Positions 1-64,000 of a DNA stretch of 64,000 nt are shown in pieces. This stretch comes from Geitlerinema sp. PCC 7407 (GTDB lineage: Bacteria > Cyanobacteriota > Cyanobacteriia > PCC-7407): the NCBI RefSeq assembly GCF_000317045.1, contig NC_019703.1, forward strand, positions 1,910,501 to 1,974,500. Direction: 5' to 3'. The first letter of the stretch is position 1; every line of letters starts with the position of its first letter. Both the position numbers and the translations under genes were made by a program. The notes beneath the pieces were generated by a model. It did not search any database and had not been told where the DNA came from. It was given only the letters and a program-made list of their open reading frames with translations.

Positions 1-1133
1 AGGCCAACACCGTCGACGCCCTCAAAGAAGCGATCGCCCTCGCCCGCCAGGTCACCCCAGACGTGCAGGCCCGCGCCGACGCCCAAGGGTCGATCGCCCG
101 CTGGAGCCGAGATCTGCTGACTCTGGCCCAAAAGCGTCTAGAAGCGCGCGATCTGTCGGGGGCGATCGCCGCTGCGGAGGCCGTGCCCGAAGCCGGAGCG
201 CTGCGCCGCGAGGCCAATGACTTTATGCTGCTGGCCCGCGCCGACGCCATGACCTGGCAAGACAGCTGGTTTGGCTTCCTTGAGGCCCAAGCCGCTGCCC
301 TGCGCATCCCCCCCGACAGCCCGCTGCGGCCCCAGGCCCAGGCCAAGGTTGCGCGCTGGCGGACCGAGCTGCAAAACCTCAGCCAGCTCCAGCTGGCCCA
401 GACCACGGCGGATGTTTTGCCGCCCCTCTCTTGGTCTTTGGCCATTGATCAAGCTCAGATGGTGCCCCAGGGAGAGCCTCGCCGCCTCCAGGCCCAAACC
501 CTGGTGGCTCACCTGCGCAAGGAGATTTTGGTGGCGGAGGATCGCCCCTTCCTGGTGCTGGCTCGACGCCTAGCGGCCACCGCGACGGTGGAGAGCCTCG
601 ATCGGGCGATCGCCGTGGCGCGGCAAGTGCAGCTAGGGCGGCCCCTGCGCATCGAGGCCCAGACGCTGATCGCCCAGTGGAACCAGCAGATTCAAGTCAT
701 CGAGGATCAGCCGGTCCTCGATCAGGCGCGATCGCTGGCTCGTCAAGGAGACCTGAACGGCGCGATCGCCACCGCCGAAAAGATCCAGTCTGGTCGAGCC
801 CTCTACGGCGAAGCCCAGGGCGACATTGACGCTTGGGTCTACGAGATCCGTCTGGCAGAAGATCGCGCGATCTTCCGCGAGGCCCAAGCCCTGGCCAATC
901 AGGGACGCCTCAGCGACGCCATCGTCGTGGCCTCGGACATTGGCCCTGGCCGTCCCCTCTACGGCGAGGCCCAGGCGTCGATCGGCCAGTGGGCGGCAGA
1001 GCGCGATGCTATCTTGCGAGAGCGCGCTCGCCCCGTCGAGCCAGCGCCCGCTCCGGCACCGGAGGAGCCGACCTACTTTGAGGAGCCGCCACCCCCCAGT
1101 CAAGACGTGCCGCCGCCGCCGCCGCCTCCCTAG
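1..1133 (+). CDS. Repeat protein with Pro-rich C-terminus (5' truncated)
   Basis: The reading frame is open from the left edge of the window (codons start at base 3), so only the C-terminal part of about 376 residues is seen. It consists of degenerate units of roughly 40-45 residues with the pattern A-I-A-x-A-x-x-I-x2-G-R-x-L-Y/R-x-E-A-Q-x2-I-x2-W, most regular between bases 560 and 1000. These look like helical-hairpin (TPR-like) repeats. The last 35 residues are rich in Pro and Glu and end in a poly-proline run before TAG. Similar repeat tails occur in large cyanobacterial proteins of unknown function, often fused to an N-terminal domain that lies outside this window. Several A-I-A tripeptides are encoded by in-frame HIP1 octamers. 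I do not recognise a specific family and assign no function. Confidence 0.75.
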   Translation, partial: ANTVDALKEAIALARQVTPDVQARADAQGSIARWSRDLLTLAQKRLEARDLSGAIAAAEAVPEAGALRREANDFMLLARADAMTWQDSWFGFLEAQAAALRIPPDSPLRPQAQAKVARWRTELQNLSQLQLAQTTADVLPPLSWSLAIDQAQMVPQGEPRRLQAQTLVAHLRKEILVAEDRPFLVLARRLAATATVESLDRAIAVARQVQLGRPLRIEAQTLIAQWNQQIQVIEDQPVLDQARSLARQGDLNGAIATAEKIQSGRALYGEAQGDIDAWVYEIRLAEDRAIFREAQALANQGRLSDAIVVASDIGPGRPLYGEAQASIGQWAAERDAILRERARPVEPAPAPAPEEPTYFEEPPPPSQDVPPPPPPP

Positions 1134-1282
1134 CCAGAAATCTCTAGAAAAGCAGGACAGCCTGTGCACCTTTGGCCTGACGCCAACCGCTAGCATAGAT
1201 TAAGGGTTTTTGCTCTAAGCAAGCTTTGGGCCTAGGACTCTCATCGTAATGATGCTCAGATGGTGTGAGAGGAGAGGTAGGG

Positions 1283-2986
1283 GTGGGCCTATTACTCGTT
1301 GACCATGACCTAATCTTTCGGCTAGGCATACGAACCTGGCTGGCTCAGTTTGAGGAGCTAGCGGTTGTTGCCGAGGCGGAGACGGGGGCGATCGCCCTGG
1401 AGATTTTGCAGGAGCGATCGCCGGACGGCACGATTACCGCTGTGATGCTGGGCGTCGGAGCGACGGAAACGGCGATCGCCGAGGCGCTGCAGCTCTCTCA
1501 GCAGATCAAGCAGACCTATTTCCAGCTGCCGGTGGTGTGGGTGGGGGTTCCCCAGACTCCGGCGGTGCTGGCGGCGGCCCAGGCGGTGGGCGTGAGCGGC
1601 TACTGTCCTCGCACCGCCGACGCTGCCCAGATTTTGGCCACGCTCCGGCGAATCCAGGCCGGAAAAACGGCCTGGCTGCTGGAGCCGGGGGGCAGTCTGG
1701 TTCCGGCGGCGGCTCTGTCGTCGAGGCACCTGCTCTCTTGGCAGCAGCGCCTGCGGGCCTCGGGCCTGCGCCAGATGGATACGCAGATGACCCAGCTAGC
1801 CAGCCAGCTGCAAAATGCCCGGCTCTCGCCCCTGACGCGGGCGGTGCTGGCGGGGCGCTACCGGGAGGTCCGCGCGGCCCGCTGGCTGGTGAGCCATTTG
1901 CTGCCGACCCCCTCGGCGGCTTTGGCACCTCGGGCTGGAAAATCTGGCGCTAAAGGCGATCGCCTGTCCGCGGCGTCTATGCCATTGCCCAAGGCGGAGC
2001 CCCGGGGCGAAATTCAGTCCCTGCGGGCCATGCTGCTGGATGTGACCTACCTCAAGATCCAGGGCGGTCTACAAAACCAAACGGAGACTCCCCTCGAAAT
2101 TGATATCTTGCAGGCGGCCAAGCGGCAGGAGCTGCTGTACCTGATCCTGCGGCGGCTAGACGGCCTGCTCGATGAGCTGCGGCTGTCCGATGTGCAGCCG
2201 GACCAGCTCCCAGAGAAGCGATCGCAAATCCTGCGTGACCTGTGGCAGTCCGGCATTACCGACTTTTTTGGCAAATACTATACGCTCCAGCTGCCCGGCC
2301 TGGGCATGGTTGACGTCGTGCCGGTGCTGCTCCAGGACTGGGACATTGTGGAGGCGGCCATCCTCGATCGCATTCCCTTTGTGGCGGAGTGTCTGTCGCA
2401 TCTGCTGTTTCAGACGCCCTTGCCGGTGAATGGAAACCTGGTGGCGGCTGGCACCCCCGCCGCCATGGAGCGCGTCGAAATCTTGCTGCAAAACTGGGTG
2501 ATCCAGGTGGCGAATGCTGTCATGCAGCCTTTGCTCAATCACTTTGCCGACGTGGAAGAAATCAAGGAAACCCTCTACGATCGCCGCCTGATGTCCACGC
2601 GGGAAATCGAGCGTTTTCGCAATGACCTGTCCTGGCGATACCGCACCGAGCGAAATTTCCGTGAACCCCAGGCCATTTTTGAGAGCCGCTATCGTCTGTA
2701 CAGCTTCAGCGGCTACGGCATCAAGCTCACGACGATCTATGCGCCCCGCAGTCAGGAGCTGTCGCAGCTGCGCGGCCTGCGGCTGGCGGTGACGATCGCC
2801 CTGGAGGCGCGGGACGCGATCGCCCCTCGACTGCGGGCAACAGTGGCGTTTTTGGGTAGTGGGGTGGTGTACCTGCTAACCCAGGTGGTGGGTCGCGGCA
2901 TCGGGCTGGTGGGTCGCGGCATTCTCCAGGGCCTGGGCAGTGCTTGGCAAGATGGGCGCTACCAGGGGGGCGATCGCCCCAAGTAG
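1283..2986 (+). CDS. DUF3685/Ycf55-like protein with N-terminal pseudo-receiver
   Basis: About 567 residues. Residues 1-120 read as a NarL-type receiver (V-G-L-L-L-V-D-H-D at the start), but the phospho-acceptor position falls in A-V-M-L-G-V-G, with Gly where Asp is expected, and the conserved Lys site reads G-Y-C-P-R. This is therefore probably a pseudo-receiver that cannot be phosphorylated in the usual way. The rest, about residues 180-540, is a long helical region resembling the DUF3685 family, which includes the plastid ORF Ycf55; its function is unknown. The final segment contains a hydrophobic stretch near A-F-L-G-S-G-V-V-Y-L-L. The GTG at 1283 has AGGAGAGG upstream at 1270-1277; a GTG at 1265 is an alternative start. 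The DUF3685 assignment is by resemblance; a generic receiver-fusion protein is the alternative. Confidence 0.7.
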   Translation: MGLLLVDHDLIFRLGIRTWLAQFEELAVVAEAETGAIALEILQERSPDGTITAVMLGVGATETAIAEALQLSQQIKQTYFQLPVVWVGVPQTPAVLAAAQAVGVSGYCPRTADAAQILATLRRIQAGKTAWLLEPGGSLVPAAALSSRHLLSWQQRLRASGLRQMDTQMTQLASQLQNARLSPLTRAVLAGRYREVRAARWLVSHLLPTPSAALAPRAGKSGAKGDRLSAASMPLPKAEPRGEIQSLRAMLLDVTYLKIQGGLQNQTETPLEIDILQAAKRQELLYLILRRLDGLLDELRLSDVQPDQLPEKRSQILRDLWQSGITDFFGKYYTLQLPGLGMVDVVPVLLQDWDIVEAAILDRIPFVAECLSHLLFQTPLPVNGNLVAAGTPAAMERVEILLQNWVIQVANAVMQPLLNHFADVEEIKETLYDRRLMSTREIERFRNDLSWRYRTERNFREPQAIFESRYRLYSFSGYGIKLTTIYAPRSQELSQLRGLRLAVTIALEARDAIAPRLRATVAFLGSGVVYLLTQVVGRGIGLVGRGILQGLGSAWQDGRYQGGDRPK

Positions 2987-3236
2987 GGCGACTGGCTTGA
3001 CACTTCTCAACAAAAGCTTGGCGCAGAGAATTTTTGGTAACAATGGGGAGCAAGAGCACCGGGCGTTTTGCTGGGCGGGGTCTGGGGAGAGCTTGCAGCT
3101 CCGATGCCTCGCCCGCCGGAACCTGTGACCGTTGCTCAGACTGCCGGTCTCGCTCCGCTTTTGAGGGGCGATCGCTTGAGAGTGTGGCCACCTGCGCATT
3201 CTCCCTATCTCTGCGCTGATTTCTGCCGTTCCTCCC

Positions 3237-5465
3237 ATGTCTGGAAAATCGTCGAAACGTAAGGATCCGTCCAAACAGAGCCTGCTGCGCAGCCTGCTGC
3301 TGCACCGCATGACCAACCGCATTCGGGAGTCACTGGATCTCCAGACGATCCTGGAGGCGACGGTGGCGGAGATTCGGTCATTTTTGGAGACAGATCGGGT
3401 CAAAATTTATCGATTTGATGCCGATGGTGCGGGGCAGGTGATCGCGGAGTCGGTGAATGCAAAGCGCTTGCCATCCCTGCGATCGCTGCATTTTCCGGCG
3501 GGAGACATTCCCCCCACCAGCCGGGAGCTGTTTGTCAAAGCCCGCCAGCGCTCCATCATCGATGTGTCGTCCCAGGCGATGATCCTCAGCCGCCTGGACA
3601 ATCCCGAAGCGGCCCACACTCTGACCCTTGCCGACCTGGACTCGAATCCCATCCAGGATTTGCTCCGACGCCCGGTGGACCCGTGCCATGTGGCGTACCT
3701 AACGGCGATGGGGGTGCAGTCTTCGCTGGTGGTGCCCATCCTGACCAATCAGACGCTGTGGGGGCTGCTGGTCTCGCACCACGCCCAGCCTCGGGCCTTC
3801 TCGGAGGAAGATTTGCAGGTCGTGCAGATTTTGTCGGACCAAGTGGCGATCGCCATTGGCCAGTCGACCCTGCTCAGCCAAACCCAGGCCAAGGCGCGCC
3901 GGGAAGCCCTGATCAACCGCATCTCCACCATCCTGCACTCCCCCCTCAACACCCAGCAAATCCTGCAAATCGTCCTCGAAACGGTCATGCAGGCCATGCG
4001 CGCCTCCGGCGGTCGCCTCTATCTGACGCCCATGAGCGACAGCGCCTGCGGGAGCCTCTACCTCTGCGGCCAGCAGCCCGCCCTCGAAGAAGTCTCCGGC
4101 TCCGCGCTGCTCGAAGAATTTCCCTTTTGGCAGAAGCTCATGTTCCAGGAGGGCCGCTACCAAGAGGGCTCTGTGGTCCTCGAAAACCTCTGGCAGCAGA
4201 CCCTCAGCGACCCGTGGGTGGAGCCGCTGCTCGATGCGCAGGGCCGCCTGACAACGATTTACCTGAGCCCCGGCGTCGAAAACTGGAACACGCCGCTGCG
4301 AGATTGGCTGGAGATGAGCGACCTGAAGCCAGAGTCGTGGGCGATCGCTGACCTGTACCAAGACCCGCGCCTTGCGCCCCTTTGGCCAGCCTTTGAGCCC
4401 ACCTCCCTGCGCAGCCTGCTGATCATGCCCCTGCACTATCGTCAGCAGTGTCTGGGCTGCCTCACCCTGTTTCGGGACGCCGTCGACACCGATATCCTGT
4501 GGGCAGGCTACCTAGACCCCGACGATCGCCAAGACCGAGCCCGCCAGTCCTTCGAAGCCTGGCGCGAAATCAAGCGCAATCAGGCCAGTCCCTGGACCAG
4601 CGAAGAAATTGAGCTGATCCAGGCCGTAGGGACCCACGTGGCCATGGCCGTGATGCAGAGCCGCCTGTACCAGTGCGAGCGAGAGCACCGCATCCTGGTG
4701 GAAATGCGAAACCGAGAGCTCAACACCGCTCGCACCGTGGCCGAAGAAGCCAGCCGCCTCAAGTCGGACTTTTTGTCCTCCACCAGCCACGAGCTGCGCA
4801 CGCCCCTCAGCTCGACCCTGAACTACCTCAAACTGCTCAAAGAAGGCTTTTATGACGACGAAGCCGAGCTAAAGGAGTACATCCAGGTCGCCCACCAGTC
4901 AGCCGAAAATCTGGTGGCCATTATTAATGACGTGCTGGACATCGCCAAGATCGAGGCGGGCCGCATGAATCTCCACCTAGAGCAGGTGGACCTGAAGGCG
5001 TTGATGGAGGAGCAGTGCAAGCTGTTTCGCCTAGACAGCCGCTCGAAGGGAATCCCGCTGCAAATGGTGTGTGGGGTGGAGCAGGTCTACGCCGACAAGA
5101 TCAAGCTGCGCCAGGTGTTGGCCAATTTGCTCTCGAATGCCTTCAAGTTCACCAGCGATGGGGAGGTGTGCATCTCGGCTATGCGGCTCCAGGGCGATCC
5201 GCCTCGCGTGGCGATCGCGGTGGCCGACACAGGCATTGGCCTGGACGAAAAGCAGCAGGAGCTGGTATTTGAGCCCTTTGTCCAGGCAGATGGCTCGATC
5301 AAGCGTCGCTACGGCGGGACCGGCTTGGGGCTGACGGTGTGCAAACGGTTAGTTGAGCTGATGGGAGGGTACATTTGGATCGAGAGCCCCGGTGAAAATC
5401 AGGGGACGACAGTGACCTTTATCCTGTCGGAATCGGGATCGCTCTGGGACAGCAACCATGCTTAG
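3237..5465 (+). CDS. Phytochrome-like GAF-GAF sensor histidine kinase
   Basis: 742 residues, predicted cytoplasmic. GAF1 (about 25-215) is of phytochrome type: D-I-P at 90-92, Cys150-His151 in D-P-C-H-V-A-Y-L matching the Cys259-His260 bilin attachment site of Cph1, and W-G-L-L-V-S-H-H further on. It should therefore bind a linear tetrapyrrole, although no N-terminal PAS or following PHY domain is present. GAF2 spans about 225-480. HisKA has phospho-acceptor His518 in S-H-E-L-R-T-P-L, followed by HATPase_c with N-box (L-L-S-N-A-F-K-F-T), G1 (D-T-G-I-G) and G2 (G-G-T-G-L-G-L) boxes. A CheY-like gene starts 44 bases downstream and is the likely partner. The sequence shows the domains; bilin binding and light sensing are inferred from family knowledge. 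Confidence 0.9.
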   Translation: MSGKSSKRKDPSKQSLLRSLLLHRMTNRIRESLDLQTILEATVAEIRSFLETDRVKIYRFDADGAGQVIAESVNAKRLPSLRSLHFPAGDIPPTSRELFVKARQRSIIDVSSQAMILSRLDNPEAAHTLTLADLDSNPIQDLLRRPVDPCHVAYLTAMGVQSSLVVPILTNQTLWGLLVSHHAQPRAFSEEDLQVVQILSDQVAIAIGQSTLLSQTQAKARREALINRISTILHSPLNTQQILQIVLETVMQAMRASGGRLYLTPMSDSACGSLYLCGQQPALEEVSGSALLEEFPFWQKLMFQEGRYQEGSVVLENLWQQTLSDPWVEPLLDAQGRLTTIYLSPGVENWNTPLRDWLEMSDLKPESWAIADLYQDPRLAPLWPAFEPTSLRSLLIMPLHYRQQCLGCLTLFRDAVDTDILWAGYLDPDDRQDRARQSFEAWREIKRNQASPWTSEEIELIQAVGTHVAMAVMQSRLYQCEREHRILVEMRNRELNTARTVAEEASRLKSDFLSSTSHELRTPLSSTLNYLKLLKEGFYDDEAELKEYIQVAHQSAENLVAIINDVLDIAKIEAGRMNLHLEQVDLKALMEEQCKLFRLDSRSKGIPLQMVCGVEQVYADKIKLRQVLANLLSNAFKFTSDGEVCISAMRLQGDPPRVAIAVADTGIGLDEKQQELVFEPFVQADGSIKRRYGGTGLGLTVCKRLVELMGGYIWIESPGENQGTTVTFILSESGSLWDSNHA

Positions 5466-5509
5466 AGTTGCTTGAAAAAATTTAAAACCAGGTTTGAGAG
5501 AGTCTAGCG

Positions 5510-5932
5510 ATGACTTTTAAAATTCTTTTGGTGGAAGATGATTTTCTGCTGGCGCGGGGGACGGCCAAGCTGCTGCAGCGCCTTGGCGACCATAGTGTCG
5601 AGATCACCGACGATCCGGCCACCATTTTTCAGCGGTGCGAGTCCGGCGAGATCGATCTGGTGATGATGGATGTCAACCTGCCTGGGGCGCAGTGGGAGGG
5701 CCATCCGGTGAGCGGGGCGGACTTGGCGCAGCGCCTGAAGACGAAGTCCTCGACGGCCCATATTCCCATCATTATTGTGAGCGCCTACGCCATGCTGTCG
5801 GAGCGCCAAACCTTGCTGAAGGTGTCGCTGGCAGATGAGTTTTGCACCAAGCCGATTACGGACTATGAGGCGCTGTTGCGGCTGATCGAGGAGCTGGTGG
5901 CGCGATCGCCCCAGGTTGAGCGCCTGCACTAG
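5510..5932 (+). CDS. Single-domain response regulator (CheY/Rcp1-like)
   Basis: 140 residues forming one receiver domain with no output domain. The acidic pocket is Glu9-Asp10-Asp11, the phospho-acceptor is Asp54 in V-M-M-D-V-N-L-P-G, and the conserved Lys lies in C-T-K-P-I. An insertion (A-Q-W-E-G-H-P-V-S-G-A-D) between strand 3 and helix 3 is typical of response regulators paired with cyanobacterial phytochrome or hybrid kinases. It begins 44 bases after the GAF-GAF kinase on the same strand, so the two form a probable two-component pair. With no effector domain, signalling must go through protein contact or phosphotransfer. Confidence 0.9.
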   Translation: MTFKILLVEDDFLLARGTAKLLQRLGDHSVEITDDPATIFQRCESGEIDLVMMDVNLPGAQWEGHPVSGADLAQRLKTKSSTAHIPIIIVSAYAMLSERQTLLKVSLADEFCTKPITDYEALLRLIEELVARSPQVERLH

Positions 5933-5976
5933 CGCCTAGCCTCGCAAAAGCCCTAGGGGCCGAAATCTGCCCGCCG

Positions 5977-6249
5977 CTAGTACTCCAAGAAGAGAGTGTC
6001 GAACTGATCCGAGGGCGGCATGTGGGGCGGCAGATTGGTCAGGGCTGGCGGGTTGAGGGGCTGGCGAATCGGCGGAACGGGGCTCTGGCCTGAGACCTCG
6101 GCCATTTGGTGCTCGATGAGGCACATCTGGCGATGAATCTGCTGCTGACGCTGCTCGAGGGCGTGGAGCTCTTGCTGGAGGCGGCGCCGCTCGATGGCGA
6201 GCTTGTAGAGCTGTAGATGAACGGCGGCTTCGGTGCGCTGGCGGGGCAT
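5977..6249 (-). CDS. Small coiled-coil protein, unknown function
   Basis: 90 residues. Residues 8-52 form a continuous heptad-rich amphipathic helix (Q-L-Y-K-L-A-I-E-R-R-R-L-Q-Q-E-L and onward), followed by a Pro-rich tail ending D-T-L-F-L-E-Y. It is convergent with the response regulator. The layout recalls small helical proteins found near gas-vesicle genes in some cyanobacteria, but no gvp gene is present here, so no function is assigned. An in-frame ATG at 6294 would add 15 residues; neither start has a good ribosome-binding site. It is accepted as a gene because of its strong, non-random coiled-coil pattern. Confidence 0.6.
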   Translation of the reverse strand: MPRQRTEAAVHLQLYKLAIERRRLQQELHALEQRQQQIHRQMCLIEHQMAEVSGQSPVPPIRQPLNPPALTNLPPHMPPSDQFDTLFLEY

Positions 6250-6510
6250 GGTGCTGATTTTGGGGCAGGAGCGCCCGCGATAGGGAGGCTGCATGGCGTC
6301 TGGGGTTAGAAAACGGTGAGTTTTGGGGGCTGGCGATCGCAAGGTGCGATCGCTCCTTTGAGGGCGCATGAGGGCGCAAATGCCTCTCTGGAGGCCGGTC
6401 TTAGTGTACCCAGTGCCTGGGCGATCGCACCACGATTGCACCGCTGTAAAGTCTTGTAACGAAAACCTTGGCACAATAGAAAAAGACTTTTCCCTATTTT
6501 CAAAACTCCT

Positions 6511-7428
6511 ATGAAAGCCCCGAGCCCTCTCGCGATCGCTGCCCTCGATCCTCGCAGTGAAGTCCAAACCTGGCAGTGGCGCGGCATGCCCATCGCCTAC
6601 CAATCTCAGGGCGATCGCGGCCCTGCCATCGTCTTGATCCATGGCTTTGGGGCATCGTGGGGCCACTGGCGCAAAAATATCCCGGCGCTGGCGGTCGTGG
6701 GCCGAGTGTTCGCGCTGGATCTGCTGGGTTTCGGCAAGTCGGCCAAGCCAGATCCCCAGGGCGATGTGCCCTACACCTTCGAGACCTGGAGCCAGCAGAT
6801 CCGAGATTTTTGCCAAGAAGTGGTTGGGGGACCGGCCTTCTTGGTGGGCAACTCCATCGGCTGCATTGTCGCCATGCAGGCCGCGGTGGATGGTCCTGAG
6901 CTGGTGCGGGGCGTGGCGCTGCTGAACTGCTCTCTGCGCTTGCTGCACGATCGGCGGCGATCGCGCTTGTCCTGGCCGCGCCGGGTCGGAGCGCCTCTGG
7001 TTCAGCGGCTTTTCACCCAGCGCTGGCTAGGGGCGATCTTCTTTCGGCAGCTGGCGCGCCCAAACACCGTCCGCAAGATCTTGCAGCAGGCCTACTATTC
7101 TGAGGCCGCAGTGACCGATGAGCTGGTCGAAATGTTGATGGAACCTGCCGCCGATCCGGGCGCAGTAGATGTGTTTTTGGCCTTTACCCGCTACTCCCAG
7201 GGGCCGCTGCCGGAGGACTTGCTGGAGGTGCTGCCCTGTCCGGCCCTGCTGCTGTGGGGAGAGTCGGATCCTTGGGAGCCGATCGAGCTGGGGCGATCGC
7301 TCGCCAACTATCCCTGCGTGGAAAATTTCATTCCGCTGCGGAACGCGGGGCACTGTCCCCAAGACGAGATTCCGGAGGTAGTGAACCCCATTCTCCAGGC
7401 CTGGATTTTGCAAAAATCCGTTCACTGA
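6511..7428 (+). CDS. Alpha/beta-fold hydrolase
   Basis: 305 residues. The oxyanion-hole motif H-G-F-G-A-S lies at about 44-49, the nucleophile elbow is G-N-S-I-G with Ser115, the acid is Asp252 in W-G-E-S-D-P-W-E-P, and the catalytic His280 is in N-A-G-H-C-P-Q-D-E. All three catalytic residues are therefore present. A helical cap lies between about 140 and 235. The sequence resembles the cyanobacterial/plastid branch that includes pheophytinase-like and chlorophyll-dephytylating enzymes, but the substrate cannot be read from sequence; esters or lipids are equally possible. No signal peptide is seen, so it is probably cytoplasmic. It is transcribed away from the small coiled-coil gene. Confidence 0.88.
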   Translation: MKAPSPLAIAALDPRSEVQTWQWRGMPIAYQSQGDRGPAIVLIHGFGASWGHWRKNIPALAVVGRVFALDLLGFGKSAKPDPQGDVPYTFETWSQQIRDFCQEVVGGPAFLVGNSIGCIVAMQAAVDGPELVRGVALLNCSLRLLHDRRRSRLSWPRRVGAPLVQRLFTQRWLGAIFFRQLARPNTVRKILQQAYYSEAAVTDELVEMLMEPAADPGAVDVFLAFTRYSQGPLPEDLLEVLPCPALLLWGESDPWEPIELGRSLANYPCVENFIPLRNAGHCPQDEIPEVVNPILQAWILQKSVH

Positions 7429-7527
7429 CGGGATACCATGACTGTAAAGGCTGTCAGTTTGGGAAAAATTTTCCCAGCACGAGCGCCTTTTGTGCTGTCT
7501 TAAGCTATCTCGCCAGAATTCGCCACA

Positions 7528-9462
7528 ATGATTGACGCCGCTGGACTCTTCCTCCTGTACCTGGTTATTTTGTCGTGGGTTGTGAGCCGCGCCCAGTCCG
7601 AAAAGGACGGGACCACTCTGGAAATTCCCCCCGTGACGCTGCCCGACTTGGAGGCCATGATTTCCTCTGCTTGGCAGGATCCTGCTGAGGAGGAAACGCT
7701 GCTGTTGGAGTCCGATGTCTGGGCGGAGCCACCGCCCGCGCGTCAGATGGCGATACCGGCAGAAGACGAGGACGAGGAAGAAATCGAGGAGCCGGCTGGG
7801 GTAATGCCGAGCGTCGAAATCACCGAGCCCAGCAGCACTGAGGAATCGAGCTCAGCCTGGAACGCGCCCGAAGATGAGGTCGAGGCAGCGCAGGTTTTTG
7901 CGGAAGCCCCTGCGCCGGAAGCGTTTGAGGTGGCGGAACCGGAAGCAGTGATTGCTGAACCCGAGTCTGAAATGCTTGAGGCAGCTGAACCGGAAGCCGA
8001 ACCCGAAGCAGTGATTGCTGAACCTGAACCTGAAGCGCTTGAGGTGGAGATAGAACCGGAAGCCGCGATCGCAGAGCCTGAACCTGAAGCGCTTGAGGAA
8101 GCCGAGCCGGAAGCCGCGATCGCAGAGCCTGAGACAGCAGAGGCAGAGCAAGTGATTGCTGAATTTGAGGCTGAAGGGGATGCGGCTGAGGTGGCGACAG
8201 AGCCTGAAGCCGCGATCGCAGAACCGGAGGTTTCAGAGCCTGCGCCCTTGGAGCCAGAGGCCCCAGAAGCGGATCCAGTCGTTGCTGAAGTGCCTGAACC
8301 TGAAGCGGTTGAAGAGGTAGCAGAGCCGGAACCAGAAGTACCGGAAGCGGCGATCGCAGAGCCTGAGGTGTCTGAACCGGACGCTGTTGAAGAATCGGAC
8401 GCCCCAGAAACGAATCAAGCCGTTGCTGAGGCACCTGAACCGGCAGCGATCGCCGAGGGCGCTGCGACAGAACCAGAAGCTTCTGAGGCCGAGCCTCCTG
8501 CGCAGGAAACTGCTGATGCGGAGGCGACAGAGCCCGCAGCTGTCGAAGAGCCGATCGCCGAGGACGCCGTGGCTGAACCGGAGGCGATCGCCCACCCAGA
8601 AAGCTCTGAAGAGCCGGTGGCTGAGGCAGGTTCAGCGGTTGAGGCACCGGCCGAAGAGCCGATTGCCGAGGAACCGGAGGCGATCGCCGAAGAGAGTCCA
8701 GAGGAACCAGAGCCAGAGGAACCAGAGCCAGAGGAACCAGAGCCAGAGGAACCAGAGCCAGAGGAACCAGAGACTGTTGTGGTTGCAGAGGAGCCGGAGG
8801 CGATCGCGACTGAGCAACCTGCTGAAGAACCGGAGAGCCCTGAGGCGGCGGCAGAACCTGAACCGGCTGCCGCTGAGCAGTCCTTGGCTGAGCCTGAGGC
8901 CGCTGCGCCCATCGAAACGGCCTCGCTATCTGACGACGTTTTCATCGATGAAAACGTCGAGTTTGTGGTTGCCGAACCCTTCATGGACGAGCCGTTTCTG
9001 GACGAAGTCTATGACGTGAGTCCAGAGCCCTTCATGGACGAGCCGTTTCTGGATGATGAGCCTGCGATCGCCTCCCAGGAACTTCAGTATGAGGACCATG
9101 AACCCGAGTCAGCCGCCGATCCTGAGGCCTTTCCGGAAGACGTCGCTGGGATAGAGGAGCAGGCTCCTGTTGTCCCGCCGGAGGCGATCGCAGAGCCTGT
9201 CTCCGAAGCGCCCGATGCCGAACCAGATAGCCCCGAGGCCCCACCCGCCAAGAGCATTGATCAGCTACTGTCTAGTGGTTCTAGCCAGTCTGCCGCTAAG
9301 AAATCAAAGCCGATTGACTCCATCCTAGAGTCACCGGCTGCTCAGCCCGCGCCTTTCTCCCTGGATCCGGCTGAACCTGACATCTCAGAAGACAAGCTCC
9401 TCGAACCCTGGAAGATGCTGGGAGATACAGCTGCCTCCCTGCGTCTGAAGGGACCGCAGTAG
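7528..9462 (+). CDS. Membrane-anchored Glu/Pro/Ala-repeat protein
   Basis: 644 residues. Residues 3-20 form one hydrophobic segment (L-F-L-L-Y-L-V-I-L-S-W-V-V), probably a membrane anchor with a short N-terminus. Residues 100-480 are very low complexity, built from E-P-E-A, A-I-A-E-P-E and E-E-P-E-P units, strongly acidic and presumably disordered. Near residues 483-509 the motif E-P-F-M-D-E-P-F-L-D occurs twice. The last 75 residues are less biased (S-I-D-Q-L-L-S-S-G-S, P-I-D-S-I-L-E-S, L-L-E-P-W-K-M-L-G-D) and look like a conserved interaction tail. Many A-I-A units are encoded by HIP1 octamers. A strong terminator follows at 9508. No family is recognised; a scaffolding or cell-envelope role is possible but unsupported. 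Confidence 0.8.
   Translation: MIDAAGLFLLYLVILSWVVSRAQSEKDGTTLEIPPVTLPDLEAMISSAWQDPAEEETLLLESDVWAEPPPARQMAIPAEDEDEEEIEEPAGVMPSVEITEPSSTEESSSAWNAPEDEVEAAQVFAEAPAPEAFEVAEPEAVIAEPESEMLEAAEPEAEPEAVIAEPEPEALEVEIEPEAAIAEPEPEALEEAEPEAAIAEPETAEAEQVIAEFEAEGDAAEVATEPEAAIAEPEVSEPAPLEPEAPEADPVVAEVPEPEAVEEVAEPEPEVPEAAIAEPEVSEPDAVEESDAPETNQAVAEAPEPAAIAEGAATEPEASEAEPPAQETADAEATEPAAVEEPIAEDAVAEPEAIAHPESSEEPVAEAGSAVEAPAEEPIAEEPEAIAEESPEEPEPEEPEPEEPEPEEPEPEEPETVVVAEEPEAIATEQPAEEPESPEAAAEPEPAAAEQSLAEPEAAAPIETASLSDDVFIDENVEFVVAEPFMDEPFLDEVYDVSPEPFMDEPFLDDEPAIASQELQYEDHEPESAADPEAFPEDVAGIEEQAPVVPPEAIAEPVSEAPDAEPDSPEAPPAKSIDQLLSSGSSQSAAKKSKPIDSILESPAAQPAPFSLDPAEPDISEDKLLEPWKMLGDTAASLRLKGPQ
8701..8772 (+). repeat. 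15-bp tandem repeat in the acidic repeat gene
   Basis: The unit GAGGAACCAGAGCCA occurs four times perfectly, plus 12 bases of a fifth copy, encoding E-E-P-E-P repeats in frame. Perfect identity at the DNA level suggests recent expansion by slippage, so copy number may vary among strains without breaking the frame. Confidence 0.95.
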
Positions 9463-9507
9463 ATTCTGAAGCTCTGTAGACACCCAGAAAAGTAAGAGAG
9501 AAAAGCA

Positions 9508-9543
9508 AGAGAGCGATCGCCCGTCGGGCGATCGCTCTCTTTT
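9508..9543 (+). terminator. Rho-independent-type terminator built from two HIP1 sites
   Basis: Bases 9508-9522 are perfectly complementary to 9526-9540, giving a 15-bp stem with a 3-base loop (GTC), then TTT. Each arm contains one GCGATCGC octamer. It lies 46 bases after the stop of the acidic repeat protein. Confidence 0.85.
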
Positions 9544-10018
9544 GGGTTCTCAGGGCGAGCGGGTGGTGAGGGGGCGATCGCCGCTATTCGTGACATACTC
9601 CTACGCTGATACTGACGTATGCAGCGTAGGCTTCTCAGTGACCCCTGGTATCCCATCGGGCGTTTCCTGAGCTTTATTGACGATACGGGATGCCCCACCG
9701 CACCGGAACAATACAAAGAGTGTTGTTCTCTCCTTTGTACTGCTGGAATTTTACCTGCCCACAGATGCGACAACGCATCGTCTGTTTCCAGGCAGAACCC
9801 CATATTCCAGGTTGTCAAGGTTCAAGTTTCAGGGCGGCGATTAGCTCAAACCCTTAGCCTGATTATCTCACACCCGTTTTGCATCATGAGAGATTTGCTC
9901 GTTTTCTCCATCTCCCCTGCTCGGACCTGCGGCATAGGTCAGAGAAGTGTCGTTCGTTCGTTCGCATTCATCTCAACGCCAAATCAAAGATTATGGCGTG
10001 AGGCTTCTGCTGCTTTGG
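9544..10018. other. Intergenic region without a convincing gene
   Basis: Apart from the putative insertion-sequence end described at 9590-9778, I see no supported coding region. The base composition is visibly less GC-rich than the flanks, which fits an old insertion. A short CGTT tandem run (about 9950-9962) lies near the end of the LCP gene. Open frames here lack ribosome-binding sites and family features. Confidence 0.5.
9590..9778 (-). mobile_element. Probable IS200/IS605-type right-end remnant
   Basis: On the minus strand, an inverted repeat (CCTACGCTG at 9600-9608 with CAGCGTAGG at 9622-9630, extended by ATAC/GTAT across a 4-base loop) is flanked by CACTGAGAAG before it and AGTATGTCAC after it. 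From memory, this arrangement (GAGAAG, hairpin, then ATGTCAC) is the 3' end of cyanobacterial IS200/IS605-family elements that carry tnpB and a guide-RNA scaffold. No tnpA or tnpB frame is present, so at most a decayed end remains. A minus-strand micro-ORF (9674-9778) in the same segment has one C-x2-C motif (M-R-C-R-I-C-G-Q) but no second pair. Confidence 0.4.
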
Positions 10019-11419
10019 CTAATTGCCGTATCGCCGAATCCAGTCCTGGCCAAGCTGGACCGTCACATCCGATCGCAGCTCTCCCGTGCTCTCCACTCGC
10101 ACCTCTCCCAGACCCAGCACCTGGCGCACGGCTTCGGCGCTTTCCACGTCGCCCTGCTGAGCCACGATCCGAGTCACCTGCAAGGGCTCTTGGCGCGGCG
10201 TGTCCACGTAGACATCCCCAAACCCAGCATTGCCCAGCACATCAATCACAGACTGCGGCGCGTCATAGTCTCCAGTGCTATCTTGGATCGCCACTCTCAA
10301 GTAAGCCGGTGGCGTAGCCGCAACCTCGCTGTAGCCCAGCCCAAAATGCTGCGCCATCATCGTGTCAATCCGCGATGGGTCAGGAATCCAGTAGCTGGCC
10401 TCGTACTCATCCGCAGCGCTGAAGCGTCCAGGCACCATCAGCATCTCGACATTGCTGCGCTCGGTGCGAGAGGCAAAGCCAACCAAAGCTACCAATTCCT
10501 CAACCGTCAAGTTGGTGTCCAGATTTTCTTGGATCACCGACAAAATTTTGGGTAGACGTGCGATCGTCGTGGGGTTGAGGGCCTGCTCCTTGAGAGCGCG
10601 AATGAAGGTCTGCTGGCGCTGAACTCGACCAATATCGCCATAGTTGTCATAGCGAAACCGCAGAAACTGCAAGGCTTCCTTGCCATTGAGATGCTGCTTG
10701 CCAGCCTTGAGGTTGATGTAGAGGTGCTGGCTATCGTCCTGGTACTTCATGTCCTGGGGGACGTACAGGGTGACGCCGCCCAGCGCATCAATCAGCTTCT
10801 CGACCCCCTGAACGTTGATTCGAACGTAGCGATCGACTCCGACACCCCCTAGGAGCTCACTGGTCGCGCGAGCTGCGAGAGCCGGGCCGCCATAGCTATT
10901 TGCCGCGTTGATTTTGCTGGTGCCGACGTTCTCGATGTAGGCGCGAGTATCGCGGGGAATCGAGAGGAGCGCAAGGGCCTGACGGCTAGGGTCAAAGCGC
11001 ACCAGCATCATGGTGTCGCTGAGGCCGTCAAAGGAGTTGACCAAGGCGTGATAGCCCAAATCCTGCTGTGGCGCTGTGTCGAGGTCAGAAGTCAGGACTT
11101 TGGTGCCCAGGATGAGGATGTTGACGGGCCGCGTCAGCTCGGGCAGCCGCAGGTTCATCTTGGTCGAGATGCTCTCTTCTTCGGTGAAGACTTCGGCTTC
11201 CTCGGCGGTGAGCTGACGCTGCATGAGGGGAGTCGCAGACAGCGAGACGGCCAGGAGCGCACCGGCGGTGGCTGAGAGCATGGCAACCCCCGTCAGCCCA
11301 AAAAGCATCCACATCCAGCGGATGCTGCTACTGCGTTTGGGGGCTTTGCGAGGCGGGGGAGCTTTTTTGCGGATTTGCTTGGGGGGACTTTGATAGGTCG
11401 GGGGTTTGCGGCTTGACAC
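10019..11419 (-). CDS. LytR-CpsA-Psr (LCP) family protein with LytR_C domain
   Basis: About 466 residues. The N-terminus is cytoplasmic, basic and Pro/Lys-rich, followed by one membrane segment (W-M-L-F-G-L-T-G-V-A-M-L), then the extracytoplasmic LCP catalytic domain with N-I-L-I-L-G-T, S-D-T-M-M-L-V-R-F-D, L-S-I-P-R-D-T-R, K-I-N-A-A-N-S-Y-G-G and the R-F-R-Y-D-x6-R-V-x-R-Q-Q signature. A C-terminal LytR_C-like domain follows (about 370-460). LCP enzymes transfer lipid-linked glycopolymers to the cell wall or to secreted polysaccharide. The GTG start at 11419 has AGGA five bases upstream; an upstream ATG at 11482 would add 21 residues. The sugar-transfer and exoD genes elsewhere in the window fit a surface-polymer theme. 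Confidence 0.9.
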   Translation of the reverse strand: MSSRKPPTYQSPPKQIRKKAPPPRKAPKRSSSIRWMWMLFGLTGVAMLSATAGALLAVSLSATPLMQRQLTAEEAEVFTEEESISTKMNLRLPELTRPVNILILGTKVLTSDLDTAPQQDLGYHALVNSFDGLSDTMMLVRFDPSRQALALLSIPRDTRAYIENVGTSKINAANSYGGPALAARATSELLGGVGVDRYVRINVQGVEKLIDALGGVTLYVPQDMKYQDDSQHLYINLKAGKQHLNGKEALQFLRFRYDNYGDIGRVQRQQTFIRALKEQALNPTTIARLPKILSVIQENLDTNLTVEELVALVGFASRTERSNVEMLMVPGRFSAADEYEASYWIPDPSRIDTMMAQHFGLGYSEVAATPPAYLRVAIQDSTGDYDAPQSVIDVLGNAGFGDVYVDTPRQEPLQVTRIVAQQGDVESAEAVRQVLGLGEVRVESTGELRSDVTVQLGQDWIRRYGN

Positions 11420-11700
11420 AGATTTCCTCACACACCAATGCCAGTAGGGATCGCTAAAAGGCCGGCTGCCTGAGTCACTCATTCCGGCAGAATTAGCGTG
11501 TTCAGGAGCTTTTGCCAACTTTTCAAGCTTGTTATAGCAGGATTCTCGACGCTTTCGAGTAATCTGGCTGGAGTTTTCACGGGAGTTCACGTGAAAGAGG
11601 AGCCAGACGATCGGTCCCAGAGTTGGCGATCGCGCCTAAAAAGGCTCGAATATCCCTGGCTACTGCCACTTTTGCCCCTATCGGACAATTTTTGTAGCGC

Positions 11701-11826
11701 CTAATGGCGGAAACTTTCTGACAATTTCTTTAGAGTTGCCTTGAGCTGCTTCTTGGGCCTGCTCATGGCTGGGAGATCCTGAGGGGCTTGGGTAGGATCC
11801 ACAAGCGTTCTGTCTGAGGGGGTCAT
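11701..11826 (-). CDS. Small coupled ORF (41 residues)
   Basis: The ATG overlaps the TGA stop of the upstream membrane-protein gene as ATGA, an arrangement typical of translational coupling. The product is 41 residues with a basic amphipathic C-terminal helix (K-K-Q-L-K-A-T-L-K-K-L-S-E-S-F). No family is recognised. It may be a real micro-protein or a chance frame; the overlap and biased composition are the only support. Confidence 0.35.
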   Translation of the reverse strand: MTPSDRTLVDPTQAPQDLPAMSRPKKQLKATLKKLSESFRH

Positions 11827-12188
11827 GGCAGGCGATCGCCCAGGCGGCTGAGCACCGGCAACCGAATCCGCTTGCGTCGCCACACCTTGAACATCAGCCA
11901 CAGACTGCCCAAAAAATAGCCCGAGGTGACCAGGCTGCTGGTCAGCAGCAGCGGCACAGAGACGCCGTCGCCGGGGTGAGCTCCAGCCTCGATCAGGAGA
12001 TGGCTCACCAGCCAGGTCAGAGCCATCACGATGGCGAGGCGGCTGACGTTGCGCTCGTCTCGGGTGCCCTGGCGCCGATAGAGCGTCCACAGCGCCGGGA
12101 AGAAACCCACAACGGGCAACAAGTAAATCAAAAGCTTCAGGCGGCGAGTCTCGGGGGACTCCAGAAGGTCTAGGTTGGGGTCATCCAT
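11823..12188 (-). CDS. Small integral membrane protein
   Basis: 121 residues with three predicted membrane segments: L-L-I-Y-L-L-P-V-V-G-F-F, L-A-I-V-M-A-L-T-W-L-V-S-H-L-L, and L-L-L-T-S-S-L-V-T-S-G-Y-F-L-G. A basic tail (V-W-R-R-K-R-I-R) follows. It resembles the small DUF4870-like cyanobacterial membrane proteins, without certainty. It lies 41 bases downstream of another small membrane-protein gene on the same strand, and its stop overlaps the start of a 41-residue ORF, so the three probably share a transcript. No function is assigned. Confidence 0.7.
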   Translation of the reverse strand: MDDPNLDLLESPETRRLKLLIYLLPVVGFFPALWTLYRRQGTRDERNVSRLAIVMALTWLVSHLLIEAGAHPGDGVSVPLLLTSSLVTSGYFLGSLWLMFKVWRRKRIRLPVLSRLGDRLP

Positions 12189-12229
12189 GGCGGTGCCGGT
12201 TGCAAGATCGGTGGCGCGATCGCGCCCCG

Positions 12230-12646
12230 TCAAAATCGTTTCCAGTAGGGGCGTCCTTTCCAAAAGATGCCCAAAACTGAGCCCAGAAATTCGGGCTGAT
12301 CCAGGGGAAATACGATGGGCAACCAAGGAATCAGGCCCCGCAGATACAGGCTGAGGCCCAGGCACAGCACCAGCGCCCACAGGACGCCGCTGTTGATGAT
12401 CACCTGGGGGAAGACCCGCTCGAGTAGATAAACGGCCAAAGCGCCTGCTCCTAGGCCCACAAGGGCTGTGGCGATCAGGCCAAAAACTGACAAAAACAGG
12501 CCAATGCTTTGATTGATCACCGGCAGAGATAGCGCTCCCCAGACCAGCACGATTTCGATGGCCATCACCAGCAGGGTGGTCAGCAGCGCGTCCTGGATCA
12601 GGGGCTTCCAGGGCAAAAATCGTAGTCGACGCAGGGGATTGGCCAT
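12230..12646 (-). CDS. Integral membrane protein, unknown function
   Basis: 138 residues with at least three hydrophobic segments (about 22-42, 47-75 and 83-115). A basic N-terminus (N-P-L-R-R-L-R-F) is consistent with positive-inside topology. The ATG at 12646 fits the start of the conserved-looking region; upstream in-frame extension runs into HIP1-rich intergenic sequence and is unlikely to be translated. It probably forms a transcription unit with the next two genes on the minus strand. No family is recognised. Confidence 0.7.
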   Translation of the reverse strand: MANPLRRLRFLPWKPLIQDALLTTLLVMAIEIVLVWGALSLPVINQSIGLFLSVFGLIATALVGLGAGALAVYLLERVFPQVIINSGVLWALVLCLGLSLYLRGLIPWLPIVFPLDQPEFLGSVLGIFWKGRPYWKRF

Positions 12647-13033
12647 GGGCTGAGATCGAGGTAACGCCTCGATTGTAGCGTGGCTGCGGGGCGCGATCGC
12701 CCCTGGGCAAAGGGGGATGGTGTCTGGGGCGACTAGTGTCGGCGACAATGTCAGAGATTGTGAGAGATTGCCAAAAACCCCAGGGAATTTTTGCGGGTAG
12801 GGCTGACGGGTAATCGTAGAGGTGGGAGGGAGAGGAGTGTGCCGTTTGACGCATAAAAAATGGTGATTTTGGGGGTGCGGAGTTTGCCCTTATGACGGAA
12901 GCTGGAGAACGTCCCTAAACGCTATGGTGGAAGTGCTCCCCGCCCCATAGTGAGTCTGGGAGCCGCTCTGATGAGGGACCAGGGGCGATCGCCCCGCGTT
13001 TTGTCCTAGCCCCCGCGTTTGCTTGTAAAGTTG
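12647..13033. other. Divergent intergenic region
   Basis: This 387-base stretch separates the minus-strand membrane-protein genes from the plus-strand cyclase gene, so both promoters should lie here. No clear operator, repeat or RNA gene is visible. Confidence 0.5.
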
Positions 13034-14635
13034 ATGGACGACAAGTTCCTGACCTTGAACCACGATCTGCGATCGCAGTCTTTGCCACCTTCTGGAGAGC
13101 CACTGCCTGAGGCTGCCTCCGAAATCGATTCCCCCAACGGCGCGACCGACCCCAAGATGGCTGGGGCGTTGCTGACGATCGTTGGCTGCGCATCGGATAT
13201 AGCGGAGCAGGTGGCCGCCTTGCTGCAGGGCTGTGGGTATCAGGTGCAGCGGCTCACCAAAACTGAGAATTTGCTCGAAGAACTGGCGGCCCTCCAGCCC
13301 AGCTTGATCTTGCTGGGGATGGGACAGCTGCCCAGCTACGACCTGTGCTGCCGCCTCAAGGCCGACGCCGCCACCCAAGACATTCCGGTGGTGTTTTTGT
13401 GCGCCAACAGCGACTTTGTCAGCAAGAACAAAGTATTTGAAGTCGGAGCGGCGGACTATCTCACCCTGCCGCTCCAGCCCGAAGAGGCGATCGCCCGCGT
13501 TAATCACCAGCTCAACCTCGCCCACCAGACCCACCGGCTCCACCAGGAAAGCCAGCAGCGAGAGCAGGCCCTGCGCGATCGCCAGCAGGCCGAAGACAGA
13601 TACCGCAGCATCTTCGAGAACGCCACCGAAGGCATCTTTCAAGCCTCCATAGAAGGCCGCTTTATCGACGTCAACCCTGCCCTGGCCCGCTTCTACGGCT
13701 ACGACTCCCCCGAAGACCTGATTAGCAGCATCACCAACATCGGGCAGCAGCTCTACGTCCAGCCCAAGCGCCGGGACGAGCTGCTCGTCTACCTGCGCCA
13801 GTTTGGCCAGATCTCCGAAGCCGAATCCCAGGTCTATCGCAAGGACGGCAGCAAGATCTGGATTGCCGAAAATATCTGGGTCGTGCACGACGAAGCTGGG
13901 CGCATCCTCTATTTGGAGGGAACGGTCCTCGACATCACCGAGCGCCACCAAATGGAAGTGGAGCTGCGCCAGCAGCGCCAGCAGGCCGAGTCTCTCTTGG
14001 GCAACATCCTGCCCTACCAGATTGCTCGCCGTCTTCAGATGAGCCGCCGGACGATCGCCGATAGTTTTGAGGAAGTGACGGTCCTGTTTGCAGACTTGGT
14101 GGGCTTTACGGAGCTGGCTATGGCCCTGCCGCCTTCGGAGCTGGTGGCGCTGCTGAACCAGATCTTTTCGGTATTTGACGGCTTGGCCGAGCGCGCCAGC
14201 CTCGAAAAAATCAAGACGATCGGGGATGCCTATATGGTGGCGGCGGGACTGCCCAAGCCCCGCAAGGACCACGCAGAGGCGATCGCCCACATCGCCCTTG
14301 ACATGCAAGCGGCCATTCAGCGCTTTCGACGGCCCAATGGCGACCCCTTCCAGCTGCGCATCGGCATCAACACGGGGCTGGTGGTCGCTGGCGTGATCGG
14401 CGTCAAGAAGCTCACCTACGACCTCTGGGGCGACACCGTAAATGTCGCCAGCCGCATGGAATCTACGGGAGAACCCGGTCGAATCCAGGTTACAGCCAGC
14501 ACCTACGATCGCATCAAGACAAAATTTCTGTTTGAAGAGCGCGGCACCGTGTCCATCAAAGGGCGCGGAGAAATGACCACCTACTGGCTGACGGGCTGCC
14601 AAGAACCGACCCCATTGTCTGGCCCTGCCAAATAA
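13034..14635 (+). CDS. Pseudo-receiver-PAS-class III adenylate cyclase
   Basis: 533 residues. A receiver-like domain (about 45-170) has Gly in place of the phospho-acceptor Asp (L-I-L-L-G-M-G-Q-L-P) and Leu in place of the conserved Lys (L-T-L-P-L-Q-P), so it is probably not phosphorylated. A PAS domain follows (about 190-310), then a helical linker and a class III cyclase domain (about 340-520). Catalytic features are intact: metal-binding Asp354 (F-A-D-L-V-G-F) and Asp398 (I-G-D-A-Y-M), adenine-specifying Lys392 (E-K-I-K-T), and the Asp in D-L-W-G-D-T-V-N-V-A-S-R-M-E. These residues predict cAMP rather than cGMP. The ATG at 13034 is chosen over a TTG five codons earlier. It is followed by a diguanylate cyclase gene on the same strand. 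Confidence 0.9.
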   Translation: MDDKFLTLNHDLRSQSLPPSGEPLPEAASEIDSPNGATDPKMAGALLTIVGCASDIAEQVAALLQGCGYQVQRLTKTENLLEELAALQPSLILLGMGQLPSYDLCCRLKADAATQDIPVVFLCANSDFVSKNKVFEVGAADYLTLPLQPEEAIARVNHQLNLAHQTHRLHQESQQREQALRDRQQAEDRYRSIFENATEGIFQASIEGRFIDVNPALARFYGYDSPEDLISSITNIGQQLYVQPKRRDELLVYLRQFGQISEAESQVYRKDGSKIWIAENIWVVHDEAGRILYLEGTVLDITERHQMEVELRQQRQQAESLLGNILPYQIARRLQMSRRTIADSFEEVTVLFADLVGFTELAMALPPSELVALLNQIFSVFDGLAERASLEKIKTIGDAYMVAAGLPKPRKDHAEAIAHIALDMQAAIQRFRRPNGDPFQLRIGINTGLVVAGVIGVKKLTYDLWGDTVNVASRMESTGEPGRIQVTASTYDRIKTKFLFEERGTVSIKGRGEMTTYWLTGCQEPTPLSGPAK

Positions 14636-14943
14636 CTTTTTGCTAGAAAGGCTTGTTCCGGCTGGCGCTCTGGGAACAATGGGCCAATCGCCTAAGAAAT
14701 GATGAAGACTCGCGCGATCTAGCTTGCGCTCTTGAGCTTTTGGGGTAGAGCCTAGAAGTCGAGAGCGCGGCAGGCGATCGAGGGGTGAGCGTGACGTCTG
14801 GGGCGGGAGATGGGCAAGATCAAAACAGCGAATGATGCAACTTTTCTGATGGCTTTGTCACTGACGAATTTGACGGATTTGACGGATTTGTCAACAGTTT
14901 GCTTGGCAGTGAGGGTGAGCCCTTGTGTCCGCTAGCGGCAACG
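14636..14943. other. Intergenic region upstream of the diguanylate cyclase gene
   Basis: 308 bases without a gene. The only structure seen is a run of three 9-bp direct repeats (14863-14889), described separately. It probably carries the promoter of the downstream receiver-GAF-GGDEF gene. Confidence 0.5.
14863..14889 (+). repeat. Three tandem 9-bp repeats
   Basis: GACGAATTT, GACGGATTT and GACGGATTT follow one another without spacing, about 55 bases before the start of the diguanylate cyclase gene. They could be binding sites for a regulator or simple slippage products. Confidence 0.85.
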
Positions 14944-16443
14944 ATGTCAGCAACGATTTTGCTGGTTGATGATCAGCCGGATGAGCTGCGGCTGCTGTCG
15001 GCCATTTTGATGGATCAGGGCTACCGAGTTCGCAAGGCGATCAGTGGTGAGATGGCGCTCAAAAGCATCGAGTTTGAGCTGCCAGACTTGGTGCTGCTAG
15101 ACATCCGGATGCCCGGCATGAACGGCTTTGAGCTGTGTTCTGTGCTGAAGATGTCGGGCAATATGAAAGACATTCCGGTGATTTTCCTCAGCGGCTTAGA
15201 TCTGCTCGAAGACAAGGTCCGCGCCTTTGAGATGGGCGGTGCGGACTACATCACGAAGCCGTTTCATCTGGAGGAGGTGCTGATGCGCATTGGTCATCAG
15301 CTGACGATCCAGCAGCAGCGCCGCCAGCTTATAGACCAAAATCGGCTGCTCCTCGCGGAGGTCCGGGAGCGCAAACGCATTGAGACGATGATGCGTCAGC
15401 AGGCGCGGCGGGAAAAGCTGCTCAGCGCTATCACGTCCCGGATTCGGCAGTCGCTGGATCTGACGGCCATCCTCAAGACGACGGTGGAGGAGGTGCGGGT
15501 GCTGCTCCAGGTCGATCGGGTGGTGATCGATCCCCTGGGAGCGGGGGGGGAGTCGGTGGAGTCGGTGCGATCGCCCGATTTGTCGGTGCAGGGCCGGGTA
15601 ACAGCTCAGTGGTCGCCCGATCATCCCTGCTGGAACCACTTTTTGCAAAATCGCTTGTTCTTGGTAGATGACGTGACGGCGGAGGATGCCCAGGGGTGGT
15701 GCGGTGGCTGGCTGCGCGATCTGGCGGTGCAGGCGGCGCTGGTGCTGCCGATTTTGCAGGGCGATCGCCTGTGGGGGCTGCTGGCGGCCCACCAGTGCAC
15801 GGCGCTGCGGCCCTGGCAGCCCTGGGAGGTGGAGCTGATTCGCCAGGTGACGGCTCAGTTGGCGATCGCCATTGACCAGTCGGAGCTGTATTTGCAGCTC
15901 CAGCAGGCCAACCAGGCCCTGCAAGCGCTGGCCACTCTCGACGGCTTGACCCAGGTGGCTAACCGTCGCCGGTTTGACGAGTTTTTGGCGGTGGAGTGGC
16001 AGCGGGCTCTGCGCGAGGGCCAGCCGATCACGCTGATTTTGTGTGATGTTGACTATTTCAAGCGCTACAACGACACCCAGGGACACCAGCAGGGGGACGA
16101 CTGTCTGCGGCTGGTGGCTCAGGGCATTCAGCAGGTGGTGCAGCGTCCGGCGGACCTGGTAGCGCGCTACGGGGGAGAGGAGTTTGTGGTGATCTTGCCC
16201 AATACGCACCTCAAGGGGGGAATGCGGGTAGCAGAAAAGATCCGAGCGGCGATCGCAGCGTTGGCGATCCCCCATCCGGCCTCCACGGTCAGTCCTTGGA
16301 TTACGGTGAGTTTGGGCGTGGGCTGTCTGCGGCCCCGGCCCAAGCGGGCGGCCAATGATCTGGTCTCAATCGCGGATCAGGCGCTCTATCAGGCCAAGGC
16401 GGAAGGCCGCGATCGCGTTTGTGCGCTGCTGGCTAGCGACTGA
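14944..16443 (+). CDS. Receiver-GAF-GGDEF diguanylate cyclase
   Basis: 499 residues. The receiver domain (5-120) is complete, with Asp9-Asp10, phospho-acceptor Asp53 (L-L-D-I-R-M-P-G) and Lys105 (T-K-P-F). A helical linker, then a GAF domain (about 160-310) that lacks the Cys-His bilin site, and a GGDEF domain (about 325-495) follow. The active-site signature is G-G-E-E-F at 410-414, and an R-P-A-D inhibitory I-site lies five residues before it. It should make c-di-GMP under phosphorylation control, with product feedback. The ATG at 14944 is preferred to an upstream GTG-type extension because the receiver begins right there. Its 3' end overlaps the convergent ruvA by 11 bases. Confidence 0.92.
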   Translation: MSATILLVDDQPDELRLLSAILMDQGYRVRKAISGEMALKSIEFELPDLVLLDIRMPGMNGFELCSVLKMSGNMKDIPVIFLSGLDLLEDKVRAFEMGGADYITKPFHLEEVLMRIGHQLTIQQQRRQLIDQNRLLLAEVRERKRIETMMRQQARREKLLSAITSRIRQSLDLTAILKTTVEEVRVLLQVDRVVIDPLGAGGESVESVRSPDLSVQGRVTAQWSPDHPCWNHFLQNRLFLVDDVTAEDAQGWCGGWLRDLAVQAALVLPILQGDRLWGLLAAHQCTALRPWQPWEVELIRQVTAQLAIAIDQSELYLQLQQANQALQALATLDGLTQVANRRRFDEFLAVEWQRALREGQPITLILCDVDYFKRYNDTQGHQQGDDCLRLVAQGIQQVVQRPADLVARYGGEEFVVILPNTHLKGGMRVAEKIRAAIAALAIPHPASTVSPWITVSLGVGCLRPRPKRAANDLVSIADQALYQAKAEGRDRVCALLASD

Positions 16444-17056
16444 GCCAGGCGATCGCCTCCCGAATCCAGGATTCCACATCGCCAGTTTTCGAGAGCACCG
16501 CGCTCTGGCCCACGGCCTGAAGGGCTTGGGTGATTTCGCTATTGGTATAGCCCAGGGCCATCAGCGTCATCTCCACGTCTTCCAGGACGCTCAGGCTTGG
16601 TCCGGCGCTGGGTGTTGTGGTGAGCCCCGACTGCTGCCGCCACTCGGCCAGCTTGGTGCGCAGCTCTAGGGCGATGCGCTCGGCGGTCTTGGGGCCGACG
16701 CCGGGGGTGCGCGCCAGGAGCCGCGTGTTGCCCGAGACGATCGCCTGCACCAGGTCCGTCAGGCCCAGGGTGTCGAGGAGGGCCATAGCCAGCTGGGGGC
16801 CGATGCCGCTGACGGCGACCAGTTGCCGAAACAAATCTCGCTCCGCCGCGCTGCCAAAGCCAAACAGCACCATCTGATCTTCGCGGGTTTGCAGGTGGGT
16901 AAAGACATGAGTCGTGGCCCCCATTTCCGGCAGCTGTTGCAGAAGTCGGGGGGTGATTTGCACCTCGTAGCCGACCTGGTTGACTTCCAGGAGCAGGATC
17001 ACTCGGTTCGCGTTTTTGTGAAGGCCGGCGATCGCCCCTTTGAGATAGCCAATCAT
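16433..17056 (-). CDS. ruvA: Holliday junction branch migration protein RuvA
   Basis: 207 residues, the normal length for RuvA. Domain I is an OB-fold beginning M-I-G-Y-L-K-G. Domain II carries the paired helix-hairpin-helix motifs (V-S-G-I-G-P-Q-L-A and T-P-G-V-G-P-K-T-A-E-R-I) that contact DNA. A flexible linker leads to domain III (A-L-G-Y-T-N-S-E-I), which binds RuvB. RuvA tetramers hold four-way junctions while RuvB drives branch migration; ruvB and ruvC are not in this window. The start codon overlaps the stop of the upstream sucrose-phosphate phosphatase gene (ATGA), implying coupled translation. Confidence 0.97.
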   Translation of the reverse strand: MIGYLKGAIAGLHKNANRVILLLEVNQVGYEVQITPRLLQQLPEMGATTHVFTHLQTREDQMVLFGFGSAAERDLFRQLVAVSGIGPQLAMALLDTLGLTDLVQAIVSGNTRLLARTPGVGPKTAERIALELRTKLAEWRQQSGLTTTPSAGPSLSVLEDVEMTLMALGYTNSEITQALQAVGQSAVLSKTGDVESWIREAIAWLSR

Positions 17057-17811
17057 GGAAATTTTGGTAAAAACCCAAAGTGATTTAGGCCCTCTAGGAT
17101 ACCGCCTGCGCAGGCCGCTTGGGCCAGATAGCGGTTTTCATCCGGATTTTGGCGGTGCCACTCCAGCAGCTCAGCGCGGGCGTTGCCCACGATGATGCCG
17201 CGAGCGAGCCCCATTTCAAAAAAGCCGATGTCGTTGCCGGAGTCGCCACAGGCCACCGTGCGGGTCTGGGGCATCTGGTAGCGCGCCTGCAAAAAGGCCA
17301 TGGCGGTGCCCTTGTTGCCGCCCTTGGGCAAAATGTCGAGGTCTTGGTGGCTGCTGTAGACCAGACGGGCGTCGATGCCCTGGTCCCGCAGGCGATCGCC
17401 CAGGAGCGGCAGCACCTCAGTCGCGGCCTCCGGGCTGAGGAAATAGCTGAGCTTGAAGGGGCCTTGCTCTGAGGAAGGCTGGGGCACCAGGTCGGCGAAA
17501 TGGGCGGTGGTCGCCAAAATGCGATCGCGCTCCCAGCCCGCCGAAAGCTGCTGCGCCCACTCTGGGTCGGGGGTCTGGCTACCGCTGCCATAAATCTCTG
17601 TGCCGACGGCCACCACCAGCCCATCGGGCTCTAGCAGGTTTTGCTCAGCCTCCAGCTGGCGATACAGCGTCAGCGATCGCCCCGTGACGTACACGATCTT
17701 GGTGCCGTAGCGATCGCGGTGCTCCGCCAAGCGCTGATTGAGCGTGGCCAGCGCCTCGGCGTCCCCCACCAGCGTATTGTCCAGGTCCGTCAGAAAAAGA
17801 AAAGCGTCCAC
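17053..17811 (-). CDS. spp: Sucrose-phosphate phosphatase (HAD family)
   Basis: About 252 residues with the GTG start at 17811, which has AGG upstream and gives the usual family length; a longer ATG frame would add 21 atypical residues. HAD motif I is D9-L-D11-N-T-L, motif II is V-T-G-R-S, and motifs III/IV are K-G-G-N-K-G-T-A and C-G-D-S-G-N-D-I. The S6PP-type cap is present between these. The enzyme would hydrolyse sucrose-6-phosphate to sucrose, the compatible solute of many cyanobacteria. Sucrose-phosphate synthase is not in this window. Mannosyl-phosphoglycerate or other S6PP-family phosphatases are less likely alternatives. Confidence 0.85.
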   Translation of the reverse strand: MDAFLFLTDLDNTLVGDAEALATLNQRLAEHRDRYGTKIVYVTGRSLTLYRQLEAEQNLLEPDGLVVAVGTEIYGSGSQTPDPEWAQQLSAGWERDRILATTAHFADLVPQPSSEQGPFKLSYFLSPEAATEVLPLLGDRLRDQGIDARLVYSSHQDLDILPKGGNKGTAMAFLQARYQMPQTRTVACGDSGNDIGFFEMGLARGIIVGNARAELLEWHRQNPDENRYLAQAACAGGILEGLNHFGFLPKFP

Positions 17812-17972
17812 GGGTTGCCTCACCTGCGCCCAACAAAGGCAGCAAGAACCGCCAGCTAGCCCCTGAGCTGCCATCGCTGCTCAGTCAAAGGCGCTGACCC
17901 CTGCTACTCGGCCCTAGTGTAGCGAGGTCAGCGCCCGCTGACATATTTCCTGGGAAGGGTTTGGGGCGATCG

Positions 17973-19721
17973 CTAGCGCAAAACCTCCTCCAGCTTTTGC
18001 TGATTCCACAGGGACTGGTACAGTCCCGGCTCCTGCACGAGCTCCGCGTGGCTGCCAGACTGGACAATCCGGCCCTGGTCCATCACCAAAATCCGATCCG
18101 CCGTCGCCGCCGCCGAAAGCTGGTGAGAAATGAAAATCACCGTCTTTTGCTGGGTGTCCGACGACAGATTGCCCAGAATGCGCGTAGCCGTCTGGTTGTC
18201 CACGCTCGAGAGCGCATCATCGAGAATCAAAATCGGCGCATTCACCAGCAGTGCTCGGGCCAGAGACGTGCGCTGGCGCTGTCCTCCCGACAGCGTGATG
18301 CCCCGCTCGCCCACCACCGTGGCGTACTGCTGCGGGAAATTTTGGATTTCCTCGTCCATCTGGGCTTGCTTGGCGGACAGCTCCACCTCCGGCATCTCCG
18401 CCAGGGGGTCCCCGTAGCGAATATTATTCTTCACCGAGGTGCTAAACAAGAAGCTGTCCTGGGGCACGTAGGCGATCGCCCGTCGGAGGTCCTGCACCGC
18501 CACCTGCGTCACATCCTGGTCATCCAGAAAAAGCTGATTGGCCGGAATGTCCAGCAGGCGAGGCAGCGCATTGGCCAGGGTGGACTTGCCCGAGCCAATC
18601 GGCCCCACCACCGCCACCGTCTCCCCAGCCCGGATCGAAAAATTCAGATCCTTGAGGGCTGGCGTATCGCTGCCGGGATAGGTGTAGCTGAGTCCGCGCG
18701 CCACCAGCTCCCCCTTCACTGCCGCCAGATCCAGCGGCTGGGCAGCCGGCGCATTCTGAATCTCCGGGTGCGTCAGCAAAATCGACTCCACTCGGTCAAT
18801 ACTCACCTCACCCCGCTGATAGGCCGTGATCGTGAAGCCCAGCAGCGCCGTCGGAAACACCAAGCGCTCAACGTACAGAATCAGCGCAATGAAGTCTCCA
18901 ATGGTGACCGATCCATTGGCGATCGCCCCGGCCCCCAGGGCCAGCAGCACCAGCAAGCTGACATTTGCCAGTCCCTCCAGAATCGGAAACAGCATATTGC
19001 GGGTGCGAGCCAGCGCCAAGTTGGCATCCAGCAGCTTTTGGTTGGCCCGGCCAAAGGCATTGCGCTCGTTGTCCTCCTGGGCATAGATCTTCACCAGGGA
19101 AATGCCGCTCATGTCCTCCTGGATCAGCTCACTGAGGCCCGACAGCTCCTGCTGCACCACCAGCTGCTCCTTTCGCAGCCGCTCACTAAACAGCTGCACC
19201 AGCATCAGCATGATCGGGTAGACGATCAGCGCCATCAAACTGAGCTTGACGTTGATCGAGAGCATCACCGGCAGCGTGAAGGCATAGGCAAACACCGTAT
19301 TTGCCAAACTCAGCACGGCAAAGCCCAGCAGCCGACGAATATTGTCCACATCGCTGGTGGCCCGGTTGATCAGATCGCCGACGGTGTTGTTGGCGAAATA
19401 CGATGGCTCCAGGGTGAGCAAATGCTCAAAAATCTTCTGCTTGAGGTCAAATTCGACCCGGCGCCCCACGCCAAACAGCGCGATGCGGGACACCATCCGG
19501 ATCACCCACATAACGCTGGCGAGCACGAACACAATCACGACATAGTACAGAATCTGGTCCATACTGAACGTGACTTGCAGGTCGTCAATGCCGTTGCGAA
19601 TCACCAGGGGCAGGTATACCCCCAGAGCATTGACGATCAGCAGCGCCCCAATGCCGAGCGTGGCCTGTCGCCAGTGAGGGCGCAAATAGGTACCGAGCTT
19701 TTGAAGCTGTGTGCGAGCCAT
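17973..19721 (-). CDS. ABC exporter, fused membrane and ATPase domains (MdlA/YheI-like)
   Basis: 582 residues. An N-terminal six-helix exporter domain (about 15-310) is followed by an ATPase domain (about 335-575). Walker A is G-P-I-G-S-G-K-S-T, the signature is L-S-G-G-Q-R-Q-R, and Walker B is I-L-I-L-D-D-A-L-S-S-V-D. The residue after the Walker B Asp is Asp rather than the catalytic Glu, as in the MdlA/YheI type that works in heterodimers with a degenerate site. No partner half-transporter gene is adjacent, so either the partner is elsewhere or this one acts as a homodimer. Likely substrates are lipids, peptides or drugs; the sequence does not decide. Confidence 0.9.
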   Translation of the reverse strand: MARTQLQKLGTYLRPHWRQATLGIGALLIVNALGVYLPLVIRNGIDDLQVTFSMDQILYYVVIVFVLASVMWVIRMVSRIALFGVGRRVEFDLKQKIFEHLLTLEPSYFANNTVGDLINRATSDVDNIRRLLGFAVLSLANTVFAYAFTLPVMLSINVKLSLMALIVYPIMLMLVQLFSERLRKEQLVVQQELSGLSELIQEDMSGISLVKIYAQEDNERNAFGRANQKLLDANLALARTRNMLFPILEGLANVSLLVLLALGAGAIANGSVTIGDFIALILYVERLVFPTALLGFTITAYQRGEVSIDRVESILLTHPEIQNAPAAQPLDLAAVKGELVARGLSYTYPGSDTPALKDLNFSIRAGETVAVVGPIGSGKSTLANALPRLLDIPANQLFLDDQDVTQVAVQDLRRAIAYVPQDSFLFSTSVKNNIRYGDPLAEMPEVELSAKQAQMDEEIQNFPQQYATVVGERGITLSGGQRQRTSLARALLVNAPILILDDALSSVDNQTATRILGNLSSDTQQKTVIFISHQLSAAATADRILVMDQGRIVQSGSHAELVQEPGLYQSLWNQQKLEEVLR

Positions 19722-19787
19722 GTTCCTGTCCTACCAACCTTTTGATCCTAGTACCCCGCTGGGATGATTGGACGGCTAGTAGCGCGT

Positions 19788-20918
19788 CTAGGTCGCAGAA
19801 CAGCGGCCAGAAGCAAGGAGCGCCACGGGCTGGGAAGCGGGCGAGGAAGCGAGGGACGGGGCGATCGCGCTGCGAGGCGTGGGCGGATTCGGGCAGTCTG
19901 CGATCGTGCGATTGGGACCCAGCCAGCCGCGCAGGAAGTAGTACAGGGAGCCAAAGTACTCCTGAATAATCTCAGTGGTGATCACCAGCGCCTTCGCGCT
20001 GGGCAGCATGTCCTGGATGACGATCCGGCGCCGGGGCCCACCGCTGCCCGCCGTGGTCTGAAAGTCCGTTGCGAGCGGCAAAATGCGCACGTCGCGAAAC
20101 TGGCTGAGAGCGCCTTCGAAGGCAAGTCTGGCCCGATTGACGCTGAGGGCCGACGTTACCAAAATGAGGTTGCCCTGGAGCTCGGGGCGATTTTGCAGCA
20201 GCCGCCGCGTTGTGAGGGTGCTCTCGCGCAGGCTTTCGCTGCGATCGTCCGAAATAATCGCGTCTTGCGGCACCCCAAACTGCACCAGCAGCTCCACCAC
20301 GTCCGTCGTTTCGCTGCGCTGCTGCGGATTTCCCCCCTGAAAGTTGGGCCGCTCCCCCGCCAGCGCAATCACCCGCGCCCGATACTCATCGTACAGATCT
20401 GCCGCCAGCCGCAGGCGATCGCCCGACTCCGTCAGCTCGATCAGCGGACGCGGTGGCAGCCCGGGCCGGGTTGTGTTTTGGGCCAAGACTACAATGCCCT
20501 CCACGCTGGCGGCATCCTGAGTACTCAAAAACGTCTGGGTTTGGCAGTTCAGCTCGGTCGCATACGCCTCCACCCGCTGAGACAGGTAGTAAGCCACAAA
20601 AGGCGTACTGGCAATGTAGAGAAACACCAAAACCCACGCAATCGGGCTTGTGGCCAGCACCCGAAAATCCTTGCGCGGGACCGTCAGCGCCAGCCCCAGC
20701 AGCACCACCCCCAAGGGCGTCAAAGGTAGAGAAAGAATGCTCCAAATATCTGAAACCGTATTGTCGGTGGGGTTCAAAAATGCCAGAACCAAAAACAGCG
20801 CCAGCACCACAAAGCCCAAGGCGTTATAAAACGCCGGACTGATCAGGCGACGCAGCACGTACCACACCAACAGCCCCAGCAGCAGCCACAGCAAAATTCG
20901 GGTGAGCTGCTCGAACAT
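19788..20918 (-). CDS. DUF218/YdcF-type membrane protein
   Basis: 376 residues, ATG at 20918 with AAGG upstream. The N-terminal half has four hydrophobic segments (about 6-25, 28-50, 65-85 and 95-125). The C-terminal half contains G-I-V-V-L-A-Q-N near the start, the A-D-L-Y-D-E-Y-R-A-R-V block, S-x-S-L-R-E-S-T and L-V-T-S-A-L-S-V-N-R-A, as in SanA/YdcF (DUF218) proteins linked in some bacteria to envelope integrity or polysaccharide. The usual acidic G-G-G motif is altered to A-Q-N. The C-terminal 40 residues are Ser/Pro/Ala-rich. It lies 66 bases upstream of the ABC exporter gene on the same strand and may be co-transcribed with it. Confidence 0.8.
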   Translation of the reverse strand: MFEQLTRILLWLLLGLLVWYVLRRLISPAFYNALGFVVLALFLVLAFLNPTDNTVSDIWSILSLPLTPLGVVLLGLALTVPRKDFRVLATSPIAWVLVFLYIASTPFVAYYLSQRVEAYATELNCQTQTFLSTQDAASVEGIVVLAQNTTRPGLPPRPLIELTESGDRLRLAADLYDEYRARVIALAGERPNFQGGNPQQRSETTDVVELLVQFGVPQDAIISDDRSESLRESTLTTRRLLQNRPELQGNLILVTSALSVNRARLAFEGALSQFRDVRILPLATDFQTTAGSGGPRRRIVIQDMLPSAKALVITTEIIQEYFGSLYYFLRGWLGPNRTIADCPNPPTPRSAIAPSLASSPASQPVALLASGRCSAT

Positions 20919-21404
20919 AGACCTTCTACTCCTCCGGGGTTTCCCTAGCGAATGTCGCTGACTACGCCCGCTAATGTAGCAGTCCCTGGGCGATCGCACT
21001 CAAACTCCGGGTGCCAATTTTGCTAGCGCTGCCAAAAAATCCGTTGATGCCCCGATCAAACAAACGGGCGATCGCCTCTAGGCCGCCTTCCCCGACAATC
21101 TCCCTTGATTTTTGACAAAATTGACCCTAAAAAGCCCTATAAATCGTTCAATTCCCGTAGAAATTCGGAGCACTTCTTAAAGCTACTTGACAAAGCAACT
21201 TTTTTCTTTAACGTTGCCTCCAAACTCCTGAAGTACCATCGTAATTATCGAAAGAAAACCTTTAGAAAGCGCCTCTGTTTGTTTTCTTGGGCCATTCCTA
21301 GCAAGTTTCTGAGGGCATCCCACTCCAACCATGGATTGGCCCTCGAACCGTTGCTCCAAAACAAAAGAGGCACAACCGAGTGATTGCCGGAGTAGGGCTA
21401 ACTT
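20919..21404. other. Intergenic region, AT-richer leader before a pentapeptide gene
   Basis: 486 bases, with a clear compositional shift to AT-rich sequence from about 21100 to 21300. A basic 92-codon frame at 21105-21383 has no family resemblance and no good ribosome-binding site, so I leave it out. The region should hold divergent promoters for the minus-strand DUF218-type gene and the plus-strand pentapeptide gene. Confidence 0.5.
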
Positions 21405-22352
21405 ATGGACGTCAACTATCTGCTCAGAGCGTATGAAGCTGGCGAAAGAAACTTTGCAGGCGTGGATTTGCGGGGAGCAGACCTGAGTGGGGTAACTCTC
21501 ATCGCCGTTGATCTCTCGGATGCCAACCTCATGGGGGCGAACCTCAGCCGGGCCTTCTTGACCCAGGCCAACTTGAGCGGCGCCTTCCTCAACTGGGCAG
21601 ACTTGCGCTACGTCAAGCTCAGCGAGGGCTGCCTGACCCACGTCGACCTCACCAAAGCCAACCTGAGTGGCGCTTTTATGGTCAAGTCCGACTTCAACCG
21701 GGCCAAGCTCAGCGGCGCGAACCTCAATGGCGCCAATCTGCGCGGCAGCCATCTCCAGCACGCCAATCTCTGCGGCGCCAACCTCAACGCCATTAATTTG
21801 CGGGGGGCAGACCTGACGGGCGCCAACTTGAACTGGGCGAACCTCAGCGGCGCTCGCCTGAGTGGCGCGACGCTGCGGGGCTCCTTTCTTAACGGCGTGA
21901 AGCTGAAGGATGCCTTCTTGAATGGGGTTGATCTCAATGGGATTAACCTAGACGGCGTAGATCTGCGATCGACCAAGCTCAGCGGCGCAACGCTGCACGG
22001 CGCCAACCTGGCCGCGACAAATTTTAGCGATGCCAAAATGCACGGGGGGAGCTTCACCGGGGCGAATTTGAGCGGGGCGAACCTGTCTCGGGCTTTTTTG
22101 AAACGGGCCAATCTCAACTGGGCCAATCTTACTCGGGCTGATCTGACGGATGCAGACCTGACGGAAGCCAATTTGTTGGGGGCGCGCATTGAGGGGGCAG
22201 AGTTCACGGGGGTGACGCTGTCGGATCCGACGCGGCGCTATCTGCGCCTGATCGCGACGGGGGTGACGCCCTGGAGCCAGCAGCCCACGCGATCGACCCT
22301 GGAGTCGGAGCGGGCCTCTTCCCTCGCTCCCTCCCTGGCCCACTCCCGCTAA
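21405..22352 (+). CDS. Pentapeptide repeat protein 1
   Basis: 315 residues. After a short N-terminal helix (L-L-R-A-Y-E-A-G-E-R-N-F), residues 18-275 are consecutive A(D/N)Lxx pentapeptides, for example G-A-D-L-S, G-A-N-L-N and K-A-N-L-S. These predict a right-handed quadrilateral beta-helix. The C-terminal 40 residues are not repetitive. The same N-terminal motif (Y-E-A-G-E-R) opens the protein encoded at 37130-38119, so the two are paralogues. Pentapeptide proteins are expanded in cyanobacteria; some target gyrase or assist membrane proteins, but most have no known role. No signal peptide is present, so it is probably cytoplasmic. Confidence 0.9.
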   Translation: MDVNYLLRAYEAGERNFAGVDLRGADLSGVTLIAVDLSDANLMGANLSRAFLTQANLSGAFLNWADLRYVKLSEGCLTHVDLTKANLSGAFMVKSDFNRAKLSGANLNGANLRGSHLQHANLCGANLNAINLRGADLTGANLNWANLSGARLSGATLRGSFLNGVKLKDAFLNGVDLNGINLDGVDLRSTKLSGATLHGANLAATNFSDAKMHGGSFTGANLSGANLSRAFLKRANLNWANLTRADLTDADLTEANLLGARIEGAEFTGVTLSDPTRRYLRLIATGVTPWSQQPTRSTLESERASSLAPSLAHSR

Positions 22353-22386
22353 GGCCTCGAAAGCTTCGGTGACCTGCCCGTTTGTC

Positions 22387-23925
22387 CTAGAAGAGGGGCG
22401 ATCGCGGGGCGTGCTCTAGGGCCGCTGCGATCGCCTGAGTCACCGTTTCTACTACCATGACCCGAGCGTAGAGCTTGTCGTTTGCGGGAACGAGGCTCCA
22501 GGGGGCGGCCGGCGTGCTGGTGCGCTGAATCGCCTGGTTGATCGCCACTTCGTACAGCGGCCAGCGATCGCGGTTTCGCCAGTCCTCCTCGGTGAGCTTG
22601 TACTGCTTGAACGGATCTTGCTCTCGCTCGGTGAAGCGGGCGAACTGCTCCTCCTTGCTGATGTGGAGCCAAAACTTTACAAGGACGTAGCCTGCGGTGA
22701 TTAGCTGGTCCTCAAACTCGTTGATTTCGCGGTAGGCTCGGCGCCACGCCCCGTCATCTGCGAAGCCCTCCACTCGCTCGACGAGCACGCGGCCGTACCA
22801 GCTGCGATCAAAAATTCCAATGGTGCCGGCGGTGGGCAACTGCCGCCAAAATCGCCACAAATAATGATGGGATTTTTCCTCATCGGTAGGGGCGGCGAAG
22901 GGCTGCACAAAATAGTTGCGCGGATCGAGGATGTCGGTTAGGCGCTTGATGGCGCCGCCTTTGCCGGCAGCGTCCCAGCCCTCAAAAAGCACGATCACCG
23001 GCACCTGCTCCTCGTAGATCCGCTGCTGTAGGGTCCGCAGCTTGACTTGGGCTCGGCGCAGACGCTTTTTGTAGAGGTCGGAGGTCAGGGCTTTGGTGAG
23101 GTCCACCTGGGCCAAAAGGTTGGGCTCGGTGGGCTGTAGCTCGGTTTGGGGAGCGAGCCGAAGGGGCGGAGCTTGGCTCTGGAGGCGATCGAGGGCTTCG
23201 GTCATGGTCGCGACGACGCCGCTGAGGACTTTCACTCGCGCCCACCGCTTGCAGTTTCCCTCGACCAGGGTCCAGGGGGCGGGGCCGGTGCTGGTCTGGA
23301 TCAGCATGTCTTCGGCGTGGGCGGTGTAGCGATCGTAGGATTTGGCCTGCTGCCAGTCCTCGGGGCGCACGCGCCAGGCCTGGAGGGGGTCGGCGGCGTA
23401 GCGCTTGAGGCGCTTTTGGAGCTCTTTGCGGCTGACGTGAACCCAGAATTTGGCGATCGCCATGCCGTCGTCGGCGATCTGGCGCTCGAAGGCGTTGATC
23501 TGGCGCATCAAGATGGGGACCTGGGCCTCTGAAACGCGCTCAAACAGCCGATCTTCCAGCACGTGGGTATACCAGCTGTGATAGAAAAACCCTAGATCGC
23601 CGTAGGCCGGTAGCCGCTGCCAAAATCGCCACAAAAAAGGATAGCGCTGTTCCTCTTGGGTTGGCGGCCAGATGGGATGGACCGTAAAGCCTCGGGGGTC
23701 CATGTACTGGACCATTTTCTTGACGATGGCGCCCTTGCCAGAGGCGGCCCAGCCTTCGAGGACGACGACCAGGCCAAGCTGCTTTTCCCAGCAAGCATTC
23801 TGGAGGGTGCGCAACTGCCGCATGAGCCCTTCCATCTGGAGGCGGTAGGTCTCTTTGTCGAGGCTTTGGTGAAGGTCAAGGGTTTCTAGCATGGCACCGA
23901 AGGGCGATCGCTGGGCTTTGATCAT
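22387..23925 (-). CDS. Tandem PPK2-family polyphosphate kinase / polyphosphate:AMP phosphotransferase
   Basis: 512 residues with two PPK2 domains (about 15-245 and 280-505). The C-terminal domain has intact Walker A (G-W-D-A-A-G-K-G) and lid signatures (R-S-W-Y-G-R-V-L-V-E-R). The N-terminal domain has G-W-A-A-S-G-K-G, with the usual Asp replaced by Ala, and H-S-W-Y-T-H instead of R-S-W-Y-G-R, so it is probably inactive. This is the arrangement of class II PPK2 enzymes, which use polyphosphate to phosphorylate AMP (PAP activity). The product is soluble. An internal ATG at 23892 is an alternative start. It is convergent with the pentapeptide gene, 34 bases apart. Confidence 0.88.
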   Translation of the reverse strand: MIKAQRSPFGAMLETLDLHQSLDKETYRLQMEGLMRQLRTLQNACWEKQLGLVVVLEGWAASGKGAIVKKMVQYMDPRGFTVHPIWPPTQEEQRYPFLWRFWQRLPAYGDLGFFYHSWYTHVLEDRLFERVSEAQVPILMRQINAFERQIADDGMAIAKFWVHVSRKELQKRLKRYAADPLQAWRVRPEDWQQAKSYDRYTAHAEDMLIQTSTGPAPWTLVEGNCKRWARVKVLSGVVATMTEALDRLQSQAPPLRLAPQTELQPTEPNLLAQVDLTKALTSDLYKKRLRRAQVKLRTLQQRIYEEQVPVIVLFEGWDAAGKGGAIKRLTDILDPRNYFVQPFAAPTDEEKSHHYLWRFWRQLPTAGTIGIFDRSWYGRVLVERVEGFADDGAWRRAYREINEFEDQLITAGYVLVKFWLHISKEEQFARFTEREQDPFKQYKLTEEDWRNRDRWPLYEVAINQAIQRTSTPAAPWSLVPANDKLYARVMVVETVTQAIAAALEHAPRSPLF

Positions 23926-24057
23926 GCCACGGGTTGATCGAGATGCTGGCGACTTTAAGCTTTTGTGCCAATCCCGATAAACGGCAAGGTCAAAACTTCA
24001 AGAATTCTCTCTTGTAGAACCGTTAAGCTGTATGACGACCCCCATCCTCAATGTGCT

Positions 24058-25056
24058 GTGACCCAAGAAAAACCAACGATTCTTGTGACAGGAGGAGCTG
24101 GCTACATCGGCTCCCACGCGGTGCTTGCGCTCCAGCAAGCAGGCTATTCGGTTGTCATTCTCGATAACCTGGTTTACGGCCACCGGGATCTGGTGGAGAT
24201 GGTGCTCAAGGCAGAGCTGATCGTGGGTGACACCAACGATCGCGCGCTGCTCGACCAGATTTTTGCAAGCCGGGCGATCGCGGCGGTGATGCACTTCTCG
24301 GCCTACGCCTATGTCGGTGAGTCGGTCCAAGATCCGGCCAAGTACTATCGCAACAACGTAGTTGGAACGCTGACGCTGCTCGAAGCCATGGTGGCCGCGT
24401 CTGTGAAGCGGTTTGTTTTTTCGTCGACCTGCGCGACCTACGGGGAGCCCCAGACCATCCCAATTCCGGAGGATCACCCCCAGAGCCCGGTCAATCCCTA
24501 CGGCGCCAGCAAGCTGATGGTGGAGCAGATGCTCCGGGACTTTGACCACGCCTATGGCCTGAAGTCGGTCTACTTCCGCTATTTCAACGCGGCGGGGGCT
24601 TCTCCCAATGGCCTGCTGGGCGAAGACCACAATCCGGAGACCCACCTGATTCCGCTGGTGCTGCAAACGGCTCTGGGAGCCCGGGAGGCGATCTCGGTGT
24701 TTGGGACGGACTATCCGACGCCGGATGGCACCTGTATTCGTGACTATATCCACGTGTCCGATCTGGCGGATGCCCACGTCCTGGGTCTGGAATATTTGCT
24801 CAAGGGCGGAAATACAGACGTGTTTAACTTGGGCAATGGCAACGGCTTCTCGGTGCGAGAGGTGATCGAGGCGGCGTGCGAGGTGACGGGCCGCGAGATC
24901 GCGGTGGTGGAGTGCGATCGCCGTCCGGGAGACCCGCCGATGCTGGTGGGCAGCAGCGAAAAGGCCCGTCGCGTTCTGGGTTGGCAGCCCCAATATACAG
25001 ATATGAAAGAAATCATTACCCACGCCTGGCAGTGGCACCAGGGCCGCCACGGCTAG
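24058..25056 (+). CDS. galE: UDP-glucose 4-epimerase GalE
   Basis: 332 residues from the GTG at 24058, the normal GalE length. The NAD-binding motif T-G-G-A-G-Y-I-G-S-H lies close to the N-terminus, D-N-L follows strand 2, the catalytic triad includes S-S-T and Y-x3-K (Y-G-A-S-K), and R-Y-F-N-A-A-G-A plus the C-terminal S-D-L-A-D-A-H-V are typical. It interconverts UDP-glucose and UDP-galactose for surface polysaccharides and lipids. A nine-codon reading frame (24032-24061) ends across the start codon as GTGA. It is convergent with a polyprenyl sugar-phosphate transferase gene. Confidence 0.95.
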   Translation: MTQEKPTILVTGGAGYIGSHAVLALQQAGYSVVILDNLVYGHRDLVEMVLKAELIVGDTNDRALLDQIFASRAIAAVMHFSAYAYVGESVQDPAKYYRNNVVGTLTLLEAMVAASVKRFVFSSTCATYGEPQTIPIPEDHPQSPVNPYGASKLMVEQMLRDFDHAYGLKSVYFRYFNAAGASPNGLLGEDHNPETHLIPLVLQTALGAREAISVFGTDYPTPDGTCIRDYIHVSDLADAHVLGLEYLLKGGNTDVFNLGNGNGFSVREVIEAACEVTGREIAVVECDRRPGDPPMLVGSSEKARRVLGWQPQYTDMKEIITHAWQWHQGRHG

Positions 25057-25122
25057 GAAAGCTAGGCCTGAAATAGCCCAGGTTTAGGCGAGCTAGACGC
25101 CGTAAAGTCAAAGTCGAATTGA

Positions 25123-25160
25123 GCGATCGCCCCACACCCTGACAAGGATGGGGCGATCGC
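25123..25160. terminator. HIP1-cored hairpin downstream of galE
   Basis: GCGATCGCCCCA (25123-25134) pairs perfectly with TGGGGCGATCGC (25149-25160) across a 14-base loop. There is no strong T-run, so it may be a weak terminator or a transcript-stabilising hairpin. Confidence 0.6.
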
Positions 25161-25192
25161 CATTGTTGTCCTAAGATAAACTGCTGCAACTA

Positions 25193-25241
25193 AAAAGCCC
25201 CCTGAACTCAGGAGGCTCTACAGCGATTGATGGGGGCTTTT
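25193..25241. terminator. Bidirectional terminator between galE and the sugar transferase gene
   Basis: AAAAGCCCCC at 25193-25202 pairs with GGGGGCTTTT at 25232-25241. The A- and T-rich ends let it work in both directions. It sits between two convergent genes, 17 bases from the minus-strand stop. Confidence 0.75.
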
Positions 25242-25258
25242 GTCAATCTTGGTTCGGC

Positions 25259-25942
25259 TCAGCAAGCGCCAGAAGAGCGGCTCAGCAAAACCTGAATCGT
25301 CCGCAGAATCAGCGTCACGTCATAGAGCGGATGCCAGCAGTCTTGGTAGCGCAGATCCAGCGCCACGATGTCTTCGAAGTCCTTGATGCTGGAGCGGCCG
25401 TTGACCTGCCATTCGCCCGTCAGACCCGGCTTGACGTTGAGGCGCTGCCAGTGGTGATCTGCGTAGCGCGTCACTTCATCATGGGTTGGCGGACGCGTAC
25501 CGACCAGGCTCATCTCGCCCATCAGCACATTCCAAAACTGGGGCAGCTCGTCTAGGCTAGTGCGGCGCAAAAAACGACCAACTCGGGTGATGCGCGGATC
25601 GTTCTCGTTCTTGAAAATGAGTCCTTTAGCCTCGTTTTTGACCTGCTGCTTGAGGGCTTCGGCATTGGAGACCATCGACCGGAACTTCCAAATCCGGAAG
25701 CGGCGTCCCTGGAGTCCATATCGCTCCTGTGAGTATAATATGGGTCCTGCGCTGTCCAGCTTGATGGCGAGAGCGATCGGCACGAAAGCAATACCTAGGA
25801 TCAATAGGCCAACCAAGCTGCCGACAATGTCAAGAAGGCGTTTGAAAGCTGAGTAGGCTGAGGGGTGCGCTGTTTGGCTGGCGATAGGGGCCACAATCTC
25901 GGTAGACGGGGCGATCAGCGAGGACATGGCGGAGTTGGTCAT
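25259..25942 (-). CDS. Polyprenyl sugar-1-phosphate transferase (exopolysaccharide initiation)
   Basis: 227 residues of the bacterial sugar transferase family (WcaJ/RfbP/WbaP catalytic region). One membrane helix (about 38-60, G-S-L-V-G-L-L-I-L-G-I-A-F) follows K-R-L-L-D-I. The catalytic part carries Y-S-Q-E-R-Y-G, W-K-F-R-S-M, D-E-L-P-Q-F-W-N-V-L-x-G-E-M-S-L-V-G-x-R-P-P, and K-P-G-L-T-G-x-W-Q-V-x-G-R. It would transfer a hexose-1-phosphate from UDP-sugar to undecaprenyl phosphate, the first step of exopolysaccharide or O-antigen assembly. galE next to it could supply UDP-galactose. The N-terminal 30 residues are Ser/Thr/Ala-rich and may be shorter if the ATG at 25927 is used. Confidence 0.93.
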   Translation of the reverse strand: MTNSAMSSLIAPSTEIVAPIASQTAHPSAYSAFKRLLDIVGSLVGLLILGIAFVPIALAIKLDSAGPILYSQERYGLQGRRFRIWKFRSMVSNAEALKQQVKNEAKGLIFKNENDPRITRVGRFLRRTSLDELPQFWNVLMGEMSLVGTRPPTHDEVTRYADHHWQRLNVKPGLTGEWQVNGRSSIKDFEDIVALDLRYQDCWHPLYDVTLILRTIQVLLSRSSGAC

Positions 25943-26331
25943 CTTTGCTTTTCGTTGTAAAAAAACCGTATAACCACGTACGTGTAACTAATCCAAATCA
26001 TAGTGCGCTTCTGGGAGGACATATAGAGTTAGACCACGAACTTTGCGAAATCTTGGTCGACATTCTGAGGAATCCAGGGCCTGTGTGAAGTTTGTATAAA
26101 GTCTCCTCTGTCCATGGGTAGCAAAATTCTGGAGGTCAGAAGCGGGCCTCTTTTATGTGAAAGTACGTAAGAGTGGAGGTACGCAAGAAGAAGGAGAAGG
26201 CGATCGCGCTGTTGGCGGGTTGTGGCTAGGGGAGTGGCGATCGCCCCGTCCATAGAGGCATCGAGAATAAATAAGTGTTAGGAATGACAGTGAATGGCTT
26301 TGTAATCTATCCAAAAAGAGGGTTTTGAGGA
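25943..26331. other. Intergenic region between divergent genes
   Basis: 389 bases. Besides the palindrome near the minus-strand gene, two direct repeats are seen (GTACGTAAG at 26163-26171 and GTACGCAAG at 26179-26187). No gene is supported. Confidence 0.5.
25975..25984. promoter_or_regulatory. Candidate operator palindrome upstream of the sugar transferase gene
   Basis: CACGTACGTG is a perfect 10-bp palindrome, 33 bases upstream of the sugar transferase start and next to a TATACG sequence on the minus strand that could be a -10 box. This suggests a repressor site, but no regulator is identified. Confidence 0.3.
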
Positions 26332-26631
26332 GTGGATGCTCGTTTGGAGAAGTTGGAGTCGATTGTTCAGCAGATTGGAGAAGCGGTTTTGGCGACGACG
26401 GAAACGGTCGATCGTTTGGCGGATCGCATTGATGCGCTGACGACGCAGGTCCAACAGCAATCTCACCAAGTGCAGCAGCAGGGATACCAAATTTTTGCCC
26501 TCAGCGACGCAGTACAAACCTTGGCCGAGACGCAAAATGCTTCCCACAAACGTCTTGCTCAGCTAACGGATACGCTGCGGCAGTTGGTGGCTTGTATTGA
26601 AGAATCTGATAGTTCTGAGGTGCACAACTAG
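26332..26631 (+). CDS. Small coiled-coil protein
   Basis: 99 residues, almost entirely heptad-repeat helix (L-E-K-L-E-S-I-V-Q-Q-I-G, V-D-R-L-A-D-R-I-D-A-L, Q-Q-Q-S-H-Q-V-Q-Q-Q), with a short acidic tail. The GTG start is only one base from GAGG, so a downstream TTG at 26344 or 26353 may be used instead; an in-frame TGA two codons upstream rules out earlier starts. It lies just ahead of the HetZ-related gene on the same strand. No family is recognised; a scaffolding or adaptor role is possible. Confidence 0.65.
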   Translation: MDARLEKLESIVQQIGEAVLATTETVDRLADRIDALTTQVQQQSHQVQQQGYQIFALSDAVQTLAETQNASHKRLAQLTDTLRQLVACIEESDSSEVHN

Positions 26632-26708
26632 GCCGATGGTCTCATCGGCAGGGAGGTAAACCTTTGAGCGGTGCCGTAAACCTTGAGAGAGAGGGCAGGA
26701 CTGCATTC

Positions 26709-27839
26709 ATGACATTAGCTGAAGAGTTGGCTGATGGTTGGCGATCGCGCTTGCAGCAAGACTGCGCTGATCAGAGCGAGGCGGTGCGTGAAGGCATCGT
26801 CAACTGGTTGCTAGGCGAAGATCAGACGCGCTTTGAGGGGCTGGACCCGGACCAGTTGGCGATCGCCCAACAGGCCATGGACTACCGCTACCGAATTTTG
26901 GTCCAGCGCTATCTGGGGGTAGCGCCCGATCGCGCCTACCAAAAGCTGCTCCAGCGGCTTAGCAGCCTGTTTTTGATCCGCAACAAGATTCGGACTTGGG
27001 TCTCTCTGAGCCGCGATCGCCATCGGACGGTCATGGATGTGCTGCAAGAGGTGGTGCAGGAACTGCTGCAAAGCGATCGCTACATGCAGCAGCAGATCGC
27101 CTGGATTGCTCAGTGCACGCGCAGCTCGGTGTTGCGCAACGTTCTGCTGCTGGCCAGCTTGGAAGAGTATTGTCTGCGCCCGATCCGCAACCAGCCGCTG
27201 CTGGTATACCGGTTTGTGAACTACCTGCGGCGATCGCAGCGGGGCGGCATGACCCAAGTGCCGGGCGGCGAGCTAGTGCGCTTGGTTTCTGAGGAGATCG
27301 CCCCTGACGATGCCGAAAACCCCATTAGCCTGCTGGACAATCAGGCGGTTGCTCAATACCAAGAGGAGCAGGAGTGGGAAGAGCGTCAGCGCCTGCGCAA
27401 TGGCGTTCAGCAAGAATTTGAGGCGTATTTGGTCGAAAACGTTGACCCCCTGGCGGCACGGTGGCTGCAGCTTCACCTCCAGGGGCGCTCCCAGGAGTCC
27501 ATTGCCAAGCTGCTGGGCGTGCCGATCAAGCAGGTTTATCGCCTTCGGGAAAAAATTAGCTACCACGCAGTTCGCGTCTTTGCCCTCAAGGGGCAGCCAG
27601 AGCTGGTGGCTAGCTGGCTCGAAACTTCGCTACAGGAGCACAGCTTGGGCCTGACTCCCGAGCAGTGGCAGCAGTTTTGGGAGACGCTCACGCCGGTGCA
27701 GCAGCTGCTGCTAGAGCACCTCAAGGAGGGCCAAAAGCCAGAGGCGATCGCCAAAGAGCTCAATCTCAAAACCCATCAAGTGATGGGAGAGTGGGGAAAG
27801 CTTTACCTGGCGGCCCAAGCTTTGCGAAACGTGTCGTGA
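26709..27839 (+). CDS. HetZ-related protein
   Basis: 376 residues from the ATG at 26709. The sequence resembles the cyanobacterial HetZ-related family: an N-terminal region with A-M-D-Y-R-Y-R-I-L, a central block (N-Q-P-L-L-V-Y-R-F-V-N-Y-L-R-R-S with R-G-G-M-T-Q-V-P), and C-terminal helix-turn-helix-like segments (S-I-A-K-L-L-G-V-P-I-K-Q-V-Y-R-L-R and A-I-A-K-E-L-N-L-K-T). HetZ is a DNA-binding regulator of heterocyst development, but relatives occur in strains without heterocysts, where their role is unknown. The product also looks sigma-factor-like in its repeated HTH elements. The family call is from memory of conserved blocks and should be confirmed by search. Confidence 0.65.
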   Translation: MTLAEELADGWRSRLQQDCADQSEAVREGIVNWLLGEDQTRFEGLDPDQLAIAQQAMDYRYRILVQRYLGVAPDRAYQKLLQRLSSLFLIRNKIRTWVSLSRDRHRTVMDVLQEVVQELLQSDRYMQQQIAWIAQCTRSSVLRNVLLLASLEEYCLRPIRNQPLLVYRFVNYLRRSQRGGMTQVPGGELVRLVSEEIAPDDAENPISLLDNQAVAQYQEEQEWEERQRLRNGVQQEFEAYLVENVDPLAARWLQLHLQGRSQESIAKLLGVPIKQVYRLREKISYHAVRVFALKGQPELVASWLETSLQEHSLGLTPEQWQQFWETLTPVQQLLLEHLKEGQKPEAIAKELNLKTHQVMGEWGKLYLAAQALRNVS

Positions 27840-27961
27840 TGGGAAAGTCTTGGGCTCTTTCTAGCTCAGCGCGGGACCCGTCGCAGGCGATCGGTTGCAG
27901 CTTTCGATAAAACTTCGCAACTCGATCCGGAGGACTAGCCAATGGGGCGTCTAGGATAGTA

Positions 27962-28043
27962 TTGATCCACATCGATCAACTTCTGTGCTGAGTACAGAAG
28001 TGGGGGCGGGAGGTGACTGCCGGTTTTGCCGGGTCAAGGTCAC
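27962..28043 (+). other. Cluster of three consecutive stem-loops
   Basis: Three inverted repeats follow each other: TTGATC/GATCAA (27962-27967 with 27974-27979), CTTCTGT/ACAGAAG (27980-27986 with 27994-28000), and GTGAC/GTCAC (28013-28017 with 28039-28043), which encloses CCGG/CCGG. This could be a structured leader of the downstream gene, a 3' end of the HetZ-related transcript, or a small RNA. The whole gap 27840-28219 contains no other gene that I can support. Confidence 0.35.
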
Positions 28044-28219
28044 TTCCAGGGTGCCGCCTCATATCTAGTGCAAGTTTTCTTCTGATATTTCGTGACCGGG
28101 CTTTGAGATCTGCTGGGGATTGGGCGATCGCCTCGAATTTGCGATCGCTGTTTGCCATCCCATTGCAGCCCATGGAGCCCCTCGTCCCATACCCCTTCAT
28201 TTGTCCTCGGGCTCTACCC

Positions 28220-29458
28220 ATGGCGTTCCCTCCCACTGATGATTGCTCCGCTGCCGGAGCAGCCATTCCGCGTCGCTCTGAGTCTCCTGCGATGGCCCAA
28301 AATTCGCCCCTGACGGCGGCCCAAGTCGACGCTGAGCAAGCGTTTCGCCTAATCGACAGCATTTTGCCCTTTGAGGCGTGCCTGTATCATCAGGTGTTTC
28401 CGGTGGCTCTGGAGGGCAGTCGGCTGCGCTTGGCGATGGTGGATCCGAGCGATCGGGCGGCTATGGACTATGTGCGGCGAATTTTGGCGTTTATGAACTG
28501 CTCGCCTCAGCCCCAGGCGATCGCCCCCGACGCTCACCACGCGCTGCTGTCAGCCTATCTCCACTACAAAAACCTCCACCCCACCGCGCCGCCCCTGGAC
28601 CCGCGATCGCTCCAAGAGACGCGGGAAACCCTGATCGTGGACAGCCCGACCCTAGTGACGGATGGCTTTGTGGCCCCGCGCGATCGCCCCTGCCCTGAGC
28701 CCCCTGTTGACGAGGGAACCTTGATTTTGACCGAGGGACCAGAGCCTGAGGCGATCGCCCCGCCCCCGCTGCCGCCTCCACCGCCTGCACCCGACCCCCA
28801 CCCCAGAATTCCGCTTCTTGTATTGCAGGTAAGCCACCTGGCCGAGCCAGTTCAGCACCTGGTTACCCTACCTCCCCAAAAACTTTTGCAGGAGCTGCTG
28901 GGACGAGCACTGCTGGGCGGTATCGGGCGACTTTATTTTGAGCGCTACGACCATTCTGGCCGCATTCTCTGGAGCCAAGACGGCGTACTTCAGTCGGTCA
29001 TCGAAGCTCTACCCCAGTCCCTCTTCCAGGCTCTCCTCAACGAGCTCAAGCGCCTGGCTCAGACCTCCATGGTCACTGTCCAAAAGCCAAAGCAGGTCGA
29101 GATCGAGCGCCTCTACCAGGGCCAGCGCGTCCTGCTGCGCATTCGCCTCATGCCCGGCGCCTGGGGAGAAGAAGCAACTTTGCAGGTTTTGCGGGGGGCT
29201 GCGCTGCGCTTCCATGAGCAGCAGCGTCTAGACCGCCTCAGCCAAGAGGCGCTGCGCATTGCTCAGCGACTTCAGCAGACGGTGAATGAGATTCGCCAGC
29301 GCAGCAAGGGGCAAGATGGGACCCTGTCGGAGGCCTCGCTAGAAGCGTTGCCAGCCCTCAATCGAGTCCTGCAACACCTCGATCGCCAAATCCAGGACTT
29401 GGCCCACGACGCCCATTCCGAGCCAGAGCTGCCGCCTGAGAGTGGCGAAAAACCCTAA
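28220..29458 (+). CDS. PilB/GspE-derived protein lacking the ATPase domain
   Basis: About 412 residues from the ATG at 28220; ATGs at 28172 and 28292 are equally possible. The first part (A-F-R-L-I-D-S-I-L-P-F to A-Y-L-H-Y-K) resembles the MshEN-type N-terminal domain of type IV pilus ATPases. After a Pro-rich linker, the second part (L-Q-E-L-L-G-R-A-L-L-G-G-I, Q-D-G-V-L-Q-S-V, Q-R-V-L-L-R-I-R-L-M-P, W-G-E-E-A-T-L-Q-V-L) matches the PAS-like domain just ahead of the PilB ATPase core. The protein then turns into a coiled-coil tail where Walker A should begin. It therefore cannot hydrolyse ATP and may bind PilB, c-di-GMP or pilus parts. Its stop overlaps the convergent acetyltransferase gene. 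Confidence 0.65.
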   Translation: MAFPPTDDCSAAGAAIPRRSESPAMAQNSPLTAAQVDAEQAFRLIDSILPFEACLYHQVFPVALEGSRLRLAMVDPSDRAAMDYVRRILAFMNCSPQPQAIAPDAHHALLSAYLHYKNLHPTAPPLDPRSLQETRETLIVDSPTLVTDGFVAPRDRPCPEPPVDEGTLILTEGPEPEAIAPPPLPPPPPAPDPHPRIPLLVLQVSHLAEPVQHLVTLPPQKLLQELLGRALLGGIGRLYFERYDHSGRILWSQDGVLQSVIEALPQSLFQALLNELKRLAQTSMVTVQKPKQVEIERLYQGQRVLLRIRLMPGAWGEEATLQVLRGAALRFHEQQRLDRLSQEALRIAQRLQQTVNEIRQRSKGQDGTLSEASLEALPALNRVLQHLDRQIQDLAHDAHSEPELPPESGEKP

Positions 29459-30726
29459 AAGACGTCCCAGCAAAAGGGTGGGATGCACTGCCAGGCAGCT
29501 TCGAGGCGCTGCAGCAAAGCGCGATCGCCCTCGAACTCAATTTCCCGCGTCCACAGCAGCTCCGTCGGTCGCCGCATCCCGCAAAACATCTCCGTCAGAT
29601 GCTCAATGGAGGTGGTGACCACGGCGGGCACTGGCTGAGACACGGGGTGCATCCGGCCAGCAGTAAAGTTAGCCGTGATGGTTTGATTGCCCAGTATGGG
29701 ATCGCGCACCTGAAACGTCAGAATGAAAGGCGGCCCAGCATGAACGGGTCGCAGCCGAAAAGCGGCGGCCAGGTCTACAAGGCGCCACATAAAACCGCCC
29801 CCAATCTGGCCAAAAGGCGGCACGATGCTAAAAAGTGGCGCGTGAGTATGAGCTTGGCGCTGCTCCTCGAGCAGATGAGGAAAGGGGTCCTCTGGGTACG
29901 TGTTCCAGAAAATCGTAGAAACTTGGTCTCGCAGAGACGACAGGAAGCCAAGAATGCCTCGATAAGCGTCAACGTTGACAGCGACCCACTCCAGGATGCT
30001 AACGGTTGTGCAGCGATCGCCCGTCTGACCAAACTGCAAAATCACGTATCCCAGCAGCTTGCCCGCTTCCTCGTAGCAATAGATCACCTTGCCCGGCTCG
30101 GGCCGCAGACGCATTTCCCACTGCAAGACCTGTCGGCGCAGCCAGCCGTTGTGGCGACTGGCAGACCGCAGATAGGTGTCGTACAGCGCCTGCTCGTGGG
30201 TTTCAGCCTGATAGGGAACCACATTGTGCCGCTCCGGATAGGCCGGAATGCTCTCGGGCGCCACAGCGTACTGATGGACGCGGCCCACCCATGCCCAGCC
30301 GAGTCGCCGATAAAAGGCGTGGCGAAACGGATAAAGCATCACCAGGGGGACGGGCGATCCGTTGCCCTGCTGGCCTGCGGCCTGAAAAGCTTTGAGAGAC
30401 TGCTCGATCAAGAAGCGAGCCACTCGCTGGCCTCGGCGATGGGGAGCGACGGCCAGTCCTGCAATGCCTTTGGCGGGCAGGTCCTGACCCTCAAGAAAGA
30501 TCTGTAAGTCGAGCTGGGCGTAGGTTCCGATGGCTTCACCAGAAGCGGCGTCTAGGGCCAACATCTGCTGCCGTCCTGGGCGGTTGAGCCCCTGACTAAA
30601 CCAAGCCTGCTGAATGTCGGCGTCACTCTGGGTCGGGGCAAAACAAAGCCGCTCAAGACTAACCACTTGGTTGAGGTCAGCGTCTTGAGCGGGTCTGAGG
30701 GTGATGCCCGGAAGGTCAATCACCAT
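29455..30726 (-). CDS. Eis-type GNAT acetyltransferase
   Basis: 423 residues, the usual size for the Eis family. An N-terminal GNAT domain carries the acetyl-CoA loop V-A-P-H-R-R-G-Q-R-V-A-R and Y-P-F-R-H-A-F-Y-R-R-L-G-W, followed by a second GNAT-like domain and a C-terminal sterol-carrier-like domain (G-R-M-H-P-V, I-E-H-L-T-E-M-F-C-G). The chain ends exactly at Phe, and family members often rely on the C-terminal carboxylate for catalysis. Eis proteins acetylate amino groups of aminoglycosides, peptides or proteins; the cyanobacterial substrate is unknown. It is the last gene of a minus-strand run rpsO-pam68-aroF-this gene, with gaps of only 20-37 bases. Confidence 0.85.
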   Translation of the reverse strand: MVIDLPGITLRPAQDADLNQVVSLERLCFAPTQSDADIQQAWFSQGLNRPGRQQMLALDAASGEAIGTYAQLDLQIFLEGQDLPAKGIAGLAVAPHRRGQRVARFLIEQSLKAFQAAGQQGNGSPVPLVMLYPFRHAFYRRLGWAWVGRVHQYAVAPESIPAYPERHNVVPYQAETHEQALYDTYLRSASRHNGWLRRQVLQWEMRLRPEPGKVIYCYEEAGKLLGYVILQFGQTGDRCTTVSILEWVAVNVDAYRGILGFLSSLRDQVSTIFWNTYPEDPFPHLLEEQRQAHTHAPLFSIVPPFGQIGGGFMWRLVDLAAAFRLRPVHAGPPFILTFQVRDPILGNQTITANFTAGRMHPVSQPVPAVVTTSIEHLTEMFCGMRRPTELLWTREIEFEGDRALLQRLEAAWQCIPPFCWDVF

Positions 30727-30763
30727 AAAGCTTTAGCGTAGAGGGTAAAGATCCGAGTAGCGA

Positions 30764-31831
30764 CTAGGCTAGGGCGGGCTGGGGAGCGTTTTGCGGCCAG
30801 CGACCCACGGCTTTGCCGATGACGGCGAGTTCCTGTACCAGCTGATCAAAGCGATCGGGGGTGAGGGACTGGGGACCGTCGGACAGAGCCTTCGCAGGAT
30901 TCGGGTGGACCTCGATCATGAGGGAGTCCGTACCGCCCGCGATCGCCGCCATGGCCATCGCCGGAACGTACTCAGCGCGGCCTGTGCCGTGGCTGGGGTC
31001 GATCATGATCGGCAGGTGCGTGAGCGATCGCAGCACCGGCAGCACCGACAGATCCAGCGTGTTGCGCGCAAACTGACGATCGAACGTCCGGATGCCCCGC
31101 TCACACAGGATCACGTTGGGGTTACCAGCGGCCAAGATGTACTCCGCTGCCATCAGCCACTCATCGATCGTGGCAGACATGCCGCGCTTGAGCAGCACCG
31201 GCTTGTCCTGAGCACCCACTTTCTTGAGCAGCGAAAAATTCTGCATGTTCCGAGCGCCGATCTGGATGACGTCCGCCACCTCTGCCAGCACTTCTAGGTC
31301 TGCTGCATCCATCAACTCTGTGATGATGCCCAAGCCGGTTGCTTCCCGCGCCTTGGCCAACAGGTCCAGAGCGCTCTCGCCGTGGCCCTGGAAGGCGTAG
31401 GGAGAGGTGCGAGGCTTGAAAGCTCCACCCCGCAAGAAGTGAGCCCCTGCCGCTTTGACGCGCCGCGCCGTCTCAACGATCATCTCTTCGTTCTCGACGG
31501 AGCAAGGGCCTGCCGTGATCACGATTGGGTGATGCTCACCAAAGGCCACTGGACCGTTGGGAGTAGGGACCACCACTTCGCTGGGTTCGCCGTGGCGATA
31601 TTCCCGACTGGCCCGCTTGAAGGGCTGCTCGACTCGGAGGACTTGCTCAATCCACGGACTAATTTCTTGAATCTGGAGCGGGTCGAGGTCTGCAGTATCC
31701 CCCACCAAGCCGATGACGACCTTGTGGCGGCCAACGATCTGCTCAGGGGTCAAACTCCAGCTTTCTCTGAGTTCCTGACTGATTCGGGCAATCTCGGCTT
31801 CAGGAGAGCCGCTTTTCATGACGACAATCAT
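30764..31831 (-). CDS. aroF: 3-deoxy-7-phosphoheptulonate synthase (DAHP synthase, type I-beta)
   Basis: 355 residues. An N-terminal ferredoxin-like regulatory domain (M-I-V-V-M-K to about residue 90) precedes the TIM barrel with [18 protein letters not shown]-x-[23 protein letters not shown] and D-P-S-H-G-T-G-R. The Cys and His metal ligands are present. It condenses phosphoenolpyruvate and erythrose-4-phosphate, starting aromatic amino acid synthesis; the N-terminal domain usually gives Tyr/Phe feedback. AGGAAAG precedes the ATG. It probably belongs to a transcription unit starting at rpsO. Confidence 0.97.
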
Positions 31832-31863
31832 GGTTACTTTCCTGTGAGGTGTCTCTTCGGTGA

Positions 31864-32355
31864 CTATCCTTTACGGCGAGCGTCCCGTGCTTCGCGCCAA
31901 GCTGCGGTGAGGCGTCCAAAGTTGGTTTTGAACTCTTCCCAGCCGATCTTACTGCCCAGAATCTCTTCTTCCCAGGAGGCGGAAAGAACGCCGTAGCTGA
32001 GACCCAAAACGCTCAGACCAAAAAATCCCATGCTGACTAGCACGACGGCAGAGGTCGGCATGGGAAAAACATCGCCAATTACGATGAAGTAGCTAACGAA
32101 GAAGGACGCGATGCCGAAAAACAGCGGTACGCCACTAAAAAGGCCCATGCGCTGAAGCATGCGCTTGCTGACGGCTTCTGGAATAGCATCAAGGCTACTG
32201 TCGGAAGAACTCGCAGAAGCCGCTGGGGTCTGCTTGTCTGCATTGACGCGAGGTTCACCCTTGGGTGCTGTGGTCTCGCTCTTTTTGCGGCTTTTGCTTG
32301 GCTCGAAGGGGAGGCGATCGCGCTCTTTGGTCTCGTTTTGGGAATCAGACGCCAT
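31864..32355 (-). CDS. PAM68-like photosystem II assembly protein
   Basis: 163 residues. A hydrophilic Lys/Glu/Ser-rich N-terminal half is followed by I-P-E-A-V-S-K-R-M-L-Q-R-M and two membrane helices (F-F-G-I-A-S-F-F-V-S-Y-F and V-V-L-V-S-M-G-F-F-G-L), then S-A-S-W-E-E-E-I-L-G and a basic C-terminus. This is the pattern of the PAM68 family (DUF3464). PAM68 helps assemble CP43/CP47-containing photosystem II intermediates in thylakoid membranes. It lies 20 bases downstream of rpsO, a neighbourhood I recall as common in cyanobacteria. Confidence 0.9.
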   Translation of the reverse strand: MASDSQNETKERDRLPFEPSKSRKKSETTAPKGEPRVNADKQTPAASASSSDSSLDAIPEAVSKRMLQRMGLFSGVPLFFGIASFFVSYFIVIGDVFPMPTSAVVLVSMGFFGLSVLGLSYGVLSASWEEEILGSKIGWEEFKTNFGRLTAAWREARDARRKG

Positions 32356-32375
32356 ACTTTACAAATCAAACTCTA

Positions 32376-32645
32376 CTAGCCGCGGATACCAAGGCGACCA
32401 ATGAGTGCACGATAGCGCGTTTCGTCTTGCTTGAGGATGTAGGCGAGCAGACGCTTGCGGCGACCGATCATCTTCAGCAGACCTTGGCGAGAAGCATGGT
32501 CTTTCTTGTTGCCACGCAGGTGCAGGCTGAGGCGGTTGATCCGCTCGGTCAGCATTGCAACTTGGACATCGGCGGAACCGGTGTCCGTTTCGTGGGTCTG
32601 GTAGTCGTTGATGATTTCTTGTTTGCGCACTTGCAGCAAAGCCAT
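32376..32645 (-). CDS. rpsO: 30S ribosomal protein S15
   Basis: 89 residues, full length. Diagnostic segments are [17 protein letters not shown]-x-H-L-type [18 protein letters not shown], and [12 protein letters not shown]15 binds the central domain of 16S rRNA early in small-subunit assembly. The 178-base gap upstream (32646-32823) should contain its promoter; a possible autoregulatory leader was not identified by eye. Confidence 0.99.
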
Positions 32646-32823
32646 GGCTTCGATTTATTCCTCTAAATGCTAATCCGCCGATTTTCCATATTATCACAAG
32701 CTTTTGGGCTGGTTGAGGGCCTTTGTCCGGAGGACTGGATATTCTGTGGGACTTGGAGGGCTTTGATGCTCAAAACGGAGGAAGTTGCGCTGTTGGGTCG
32801 CGCTTGGGCAAGGGGCTGGTGAG

Positions 32824-33249
32824 CTAGGGCCGGCAGTGCTGGTTGAGCTGGGCGAGGAGCTCGGCTTCTCGACTGGTGGCGGTGCGCACCTGCTCGATGG
32901 CGGTGTCGACGGCTAGCTGGTTGCTTTTTTCGGCGGCGACAAAGTTGCGGACGCCTTGGCTGGTGCCCTGGTACATCTCGCTGAAGCCGACCTGAAGACT
33001 GCGCAGGGTGCGATCGCGCGGAGAGAGGTCCCGCAGGTCATTGGAGAGGCTCAGCAGTTCGTTGGCGGAGGAGATGGCCTCTTGGCTTTGGTTGCTGCGG
33101 AGGGCTCGCTCGATGGCGATCGCCTGCTGGGCGGCGCTGCGGGCGATGTCGGTAAATTGGTCACACTGATCTACCTTGCTTTGGCAGCTCGCAAGGCTCA
33201 AAGGGGCGATCGCCAGCCATCCCCACTTCAGGGACTTCTTTGGGAGCAT
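32824..33249 (-). CDS. Lipoprotein, unknown function
   Basis: 141 residues. A basic N-terminus (P-K-K-S-L-K) and hydrophobic core lead to the lipobox L-A-S-C with Cys22, so the mature protein should be lipid-anchored. The mature part is predicted all-helical (A-A-Q-Q-A-I-A-I-E-R-A-L-R-S, A-N-E-L-L-S-L-S-N-D-L-R-D-L) and has three Cys after Cys22 or near it, one close to the C-terminus. No family is recognised. It is transcribed divergently from the metallothionein gene. Confidence 0.75.
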   Translation of the reverse strand: MLPKKSLKWGWLAIAPLSLASCQSKVDQCDQFTDIARSAAQQAIAIERALRSNQSQEAISSANELLSLSNDLRDLSPRDRTLRSLQVGFSEMYQGTSQGVRNFVAAEKSNQLAVDTAIEQVRTATSREAELLAQLNQHCRP

Positions 33250-33439
33250 GTCGTCGTTTGAACGGGCTGTTCCGATTTAACCATGCTCTCCCCGGCTGGT
33301 CTTGAGGGTGCCCGCTAGTCCCAAAAGGGTCCTGCTGCCCCTGGGATACATAGGGGGCAATTTCTCCCGGCTAGCTTTTAAGTTTTGTGTCGCGCATCAA
33401 CCGGCCAAACTCTTCCAAAAATGAAATTTCTTGGAAAAA

Positions 33440-33466
33440 ATATCTGAATATCTGTTCAGGTGTTAG
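33440..33466 (+). promoter_or_regulatory. SmtB-type zinc operator
   Basis: The inverted repeat CTGAA-TATCTG-TTCAG (33444-33459), extended to A-TATCTGAA on the left and TTCAGGTGTT on the right, closely matches the SmtB/ArsR operator of the Synechococcus smt locus when read on the minus strand. It lies about 41 bases upstream of the metallothionein ATG, where a repressor would block transcription. No smtB gene is adjacent. Confidence 0.8.
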
Positions 33467-33506
33467 TCTATGACTGACAGCAATCTTTCCCATGAAGGCC
33501 AAACCC

Positions 33507-33674
33507 ATGACGACTGTTACCCAAATGAAGTGTGCCTGCGAGTCTTGCCTGTGCGTTGTGAACCTCAGTGATGCTGTTCACAAGGACGAAAAGTACTACT
33601 GCTGCGAAGCCTGTGCCAATGGCCACCAGTCGGGCGACGGCTGCGGTCACAGCGGCTGCGGGTGCCATTCCTAA
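33507..33674 (+). CDS. smtA: Bacterial metallothionein (SmtA/BmtA type)
   Basis: 55 residues from the ATG at 33507, with AAGG eight bases upstream; an ATG at 33492 lacks a ribosome-binding site. Cys9, 11, 14, 16, 32, 36, 46, 51 and 53 plus His40 and His48 match the nine Cys and two His ligands of the Zn4 cluster of Synechococcus SmtA. An extra Cys33 lies next to Cys32, where SmtA has Ser. The protein would bind zinc or cadmium in the cytoplasm. An SmtB-type operator upstream indicates zinc-responsive derepression, and a strong terminator follows. Confidence 0.95.
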   Translation: MTTVTQMKCACESCLCVVNLSDAVHKDEKYYCCEACANGHQSGDGCGHSGCGCHS

Positions 33675-33696
33675 TCTGAGCCCTCGAGCATTAGAA

Positions 33697-33732
33697 AAAA
33701 CCCCCCGATTGGTAAAGCAATCGGGGGGTTTT
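33697..33732. terminator. Bidirectional terminator between metallothionein and hemL
   Basis: AAAACCCCCCGATT (33697-33710) pairs perfectly with AATCGGGGGGTTTT (33719-33732) across an 8-base loop. It can stop transcription from both convergent genes. Confidence 0.93.
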
Positions 33733-33828
33733 GTTCAAAACGCTATCTGGCCTGCGGAAAATCCCCAGACGAAAGACAGTCAAAGGGCGATCGCGTCACA
33801 GCGCAACCGATCTAGAAAGCCAAGAGCC

Positions 33829-35127
33829 CTAGAGGCTCGACAGCACCGTGCGGGCGGCTTCCAGCGTCCGATCGATGTCTTCTTCAGTGTGGGCCAAGGA
33901 CGTAAATCCAGCCTCAAACTGGGACGGAGCCAGGTAAACCCCTTGCTCCAGCATGCCGCGGTGGAAGCGGCTGAACTTGCTCAAATCAGACTTCTTGGCG
34001 TCCTCGTAGTTATGAACGGGACCGGCAGCGAAGAACAGGCCGAACATGCCGCTGATCTGCCCGCCGCAGACGGCGTGACCGGCTTCTTTGGCAGCTTCCA
34101 GGAGGCCGTTGGCGAGCTTCTTCGTGATGCGATCGAGGTACTCGTAGGAGCCGGGCTTCTGGAGCAGCTCCAGGGTCTTGATGCCCGCCGTCATGGCCAA
34201 GGGGTTCCCCGACAGGGTGCCGGCCTGGTACATGGGGCCTGCGGGAGCCACCATCTCCATGATGTCGCGGCGACCGCCGTAGGCGCCTACCGGCAGACCA
34301 CCGCCGATGACTTTGCCCAGGGTCGTCAGGTCGGGGGTCACCCCAAATTTTTCTTGGGCGCCGCCGTAGGAAATCCGGAAGCCGGTCATCACCTCGTCGA
34401 AGACGAGCAGAGCGCCGTTTTCTTGGGTGATTTCCCGCAGTCCTTCGAGGAAGCCAGCATCGGGAGTGATGAAGCCAGCGTTGCCGACGACTGGCTCCAG
34501 GATGACGCCAGCGATTTCATCGGGGTTCTCGGCGAACAGGGCCTTCACGGCCTCTAGGTCGTTGTAGGGCGCGGTGAGGGTGCTGTTGGTGGCGGACTTG
34601 GGAACGCCGGGAGAGTCGGGCAGGCCCAGGGTGGCAACGCCAGAGCCAGCTTTCACCAAGAACATGTCGGCGTGACCGTGGTAGCAGCCTTCGAATTTGA
34701 TCACTTTTTCGCGACCGGTGAAGGCTCGCATGAGGCGCAGGACGGCCATGCAGGCTTCGGTGCCCGAGTTGACGAAGCGCACCATTTCGATGCTGGGGAC
34801 GGCGTCGATGACCATTTCGGCCAGGACGTTTTCGAGGACGCAGGGGGCGCCGAAGCTGGTGCCTTTGTCGAGGGCGCTGTGGAGGGCCGACAAGACGTCG
34901 GGGTGGGCGTGGCCGCAGATGGCGGGGCCCCAGGTGCCGACGTAGTCGATGTACTGGTTGCCATCAACGTCCCAGACGTAGGCGCCTTTGACGTGATCGA
35001 AGACGATGGGCTGACCGCCGACGGATTTGAAGGCCCGCACGGGGGAGCTGACGCCGCCCGGCATGAGTTTTTGGGCAGCGTTGAAAATTTCTTCTGATTT
35101 AGTGGTTTTTAGGCTGGTGCTAATCAA
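33829..35127 (-). CDS. hemL: Glutamate-1-semialdehyde 2,1-aminomutase
   Basis: 432 residues from a TTG at 35127, which has AAGGAG six bases upstream and gives the same N-terminus length as Synechococcus HemL; an ATG at 35154 would add nine residues and has no such site. Family signatures include [43 protein letters not shown] and the PLP-binding Lys in [11 protein letters not shown]. It makes 5-aminolevulinate for chlorophyll, haem and bilins in the cytoplasm. Confidence 0.97.
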
Positions 35128-35414
35128 AACGCTCTCCTTAGTCTGTGTCGTCATCCATCCATGGGGTGGGGAGATCCCATCTGTTCCCCGACGGGTTACA
35201 GGCTGTGTGGTGTGATGGCTCGTTTGATAATCCTACCTGTCTGGCCGGTCGGAAGCTATGGCATGGGGGGATCAAGTCTGGGCGCGAGGGGCGATCGCCC
35301 TTCGAGATAGACTAAAAGGTGGCTCGAATGTGTGGGGTCCAGGGCAAAACTGACCCAAAATCTCGAGCATTGCCGCTGCGGTTTGTCCATTGTTTTCAGT
35401 TTCGAGGGTTGGCT

Positions 35415-36059
35415 GTGCCTGACGCGCAAATGTGGTCTGACGCGATTCCACTGGATCAAATTCGATATAACGAGCAGGGCCTGGTGCCGGCGATTGTCCA
35501 AGACCATCTCGATGGCACGGTGCTGATGATGGCCTGGATGAATCGGGAGTCTCTGGCGAAGACGCTGGAGACGGGAGAGACCTGGTTCTGGAGCCGCTCT
35601 CGCTCGGAGCTGTGGCATAAGGGAGCGACGTCGGGCCATCTCCAAAAAGTGCGATCGCTGCGCTACGACTGCGATAGCGATGCGCTGCTGATTTCGGCGG
35701 AGCAAGTTGGCGATATTGCGTGCCACACGGGGGAGCGGAGCTGTTTTCATCAGGTGGACGGCCAGGTGTCGCCGCCCCCGGCGGATATGCTGTCCCAGGT
35801 GTTTGGGGTGATCTGCGATCGCCGCGATCGCCCGAATCCCGATTCCTACACCTGCAAGCTGCTGGCGGGGGGCGACAACAAAATCCTCAAGAAAGTCGGC
35901 GAGGAGTCGGCGGAGGTGGTGATGGCCTGCAAGGATGACGACAAAGACGCGATCGCCGGGGAGGTGGCTGACCTCTTCTATCACACCCTGGTGGCCCTGG
36001 CCCATCATCAGGTTGATCTGCGCGATGTGTACCGCAAATTGCAGGAGCGCCGCCGCTAG
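35415..36059 (+). CDS. hisIE: Bifunctional phosphoribosyl-AMP cyclohydrolase / phosphoribosyl-ATP pyrophosphatase
   Basis: 214 residues from the GTG at 35415, preceded by GAGGG; an ATG at 35430 is an alternative. The HisI half (about 1-115) has W-M-N-R-E-S, W-S-R-S-R, Y-D-C-D-x-D and [10 protein letters not shown], the metal and catalytic sites. The HisE half (about 125-214) has [20 protein letters not shown] and E-V-A-D-L-F-Y-H, the MazG-like pyrophosphatase motif. The fusion performs steps two and three of histidine synthesis. No other his gene is near. Confidence 0.96.
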
Positions 36060-36122
36060 CGCGTTCTTTCCAGCTTAGAAATAGCGCACAAAAACGCACC
36101 AAAATTGTGGCGAAACCTGGCT

Positions 36123-36356
36123 CTAATCGATGTCAATTTCGACAATTTTGGCGCGGGAAGTTTGACCCGATTTGATCGAGATTTGCCGACGAGAAACGCC
36201 AAAATGGTCGGCCAAAATTTCGATCAAGGCTGCGTTGGCTTTGCCGTCTACGGGAGGTGCGGAAAGCTGAATGATCAGGCTGCCGTCTGAGGCCGTTGTA
36301 ATCTTCTGCACTTTGGCGCGGGGCTTGACCTTGACGGTAATGGTTCGCATGGGCAA
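36123..36356 (-). CDS. DUF167 (YggU) family protein
   Basis: 77 residues, full family length. Characteristic blocks are K-V-K-P-R-A-K, L-S-A-P-P-V-D-G-K-A-N-A-A-L-I, and S-G-Q-T-S-R-A-K. The fold is a small alpha/beta domain of unknown function found in bacteria, archaea and eukaryotes. It is convergent with hisIE, with 63 bases between the stops. Confidence 0.93.
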   Translation of the reverse strand: MPMRTITVKVKPRAKVQKITTASDGSLIIQLSAPPVDGKANAALIEILADHFGVSRRQISIKSGQTSRAKIVEIDID

Positions 36357-36474
36357 TAGAATGGCTCACGAGGGGCGGGGAACCTGCTTTGGGCGATCGC
36401 CTTCGAGATACAGTAGCAGGGACAGCTTGCTGTCAACTGAGCCCCCCAGTGAAATGCGTTAAGGAGTGTGTGTC

Positions 36475-36861
36475 ATGAGCCAAAAATGGTTGCTAGGGGC
36501 GATCGCCCCGCTGGCTGGTCTGCTGGTTGCTCTGACGCCCGATCGCGCCTCTAGCCAAATCGTGCCGCGCCCGTGGGTGTCGGTCGGTGGTCAAGATGGA
36601 GATGTGAGCGTGGCGGTGGGCGCAAGGGCTTTGGGCCTGGGTGTTGAGGTCGGCACCATCGATGACTCGACTGGCGTTGATGTCCTGAAGTTTTTGAGTT
36701 TGCCTGTGATCTCTCCCTACGTGGGTGTAGGGCTGTATTCCGATGATGAGGGCGTTGCCTTCTCGGGCGGTGTGCAGGTAGACGCGACCGATCGCCTATT
36801 TGTAGGCGCTGGCTACAACTCTGTGCGCGGCATCAATGGTCAACTCGGAATTTCTTTCTGA
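36475..36861 (+). CDS. Small exported protein, beta-rich
   Basis: 128 residues from the ATG at 36475, with AAGGAG eight bases upstream. A signal peptide is evident (K-W-L-L-G-A-I-A-P-L-A-G-L-L-V-A-L to A-S-S-Q). The mature 100 residues alternate hydrophobic and small residues (W-V-S-V-G-G-Q-D, Y-V-G-V-G-L-Y-S-D-D, L-F-V-G-A-G-Y-N-S) and end in Phe, as in small outer-membrane beta-barrels or barrel-like domains. It is probably periplasmic or in the outer membrane. No family is recognised. A 40-bp perfect palindrome follows 13 bases after the stop. Confidence 0.8.
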   Translation: MSQKWLLGAIAPLAGLLVALTPDRASSQIVPRPWVSVGGQDGDVSVAVGARALGLGVEVGTIDDSTGVDVLKFLSLPVISPYVGVGLYSDDEGVAFSGGVQVDATDRLFVGAGYNSVRGINGQLGISF

Positions 36862-36873
36862 TTGTCCAAATTC

Positions 36874-36913
36874 TTGAACTTCAAAGGGGGCGATCGCCCC
36901 CTTTGAAGTTCAA
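36874..36913. repeat. 40-bp perfect palindrome centred on a HIP1 site
   Basis: Bases 36874-36893 are exactly complementary to 36894-36913, with GCGATCGC at the centre. In RNA it would fold into a stable hairpin with a minimal loop, likely the transcription or processing end of the upstream exported-protein gene. No long T-run follows on the plus strand. The rest of the gap to 37129 shows nothing else. Confidence 0.9.
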
Positions 36914-37129
36914 AAGAAACTTTTAAAGTCTAAAAACAGTGTTTGAAACTCCCGAGAAGTTGCCGTCAGTGCCGGAATTTATTCAGGATTGACAGCTATC
37001 GGTTCGAGTCTTATTTGACTGGCTGTATGAATAAAAAAGCGTGAGGGCGATCGCATTTGGGCGCGAACTTTTATGAACGAAATTGCGAGTTCTGAGCTTG
37101 GACGGGCGATCGCCCTCTAGACATTTCAA

Positions 37130-38119
37130 TCAGGCAAAAACAGTTCCATCGGGCATCGTCGCTTCAGTCAAGATTGCATCCTGCTGATCTGCTCCCGTGG
37201 TGTCTGCGCCCCGCAGACTGGCCCCCCGGAAATTGGTGCGTCGCAGGATCGCATCTCGCAGCTTCGCGCTCCACAGGTATGCCCCGCAGAGCCGCGCCTC
37301 TGAGAAATCTGCTCCCTCGAGCAAGGCCCCGTTGAAGTTGGTCTGCGAGCAGTCGGCCTCCCGAAAATCCGTTGTGGAGCAGTCGGCTTTGCTCAGGTCA
37401 GCCTCACTGAGATTGGCCCGCAGCAGCAGCGCCATAGTCAGGTTCGCGGCTCGCAAATTGGCGCGAATGAGCCGAGCGACCCGCATTTGAGCACCGGAGA
37501 GATTGGCCGCCGTCAGGACCGAGTCGCTAAGGTTGCAGCCGCTGAGCTTGGCCTCGCTCAGATCCACCCCGTCCAGATCAAATCCGTGCAAATCGACCCC
37601 ATTCATATAAGCGCCTGCCAACTTGATGCCGCTCAAGATAGCGCCCTCAAAACGGACACCGCTCAGGCGGGCACCGTTTAGGTTCGCCCAGCTCAAGTTC
37701 GCGCCGGAGAGATTAGCCGATCGCAGATTAATCCCCTCCAAATTACTCCCGCACAGGTTCACATTACGGAGGTTGGCTGATCGCAGGTTTACCCCGCTGA
37801 GGCGTGCCCCGCTGAGGCGGCACTCGGGGAGCTGTGCCCGGACAAGATTCGCGCCTTGGAGGTTAGCCTTTGTGAGGTCTGCGTGACTGAGATTGGCGTC
37901 AATTAGTTTTGTGTAGCTAAGGTCTGCACCGTAGAGAAAGGCACCCTCAAGATTTGCGCCAACAAAGGAAGTTCGGCTGAGGTGGGCTGAGCCCAGATAC
38001 GCCCCTTGAAGATTGATTCCTGGCAGCTGAACATGCTCTAGGCGAATCCCAATGAGATTCTCGTGACTAAAGTCACGCTCTCCGGCTTCGTAGCGTTGCA
38101 GTAGTTCCTCAGCATTCAT
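37130..38119 (-). CDS. Pentapeptide repeat protein 2
   Basis: 329 residues. The N-terminal helix L-L-Q-R-Y-E-A-G-E-R-D-F matches that of the protein encoded at 21405-22352. From about residue 22 to 320 the chain is A(N/D)LxX pentapeptides (for example G-A-N-L-S, S-A-N-L-S, E-A-D-L-S), predicting one long quadrilateral beta-helix. A Cys-containing set of repeats (A-D-C-S-T-T-D-F-R-E-A-D-C-S-Q) occurs near residue 245. There is no signal peptide, so it is probably cytoplasmic. No specific function is known for this type. Confidence 0.9.
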   Translation of the reverse strand: MNAEELLQRYEAGERDFSHENLIGIRLEHVQLPGINLQGAYLGSAHLSRTSFVGANLEGAFLYGADLSYTKLIDANLSHADLTKANLQGANLVRAQLPECRLSGARLSGVNLRSANLRNVNLCGSNLEGINLRSANLSGANLSWANLNGARLSGVRFEGAILSGIKLAGAYMNGVDLHGFDLDGVDLSEAKLSGCNLSDSVLTAANLSGAQMRVARLIRANLRAANLTMALLLRANLSEADLSKADCSTTDFREADCSQTNFNGALLEGADFSEARLCGAYLWSAKLRDAILRRTNFRGASLRGADTTGADQQDAILTEATMPDGTVFA

Positions 38120-38495
38120 AGCACCATGTCCTCGGGTCTAGGTTTATTTAGATTTCCCGAGAAGCAACTCACTGCCTAAACTCTTCATTAAGGTTCATAC
38201 TTTGGGATCGCGCAGATTGGTCTATAAATTGCCAAAAACAATTCCAAAATGGCTGCAACCAGATTTGAAAGCGGGGCTAAAAAATCAGTGAGCGATCGCC
38301 CACTTGCAAAATTACTAAAAACAAAAAATGAATTGTTGAACGGGAGCAGGGCCTCTTAGGGTTGCCTGACGCGACAGAACCTGGGGCCAGCAACCTGTCA
38401 ACCTCTTGGTAGAAAAGGCTTTCCCGCTGCATGTCTTGGTACACTCAAGAAGCTGTAAAGCCTGTATCTTTGCAAACCCCCGTGGAGACGTTGTT
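38120..38495. other. Intergenic leader of ccmP
   Basis: 376 bases between the divergent pentapeptide gene and ccmP. A hairpin lies at 38373-38399: GACAG/CTGTC with an inner CTGG/CCAG stem separated by AAC and CAAC. The open frame continues upstream to 38406, but the TTG at 38496 is the better start. Promoters for both genes should lie here. Confidence 0.45.
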
Positions 38496-39137
38496 TTGGG
38501 CGTAGAACTACGCAGTTATGTCTTTCTAGACAGCTTGCAGCCTCAACATGCTGCGTATATTGGCACCGTGGCGCTAGGGTTTTTGCCCCTGCCCGGCGAC
38601 TCTTCTCTCTGGATCGAGCTGTCCCCCGGCATCGAAATCAACCGAATCACCGACGTCGCCCTCAAAGCCGCAGAGGTGCGGCCCGGCGTGCAGTTCGTTG
38701 AGCGACTCTACGGCCTGCTAGAGATCCACTCCAGCCGCCAAGGAGAAACCCGGGCCGCCGGACGCGCCATCCTCGAAACCTTGGGCGTCAGCGAGCGCGA
38801 ATGTATCAAGCCGCGGGTCATCTCCAGCCAAATCATTCGCAACATCGACCCCTACCAGGCCCAGCTGATCAACCGCACTCGCCGAGGCCAGCTGCTGCTG
38901 GCGGGCCAGACCCTCTACGTCTTGGAAGTAGAGCCCGCTGCCTACGCCGCTCTGGCGGCCAACGAGTCCGAAAAAGCCGCCTTGATCAATATCTTGCAGG
39001 TGCAGGCCGTCGGCAGCTTTGGCCGGCTGTACCTGGGAGGCGAAGAACGCGATATCTTGGCAGCGTCCCAGGCCGCCCTAGCCGCGATCGAAAACGTCGT
39101 GGGGCGCGATCGCTCCACCAGCCAGCGCAACGAATAG
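38496..39137 (+). CDS. ccmP: Carboxysome shell protein CcmP (tandem BMC domains)
   Basis: 213 residues from the TTG at 38496, with GGAG eight bases upstream; this matches the length and the G-V-E-L-R-S-Y start of CcmP. Two BMC domains (about 1-105 and 106-205) form a trimer with pseudo-sixfold symmetry. Glu69-Arg70 fit the gating residues I recall for the large pore of this family. The second domain carries [17 protein letters not shown]. CcmP trimers stack as double layers in beta-carboxysome shells and are thought to pass larger metabolites such as RuBP or 3-PGA. As in other cyanobacteria, it lies away from the main ccm operon. A pentapeptide gene follows after 15 bases. Confidence 0.9.
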
Positions 39138-39152
39138 ACCCCAACCAAGCCC

Positions 39153-40064
39153 ATGGCAAACCCAGAGCACCTTGCGCAACTCCAGAGCGGTGCGGTGAGA
39201 TGGATTCAGTGGCGCGCGAAATCTCCCTCTATGACCCCAAATCTCAGCGGAGCCAACCTCCGAGGCCAAAACCTACGCGGTGCAGACCTGCACAAAGCCA
39301 ACCTCCAGGCCGCCGATCTTCGAGACGCCAAGCTAATTGCTGCCTCTTTAAAAGAAGCGAATCTCAACAGCGCTCTGCTCCAGGGAGCCCAGCTTGCCGA
39401 CGCGATCTTGGTGGGGGCCGACGGGGTGGGAGTGGATCTACGAGGCGCTGACCTGAGCGGCGCGGATCTGAGCGGCGCCAACCTCGTGGCGGCCAACCTC
39501 TCGGGAGCCTGCCTGATCAATGCTGACCTACGGGGCGCGAACCTGATTGGCTCAGATCTCAGCGGCACCCGTCTGCGGGGGGCCGATCTGAGCGGCGCCA
39601 ACCTCCAGCGCTGCAACCTGAGCGAGGCGATCTTGGTGGGCAGCAACCTCAGCCAGACCAACCTCAGCCAGGCCAACCTCTACAATGCGTCGCTGCACCA
39701 AGCCCACCTTTACCAATCGGTTTTGGTGGAGGCTCGCCTGGTCGAGATCCATGGCGCTGGCGCTATCTTCCTAGGCGCGAATCTGCGGGGCGCCCAGCTG
39801 CACAAGGCCGACCTGAGCTGGGCGCACTTGGCCAGGGTAGAGGGCCAGGGCAGCGACCTCACGGAAGCCAAGCTCCGGGGGGCCGACCTGAGCAGCGCCA
39901 ATTTCTCCGAGGCCGTGTTTCTGAAAACGGACTTGACCAAGACGAATCTGCGCCGAGCTGACTTTCGGTTGGCGAACCTGACCGGCGCTGACCTGACGGA
40001 TGCCGTGCTGTACCGCACCGAGTTTGCAGGCTCCATCCAGCCCAGCGGCCAGCGTCACTCCTGA
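39153..40064 (+). CDS. Pentapeptide repeat protein 3
   Basis: 303 residues. A short N-terminus (H-L-A-Q-L-Q-S-G-A-V-R-W-I-Q-W-R) is followed by about 52 A(N/D)LxX repeats from residue 30 to 290 (G-A-N-L-R, G-A-D-L-S, Q-A-N-L-Y). The N-terminal motif (L-x-Q-G/S-x-x-x-W) differs from the other two pentapeptide proteins here and resembles the common cyanobacterial class in which x-x-W-N-x-W precedes the repeats. It starts 15 bases after ccmP and is likely co-transcribed with it. The last 10 bases overlap the convergent transglutaminase-like gene. Function is unknown. Confidence 0.9.
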   Translation: MANPEHLAQLQSGAVRWIQWRAKSPSMTPNLSGANLRGQNLRGADLHKANLQAADLRDAKLIAASLKEANLNSALLQGAQLADAILVGADGVGVDLRGADLSGADLSGANLVAANLSGACLINADLRGANLIGSDLSGTRLRGADLSGANLQRCNLSEAILVGSNLSQTNLSQANLYNASLHQAHLYQSVLVEARLVEIHGAGAIFLGANLRGAQLHKADLSWAHLARVEGQGSDLTEAKLRGADLSSANFSEAVFLKTDLTKTNLRRADFRLANLTGADLTDAVLYRTEFAGSIQPSGQRHS

Positions 40065-41734
40065 ACCAGGGGAGGCAGCTCTCGCAGGACGGTAAAGCGG
40101 ATATGGTTGAGGGCCAGATCGCCAATGGAAACTGGGTTGGGCAGCTCCTTGATGGGCGTGCCATTGGCGAGAACGCGCTCGAAGGAGATGTCTTTGGCGA
40201 TTTCGGCGTGGTACCAGGCCAGCCCCATAAAAAATCGAGTCGGGTAGTGGAAGCTGTCGGTCAGGTCGTCGGGGTTGGACTCCATGGGGACCCAGCCAAA
40301 GCCCGGTAAGAAGAACTCGATCCAGACGTGGTTGAAGTCGGGCTCGAGGGGGAGATGGTGCTGGTAGGCGCCGACTTTGGGGCACTTGTAGCGGCCGACG
40401 GTGCGGCAGGCAATGCCGTTGAGGCGCATGAGGGCGAGCAGGATGCCGACGTATTCCCCGCAGGAGCCGGTGCCGCGCTCTAGCACGACATCGGGGGTGT
40501 CGATGTGGGGCTTGATGGCGTAGTCCAGGCGATCGTAGACGTAGTCGCGGATGCTGATCACCTTGCGCAGCAGGTTGGTTTCGTTGCGGATCGCCTCGCG
40601 AGCAGCGGCTTGGATGGTGGTGGTGTCCATGGCCAGCTCGTCGTCATCGACCAGATAGCGCGCCTGGAAGTCGGCGGCCAGCTCGGGGGGATTTTCGACG
40701 TCTTCGGGGGTGAACTGGTACTTGATGCCGCGGACCTCGAGCTGAGCCCGCCAGCCAAAGATGCGCCCTTCGTGGGGCTGCAGCTCGCCAAAGCGAAAGA
40801 CAGCGATGCGCTGGCCGCTGGGATGCTCCTCGATCTCGAAGGGATAGCCCACGGGCTCAACTCGCAGGACCTTTTGGCGGAGGGTGTCGGCGGGGAGGGT
40901 GATGCGCCACTCTAGGTTGGTGAGATGCAGGGCGTCGAGGGGGGAGAGCTCTTCGACGTAGGACATCTCGACGAGGTAGCCATTGGAGAGGGTGTAGTGT
41001 CCCTGGGGGTCGCGCCACAGGTGGAGCGGATGAATGAAGGTGCGATCGCGCGTGGACAGGGTGTGGGGCGGGTCGGTGTTGGGGTCATCGCGCACGTAGA
41101 CCTCTTCGGTGGCGTAGGCCACCATCAAGAGCTCTTCGCCGGTTTCTGGGTGGGGCCAGAAGGCGAGGCCGGTGGGGTGCTCAAAGGGAGTAATGGCGCT
41201 GAAGAGCACGTCGCCGGTGCCCCGATCCAGGCAGTAGACGGTCTGCTCGGTGCGATCGCACACCCACAGCTCATCGCCGCGTAGGGTCATCCGCTCGGGG
41301 CCTACCCCCGGCGCATAGAACCGCGTGATATAGTCCCCCGTTTCGCGGCTGTAGACCAAGATGTAGCCGAGGCGCTGGCTGCTGATGTAGACCGTCGAGC
41401 CGCACACCGCTACCCCGTCCGCCGGGTAATCCAGCTCGACAAATAGCTCGGGGGTAAAGTCGCCCACTCGACAGCGATACACCCAGCGATCGCGCGTAAA
41501 CCAGAGCACTTCGTCCTGGAGGCACACGCCCCCAGCGTCCCGGAATATCTCCAGATGGTGGGGATTGAGAATCAGCGTGTCGTCGTTGAGGGGATTAATC
41601 TTGAGCAGGTAGCCCCGCACAGCGTCCACCGACAGAAGCCCAGGCCCCAGGGCCGCGAGCCCATGCAGCATGTAGGTGCCGAAAGGATAAACTGTGCGAT
41701 GCTGGGCGGGGGCCGAATCAGAAAAGGCGGGCAT
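40055..41734 (-). CDS. Beta-propeller/transglutaminase-like fusion protein
   Basis: 559 residues from the ATG at 41734. Residues 1-260 contain repeated beta-propeller-like blades (G-L-L-S-V-D, G-V-C-L-Q-D-E-V-L-W-F, V-A-V-C-G-S-T-V-Y-I-S-S, L-W-V-C-D-R-T-E-Q-T-V-Y-C-L-D). Residues 360-559 are a transglutaminase core: Cys425 in G-T-G-S-C-G-E-Y, His469 in N-H-V-W-I-E-F and an Asp-containing stretch after G-F-G-W-V-P-M-E. The catalytic set suggests a cysteine protease or amidase rather than a cross-linker. No signal peptide is seen, so it may be cytoplasmic. The architecture is known in cyanobacteria without an assigned role. Confidence 0.82.
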   Translation of the reverse strand: MPAFSDSAPAQHRTVYPFGTYMLHGLAALGPGLLSVDAVRGYLLKINPLNDDTLILNPHHLEIFRDAGGVCLQDEVLWFTRDRWVYRCRVGDFTPELFVELDYPADGVAVCGSTVYISSQRLGYILVYSRETGDYITRFYAPGVGPERMTLRGDELWVCDRTEQTVYCLDRGTGDVLFSAITPFEHPTGLAFWPHPETGEELLMVAYATEEVYVRDDPNTDPPHTLSTRDRTFIHPLHLWRDPQGHYTLSNGYLVEMSYVEELSPLDALHLTNLEWRITLPADTLRQKVLRVEPVGYPFEIEEHPSGQRIAVFRFGELQPHEGRIFGWRAQLEVRGIKYQFTPEDVENPPELAADFQARYLVDDDELAMDTTTIQAAAREAIRNETNLLRKVISIRDYVYDRLDYAIKPHIDTPDVVLERGTGSCGEYVGILLALMRLNGIACRTVGRYKCPKVGAYQHHLPLEPDFNHVWIEFFLPGFGWVPMESNPDDLTDSFHYPTRFFMGLAWYHAEIAKDISFERVLANGTPIKELPNPVSIGDLALNHIRFTVLRELPPLVQE

Positions 41735-41895
41735 GGGCGGCGAAGTCACAGCAGGACGAAGAGAACAGGCGACAGCCAGAATTCCGGCAGTCGATCGTCA
41801 TCATAAACGCAACCCCTGGCCCCTGCTGTATCAGGTCATTCTCTTGGCGGGGGCGATCGCGCTGGTGACCCAAAGACCACCCAGATGCTGAATCT

Positions 41896-42837
41896 ATGAG
41901 TGATGAGAAGCCGAAAGCTCCCAACAACCGAACTTTGACCCTCTCCCCCGAGGAGCAGCAGCACTATCAGGCGGGCTTGCTGAACCTGGCGGGACCGGCG
42001 TCGGCGGAGATGCTCGGCGATCGCATCCTTCACCAAGATTTGTTTGCGGTGCTGGACTGGCTGCCCCAAGGCTGGGTTGACTTGCTGTTTCTCGATCCGC
42101 CCTATAACCTGACGAAAACTTTTAACCAAAGCTCGTTTCGGGGGCGATCGCTCGAAGACTACCAGGCCTGGCTGGGCTCCTGGCTGCCCAAGCTCCTGGG
42201 CGTCCTGAAACCCACGGCCTCGGTGTACATCTGCGGCGATTGGCGATCGGCCGCCGCCATCCAGATCCTGGCCGAAAAGTACCTGATCGTGCGCAATCGC
42301 ATCACCTGGGAGCGCGAAAAGGGCCGCGGCGCGAAGCACAACTGGAAAAACTGCTCAGAAGATATTTGGTTCTGTACGGCGGGCGATCGCTACACCTTCA
42401 ACGCCGAAGCGGTGCGGCTGCGCCGCCGGGTGATCGCCCCCTACACCGACGACCACGGCAACCCCAAAGACTGGCAAAAAACCGAGGACGGCAACTATCG
42501 CCTGACCTATCCATCGAATCTCTGGACAGACCTGACCGTGCCCTTTTGGTCCATGCCCGAGAACACCGACCACCCCACCCAAAAACCCGAAAAGCTTCTG
42601 GCCAAAATCATTCTGGCCAGCTCCCAGCCCGGTGATATGGTCTTTGACCCCTTTTTGGGCTCGGGGACCACGGCGGTGGTGGCCAAAAAGCTGGGGCGGC
42701 GCTACGCCGGCGTAGAGCTAGACCTCCTCTACTGCTGCCTGGCCCAAAAGCGCCTGCACCTGGCCGAGGGCGATCGCCAAATTCAGGGTTATGAAGAAGG
42801 CGTGTTTTGGGAGCGAAATTCGAGCGATCGCCGCTGA
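41896..42837 (+). CDS. Orphan site-specific DNA methyltransferase (beta-type order)
   Basis: 313 residues. The catalytic motif IV is D-P-P-Y-N-L at about residue 68, and the AdoMet-binding motif I, D-P-F-L-G-S-G-T-T, comes near residue 253, so the order is that of the beta class. H-P-T-Q-K-P-E-K precedes motif I. The target recognition region lies between (about 130-220). Enzymes with this order methylate adenine N6 or cytosine N4; the target cannot be read. No restriction enzyme gene is adjacent, so it is an orphan, like several methyltransferases conserved in cyanobacteria whose genomes are rich in HIP1. It is transcribed divergently from the propeller/transglutaminase gene. Confidence 0.92.
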   Translation: MSDEKPKAPNNRTLTLSPEEQQHYQAGLLNLAGPASAEMLGDRILHQDLFAVLDWLPQGWVDLLFLDPPYNLTKTFNQSSFRGRSLEDYQAWLGSWLPKLLGVLKPTASVYICGDWRSAAAIQILAEKYLIVRNRITWEREKGRGAKHNWKNCSEDIWFCTAGDRYTFNAEAVRLRRRVIAPYTDDHGNPKDWQKTEDGNYRLTYPSNLWTDLTVPFWSMPENTDHPTQKPEKLLAKIILASSQPGDMVFDPFLGSGTTAVVAKKLGRRYAGVELDLLYCCLAQKRLHLAEGDRQIQGYEEGVFWERNSSDRR

Positions 42838-43023
42838 AAATCTGCTAAAGTTCGCTCTTCAGGAAACTTCACCTTCCCGGATGAAGTCATCCTGGCTGGC
42901 AAATGCAAAATTTCCCATCGAAGATATCCGAAAGTTTGATTGCAACTGTTGAAAAGACTTGTATTGTTTTCTTAAAAAAAGCAGTTTTTACTTCCCCCTT
43001 ACCCCCCGCCTGACTTGCCTGCC

Positions 43024-43632
43024 ATGTCCATGAACCTCAAATTTTCCCAAGACCTCGAAGCGCTGCTGCAACGATCAGCCCAAACCCCGGTCACCCTTGC
43101 GGATGTGCTGGCAGAGACCTCAGAGCGAGGATTCAGTCTGGTGATTGGTCTGCTGGTGCTGCCCTTTTTGCTGCCCATGCCGCCTGGGTTTAGCAGCATT
43201 TTGGGCTCTGCCTGCCTGCTGCTGTCGCTGCAAATGGCCCTAGGCCGCCGATCCCCCTGGCTGCCAGGCCACATCAGCCGCTTTCGCTTTCCCCAGGCCT
43301 TTAGCGTTTCTCTGCTGGTCCAGCTCAAGCGGGTTTCGGGCTGGCTCGAGAAGCTGGTGCGGCCCCGCTTTTTGACGATCGCCGAAAATCCCATCATCTG
43401 GAATATCAATGGCCTGTGCATGGCTTGGCTGACCATCTTGCTGATGCTGCCGATCCCTTTCACCAATCCCATTCCGACCCTGGGCATCTTGCTGCTGGCG
43501 ATCGCCACCCTCGAAGCCGACGGCCTGCTCATGTGTATTTGCTACGTTTTCACCGCCCTGATTACGGCCCTGCTTGGCGTGCTGGCCTACGGGCTGTGGC
43601 AGGCGCCGACGCTGCTGCAAGCGCTGGGTTAA
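43024..43632 (+). CDS. exoD: ExoD family membrane protein
   Basis: 202 residues from the ATG at 43024. The family signatures T-L-A-D-V-L-A-E-T-S-E-R-G-F, L-V-L-P-F-L-L-P-M-P-P-G-F-S and G-R-R-S-P-W-L-P are present near the N-terminus, and at least four hydrophobic segments follow. ExoD was described in rhizobia for exopolysaccharide production and alkali tolerance; its biochemical activity is not established. It fits with the other polysaccharide genes in the window. A TTG at 43015 is an alternative start. Confidence 0.88.
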   Translation: MSMNLKFSQDLEALLQRSAQTPVTLADVLAETSERGFSLVIGLLVLPFLLPMPPGFSSILGSACLLLSLQMALGRRSPWLPGHISRFRFPQAFSVSLLVQLKRVSGWLEKLVRPRFLTIAENPIIWNINGLCMAWLTILLMLPIPFTNPIPTLGILLLAIATLEADGLLMCICYVFTALITALLGVLAYGLWQAPTLLQALG

Positions 43633-43793
43633 GAGAAAAATCCGCAAAAACTAGCTGAATGGAGGAATGGGTAAGGGCTAGGACGTTGCTACCCTGGGAT
43701 TGGGGTGCAAAATCTGGCTAGAGCCGCAAAGGCGAACCAGGAGACGCCCCAAGGCGATCGCCTTTCTAGAGCGCGTCCACTGCACCTACGCCC

Positions 43794-44735
43794 ATGACCG
43801 ACGACATCTCCCTTCGAGACAGCGCGACCCCTCCAGAAACCCTTGCCCAGCCCCTAACCCAAAATCCGCCGCGCCGGGTTCTGCTGCTGGTCAACCACCA
43901 CTCCCGCCAGGGGCGGACCCGCGCCCACCAGGCCGCTGATTACCTGCGGTCCCTCGGCCTAGAAGTCTTTGAAGAGACCAGCGAAACCCCCGAGCAGATT
44001 TCGCCGCTGATCGTCAGCTACCGTCAGCGCGTCGATGGCGCAGTGATCGGGGGCGGCGATGGCACCCTCAACGCGGCGATCGCTGGTCTCCTAGAAACCC
44101 AGCTGCCCCTGGGAATTTTGCCCTTGGGCACTGCCAACGATCTCGCCCGTACCCTGAGCATTCCGCTGAATATAGTGGCCGCCTGCAATGTGATCGCCCA
44201 AGGCCGCACTCAGCGCATCGATCTGGGGCAGGTGAACGATCGCTACTTTTTTAATGTGGCCAGCCTGGGCCTGAGCGTGCAGATCACCGAGCAGCTGAGC
44301 GGAGATGCCAAGCGGCGCTGGGGCGTGCTGGCCTATCTGGCCACGGCTCTGCGGGTGCTTTGGCGCGCAAGGCCGTTTCGGGCCGAAATTTGCGTTAATG
44401 GCGAATTTATTCGCGTTAAAACGATCCAGATTGCAGTCGGTAACGGTCGTCACTACGGCGGGGGCATGACTGTGGCCCACGATGCTACCATTCACGATCA
44501 GCGTCTAGACCTGTACAGTTTGGAATTGCAGCACTGGTGGCAAGTTTTGGCGCTGTTTCCGGCTCTTTATCATGGTCATCATCCGAAATGGATGGGAGTA
44601 CGCCTGCTCCATGCTCAAGAACTGGAGGTCCATACGCGCCGTCCGCGACCCATCAACACGGATGGGGAAATTGTGACGTCGACGCCTGCCCATTTCCGAG
44701 TCCTGCCGCGATCGCTCCCGGTTTGGGTGCCCTAG
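43794..44735 (+). CDS. Diacylglycerol kinase-like lipid kinase (YegS/BmrU family)
   Basis: 313 residues. The catalytic domain begins [11 protein letters not shown] and contains the nucleotide-binding motif G-G-G-D-G-T-L-N, then [11 protein letters not shown]. The C-terminal beta-sandwich domain has [11 protein letters not shown] and D-G-E near N-T-D-G-E. It should phosphorylate diacylglycerol or a related lipid, though sphingosine- or undecaprenol-type substrates are also possible. It begins 161 bases after exoD and lies 49 bases before the P-type ATPase gene, so a shared transcript is possible. Confidence 0.93.
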
Positions 44736-44784
44736 CGTCGATCTTGTTTGCCTCTTTGCGTACTGTTTCAAGGATGTTCCCCCT

Positions 44785-47628
44785 ATGAGTTCTTCTCTTT
44801 CCTCTGCTTCGGCTCAGGCGTCCACACCGGATCTCTCCCAGACGCCGTGGTACACCCTGGAGCCGACTAAGGCGCTGGAACTGCTCAGGAGCGATCGAGA
44901 GGCGGGGCTGAGCGCAGAAGAGGTCAGCCAGCGCCAATCCATCTACGGCCCCAATGAAATTGAAGAAGGGGCGGGCCGGAGCGCCTGGGTGATCCTGTTC
45001 GATCAGTTCAAAAACATCATGTTGCTGATGCTGATCGTGGTGGCGGTGGTGTCGGCGGTCCTCGATGTGCGATCGCAGCAGTTCCCCAAGGACGCGGTGG
45101 CGATTTTCATGATCGTGGTTCTCAACGGCATCCTGGGCTATCTGCAAGAGAGCCGCGCCGAAAAGGCCCTGGCCGCCCTCAAAAAGCTCTCGTCTCCCAA
45201 GGTGCGCGTGATCCGTGGCGCTCAGGTGGTCGAGGTCTCCTCCAAGGAGCTAGTGCCGGGGGATCTGATGCTGCTGGAGGCGGGCTCCCAGGTGTCGGCG
45301 GATGGTCTGCTGCTGGAGGCGGTGAACCTCCAGGTGCGCGAATCGGCCCTGACGGGGGAAGCCCACAGCGTGGACAAAGACGCCAGCCAGCAGATGGAGG
45401 AGGGTGCTCCTCTGGGCGATCGCCTGAATATGGTCTTTCAGGGGACGGAGGTGGTCCAGGGACGGGCCACGGTGCTGGTGACGGCGACGGCCATGGAAAC
45501 GGAACTGGGCCGCATTGCCTCAATGCTCCAGGGGGTCGAAAACGAGCCGACTCCCCTGCAAAAGCGTATGAGCCAGCTGGGCAACGTCCTGGTGACGGGC
45601 TCTTTGGTTTTGGTGACGTTGGTGGTTGCTGGCGGCGTCGCCGTCGGGGGATGGGACCGCTTCGAGGATCTGCTGGAAGTGTCCCTGAGTATGGCGGTGG
45701 CCGTGGTGCCCGAGGGCCTGCCCGCCGTGATCACAGTGACCCTGGCCATCGGTACCCAGCGCATGGTGCAGCGTCAGGCCCTGATTCGTCGCCTGCCCGC
45801 TGTGGAGACCCTGGGCTCGGTGACGACGATCTGCTCGGACAAGACCGGCACTCTGACCCAAAACAAGATGGTGGTCCAGCGGCTGCAAGCGGGCCAAGAA
45901 AACATTCGGGTGACGGGGGAGGGCTACGCGCCCCAGGGAGAATTTTTTGATGCTCAGGATCAGGCGATCGCCTCCGACGATCAGCCCGCGCTCCAAACCC
46001 TCTTGCTGGGCAGTCTGCTGTGCAATGATGCGCTGCTCCAGCACGAGCAAGACCACTGGGTGATCATTGGTGACCCGACGGAAGGCGCGCTGTTGTCCCT
46101 TGCTGGAAAGGCGGGCTTTGAGCAAGAGGTGTGGAAAAAGAAGCTGCCCCGGGTGGCTGAGGTTCCCTTCTCCTCCGATCGCAAGCGCATGAGCGTAGTG
46201 TGCCAACGGGAAGCCTCGGATCAGCTCACCATTCCTGGAACAGATGGAGCCACCTACTACGTGTTTGCCAAGGGATCGCCGGAGCTGCTGATGGAGCGGT
46301 GCGATCGCGTGCTGGTGGGCGATCGCCTCGAGCCGATCACCGATGATCACCGCAGCGCCACCCTCGACGGCAACAACGACATGGCCAGTCGCGGCCTGCG
46401 GGTTTTGGGCTTTGCCTATCGGCCCCTGACCGAGCTGCCCGCCGAAGACGCGATGGAGCAGGTCGAAGAATCCCTGGTTTGGCTAGGACTGGTGGGCATG
46501 CTGGACGCGCCGCGTCCCGAAGCCCGCGACGCTGTCGAGCGCTGCCGCCAGGCCGGCATTCGCCCGGTCATGATCACGGGAGACCACCGCTTGACGGCCC
46601 AGGCGATCGCCCACGACCTCAAGATCGCTCAGCCGAGCGATCGCGTCCTCGAGGGACACGAGCTAGAAAAAATGAGCGTAGAAGACCTCGAATCCCAGGT
46701 GGATCACGTCAGCGTCTACGCCCGCGTTTCCCCCAAGCACAAGCTGCAAATTGTCCAGGCGCTCCAGCGGCGGGGCAAGTTTGTTGCCATGACCGGCGAC
46801 GGCGTCAACGACGCCCCCGCCCTCAAGCAGGCCGACATCGGGATTGCCATGGGCATCACCGGCACCGACGTGAGCAAAGAAGCCAGCGACATGATTTTGC
46901 TGGATGACAACTTTGCCACCATCGTGGCCGCCACCGAAGAGGGCCGCGTTGTCTACACCAACATTCGCCGCTTTATCAAGTACATCCTGGGCTCCAACAT
47001 CGGCGAAGTGCTCACCATCGCGGCCGCGCCGATCCTGCTGCCCATGGGCGGTGTGCCCCTGACGCCCCTCCAGATCCTCTGGATGAACCTGGTGACCGAC
47101 GGTCTGCCGGCCCTGGCCCTGGCTGTCGAGCCCCCCGAGCCCGACGTGATGAAGCGCCCGCCCAACAGCCCCAATGAGAGCATTTTCGCGCGCGGCCTGG
47201 GCTCCTATATGGTGCGCATCGGTATTATTTTTGCGATTTTGACCATTGCGCTGATGCTGTGGGCCTACAACTACAGCAACGCAGTCACCAGCGATCTGCT
47301 GCGGCCCGAGCGCTGGAAGACCATGGTCTTTACGACGTTGTGCATTGCCCAGATGGGCCACGCGATCGCCGTCCGCTCCAACTCGCGCCTGACGGTGGAG
47401 ATGAACCCCGTTTCTAACCCCTTTGTCCTGGGGGCGGTGATCCTGACGACGCTGCTGCAGCTTTCCCTGGTGTATGTGGAGCCCCTGCGCAATTTCTTTG
47501 GCACTCACTACATCAGCGGCCTAGAGCTGCTGGTTTGCATCGGCTTTAGCTCCCTGATGTTTGTCTGGATCGAGATGGAAAAGCTGGCGATTCGGCTTTA
47601 TCATCGAGCACGGTCCTCCGGCGGCTAG
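44785..47628 (+). CDS. P-type Ca2+-transporting ATPase
   Basis: 947 residues, the usual size for PacL-type pumps. The actuator motif is E-S-A-L-T-G-E-A, the phosphorylation site is Asp352 in S-D-K-T-G-T-L-T, and the hinge is G-D-G-V-N-D-A-P-A. Ion-site sequences resemble [13 protein letters not shown] in M4, S-N-I-G-E-V-L-T in M5, and N-L-V-T-D-G-L-P-A in M6, so both calcium sites seem possible. Ten membrane helices are expected. It would export Ca2+ at the plasma membrane or into the thylakoid lumen. Na+ or Mn2+ transport cannot be excluded. recF follows after 18 bases. Confidence 0.93.
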
Positions 47629-47646
47629 GCCTATGCCCGCTCGTGT

Positions 47647-48783
47647 ATGTATTTGAAAACGCTCCACCTTCGCCAGTTTCGCAACTATCGAGATCAGCAG
47701 GTTCACTTCAGTGCCCCCAAGACCATCTTGGTGGGAGAAAATGCCCAGGGAAAGTCGAATCTGCTGGAAGCGGTGGAGCTGCTGTCATCGCTGCGATCGC
47801 ACCGGGCGACGCGCGATCGCGACCTCGTCCAAGATGACGAGGCCCTCGGCACGATTAATGCCGTTCTGGAGCGAGACACGGGAGCCATCGACTTGGCGAT
47901 TATCCTGCGCCCGACTGGCCGCCGGACCGTCTCCCTCAACCACGAAGCCCTGCGCCGCCAGCTAGACTTTTTGGGCGTGCTGAACGCGGTGCAGTTCTCC
48001 AGTCTGGACCTCGATCTGGTGCGGGGCGGGCCAGACCAGCGCCGCAACTGGCTCGATGCGCTCCTGGTGCAGCTAGAGCCGGTCTACGCCTACATCGCCC
48101 AGCAGTACGCCAAGATCTTGCGCCAGCGCAACGCCCTGCTCAAGCAGCAGCGCCTCGCCCTAAGCCAAGGCTCTGCCCCGCCCATGGACCCGATGCAGCT
48201 GGCCCTGTGGGATGCGCAGCTGGTCCAGGCGGGGACCCGAGTCATGCGGCGGCGATCGCGCGCCCTCGATCGGCTTGCCCCGATCGCCCAGGCGTGGCAC
48301 CAGGCCATCAGCGGCAGCAAAGAACACCTGGAAATTCGCTATGCGCCCCACATCCTGGCAGACAGCGACGACCCCGAGCAGATTCAGGAAGCCTTCCTAG
48401 CCAAGCTCCAGGATCGCGCCACGGCGGAGCAGTTTCAGGGAACCACCCTGGCTGGTCCCCACCGTGACGAAATCGAGCTGCTGATCAACCAAACCCCAGC
48501 CCGCCAGTACGGCTCCCAGGGCCAACAGCGCACGCTGGTACTGGCCCTCAAGCTCGCTGAACTGAACCTGATCGACGAAGTGGTGGGAGAGCCGCCCCTG
48601 CTGCTCCTCGACGACGTGCTGGCCGAGCTGGACCTCAACCGCCAAAATCAGCTCCTCGAGGCCATCCACGATCGCTTTCAAACCCTGATTACCACGACCC
48701 ATCTGGGGGCCTTTGATGCCCAGTGGCTCGACTCCTCGCAGATCTTGTCAGTGCAGGCTGGCCAAGTCTTGGCCGCCGCCTAA
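47647..48783 (+). CDS. recF: DNA replication and repair protein RecF
   Basis: 378 residues, normal RecF length. Walker A is [10 protein letters not shown], the signature is [10 protein letters not shown], and Walker B is [19 protein letters not shown] opens the protein. RecF loads RecA at single-strand gaps together with RecO and RecR. dnaA, dnaN and gyrB, its classic neighbours, are absent here, as is usual in cyanobacteria where these genes are dispersed. It may be co-transcribed with the P-type ATPase gene. Confidence 0.97.
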
Positions 48784-49391
48784 ATTGGGTGAAGGCTGCC
48801 AAGTGCCAAGTGTCAAAATCTACCCAGCGAACCGCTGAACGCCAAGCCGCAGAGGATGCCGTGGGAGCGGCTAGCGCTCACGGTCCTGCTGAGTCAGGAG
48901 GCGCGCGCTCTATGCTAAATCTAAGGGGGTTAAAAGCGCCGAGGAACCACAAAATATCCGTATTTTCGGTCAGAAACTGGCAGCTCTACTGTCCGGAATG
49001 GGCTGTCGATTCCGGAAAAGATATGGATATTGCGTATCTAACTCAAAGGCGCGGAATCCGTAGGTTCACGGAGAATCTTCGGGAGACTGGCTCTGGAGAA
49101 ACAGGATGCGCGATCGCCGCGATCGCGTGCTGCTCCAGACCTGAGGTCTTCCAAGGGCATAGTCCGCTGCGAACGATTCGGGGTGAATCTGTCGATGGGG
49201 GTGCGAAGGGGTTAGGCGAGGGTTTGCGAGTCTAGCCGGGAAAACTGAAAAAAGCAGAAGAACCGCAGGGACGGGGTGAAGCATCGCGGCTGCAATGTGG
49301 CCACATGTCTCTGCGCAGCACGCTGCAACTACAGTGACGCCTAACAAAGCGCGATCGCGGAGCGGAACATCCTGTTGGTGGCAAATCACGA
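48784..49391. other. Intergenic region of about 600 bases
   Basis: No supported gene. It has an AGACCTGAGGTCT palindrome (49137-49149), paired HIP1-like sites around 49110, and weak repeats near 48950-49040 (ATATCCGTATTT and ATATGGATATTGCG). Short frames on both strands lack ribosome-binding sites. It probably holds the promoter of the small downstream gene. Confidence 0.5.
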
Positions 49392-49811
49392 ATGAATGCC
49401 TTGCAAGAAAACGAAATTGTAGCCCTAGGGGCCTCTCTACGACCGATCAGTCCAGGCTTGCTCAAGCCCGGTCGGATGGAAGGATCCGTGCGCGTTTGGT
49501 ATCAGGGGGGAGAGCCCTACTTTGACGTGTTTTTTGAGGTCTGTGAGGAGCAGGTCCTCTGGTTTCAGTTCACGCTGCGGGGGCGATCGCTCTCGTGGAG
49601 TCGTCGGTGTGAGCTGCAAACGGGCTCAACCAATGAGCTGCTCGTCTCCGACGGTGCCCACTATCCGGCGAGCAAAACCATTCAAGCAGACTCTCAGAAC
49701 GACCAGGCCTTTGTGAACCTGGTCTGCTCTATTCTGGAATCGCGCGCCGAAGAACCCTTGTTTCAGCAAACCCTGGCCGAGCTGCGCCGATCGAGCTGCC
49801 CCGTCGACTGA
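49392..49811 (+). CDS. Conserved-looking hypothetical protein
   Basis: 139 residues, no signal peptide or membrane segment. The middle part is beta-rich (V-R-V-W-Y-Q-G-G-E-P-Y-F-D-V-F-F-E-V, Q-V-L-W-F-Q-F-T-L-R-G-R-S-L-S-W), and the C-terminal third is helical (N-D-Q-A-F-V-N-L-V-C-S-I-L-E). I do not recognise the family. Its stop is directly adjacent to the stop of the convergent diguanylate cyclase gene (49811/49812). Confidence 0.7.
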   Translation: MNALQENEIVALGASLRPISPGLLKPGRMEGSVRVWYQGGEPYFDVFFEVCEEQVLWFQFTLRGRSLSWSRRCELQTGSTNELLVSDGAHYPASKTIQADSQNDQAFVNLVCSILESRAEEPLFQQTLAELRRSSCPVD

Positions 49812-50801
49812 TCAAGAAATAGCCGGAAAGATCGGAGAAGGAGCCTCAGGCGTTTTCGGATCGCTGACGTGGAGCACAAAGCGATCGCGCCCGGATGCCT
49901 TGGCCTGGTAGAGCGCCACGTCCGCATTGGCCAGCAGATGGCTCGGGCTGCTGTGGGGGACCGGCGTCATGCTGGCGATGCCCACGCTCAAGGTGACATG
50001 ACAGTCCGAGCGCGAGGTGCGATGGGGAATCCGGAGCGCCCGCACGGCGCCGCAGACAGCCTCTGCCACCTGGACAGCGCCAACGGCGTCGGTGTTGGGC
50101 AAGATCACCGCGAATTCTTCGCCGCCGTAGCGCGCCACGAGGTCTGCGGGGCGACGCACCGTGTTGCCGATGGCCTGGGCGACCTGTTGCAGGCAACGAT
50201 CGCCCGCTTGGTGGCCGTAGGTGTCGTTGTAAGGCTTGAAATAGTCCAGATCGCAAACCAGCAGCGAAAGGGGCTGCTGCTCCCGAGCCATGCGTCGCCA
50301 CTCCTGCTCAAGATACTCATCAAAGCGGCGGCGGTTGGCCACCTGGGTCAACCCATCGATGGCCACCAGGCGCTGAAGCTCCCGGTTGGCGATTTCGAGC
50401 TCCTTTTGCAGCTGGGCCTGCTGGATCAGGCGGCGGACCCGCTGCCGCAAGACCGCCCAGTGAATCGGCTTGGTCACATAGTCGGCGGCCCCCACCTCGA
50501 AGGCGTGGTCAACGGACACCTGATCTTCGAGACCCGTGATCATCAGCACGGGCGTATAGCGACCCTCGGGGATCGTCTGAAGCTGTTCGCAGCACTCGAA
50601 GCCGTCAACGTCGGGCATCAGGGCGTCGAGCAGCACAATGTCCGGGTGGGTTTGACTGTAGATACTCAGCGCCTGCCGACCATTTTCGGCCTCAACGACG
50701 CGGTATCCTTCCCGTTCGAGACACATGCGCAGCTGCATCCGGATAAAGGTCTCGTCATCCACCACGAGGATCAAGGATGATTCTGCTGATTTATGATTCA
50801 T
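49812..50801 (-). CDS. Receiver-GGDEF diguanylate cyclase
   Basis: 329 residues from the ATG at 50801, preceded by AAGGG. The receiver domain (about 9-130) has Asp15-Asp16, phospho-acceptor in L-L-D-A-L-M-P-D and Lys in T-K-P-I-H-W. The GGDEF domain (about 150-315) contains [10 protein letters not shown]-x-F-D, the G-G-E-E-F active site and the R-P-A-D I-site. The start lies inside the 3' end of the giant hybrid kinase gene (11-base overlap), so the two are coupled and this is its likely phospho-target, turning the kinase signal into c-di-GMP. Confidence 0.93.
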
Positions 50802-53800
50802 GGGTTCCCTTCTCCACCTCCTCGTGCAAAGCAGCGATAACTCGCTCAAATTCTTGAACTAGCGCTTCGGCAACAGGGGCGCTGGCCTGAAGGCAGTTGT
50901 CTTTGCCCTGGGTTTCTAGGGTTCGACAAAGCTGGGCGAGGGCCGTTGCTCCTAGGGATGCGCTACTAGATTTGAGTCGATGGGCTGCCTCTTGAAGCTG
51001 GCGGGCTTGGCTCTCGGCGATCGCTGCTTGGATCTCCTGCACCATTTTGGGGGCGTCGGTCAGGTAGTAACGCAACAGTTCGGCCAGGGCAGCTTCGTCT
51101 CCCCCCAGCATATCCCGGAGTGACTGCAATGCCTGCGCATTCAGGGGAGAATCGGCGGCGCTGGCGGGAGGCGCTGGCGGAGCGGGAGGCGGCAGCAAAA
51201 GGGGCCGCTGAACCGTGCGATCGCAGTTTCGCAGGGCCGTTTCCAGCTCCTGAATATGTACGGGTTTGCTGATGTAGTCGTCCATGCCAGCGGCGAGACA
51301 CTGCTCGCGATCGCCCCGCATCGCATTGGCCGTCATGGCCACAATCCACGGCTGGTTGTCGGAGCCTTCGCCCTGCCGAATGCGCCGCGTAGTTTCCAGC
51401 CCGTCCATCTCGGGCATCTGGACATCCATCAAGATCAAGTCGTAGGGCTGGCGCTTGAGGGCGGCTAGGACCTCAATGCCGTTGCCAGCAACGTCAGCCC
51501 GATAGCCCATCTTCTGGAGCATCAGCAGGGCGACCTTTTGGTTGACGACGGTGTCTTCGGCCAGGAGGATGCGTAGGGGGTACTGCTCCGCTAGGTGGGG
51601 GTTGACGGGGGGCGCTTCGCGGTACTCGACATTGGCCTTGATGGGCTGATTGCTCAGGGCCAGGGCGAGGGCCTCATAGAGCTGGGACTGCTTGACGGGC
51701 TTGCTTAGGCAGGCGGCAAAGCGGGCTTCGCTGCTCTGGTGACATTCCTGGAGCTGGCCGAGGGAGGTCAGCATGAGGAGGGGAATGTGCTCACACTGGC
51801 CGTAGCGCCGCATGGTGACCGCCAGAGAAAGGCCGTCCATTTCCGGCATCTGCATGTCCAAGATGGCAATGTCGAAGTTTTCGCCGTGCTCGAGGAGGTC
51901 GATCGCCTCGTGGGCCGAGGACACTGCGAAGGGCTTCATTTTCCAGGACTCCGCCTGCATCTGCAAAATCTTGCGGTTGGTGGCGTTGTCATCGACGATC
52001 AGCAGCCGCTTGTTGGTGAGCTGGTGCGGCAGCGGACAGGACAAAATGGCATGGTCAGCGCTGACGGCCTGGGCCACGATGGTGCAGTAGAAGGTCGAGC
52101 CGGGGCCGGGTTTGGGGGCGCTTTGGCTGCTGGACTCGTAGGGAACCAGCGATCGCGCGTCGGCAGCCGGATGCTTGGCGGCGGCTATGTCCTCGGGGGG
52201 GTATCCGCCGATCTTGCCGCGGCTCTCCACCCACAAGGTGCCGCCCATCATCTGGCTGAGGCGCTGGCTGATCACCAGACCCAGGCCGGTGCCGCCGTAC
52301 TCGCGGGTGGTCGAGGCGTCGGCCTGACTAAAGGGCTTGAAGAGGCGGTCCATGGCGTCGGGCGCAATGCCGATGCCGGTGTCTTTGACGGCGAACTGGA
52401 GGGTGTAGCGGGACGAACCATCGGCGGCGATCGCCTCGTCTAGGGGCCGAGCCATCACCGTCAAGACCACCTCCCCAACCGTCGTGAACTTGATCGCGTT
52501 TCCCATCAGATTGACCAAAATCTGGCGCAGCCGCGTCACATCCCCCACAAACTGGGTCGGAGACTGGGAATCCACGAGGTAGGCCAGCTCCAGGTCTTTC
52601 TCCACGGCCCGCGGCACCATCAGATCGATCACTTCTTCGATGCAGGTGCGCAGATCAAAGGGGTGATTCTCCAGCTCTAGCTTGCCCGACTCGATCTTGG
52701 AGAAATCCAGAATGTCATTAATGATCGTCAGCAGAGCATCGCCGCTAAAGCGAATGGTCTCCACAAAGTCCCGCTGCTGGGCGTTAAGCGGCGTGTCGAG
52801 CAGCAATCCCGTCATGCCGATCACGGCATTCATGGGGGTGCGAATTTCGTGGCTCATCATGGCCAAAAATTCGCTCTTTGCCCGGTTGGCGGCTTCGGCT
52901 TCCTGCTTAGACAGTTCGAGGGCCAGATTTTTGAGCAAAAGCTCTTCGCTCTGGACGGCTAGGGCCTGACGCTGGAGAGTCTCCTGTTCGAGGAGCTGGG
53001 CCTGGGCGAGGGCGATGCCGAGCTGGGCCGCGACGGCTTCGAGGAGCTCGATCTCGTCGGAGGTCCACTGCCGGAAGTGATCGCACTGGTGGAGGGCGAT
53101 CGCGCCGTTGGGCTGGCCCTGATAGGAGGTGCGAATCGATAGCGTAGACTTGAGCCCCACCTGACGACACAGGGCCTCAACCGGCTCAAATAGCGGATTT
53201 TCGTAGACGTCTTCGGTCGCGAGGACCTGGTCGGCGCTCATCAGCTCCTCGATGTGGCGATCGCCCAGCATCGGCACCTGAGCGTCCATCATCGAGACGT
53301 AGCCCGCCTCCAGATACTCGGCCACCAGCCGCACGGAGGGCGTCTCCTCCAGGAGGTAGCTGTAAATCAAGCAGCGGTTGGCATTGAAAGAAAAGCCGAT
53401 CTGGTTGGCCGCCGTCTCGAAAATTTGCTGACTGTCGAGGCTCTGGCGAATTTCCTCGGTAATGCGCTTGATCAGCAGCATTTTGCGCAGCTGGGTTTGC
53501 AGAGCGGCTTTGGCCTTTTGACGCTCCTCCTGACCGCGGGCCTCCTTGATGAAAATGGCCAGCTGCTGGGCGGCCTCTGTGACCACCGAGATCTCGTGAT
53601 CTTGCCAATGGCGCGGGGTTGGCGCGTCCAGACATAGAATGCCCACCAGGCGATCGGAGTGGTGCAGAGGGACATCGAGAATGGCCTCGGTGCCGCCAGC
53701 GAGCAGCGCCTCGGCGATCGGCAGCAGGCGAGTGTCGTGCTGGACATGGCTAGCGGCGATCACCTCGCCCTCTCGCAGGGCCTGGAGGTAAGCGGGGGCG

Positions 53801-56085
53801 AGGGTGAGGTTGGTCGAGAGGCCGATCAGGGGCGGCATGCCCTCGGGCTCCTCGGAGTGGAGAATGCTGAGCTTGCCGCTGGCGTCGACGGTGGCGTAGG
53901 CGACCCGCAGATCCAGGAAGTAGCCCTTGAGGGTCTGGAGGGTGTGGCGAATGATTGCCTGGATGGGCATGCCGACGGTGATGCCGGTGGCGATGCTGTT
54001 GAGCAGGCTCAGGCGAGCGCGGCTTTCGAGGAGAGCGGTTTCGGCCCGCTTGCGGGCGCTGATGTCGCGGTACTGCCAGAGGTGCCCTTGATGGCGATCG
54101 CCGCTCTGGATGGGAATCGAGTCGCGCTCCAAAATCCGGCCATCGGTGAGGGAAATTTCTTCGGCCAAAAGGGTCGCGCGGGTCGCCGAGAGGGTTTCGA
54201 TGCGCTCAAAGACCGTCTCGGGATTGAGAAAGAGCGATCGCACCTGGGCGTCGATCTGGTGGCGCTCCTGGCCGATCAGCTCCCCGGGCGGCGTATCGAG
54301 CCCAAAGAGATTGCAAAACTGCTGATTGGCCAACACGATGCAGTGGTGGTCATCTTCAACCAAAATTCCGGCCTGGAGGCTGTTGATCAAGGTGATCAGG
54401 CGGGAAGTCGTGGTCTGCAATTCGCGCTCCACCCGCTTGCGGGCGCTGATATCGCGGGCGATCTTGGCGATGCCGGTGACGGTGCCGCTGGCGTCCTTGA
54501 TCGGCGAGATCGTCAGGGCAATGTCGATCAGGTGGCCTGCTTGATGACAGCGAAGGGTTTCAAGATTTTTGACCGCTTCGCCCTGCCGCAGCTGAGCCAA
54601 GATGCGCTGCTCTTCGAGGGCCTGCTCGGGCGGCATCAGCAGGGTGGAGTGCTGGCCCACGACTTCTTCGGCGGTGTAGCCAAAGAGGGTCTCGGCGCCG
54701 CTATTCCAGCTCAAGATGGTGCCGTCGAGGCTGGTGCTGATGATGGCGTCGTCGGAGGACTGAACGATGGTGGCGAGCTGCCGAGCGGTGGATTCGGCGT
54801 TTTGGCGCTCCGTCAGGTCGATGGCGATCGCCAAGAATCCCCCCTCGCTGCCAGCCTCGGCCTCCAGGGCCGTAATGGACAGCAGCGCTGGCAAAATTTC
54901 ACCGTCCGATCGCAGGAGGCTCCACTCTCGGGCGCTCCGAGTTTTGGCCTGATCGACCAGGACGCCAAAACCAGGGGCGATCGCCCGCTGAGAGCTTTGG
55001 CGCAGCAGGCTAGCGCGGCGAGCCAAATCCTGGGGATCGAGGAAAGCCGTTAGATTGACCTGCTCGATCACCTCGGCAGCCGGATAGCCCAGGAGCTGCT
55101 CCGCGGCCTGATTAAAGGTGCGAATGGTGCCATTGGGGGCGGTGGCGATGATGGCGTAGGGGCTGGCTTTGAGGATCGCGTGCTGGAGGGTGGTCGTCCC
55201 GCGCAGGGAGGTGTCGCTCTCGCGCAGGGCCTGATTCATCCGCTTGAGGCGCTGGGTTTGCACCTGGGCGTCCTGGAAGCGCCACAGCAGCAGCCCCAGC
55301 AAAATGGCGATCGCCCAGCCGCCGCTCAGCACCACCCAGGGCAGGCTCGATTCGCTCTGGTCCACCAGGGCTTGGGTCGGCGTGATGTAGAGTTGCCAAT
55401 CCAGGCCGTAGTTGCGAATATCAGTGCTTTTTTGCCAGCGCTCCAGGCGGGGGTCGTCCTGCAACGGGTTGCTGGTGTAGACCGTTGTCGGTCCCTCGCG
55501 CACCACGATGCGGTAGCCCCGGTCCAAAAAGCGCTCCAAGATCGTGTCAAAGAAAGGCTGGACCTCGAAAACCCCCACAATGAAGCCATTAAAGCGATTT
55601 TGGGGATAGAGGGGAATGTAGCCCAAAAACCCTAACTCTCCCTGAAAAAGCCGCAGGCTGGGCGTCAGGACGATCTGACGGCGATCGCGCGCAGTCTCCA
55701 CCGCCTGGCGGCGCTGGGGTTCGCTCAGGATATTGAGCCCCTGGACGCGCTCATTGCCAGCGCTGGGGACGATCCAGCGCAGCCGGTAGTTTTCGTCCGC
55801 CCACTGGATGGCGCGATAGCCCTTGTAGTCGGCCAGATAGGCTGTGGCGTCTGCGATCCACTCCTCCTGCGGGGTGCCGCCTCTGGCTTCCCACCGAGTG
55901 CCGATGCGCCGCAGCGCTTGCAGGCGCGTGTCCAGCTGAGCAATGACCGCATCGTGGAGGGCAACGGCTTCTTGGGTGACAAGCTGCTCGAGTTGCTGCT
56001 GTTGCTGGTGATGAATATCCCAGCTCAGGAAACCCACCGCGCCAGCGATCAACAGAGCGATCGCTGGTGGTAGCCAACGCTGCAT
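50791..56085 (-). CDS. CHASE-PAS3-GAF2 hybrid histidine kinase with two receivers and HPt
   Basis: About 1,764 residues from the ATG at 56085; a TTG at 56124 would add 13. Order: membrane helix (about 5-23), extracytoplasmic CHASE-type sensor (about 50-245), second helix (about 255-278), three PAS domains (near 305-430, 440-550, 565-680), two GAF domains (near 700-850, 880-1045) without bilin Cys, HisKA with [10 protein letters not shown], HATPase_c (D-T-G-I-G and G-G-T-G-L-G-L), two receivers ([10 protein letters not shown] and [10 protein letters not shown]) and a C-terminal HPt with A-H-R-L-K-S-S-S-A. All phospho-residues are present, so a full His-Asp-His relay is predicted, ending on the overlapping receiver-GGDEF protein. 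The ligand of the CHASE domain is unknown. Confidence 0.95.
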
Positions 56086-57118
56086 CAAAAAACGAGGAAG
56101 TTGGGGAGCGTTAAAAGGAGTCAAGGTCTTGGGGAAGTGTCAGAAATCACAAACGATTGGAGACTAAAAAGTTAGCTTTGATTATCAAGCCGGGCGTTAG
56201 AAAACATAAAATTTTATAAATTGAGAAAAATCTGGCTGCATAAGCTGGAATAGATAGCGAGGCGATCGCGCTATATCCCTCGGCAAGAGGCCTGAGGCGC
56301 GAGTCTAGATCCCCTTTGGGTCTAATCTAGTGTAGATGTCAGCCGAAACCAGAGCTGCTGCGCTCTGAGGACGTCAGCGGTAGCTGAGAGCCTGACCTGG
56401 CAAGGTTTAGGGGCAGACGGACACCCGGTAAGGGGCGATCGCCCCTCAGTTTCTGAGGAAGCGGCGGATCTAGGCCCAAAGTTTCGGAAAATTTTGTTTT
56501 TTCACCTCCTAAAGGGGGTCTGGTCTCAGGATGATCGGCGCTCTATGGCGATGCGGCGGGTTGGCCTGGGCTTGAGGAGCCTCCTGGTCCACGGGTTAGG
56601 GCCATTGATAGTTCCTCTTTGTCTATAAAACCACTGCCTCCAAAGCAATGCCTACAGCCAAGATGCTGATTCGATCAGGGTTTGCTGGCGAGCGACAGTA
56701 AAAGTTCTGTGCTTGGCTGGATCGTGAGGCCCTGCTGGATTAAAAAATCAGTAATTCATCGGTTATCAAAACTCTGATGCTGCACTAAATGCGAGTCGAA
56801 ACCGTGAATTTGACGTGACAGTTGTGATTGTTGCGATCGCCCGCTGTCTTGCGCTGCGTTCTGTTGCCAAGGTCTAATTAACGACCCAAAATTGATTGAT
56901 CTAAGGGACTGAGGATCCGGAAAAAACTGGAAATCAAATCCAAAAAAGTTCCCCAAAAACCATTAGATAAATCAATCAAAAAATGGACCCTTTAAGAGAC
57001 ACCTAAGGGGGGATTGATCCGGATGCCAAATCAACTTTTGGTATACAGGGTTGTAACTCAAGTAACTCCTGAATCGGTCTCCGGCTAGGGACGAGCTTGA
57101 CTTGTGTGAGACGGAACT
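56086..57118. other. Large intergenic region of about 1 kb
   Basis: No protein gene is supported. Seen structures are a 16-bp HIP1-centred palindrome (AGGGGCGATCGCCCCT, 56431-56446) followed by a small CTCAG/CTGAG hairpin, a CCTCCT-AAA-GGGGG element near 56507-56519, and an AT-rich stretch from about 56740 to 57050 ahead of the exported-protein gene. A small RNA could lie here, but I cannot name one. Confidence 0.5.
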
Positions 57119-58363
57119 ATGCGTTTCTCGAATCTTGCTGCCTGTACACTGACGGTCTTGATGGCGGGAGAGATGGCTGCCCAGGCAGAAACTCCGGTGA
57201 CTCCGGAGCCTCTACCCGAGGGCGAATCGGCGGCGATCGCCCCGCGCCCTGAACTGGCTGAAGCCGCTGCCTCCGAGGCGATCGCGCCCATCGCTGCACC
57301 CCAGACCCTGGCCCTCGAAGCGGATTTGCCCGTGGCCTTCGGCGATCGCCCCCAGGTCTCCGCGCTGACTGAAGGATCTTCAGGGGCGCTGCTCTCCGAG
57401 GAAGGGGCAGTGGCCCTAGAGCCAGTCGCTGCGCCTGAGACCAATCCTGAAGAAATCCTGGCCGCAGAGGCGGTGGCGCCCGAACCCATGGTGCTGGCTG
57501 AGCAACCGGCTCAGGCAGAAGCCGCTGAAGGGGCGATCGCGCCCAAGCCCGCCACCTGCGCCACCCAAAAGACCAAATCCCTCGAAGAAGCCAAGGCCGG
57601 TGAACCCTACCAGCTGGCTCAAGCGATCGCCCAGGCGGGTTCAGAGCGCTGTCCTCGGCCAACGCCGATCGCCGAAGTCGAGGCGCCCGAGCCCTTCGAG
57701 GCCTTTGCGGCTTCCCCGGCCATGAGCATCGCCATCCCGGTGGGCTACGGCGCTGACGACAACACCCTTTTCCTGACCGGCAGCTACCAGCCGACGGTGC
57801 GCGAAGACGACGGCTCCGTGGGCGCGGCGGGGATCGGGATCGGCCTCGGTGACGCTGACAAAGCCGTGGGTCTCGAACTGTCCTATGCCCTGGCTGCCAA
57901 CGACAACTTTGGAGAAGGCGGCTTCAACGCCAAGCTGCACCGCCGCTTTGCCGGAGACGTGGGAGCCGCCGTCGGCTGGAATGGCTTCCTGAACGTGGGC
58001 CGCAATGACTTTGAGCATTCTCTCTACGGCGCTGTCACCAAGGTTTTCCGGACCCAGGAGTCCCTGAGCGATCCCTTTAGTCGGGTCGCGCTGACCGTGG
58101 GGGTTGGCAGCAACCAGTTCCGCTCCAATGGCGCCGTGGAGGCGGGCGACAACAACATCAATGTCTTTGGCAACCTGGCCGTGCGCGTGGTGCGGCCCGT
58201 GAGCTTCATCACGGAATGGACCGGGCAAGACTTGGCCTTGGGTCTGTCCATCGCGCCCTTCAAGAACATTCCCCTCACGATCACGCCGGCTCTGCGAGAT
58301 GTGGCGGGAGCTGGCGATGGTGCTCGCTTTGTGGTGGGCACCGGTATGGCATTCAAGTTTTAG
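57119..58363 (+). CDS. Exported protein with disordered N-half and beta-barrel-like C-half
   Basis: 414 residues. A signal peptide (F-S-N-L-A-A-C-T-L-T-V-L-M-A-G to A-Q-A-E) opens the chain. Residues 25-200 are Ala/Glu/Pro-rich with A-I-A units from in-frame HIP1 sites and a short Cys-containing segment (P-A-T-C-A-T-Q-K). Residues 205-414 show alternating strands with Gly turns (A-I-P-V-G-Y-G-A-D-D, F-L-T-G-S-Y-Q-P) and end K-F, the usual C-terminal pattern of outer-membrane barrels. Two more exported proteins follow within 30 bases each, so a co-expressed envelope cluster is likely. No family is recognised. Confidence 0.8.
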   Translation: MRFSNLAACTLTVLMAGEMAAQAETPVTPEPLPEGESAAIAPRPELAEAAASEAIAPIAAPQTLALEADLPVAFGDRPQVSALTEGSSGALLSEEGAVALEPVAAPETNPEEILAAEAVAPEPMVLAEQPAQAEAAEGAIAPKPATCATQKTKSLEEAKAGEPYQLAQAIAQAGSERCPRPTPIAEVEAPEPFEAFAASPAMSIAIPVGYGADDNTLFLTGSYQPTVREDDGSVGAAGIGIGLGDADKAVGLELSYALAANDNFGEGGFNAKLHRRFAGDVGAAVGWNGFLNVGRNDFEHSLYGAVTKVFRTQESLSDPFSRVALTVGVGSNQFRSNGAVEAGDNNINVFGNLAVRVVRPVSFITEWTGQDLALGLSIAPFKNIPLTITPALRDVAGAGDGARFVVGTGMAFKF

Positions 58364-58381
58364 GGAGTAAGGAGTGACCTC

Positions 58382-58801
58382 ATGCAAACGATCAAATCTC
58401 TGGGCTGGAGCCTGAGCCTGATGCTCTTGGCCGGGGCCTGGGTGGGTGCGCTGCCGAGCTATGGCCGCAGCTACGCCGACATCACGGGCACCAATATCTG
58501 GAATAACAACGCGCCGATTTTCGAGACGGGGGACGATCTCGATCCCGAGCTGCTCGAGCGGATCGAGCGCTTCAACGAAGAAGCGACGGCGACCTACAAC
58601 TCGTGCAATGCGGCCCTCGACGCGATCGGCGAAAATCCGGTCGGCCCGCGTCGCTTTGCCCGTCGTCCTTCCAACCAAACGGCCTCTTTGCCGATCGCCT
58701 GTCAGCAGCTGGAGCAGCTGCGTGGTGAAGCGGACGAGCTGGCAGCCGAAATCGATCGGGTGCAGGCCAGCCGGTCGAATCCTGATTTGCAGACGTGGTA
58801 G
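58382..58801 (+). CDS. Small exported helical protein
   Basis: 139 residues. An N-terminal signal peptide (L-G-W-S-L-S-L-M-L-L-A-G-A-W-V-G-A-L) is followed by Y-A-D-I-T-G-T-N-I-W-N-N-N-A-P and then mostly helix, with two Cys (N-S-C-N-A-A and I-A-C-Q-Q-L) that could pair in the periplasm. Lying between two exported-protein genes with gaps of 18 and 27 bases, it is probably part of one operon. GGAGTAAGGAG precedes the ATG. No family is recognised. Confidence 0.78.
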   Translation: MQTIKSLGWSLSLMLLAGAWVGALPSYGRSYADITGTNIWNNNAPIFETGDDLDPELLERIERFNEEATATYNSCNAALDAIGENPVGPRRFARRPSNQTASLPIACQQLEQLRGEADELAAEIDRVQASRSNPDLQTW

Positions 58802-58828
58802 GGCAAGGCCCCAAAAGGAGATTCACCC

Positions 58829-59524
58829 ATGATCAAGCAATGGACCCAGCAGGTGGGAGCCAAGGGCGATCGCCGCTCTAGCCGGTGGCAGTCGCTGATG
58901 CTGGCGGCTGCGTTTCAGGCAGGTTTTCTGGCGATCGCGCCTCAGGCCCAGGCCCAGAACCCCGACGACATTTTCGATACGCAAGTCATCCAGTTCAGCG
59001 AAGAAACGACGGTGGAGTTCGAGTTTATCGAGTCCCACGGCGCGTTTCAGTCGGCTTTTGGTGTTGTCAACCTGGATACCGGTGAGGAAACCATCCTCTT
59101 CCAGGAAACCAAGCCCTACGACGCTTTTGGAACTGGTCAGCGCCAGCCTTCGGCGCCGGGCCAAAACAACGTTGGCTCTTCGATCGACTTCCTGGGGACC
59201 GTGGCGGGCGGCACCATGCAAAACCAGTCCGGAGAATCTAGCCCCTACAGCGAGTACACCTTTGAGTCGGGCACGCGCTACGCGCTCTTTTTGCAGTCGG
59301 TGAGCCCGACGGGCCAGACTCGCCGCCGGGTGATCTCCAACAGCGAGTCGGCGGCGCTGTTTGCGGGCAGCCTGGACGGCGGTACCCAGCAGGGAGTCAC
59401 GGGAACGCGGGTGGCCTGGGACGACGACGGCCTGGAGACCGCTAGCAAGGACACCGACTTTGATGACTTTGTCATCGAGGCGGGGGGCTATCTGGTGACG
59501 GTGGCTTGTCCGCCGGTGGAGTAA
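58829..59524 (+). CDS. Exported protein, unknown function
   Basis: 231 residues, with AAAAGGAG upstream of the ATG. An extended N-terminus (first 22 residues basic) leads to a signal-like hydrophobic stretch (L-M-L-A-A-A-F-Q-A-G-F-L-A-I-A) and a cleavage-like A-Q-A-Q. The mature part is beta-rich, Ser/Thr-rich and acidic; the end (A-W-D-D-D-G, D-T-D-F-D-D-F-V-I-E) recalls acidic, possibly calcium-binding motifs of secreted cyanobacterial domains such as DUF4114, though the match is loose. A terminator-like hairpin follows, closing the three-gene cluster. Confidence 0.78.
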   Translation: MIKQWTQQVGAKGDRRSSRWQSLMLAAAFQAGFLAIAPQAQAQNPDDIFDTQVIQFSEETTVEFEFIESHGAFQSAFGVVNLDTGEETILFQETKPYDAFGTGQRQPSAPGQNNVGSSIDFLGTVAGGTMQNQSGESSPYSEYTFESGTRYALFLQSVSPTGQTRRRVISNSESAALFAGSLDGGTQQGVTGTRVAWDDDGLETASKDTDFDDFVIEAGGYLVTVACPPVE

Positions 59525-59630
59525 CGGGTTTGGGCAGCGCCTGAGACGGGCTAGACCCGCAGCAAGGGTGAGCCCCAAGCAGATCTGCCCCAAGCAGATT
59601 GGCCAGAAATAAACCAGTAGAAAATAGTAA

Positions 59631-59662
59631 AAAGCGCGATGCCGGAGAGGCGATCGCGCTTT
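59631..59662. terminator. Bidirectional terminator with HIP1 half-core
   Basis: AAAGCGCGAT (59631-59640) pairs perfectly with ATCGCGCTTT (59653-59662) across a 12-base loop, with A-rich and T-rich flanks. It ends the exported-protein cluster on the plus strand and tRNA-Val on the minus strand. Confidence 0.8.
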
Positions 59663-59684
59663 CTTGTATTTCTCGATAGTCTGA

Positions 59685-59757
<73 letters not shown>

Positions 59758-59873
59758 GTTCGGCACGAGAAAACAATGTAGCAGAGACGACCAAAGTTTG
59801 ACAACCGGTTGTTCGAATTTTGGGAATGGCCCCTGATAGGATGCAGAGACTGTAGTTGCACCGACGGTGCTCC

Positions 59874-60506
59874 ATGCCCTCTGGCGGAACCCACGATCGC
59901 ATTACCCTCTGGAGTTTGCCCCTGGTGACGGGAGCGACGATTGCTTGTACCCGCGATGGCGATTTGGCGCTGCTGCTGGCGGGGGGGTATCTGTTTGGGG
60001 GGCTGATGTTTGGGCCGGATCTGGACATTCGATCGCGGCAGTTTTTGCGCTGGGGGCTGCTGCGCTGGCTGTGGCTGCCCTATCAGCGGGGACTGCGCCA
60101 CCGATCGCTGCTGTCCCACGGGCCGGTGCTGGGAACCCTGGGCCGCTTGGCCTATCTGGGGCTGTGGCTGGGGGCGGTGTGGAGCTTGGGCGTCTTTTTG
60201 TGGGCGATCGCCCAGCAAGGGGTGGGCGCATCGGCGAGCTGGCGAGCGGTGGCTGAACCGGCGTGGCGATCGACTTTGCCGTGGCTGTGGAGCCTCTTGC
60301 AGCGCTATCCCCAGGAGGCGATCGCCCTCGGGCTGGGTCTGGAGCTGGGGGCCATGAGCCATTCCCTGAGCGACTGGCTGGGGTCGAGCTACAAACGCTG
60401 GCGGCGCGACTGGCAAAAGCACGGCTGGCGATCGCTGGTGATGGCGGAGAGTGGCCGACGGCGATCGCGATTGGCACAGGGCAAAAATCGCGCTAAGAAA
60501 AGGTGA
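59874..60506 (+). CDS. DUF2227-like putative metal-binding membrane protein
   Basis: 210 residues from the ATG at 59874 (M-P-S-G-G-T-H-D-R-I-T). His and Asp residues at H-D-R, P-D-L-D and L-R-H-R-S-L-L-S-H-G, plus a late S-H-S-L-S-D-W, resemble the metal-dependent membrane hydrolase-like arrangement of the cyanobacterial DUF2227 family. Several hydrophobic segments (about 14-45, 85-125 and 155-175) indicate membrane association. The C-terminus is very basic. It overlaps or abuts the upstream end of mazG. Function is unknown. Confidence 0.8.
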   Translation: MPSGGTHDRITLWSLPLVTGATIACTRDGDLALLLAGGYLFGGLMFGPDLDIRSRQFLRWGLLRWLWLPYQRGLRHRSLLSHGPVLGTLGRLAYLGLWLGAVWSLGVFLWAIAQQGVGASASWRAVAEPAWRSTLPWLWSLLQRYPQEAIALGLGLELGAMSHSLSDWLGSSYKRWRRDWQKHGWRSLVMAESGRRRSRLAQGKNRAKKR

Positions 60507-60526
60507 GACGTTTCTTTCCGGTTTTC

Positions 60527-61378
60527 ATGGCTAGCTCCCCCGACTCTGCGGCAACTTTGGCCGCGCTTCAGCGCCTGATCGACGTGGTGGCCCAGCTGCG
60601 ATCGCCCGAGGGGGGGTGCCCGTGGGATCTGGCCCAGACGCCCCAAACCCTCACCCCCTACATTCTTGAAGAGGCCTACGAAACCGTAGACGCTATCCAG
60701 CACGGGGATTCGAAGGCGATCGCCGAAGAGCTGGGAGATTTGCTGCTTCAGATCGTGCTCCAGGCCCAGATTGCCCAGGAGTCCCAGGCCTTTGACCTGG
60801 GGACGGTGGCCGAAGGCATCACCGAAAAGCTGATTCGCCGCCACCCCCACGTCTTTGGCGACGTAAAGGTGGCTGACGCCGAAGAAGTCCACCGCAACTG
60901 GCAGGCCATCAAGGCCGCCGAAAAAAACGAGGCCCCCGAGGCGCCGCAGCCCCTCAGCCGCCAGCTCGATCGCTACGCCCGCACGCTGCCGCCCCTGACC
61001 GCCGCCATGAAGATCTCCCGCAAGGCTGCGGCGGCGGGCTTCGAATGGGACGACGTGGCCGGGGTGTGGGGCAAATTTCAAGAAGAACTGGCGGAGTTTC
61101 ACCAGGCCCTGGCCGAAGAAACTCCGGCCGAACAGGAGTCAGAACTGGGAGATTTGCTCTTCACCCTGGTCAATATTGCCCGCTGGCACGATCTCGATCC
61201 GGTGGCGGCCCTCCAGGGGACCAACCGGCGCTTTTTGCAGCGGATGGCGCTGATGGAGTCGCTGACGGACCGGCCCCTGACGGACTGCACCCTGGCGGAG
61301 CTAGACGCGCTGTGGCGCCAGGCCAAGCAAACCCTGGCAGGGCTGGCGGAGGGAAAGCCTGAGGCGTCGGCAGGCTAG
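60527..61378 (+). CDS. mazG: Nucleoside triphosphate pyrophosphohydrolase MazG
   Basis: 283 residues from the ATG at 60527; a GTG at 60503, overlapping the previous stop, would add 8. Two MazG domains are present: the first has L-R-S-P-E-G-G-C-P-W-D and E-E-A-Y-E-T-V-D-A-I plus E-E-L-G-D-L-L-L-Q, the second has K-F-Q-E-E-L-A-E-F and E-S-E-L-G-D-L-L-F-T-L-V-N, the metal-binding E-x2-E-x12-E-x2-D type. The enzyme removes aberrant or excess NTPs, releasing pyrophosphate. Linkers between the domains are typical for the E. coli-like form. Confidence 0.95.
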   Translation: MASSPDSAATLAALQRLIDVVAQLRSPEGGCPWDLAQTPQTLTPYILEEAYETVDAIQHGDSKAIAEELGDLLLQIVLQAQIAQESQAFDLGTVAEGITEKLIRRHPHVFGDVKVADAEEVHRNWQAIKAAEKNEAPEAPQPLSRQLDRYARTLPPLTAAMKISRKAAAAGFEWDDVAGVWGKFQEELAEFHQALAEETPAEQESELGDLLFTLVNIARWHDLDPVAALQGTNRRFLQRMALMESLTDRPLTDCTLAELDALWRQAKQTLAGLAEGKPEASAG

Positions 61379-61507
61379 AAACCGATCGCGATCGCCCTAT
61401 CCGAGCGACCCCGTATCCGAGGGGCAAAGAATCTCGATAGACTGGTGAGATGGCACCGTGGGTGTCCCCTGTATAGTGTTAGATTTTGCGGGCTAATTAA
61501 ATTTCCT

Positions 61508-62824
61508 ATGACAGTCTCTTCTACGGCTTCCTCTGCGCTGACGGCGATCGCGCAGCAAACTCGTCGCAGCGCTCGCCAGCTGGCAGTGCTCCCGACCGCC
61601 GCCAAAAATCAGGCCCTAGAGGCGATCGCCCAGGCCCTGGCGGACGCTGCCCCGGATATCGTGGCGGCCAATGAAGCAGACTGTGAGGCGGCCCTGGCGG
61701 CAGGCATTGCCAAGCCGCTCTACGCCCGTCTGAAGCTAGACGCTGACAAACTCCAAGGGGCGATCGCCGGTGTGCGGGACGTCGCCAAGCTGGTGGACCC
61801 CATCGGCCAAGTCCAGATTCACCGGGAGCTAGACACCGGGCTGGTGCTGAAGCGTTTGTCCTGTCCCCTGGGGGTGCTGGGGGTGATCTTCGAGGCGCGG
61901 CCTGACGCCGTGGTCCAGATCGCGTCTCTGGCCGTCAAGTCCGGCAATGGCGTGATCCTCAAGGGCGGCCAAGAGGCGGTGCGCTCCTGCGAGGCGCTGG
62001 TGAAGGCGATTCGCCAAGGGCTGGCGCAGTCCGAGGTGCCCCCGGAGGCGGTGCAGCTGCTGACCACGCGGGAGGAAACCCTGGAGCTGCTGAAGCTCGA
62101 TCATTACGTCGATCTGATCATTCCTCGGGGCTCCAACTCCTTCGTGCGGTTTGTCCAGGACAACACCCGCATTCCGGTTTTGGGCCACGCCGACGGGATT
62201 TGCCATCTGTATGTAGATGAAGCGGCGGCGATCGACAAAGCGGTGACCATCGCCGTGGACTCCAAGACCCAGTACCCGGCGGCCTGCAACGCCATTGAAA
62301 CGCTGCTGGTACACCGGGCGATCGCCCCGCGCTATTTGCCAGCGGTGGCGGAGGCGCTGCGGGCCAAGGACGTGAAGCTGCTGGGAGATGATGGGGCGAT
62401 CGCGATTTTGGGAGACGACCTAGAGCGAGCCACCGAAGCGGACTGGTCCACGGAGTACAGCGACCTGATTTTGGCCATCAAGGTGGTGGACTCCCTAGCG
62501 GCAGCCATCGACCACATCAACACCTACGGCTCCCGCCACACAGACGCGATCGCCACCGAAAACGACCAGGCAGCCCAGGACTTCATGGCCCAGGTGGACA
62601 GCGCTGGCGTCTATCACAACTGCTCGACCCGCTTTGCCGATGGCTTCCGCTACGGGTTCGGGGCCGAGGTAGGCATCAGCACCCAGAAAATGCCGCCCCG
62701 GGGTCCGGTGGGCCTAGAGGGCCTGGTGACCTACAAGTACCAGGTGGTCGGGGATGGCCACATCGCGGCAACCTACGCCGGAACCGATGCCAAACCCTTT
62801 ACCCACCAAGACTTGACCTTGTGA
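61508..62824 (+). CDS. proA: Gamma-glutamyl phosphate reductase
   Basis: 438 residues, as expected for ProA. Landmarks are [30 protein letters not shown], the catalytic Cys in [10 protein letters not shown], and N-C-S-T-R-F-A-D-G[13 protein letters not shown]. It reduces gamma-glutamyl phosphate in proline synthesis with NADPH. The ATG at 61508 is chosen because an upstream extension is not conserved-looking. folB starts 48 bases downstream. proB is not in the window. Confidence 0.97.
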
Positions 62825-62872
62825 GTGGACCTGGTCGAGACTGGACCCGGACTTCATTCGAGATCGGACTCC

Positions 62873-63250
62873 ATGGATCGCCTTCAGGTGTGCGGGATTC
62901 GCTGCTACGGCTACACAGGGTTTTTTGAAGAAGAGCGCAAGCTGGGCCAGTGGTTTGAGGTGGATCTGGTCTTTGGGCTAGATGTGCGGGCGGCGGGGGC
63001 GAGCGATCGCCTTGATGACACCCTCGACTATGGCGGCGCGGTGCAGCGGGTGCAGTCCCTGGTGCGGCAGGCCCGCTTTGCCACCATCGAGCGCCTGGCA
63101 ACGGCGATCGCCGAAGACATTCTGCACCACACGGTGGCAGAAGAAGTGACGGTGCGGCTGACCAAGGTTTCGCCGCCGATTCCCGATTTTGGCGGGCACA
63201 TTGCCCTGGAAATCACGCGATCGCGCGCTGAGCTGCATCCCGGAACTTAG
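62873..63250 (+). CDS. folB: Dihydroneopterin aldolase
   Basis: 125 residues from the ATG at 62873, normal for FolB. Family segments are G-I-R-C-Y-G-Y-T-G-F-F-E-E-E-R, the catalytic Glu and Tyr positions (E-E-E-R and T-L-D-Y-G), A-T-I-E-R-L-A, and V-R-L-T-K-V-S-P-P-I-P. It acts in folate synthesis. An in-frame start at 62825, right after proA, is possible but adds 16 unusual residues. Co-transcription with proA is likely. Confidence 0.95.
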   Translation: MDRLQVCGIRCYGYTGFFEEERKLGQWFEVDLVFGLDVRAAGASDRLDDTLDYGGAVQRVQSLVRQARFATIERLATAIAEDILHHTVAEEVTVRLTKVSPPIPDFGGHIALEITRSRAELHPGT

Positions 63251-63338
63251 AACTAAACTCGGCAGTCCTCGTCTCCAGGGCCGTTCCTCTTCACTCATCG
63301 GAGAAACCGGCTCGTCAGCCATTACGTTGGGTCTGCCG

Positions 63339-64000
63339 ATGAATCGCTTTCTTGCTATGCTCACCGTTGCTCCCATGGTGCTTGCGGGCGCGGCGATCGC
63401 CCAAGTGCCGCCGCCTTCCCTCGAAGTGCTAGAGGCTTGTGCAACCAACCAAATTCGCACCCTGCCTGCGCCCTATTCCGACGTGCCCACGGATCACTGG
63501 GCCTACGAGGCAGTGGCCAAAATGTACTATTGCGGTGCCTATCGAGGGGCCGTGCCTCCCGAGGTGTATCAGCGACTTGTGGCCCAAAACGCGACTGCTC
63601 AGCCCAAGTCTGCCACCGAACCGTCCCTAGACTCCCTCCAAGCAGCGCCGACGGAGGTGACGCTTGCCAATCGTCGCTACCAGCTAGAGGCCTATGTGTG
63701 GCGCGACTTTATGCCGTCGACTTCTCCCAATACCTCTGGTTTGATGGCGTCGGTCCGTCTGACCTCCAAAGATTCAGGTGTAACCCCGCCTGCCCTAGCG
63801 ATTCGGCGGCTGTGGGTGATTCAGGATGAGGCGGTGTGGGAGACCCCCGTCGAGCAACTGCCGCGATCGCCCCAAGACGCTGTAGAGGCCACAGCCCGAG
63901 GCGGCCCGACCTGGGAGCCCGGTAGCGCCGTGGAGGTGGTGGTCCAGCTCGATCTCGGCCAGGGCAAAACTGCCTGGCTGCGATCGCCCAACCAAACCAT
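63339..64000 (+). CDS. Exported SLH-like protein (3' truncated)
   Basis: The frame runs from the ATG at 63339 off the right edge, so about 220 residues of a longer protein are seen. A signal peptide (F-L-A-M-L-T-V-A-P-M-V-L-A-G-A-A-I-A) is followed by an S-layer-homology-like segment, Y-S-D-V-P-T-D-H-W-A-Y-E-A-V-A-K-M-Y-Y-C-G-A, and then a beta-rich region (Y-Q-L-E-A-Y-V-W-R-D-F, A-I-R-R-L-W-V-I-Q-D-E-A-V-W-E). It should be periplasmic or cell-wall associated. It lies 88 bases after folB. The missing C-terminus prevents a fuller call. Confidence 0.8.
   Translation, partial: MNRFLAMLTVAPMVLAGAAIAQVPPPSLEVLEACATNQIRTLPAPYSDVPTDHWAYEAVAKMYYCGAYRGAVPPEVYQRLVAQNATAQPKSATEPSLDSLQAAPTEVTLANRRYQLEAYVWRDFMPSTSPNTSGLMASVRLTSKDSGVTPPALAIRRLWVIQDEAVWETPVEQLPRSPQDAVEATARGGPTWEPGSAVEVVVQLDLGQGKTAWLRSPNQT

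Follow-up and report, generated by a model that had tools for sequence, protein, structure and literature searches.

What does a cyanobacterium do with the front half of a pilus motor when the engine domain is gone? This question is raised by a gene on the plus strand of a 64,000-nucleotide stretch of the Geitlerinema sp. PCC 7407 genome (NC_019703.1, positions 1,910,501 to 1,974,500), referred to below as the window. The gene covers window positions 28220 to 29458 and encodes a protein of 412 amino acids (aa), as judged from the open reading frame, the conservation of the family, and the GC content by codon position (0.735/0.444/0.692), which is typical of coding DNA. We are not certain of the start codon: ATG 28220 is the most likely, but GTG 28013 and ATG 28172 upstream and ATG 28292 downstream are also in frame. 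The gene is apparently undescribed in the literature that we searched.

The protein is a paralogue of PilB, the type IV pilus assembly ATPase. It matched Pfam MshEN (E = 2.2e-10, positions 17 to 83 of a 90-position profile), the NCBIfam PilB model TIGR02538 (E = 7.8e-12, positions 181 to 293 of 564), and Pfam T2SSE (E = 1.5e-10, positions 9 to 140 of 370, which is only the part ahead of Walker A). PilB/GspE chains were the best matches in a sequence search of the PDB (top E value, 8.8e-9), and an hhalign comparison of the paralogue family with PilB gave a probability of 99.5%. We built an AlphaFold2 model on 69 homologues, with a mean pLDDT of 82 and values above 95 across most of both domains. 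The first domain, ND1 (residues 34 to 120; 28319 to 28579, plus strand), is an MshEN_C subdomain with conserved columns that include the family signature FEACLYHQ; its pLDDT was 87 to 97, and Foldseek placed it with the N-domains of PilF/PilB/MshE (6ejf_G, 7lkm, 5htl). The MshEN-like domain of the initial annotation is thus present as its second half only, MshEN_C. A proline-rich, mostly disordered linker follows (residues 121 to 210; 28580 to 28849, plus strand), which varies in length among relatives and was mostly modeled with low confidence (pLDDT of 37 to 80 over most of it). ND2 (residues 211 to 325; 28850 to 29194, plus strand), the domain that precedes Walker A in PilB/GspE, superposed on the ND2 of 5tsh, 5zfr, and 1p9w at ∼2 Å over ∼110 residues, so that both halves of the protein have fold matches and the early identification of this second domain was borne out by Pfam, TIGR02538, hhalign, and the structural model.

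In place of the ATPase domain, the protein ends in a helical hairpin (29195 to 29416, plus strand) formed by two long helices, residues 326 to 364 and 371 to 399, with a pLDDT of mostly 80 to 96. Its first helix opens with a motif conserved in the family consensus, AALKFYQQQQL. None of the 98 family members examined carries a Walker A motif or continues into an ATPase domain, whereas the separate, full-length PilB of the same genome (665 aa) has GPTGSGKT. Aligned with that PilB, the paralogue starts after MshEN_N and stops, as had been read from the sequence at the outset, before the ATPase core. The paralogue therefore shares with the PilB/GspE assembly ATPases the succession of ND1 (MshEN_C) and ND2 in the same fold, and differs from them in having no ND0/MshEN_N, no ATPase core, a replaced ND2 signature, and the C-terminal hairpin. 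It corresponds, in short, to the front part of PilB with the engine domain gone.

This anatomy bears on whether the protein senses c-di-GMP, as had been suggested. The main c-di-GMP binder is MshEN_N, a 53-residue module, and binding requires its two 24-residue RLGxx...LxxQ motifs (PMC5013675). The paralogue has the MshEN_C half in common with this receptor domain but lacks the binding half and, because the motifs belong to the missing MshEN_N, c-di-GMP sensing is unsupported. In none of the 98 members did the N-terminal region contain the RLGxxL motif; the one chance match was at residue 360, near the C terminus of a single member (L119). The NCBIfam model of the c-di-GMP motif (NF053729) did not match the paralogue; it gave a weak match, under its cut-off, to the genome's own PilB. 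Despite the Pfam MshEN match and the presence in the window of two diguanylate cyclase genes, which are real (14899 to 16443 and 49812 to 50849), we consider a c-di-GMP sensor very improbable. These cyclase genes lie ∼12 and ∼20 kb from the paralogue gene and were not conserved neighbors in 80 related loci. Both encode response-regulator-type proteins (GGDEF E values of 4.5e-53 and 3.5e-55, respectively).

We looked into the distribution of the family. Matches were found in 36 of 39 relatives from the class, and most of the larger genomes hold a stand-alone frame, mostly 43 to 54% identical over the best segment, with a separate PilB of ∼670 to 710 aa alongside. In a broader sample, 144 of 291 cyanobacterial genomes gave a strong match to the family profile, and many of the sampled families lacked the paralogue, matching only at the level of canonical PilB. 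With a median dN/dS of 0.24 over 35 close pairs, the family is, judging by its coding sequences, under purifying selection. The missing ATPase domain could in itself indicate a truncated, decaying pilB copy, but the same shortened form is conserved across the class under purifying selection; conservation refutes this reading, to which we give essentially no weight, and the gene is intact and stand-alone as first described.

In a tree of ND1 plus ND2, which is unrooted and has long branches, 16 canonical cyanobacterial PilBs were split from the paralogue family with 100% support, and the members nearest to the split (L048 and L051) have no neighboring gene for HetZ-related protein 2 (see below). 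PilB has 105 conserved positions, of which the family retains 33 and has swapped 52 for another residue that it conserves itself, mostly in ND2 (∼19 kept and ∼34 changed, versus ∼12 kept and 4 changed in ND1); the DIAERRxPQDGR signature of ND2 has given way to other residues throughout the family. Such replacement of residues by other conserved residues argues for a change of function rather than for decay.

Could this function be exerted on the pilus motor? In a stand-alone regulator of type IV pili, ND1 would dock PilM, as GspE does on GspL, or would bind pilus regulators, and ND2 would interfere with the PilB ring. ND1 is indeed the better-kept half, it bears the PilM interface in PilB (PMC8389850), the top Foldseek entries were the GspE chains of the GspE-GspL complex 4pht, and cyanobacterial PilB is an interaction hub whose partners include PATAN regulators (PMC12288463). 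Against this, the ND2 signature is altered across the family, the paralogue is absent from many sampled families, and no pilus gene was found among the conserved neighbors in the 80 loci, in agreement with the initial annotation, which had noted that the gene is not beside pilus genes. The loss of the signature and the gene neighborhood also weaken the earlier idea of competition for PilB hexamer contacts. On balance, we regard a pilus motor regulator as unlikely, though still worth weighing. A second PilB homologue has been mentioned in some cyanobacteria, with no known function (PMC12288463); as far as this mention allows comparison, both are additional PilB homologues, and the paralogue family is the one described here as devoid of an ATPase domain.

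The gene order pointed elsewhere. Directly upstream on the plus strand (26664 to 27839) lies a gene that the initial annotation had not considered and whose product is HetZ-related protein 2 (HetZ_rel_2; NCBIfam NF037965, E = 2.9e-192), 391 aa long from TTG 26664, with the family start probably at ATG 26709. A consensus scan of the intergenic stretch (27840 to 28219) revealed neither promoter- nor terminator-like sequences. We examined 80 named loci found with the paralogue, for example, in Nostoc, Calothrix, Leptolyngbya, Microcoleus, and Roseofilum; the recognized organisms among them are filamentous cyanobacteria. In 71 of the 80 loci, HetZ_rel_2 was the next gene upstream, in the same orientation (median gap, 291 bp); in another one it lay one gene further upstream, and any other gene of the window recurred in at most 10. 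When the class was sampled evenly, 74 of the 123 genomes holding both genes had them side by side, covering 13 of 19 families, and many of the nonadjacent cases had them on different contigs of fragmented assemblies. This neighbor points towards developmental or transcriptional regulation, and it is the genomic partner, more than any control of pili, that makes the paralogue interesting. The literature that we searched held nothing on HetZ-related protein 2 and nothing useful on alr0202.

HetZ_rel_2 contains two helix-turn-helix segments with weak matches resembling sigma-70 region 4, and it matched the NCBIfam sigma70-ECF model (E = 5.7e-7, positions ∼23 to 156 of 165). Sigma factors headed the list of its Foldseek matches, none of which was significant (best E value, 0.066), and hhalign aligned it with the genome's own sigma factors only over the helix-turn-helix (probability of 34%). 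The promoters on which HetZ acts have a motif centered at −35. It may be worth testing whether the HetZ family goes back to a distant sigma-like ancestor.

The layout of a HetZ-family regulator gene followed by a gene for a product not recognized as an enzyme is shared with the hetZ-patU operon. PatU3, encoded behind hetZ, binds HetZ in yeast two-hybrid and pull-down assays (PMC7377430) and is thought to limit HetZ availability (PMC7377430; PMC12288457); it also has a role in division through ZipS (PMC12288457), and hetR, hetZ, and patU3 have been proposed as part of a core for filament formation (PMC2821919). The position of the paralogue gene directly behind a hetZ-family gene could suggest that it is PatU itself. 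However, the true hetZ is elsewhere in the Geitlerinema genome and is followed there by a PatU candidate (C1:1090125-1091276). Our PatU reference was chosen by position, as the gene that follows hetZ in the Geitlerinema genome and in related genomes; compared with it, the paralogue gave an hhalign probability of 0.2% and no blastp match, and we see virtually no chance that the two are the same protein. Since PatU is not homologous to the paralogue, the parallel is one of layout only. The two pairs also differ in the regulator, HetZ-related 2 being a divergent paralogue of HetZ. In one relative, hetZ, patU, and the HetZ-related 2 gene are found in one cluster (L199:3575-7905, genome G010), which links the two gene pairs.

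We tentatively favor, at somewhat less than even odds, the explanation that the PilB paralogue became a nonenzymatic partner of HetZ-related protein 2, a partnership suggested by gene order. According to this proposal, PilB was duplicated long ago, and one of the copies lost MshEN_N (ND0) and the ATPase domain, gained the helical hairpin, and was kept by purifying selection as a nonenzymatic protein-interaction module encoded behind a HetZ-family DNA-binding regulator. It would most likely bind HetZ-related protein 2, or the machinery that this regulator targets, and tune its activity in the way that PatU3 binds and restrains HetZ. ND1 is known as a protein-docking module, in GspE-GspL and PilB-PilZ (PMC8389850, PMC11656802), and a nonenzymatic adaptor is therefore a natural reading of the paralogue. 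The domain anatomy, the missing ATPase and c-di-GMP modules, the breadth of the family, its purifying selection, and the conserved gene order are observed; a physical contact, whether it would restrain or activate the regulator, and whether it would serve filament development or division are what we infer beyond them. A more specific version, in which the pilus-motor fragment would be the sensor or adaptor arm of the HetZ-family regulator and would pass a PilB-directed signal to developmental gene expression in filaments, seems to us a long shot; the signal could come via PATAN-type response regulators or PilM.

Several observations speak against the partnership with HetZ-related protein 2. 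The paralogue occurs without HetZ_rel_2 in 21 genomes and HetZ_rel_2 without the paralogue in 24, and in at least 10 genomes both genes are on one contig yet far apart (for example, 61 to 125 kb in one genus, g80). One family (f16; e.g., locus L076) has retained the PilB-derived gene although its HetZ_rel_2 consistently lacks the last ∼65 residues (profile positions 2 to 300 of 367), which correspond approximately to the HetZ region needed for PatU3 binding. The presence of the paralogue was associated with that of HetZ_rel_2 across the sampled genomes (odds ratio of 30, p = 1e-34) and even more strongly with that of hetZ (odds ratio of 60), the paralogue being found in 131/152 hetZ-positive and 13/139 hetZ-negative genomes. 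Within the hetZ-positive genomes, the paralogue and HetZ_rel_2 were distributed independently (odds ratio of 1.27, p = 0.67). This independence implies that the pair is not obligate and leaves gene order as the one basis of the functional link; phyletic co-occurrence, which we had considered as support for the pair, vanished once conditioned on hetZ.

The same distribution suits another reading, namely, that the paralogue is one of the hetZ-positive gene set and acts as a scaffold of filament organization or division, with no contact to HetZ_rel_2. The division role of PatU3 itself and the long helical hairpin of the AlphaFold2 model, which suggests assembly, are both in line with such a scaffold. 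It leaves the conserved adjacency to HetZ_rel_2 unexplained, and we judge it improbable, on a par with the pilus motor regulator. With the paralogue, a widely conserved gene joins the small hetZ-linked set and HetZ-related protein 2 gains a candidate partner; whether domains of the pilus motor have been reused for the control of differentiation or division can now be tested directly.

Gene fusions were also considered as evidence for a partner and discarded: the long HetZ_rel_2 frames that we found are fused to other sequence, never to the paralogue. In one, the N-terminal half of HetZ-related protein 2 is part of a 1289-aa protein in which inspection by eye suggested NB-ARC and CHAT-like regions (L138:1286-5155, minus strand); in another, an 809-aa frame ends in HetZ-related protein 2 behind an N-terminal part of other origin, TPR-like by eye (L137:1207-3636, plus strand). 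Finally, one genome (G007) contains a second, broken pair, in which a PilB-derived frame interrupted by two stops lies behind a partial HetZ-related 2 gene (C17:87700-89591), and its intact PilB-derived gene sits on another contig.
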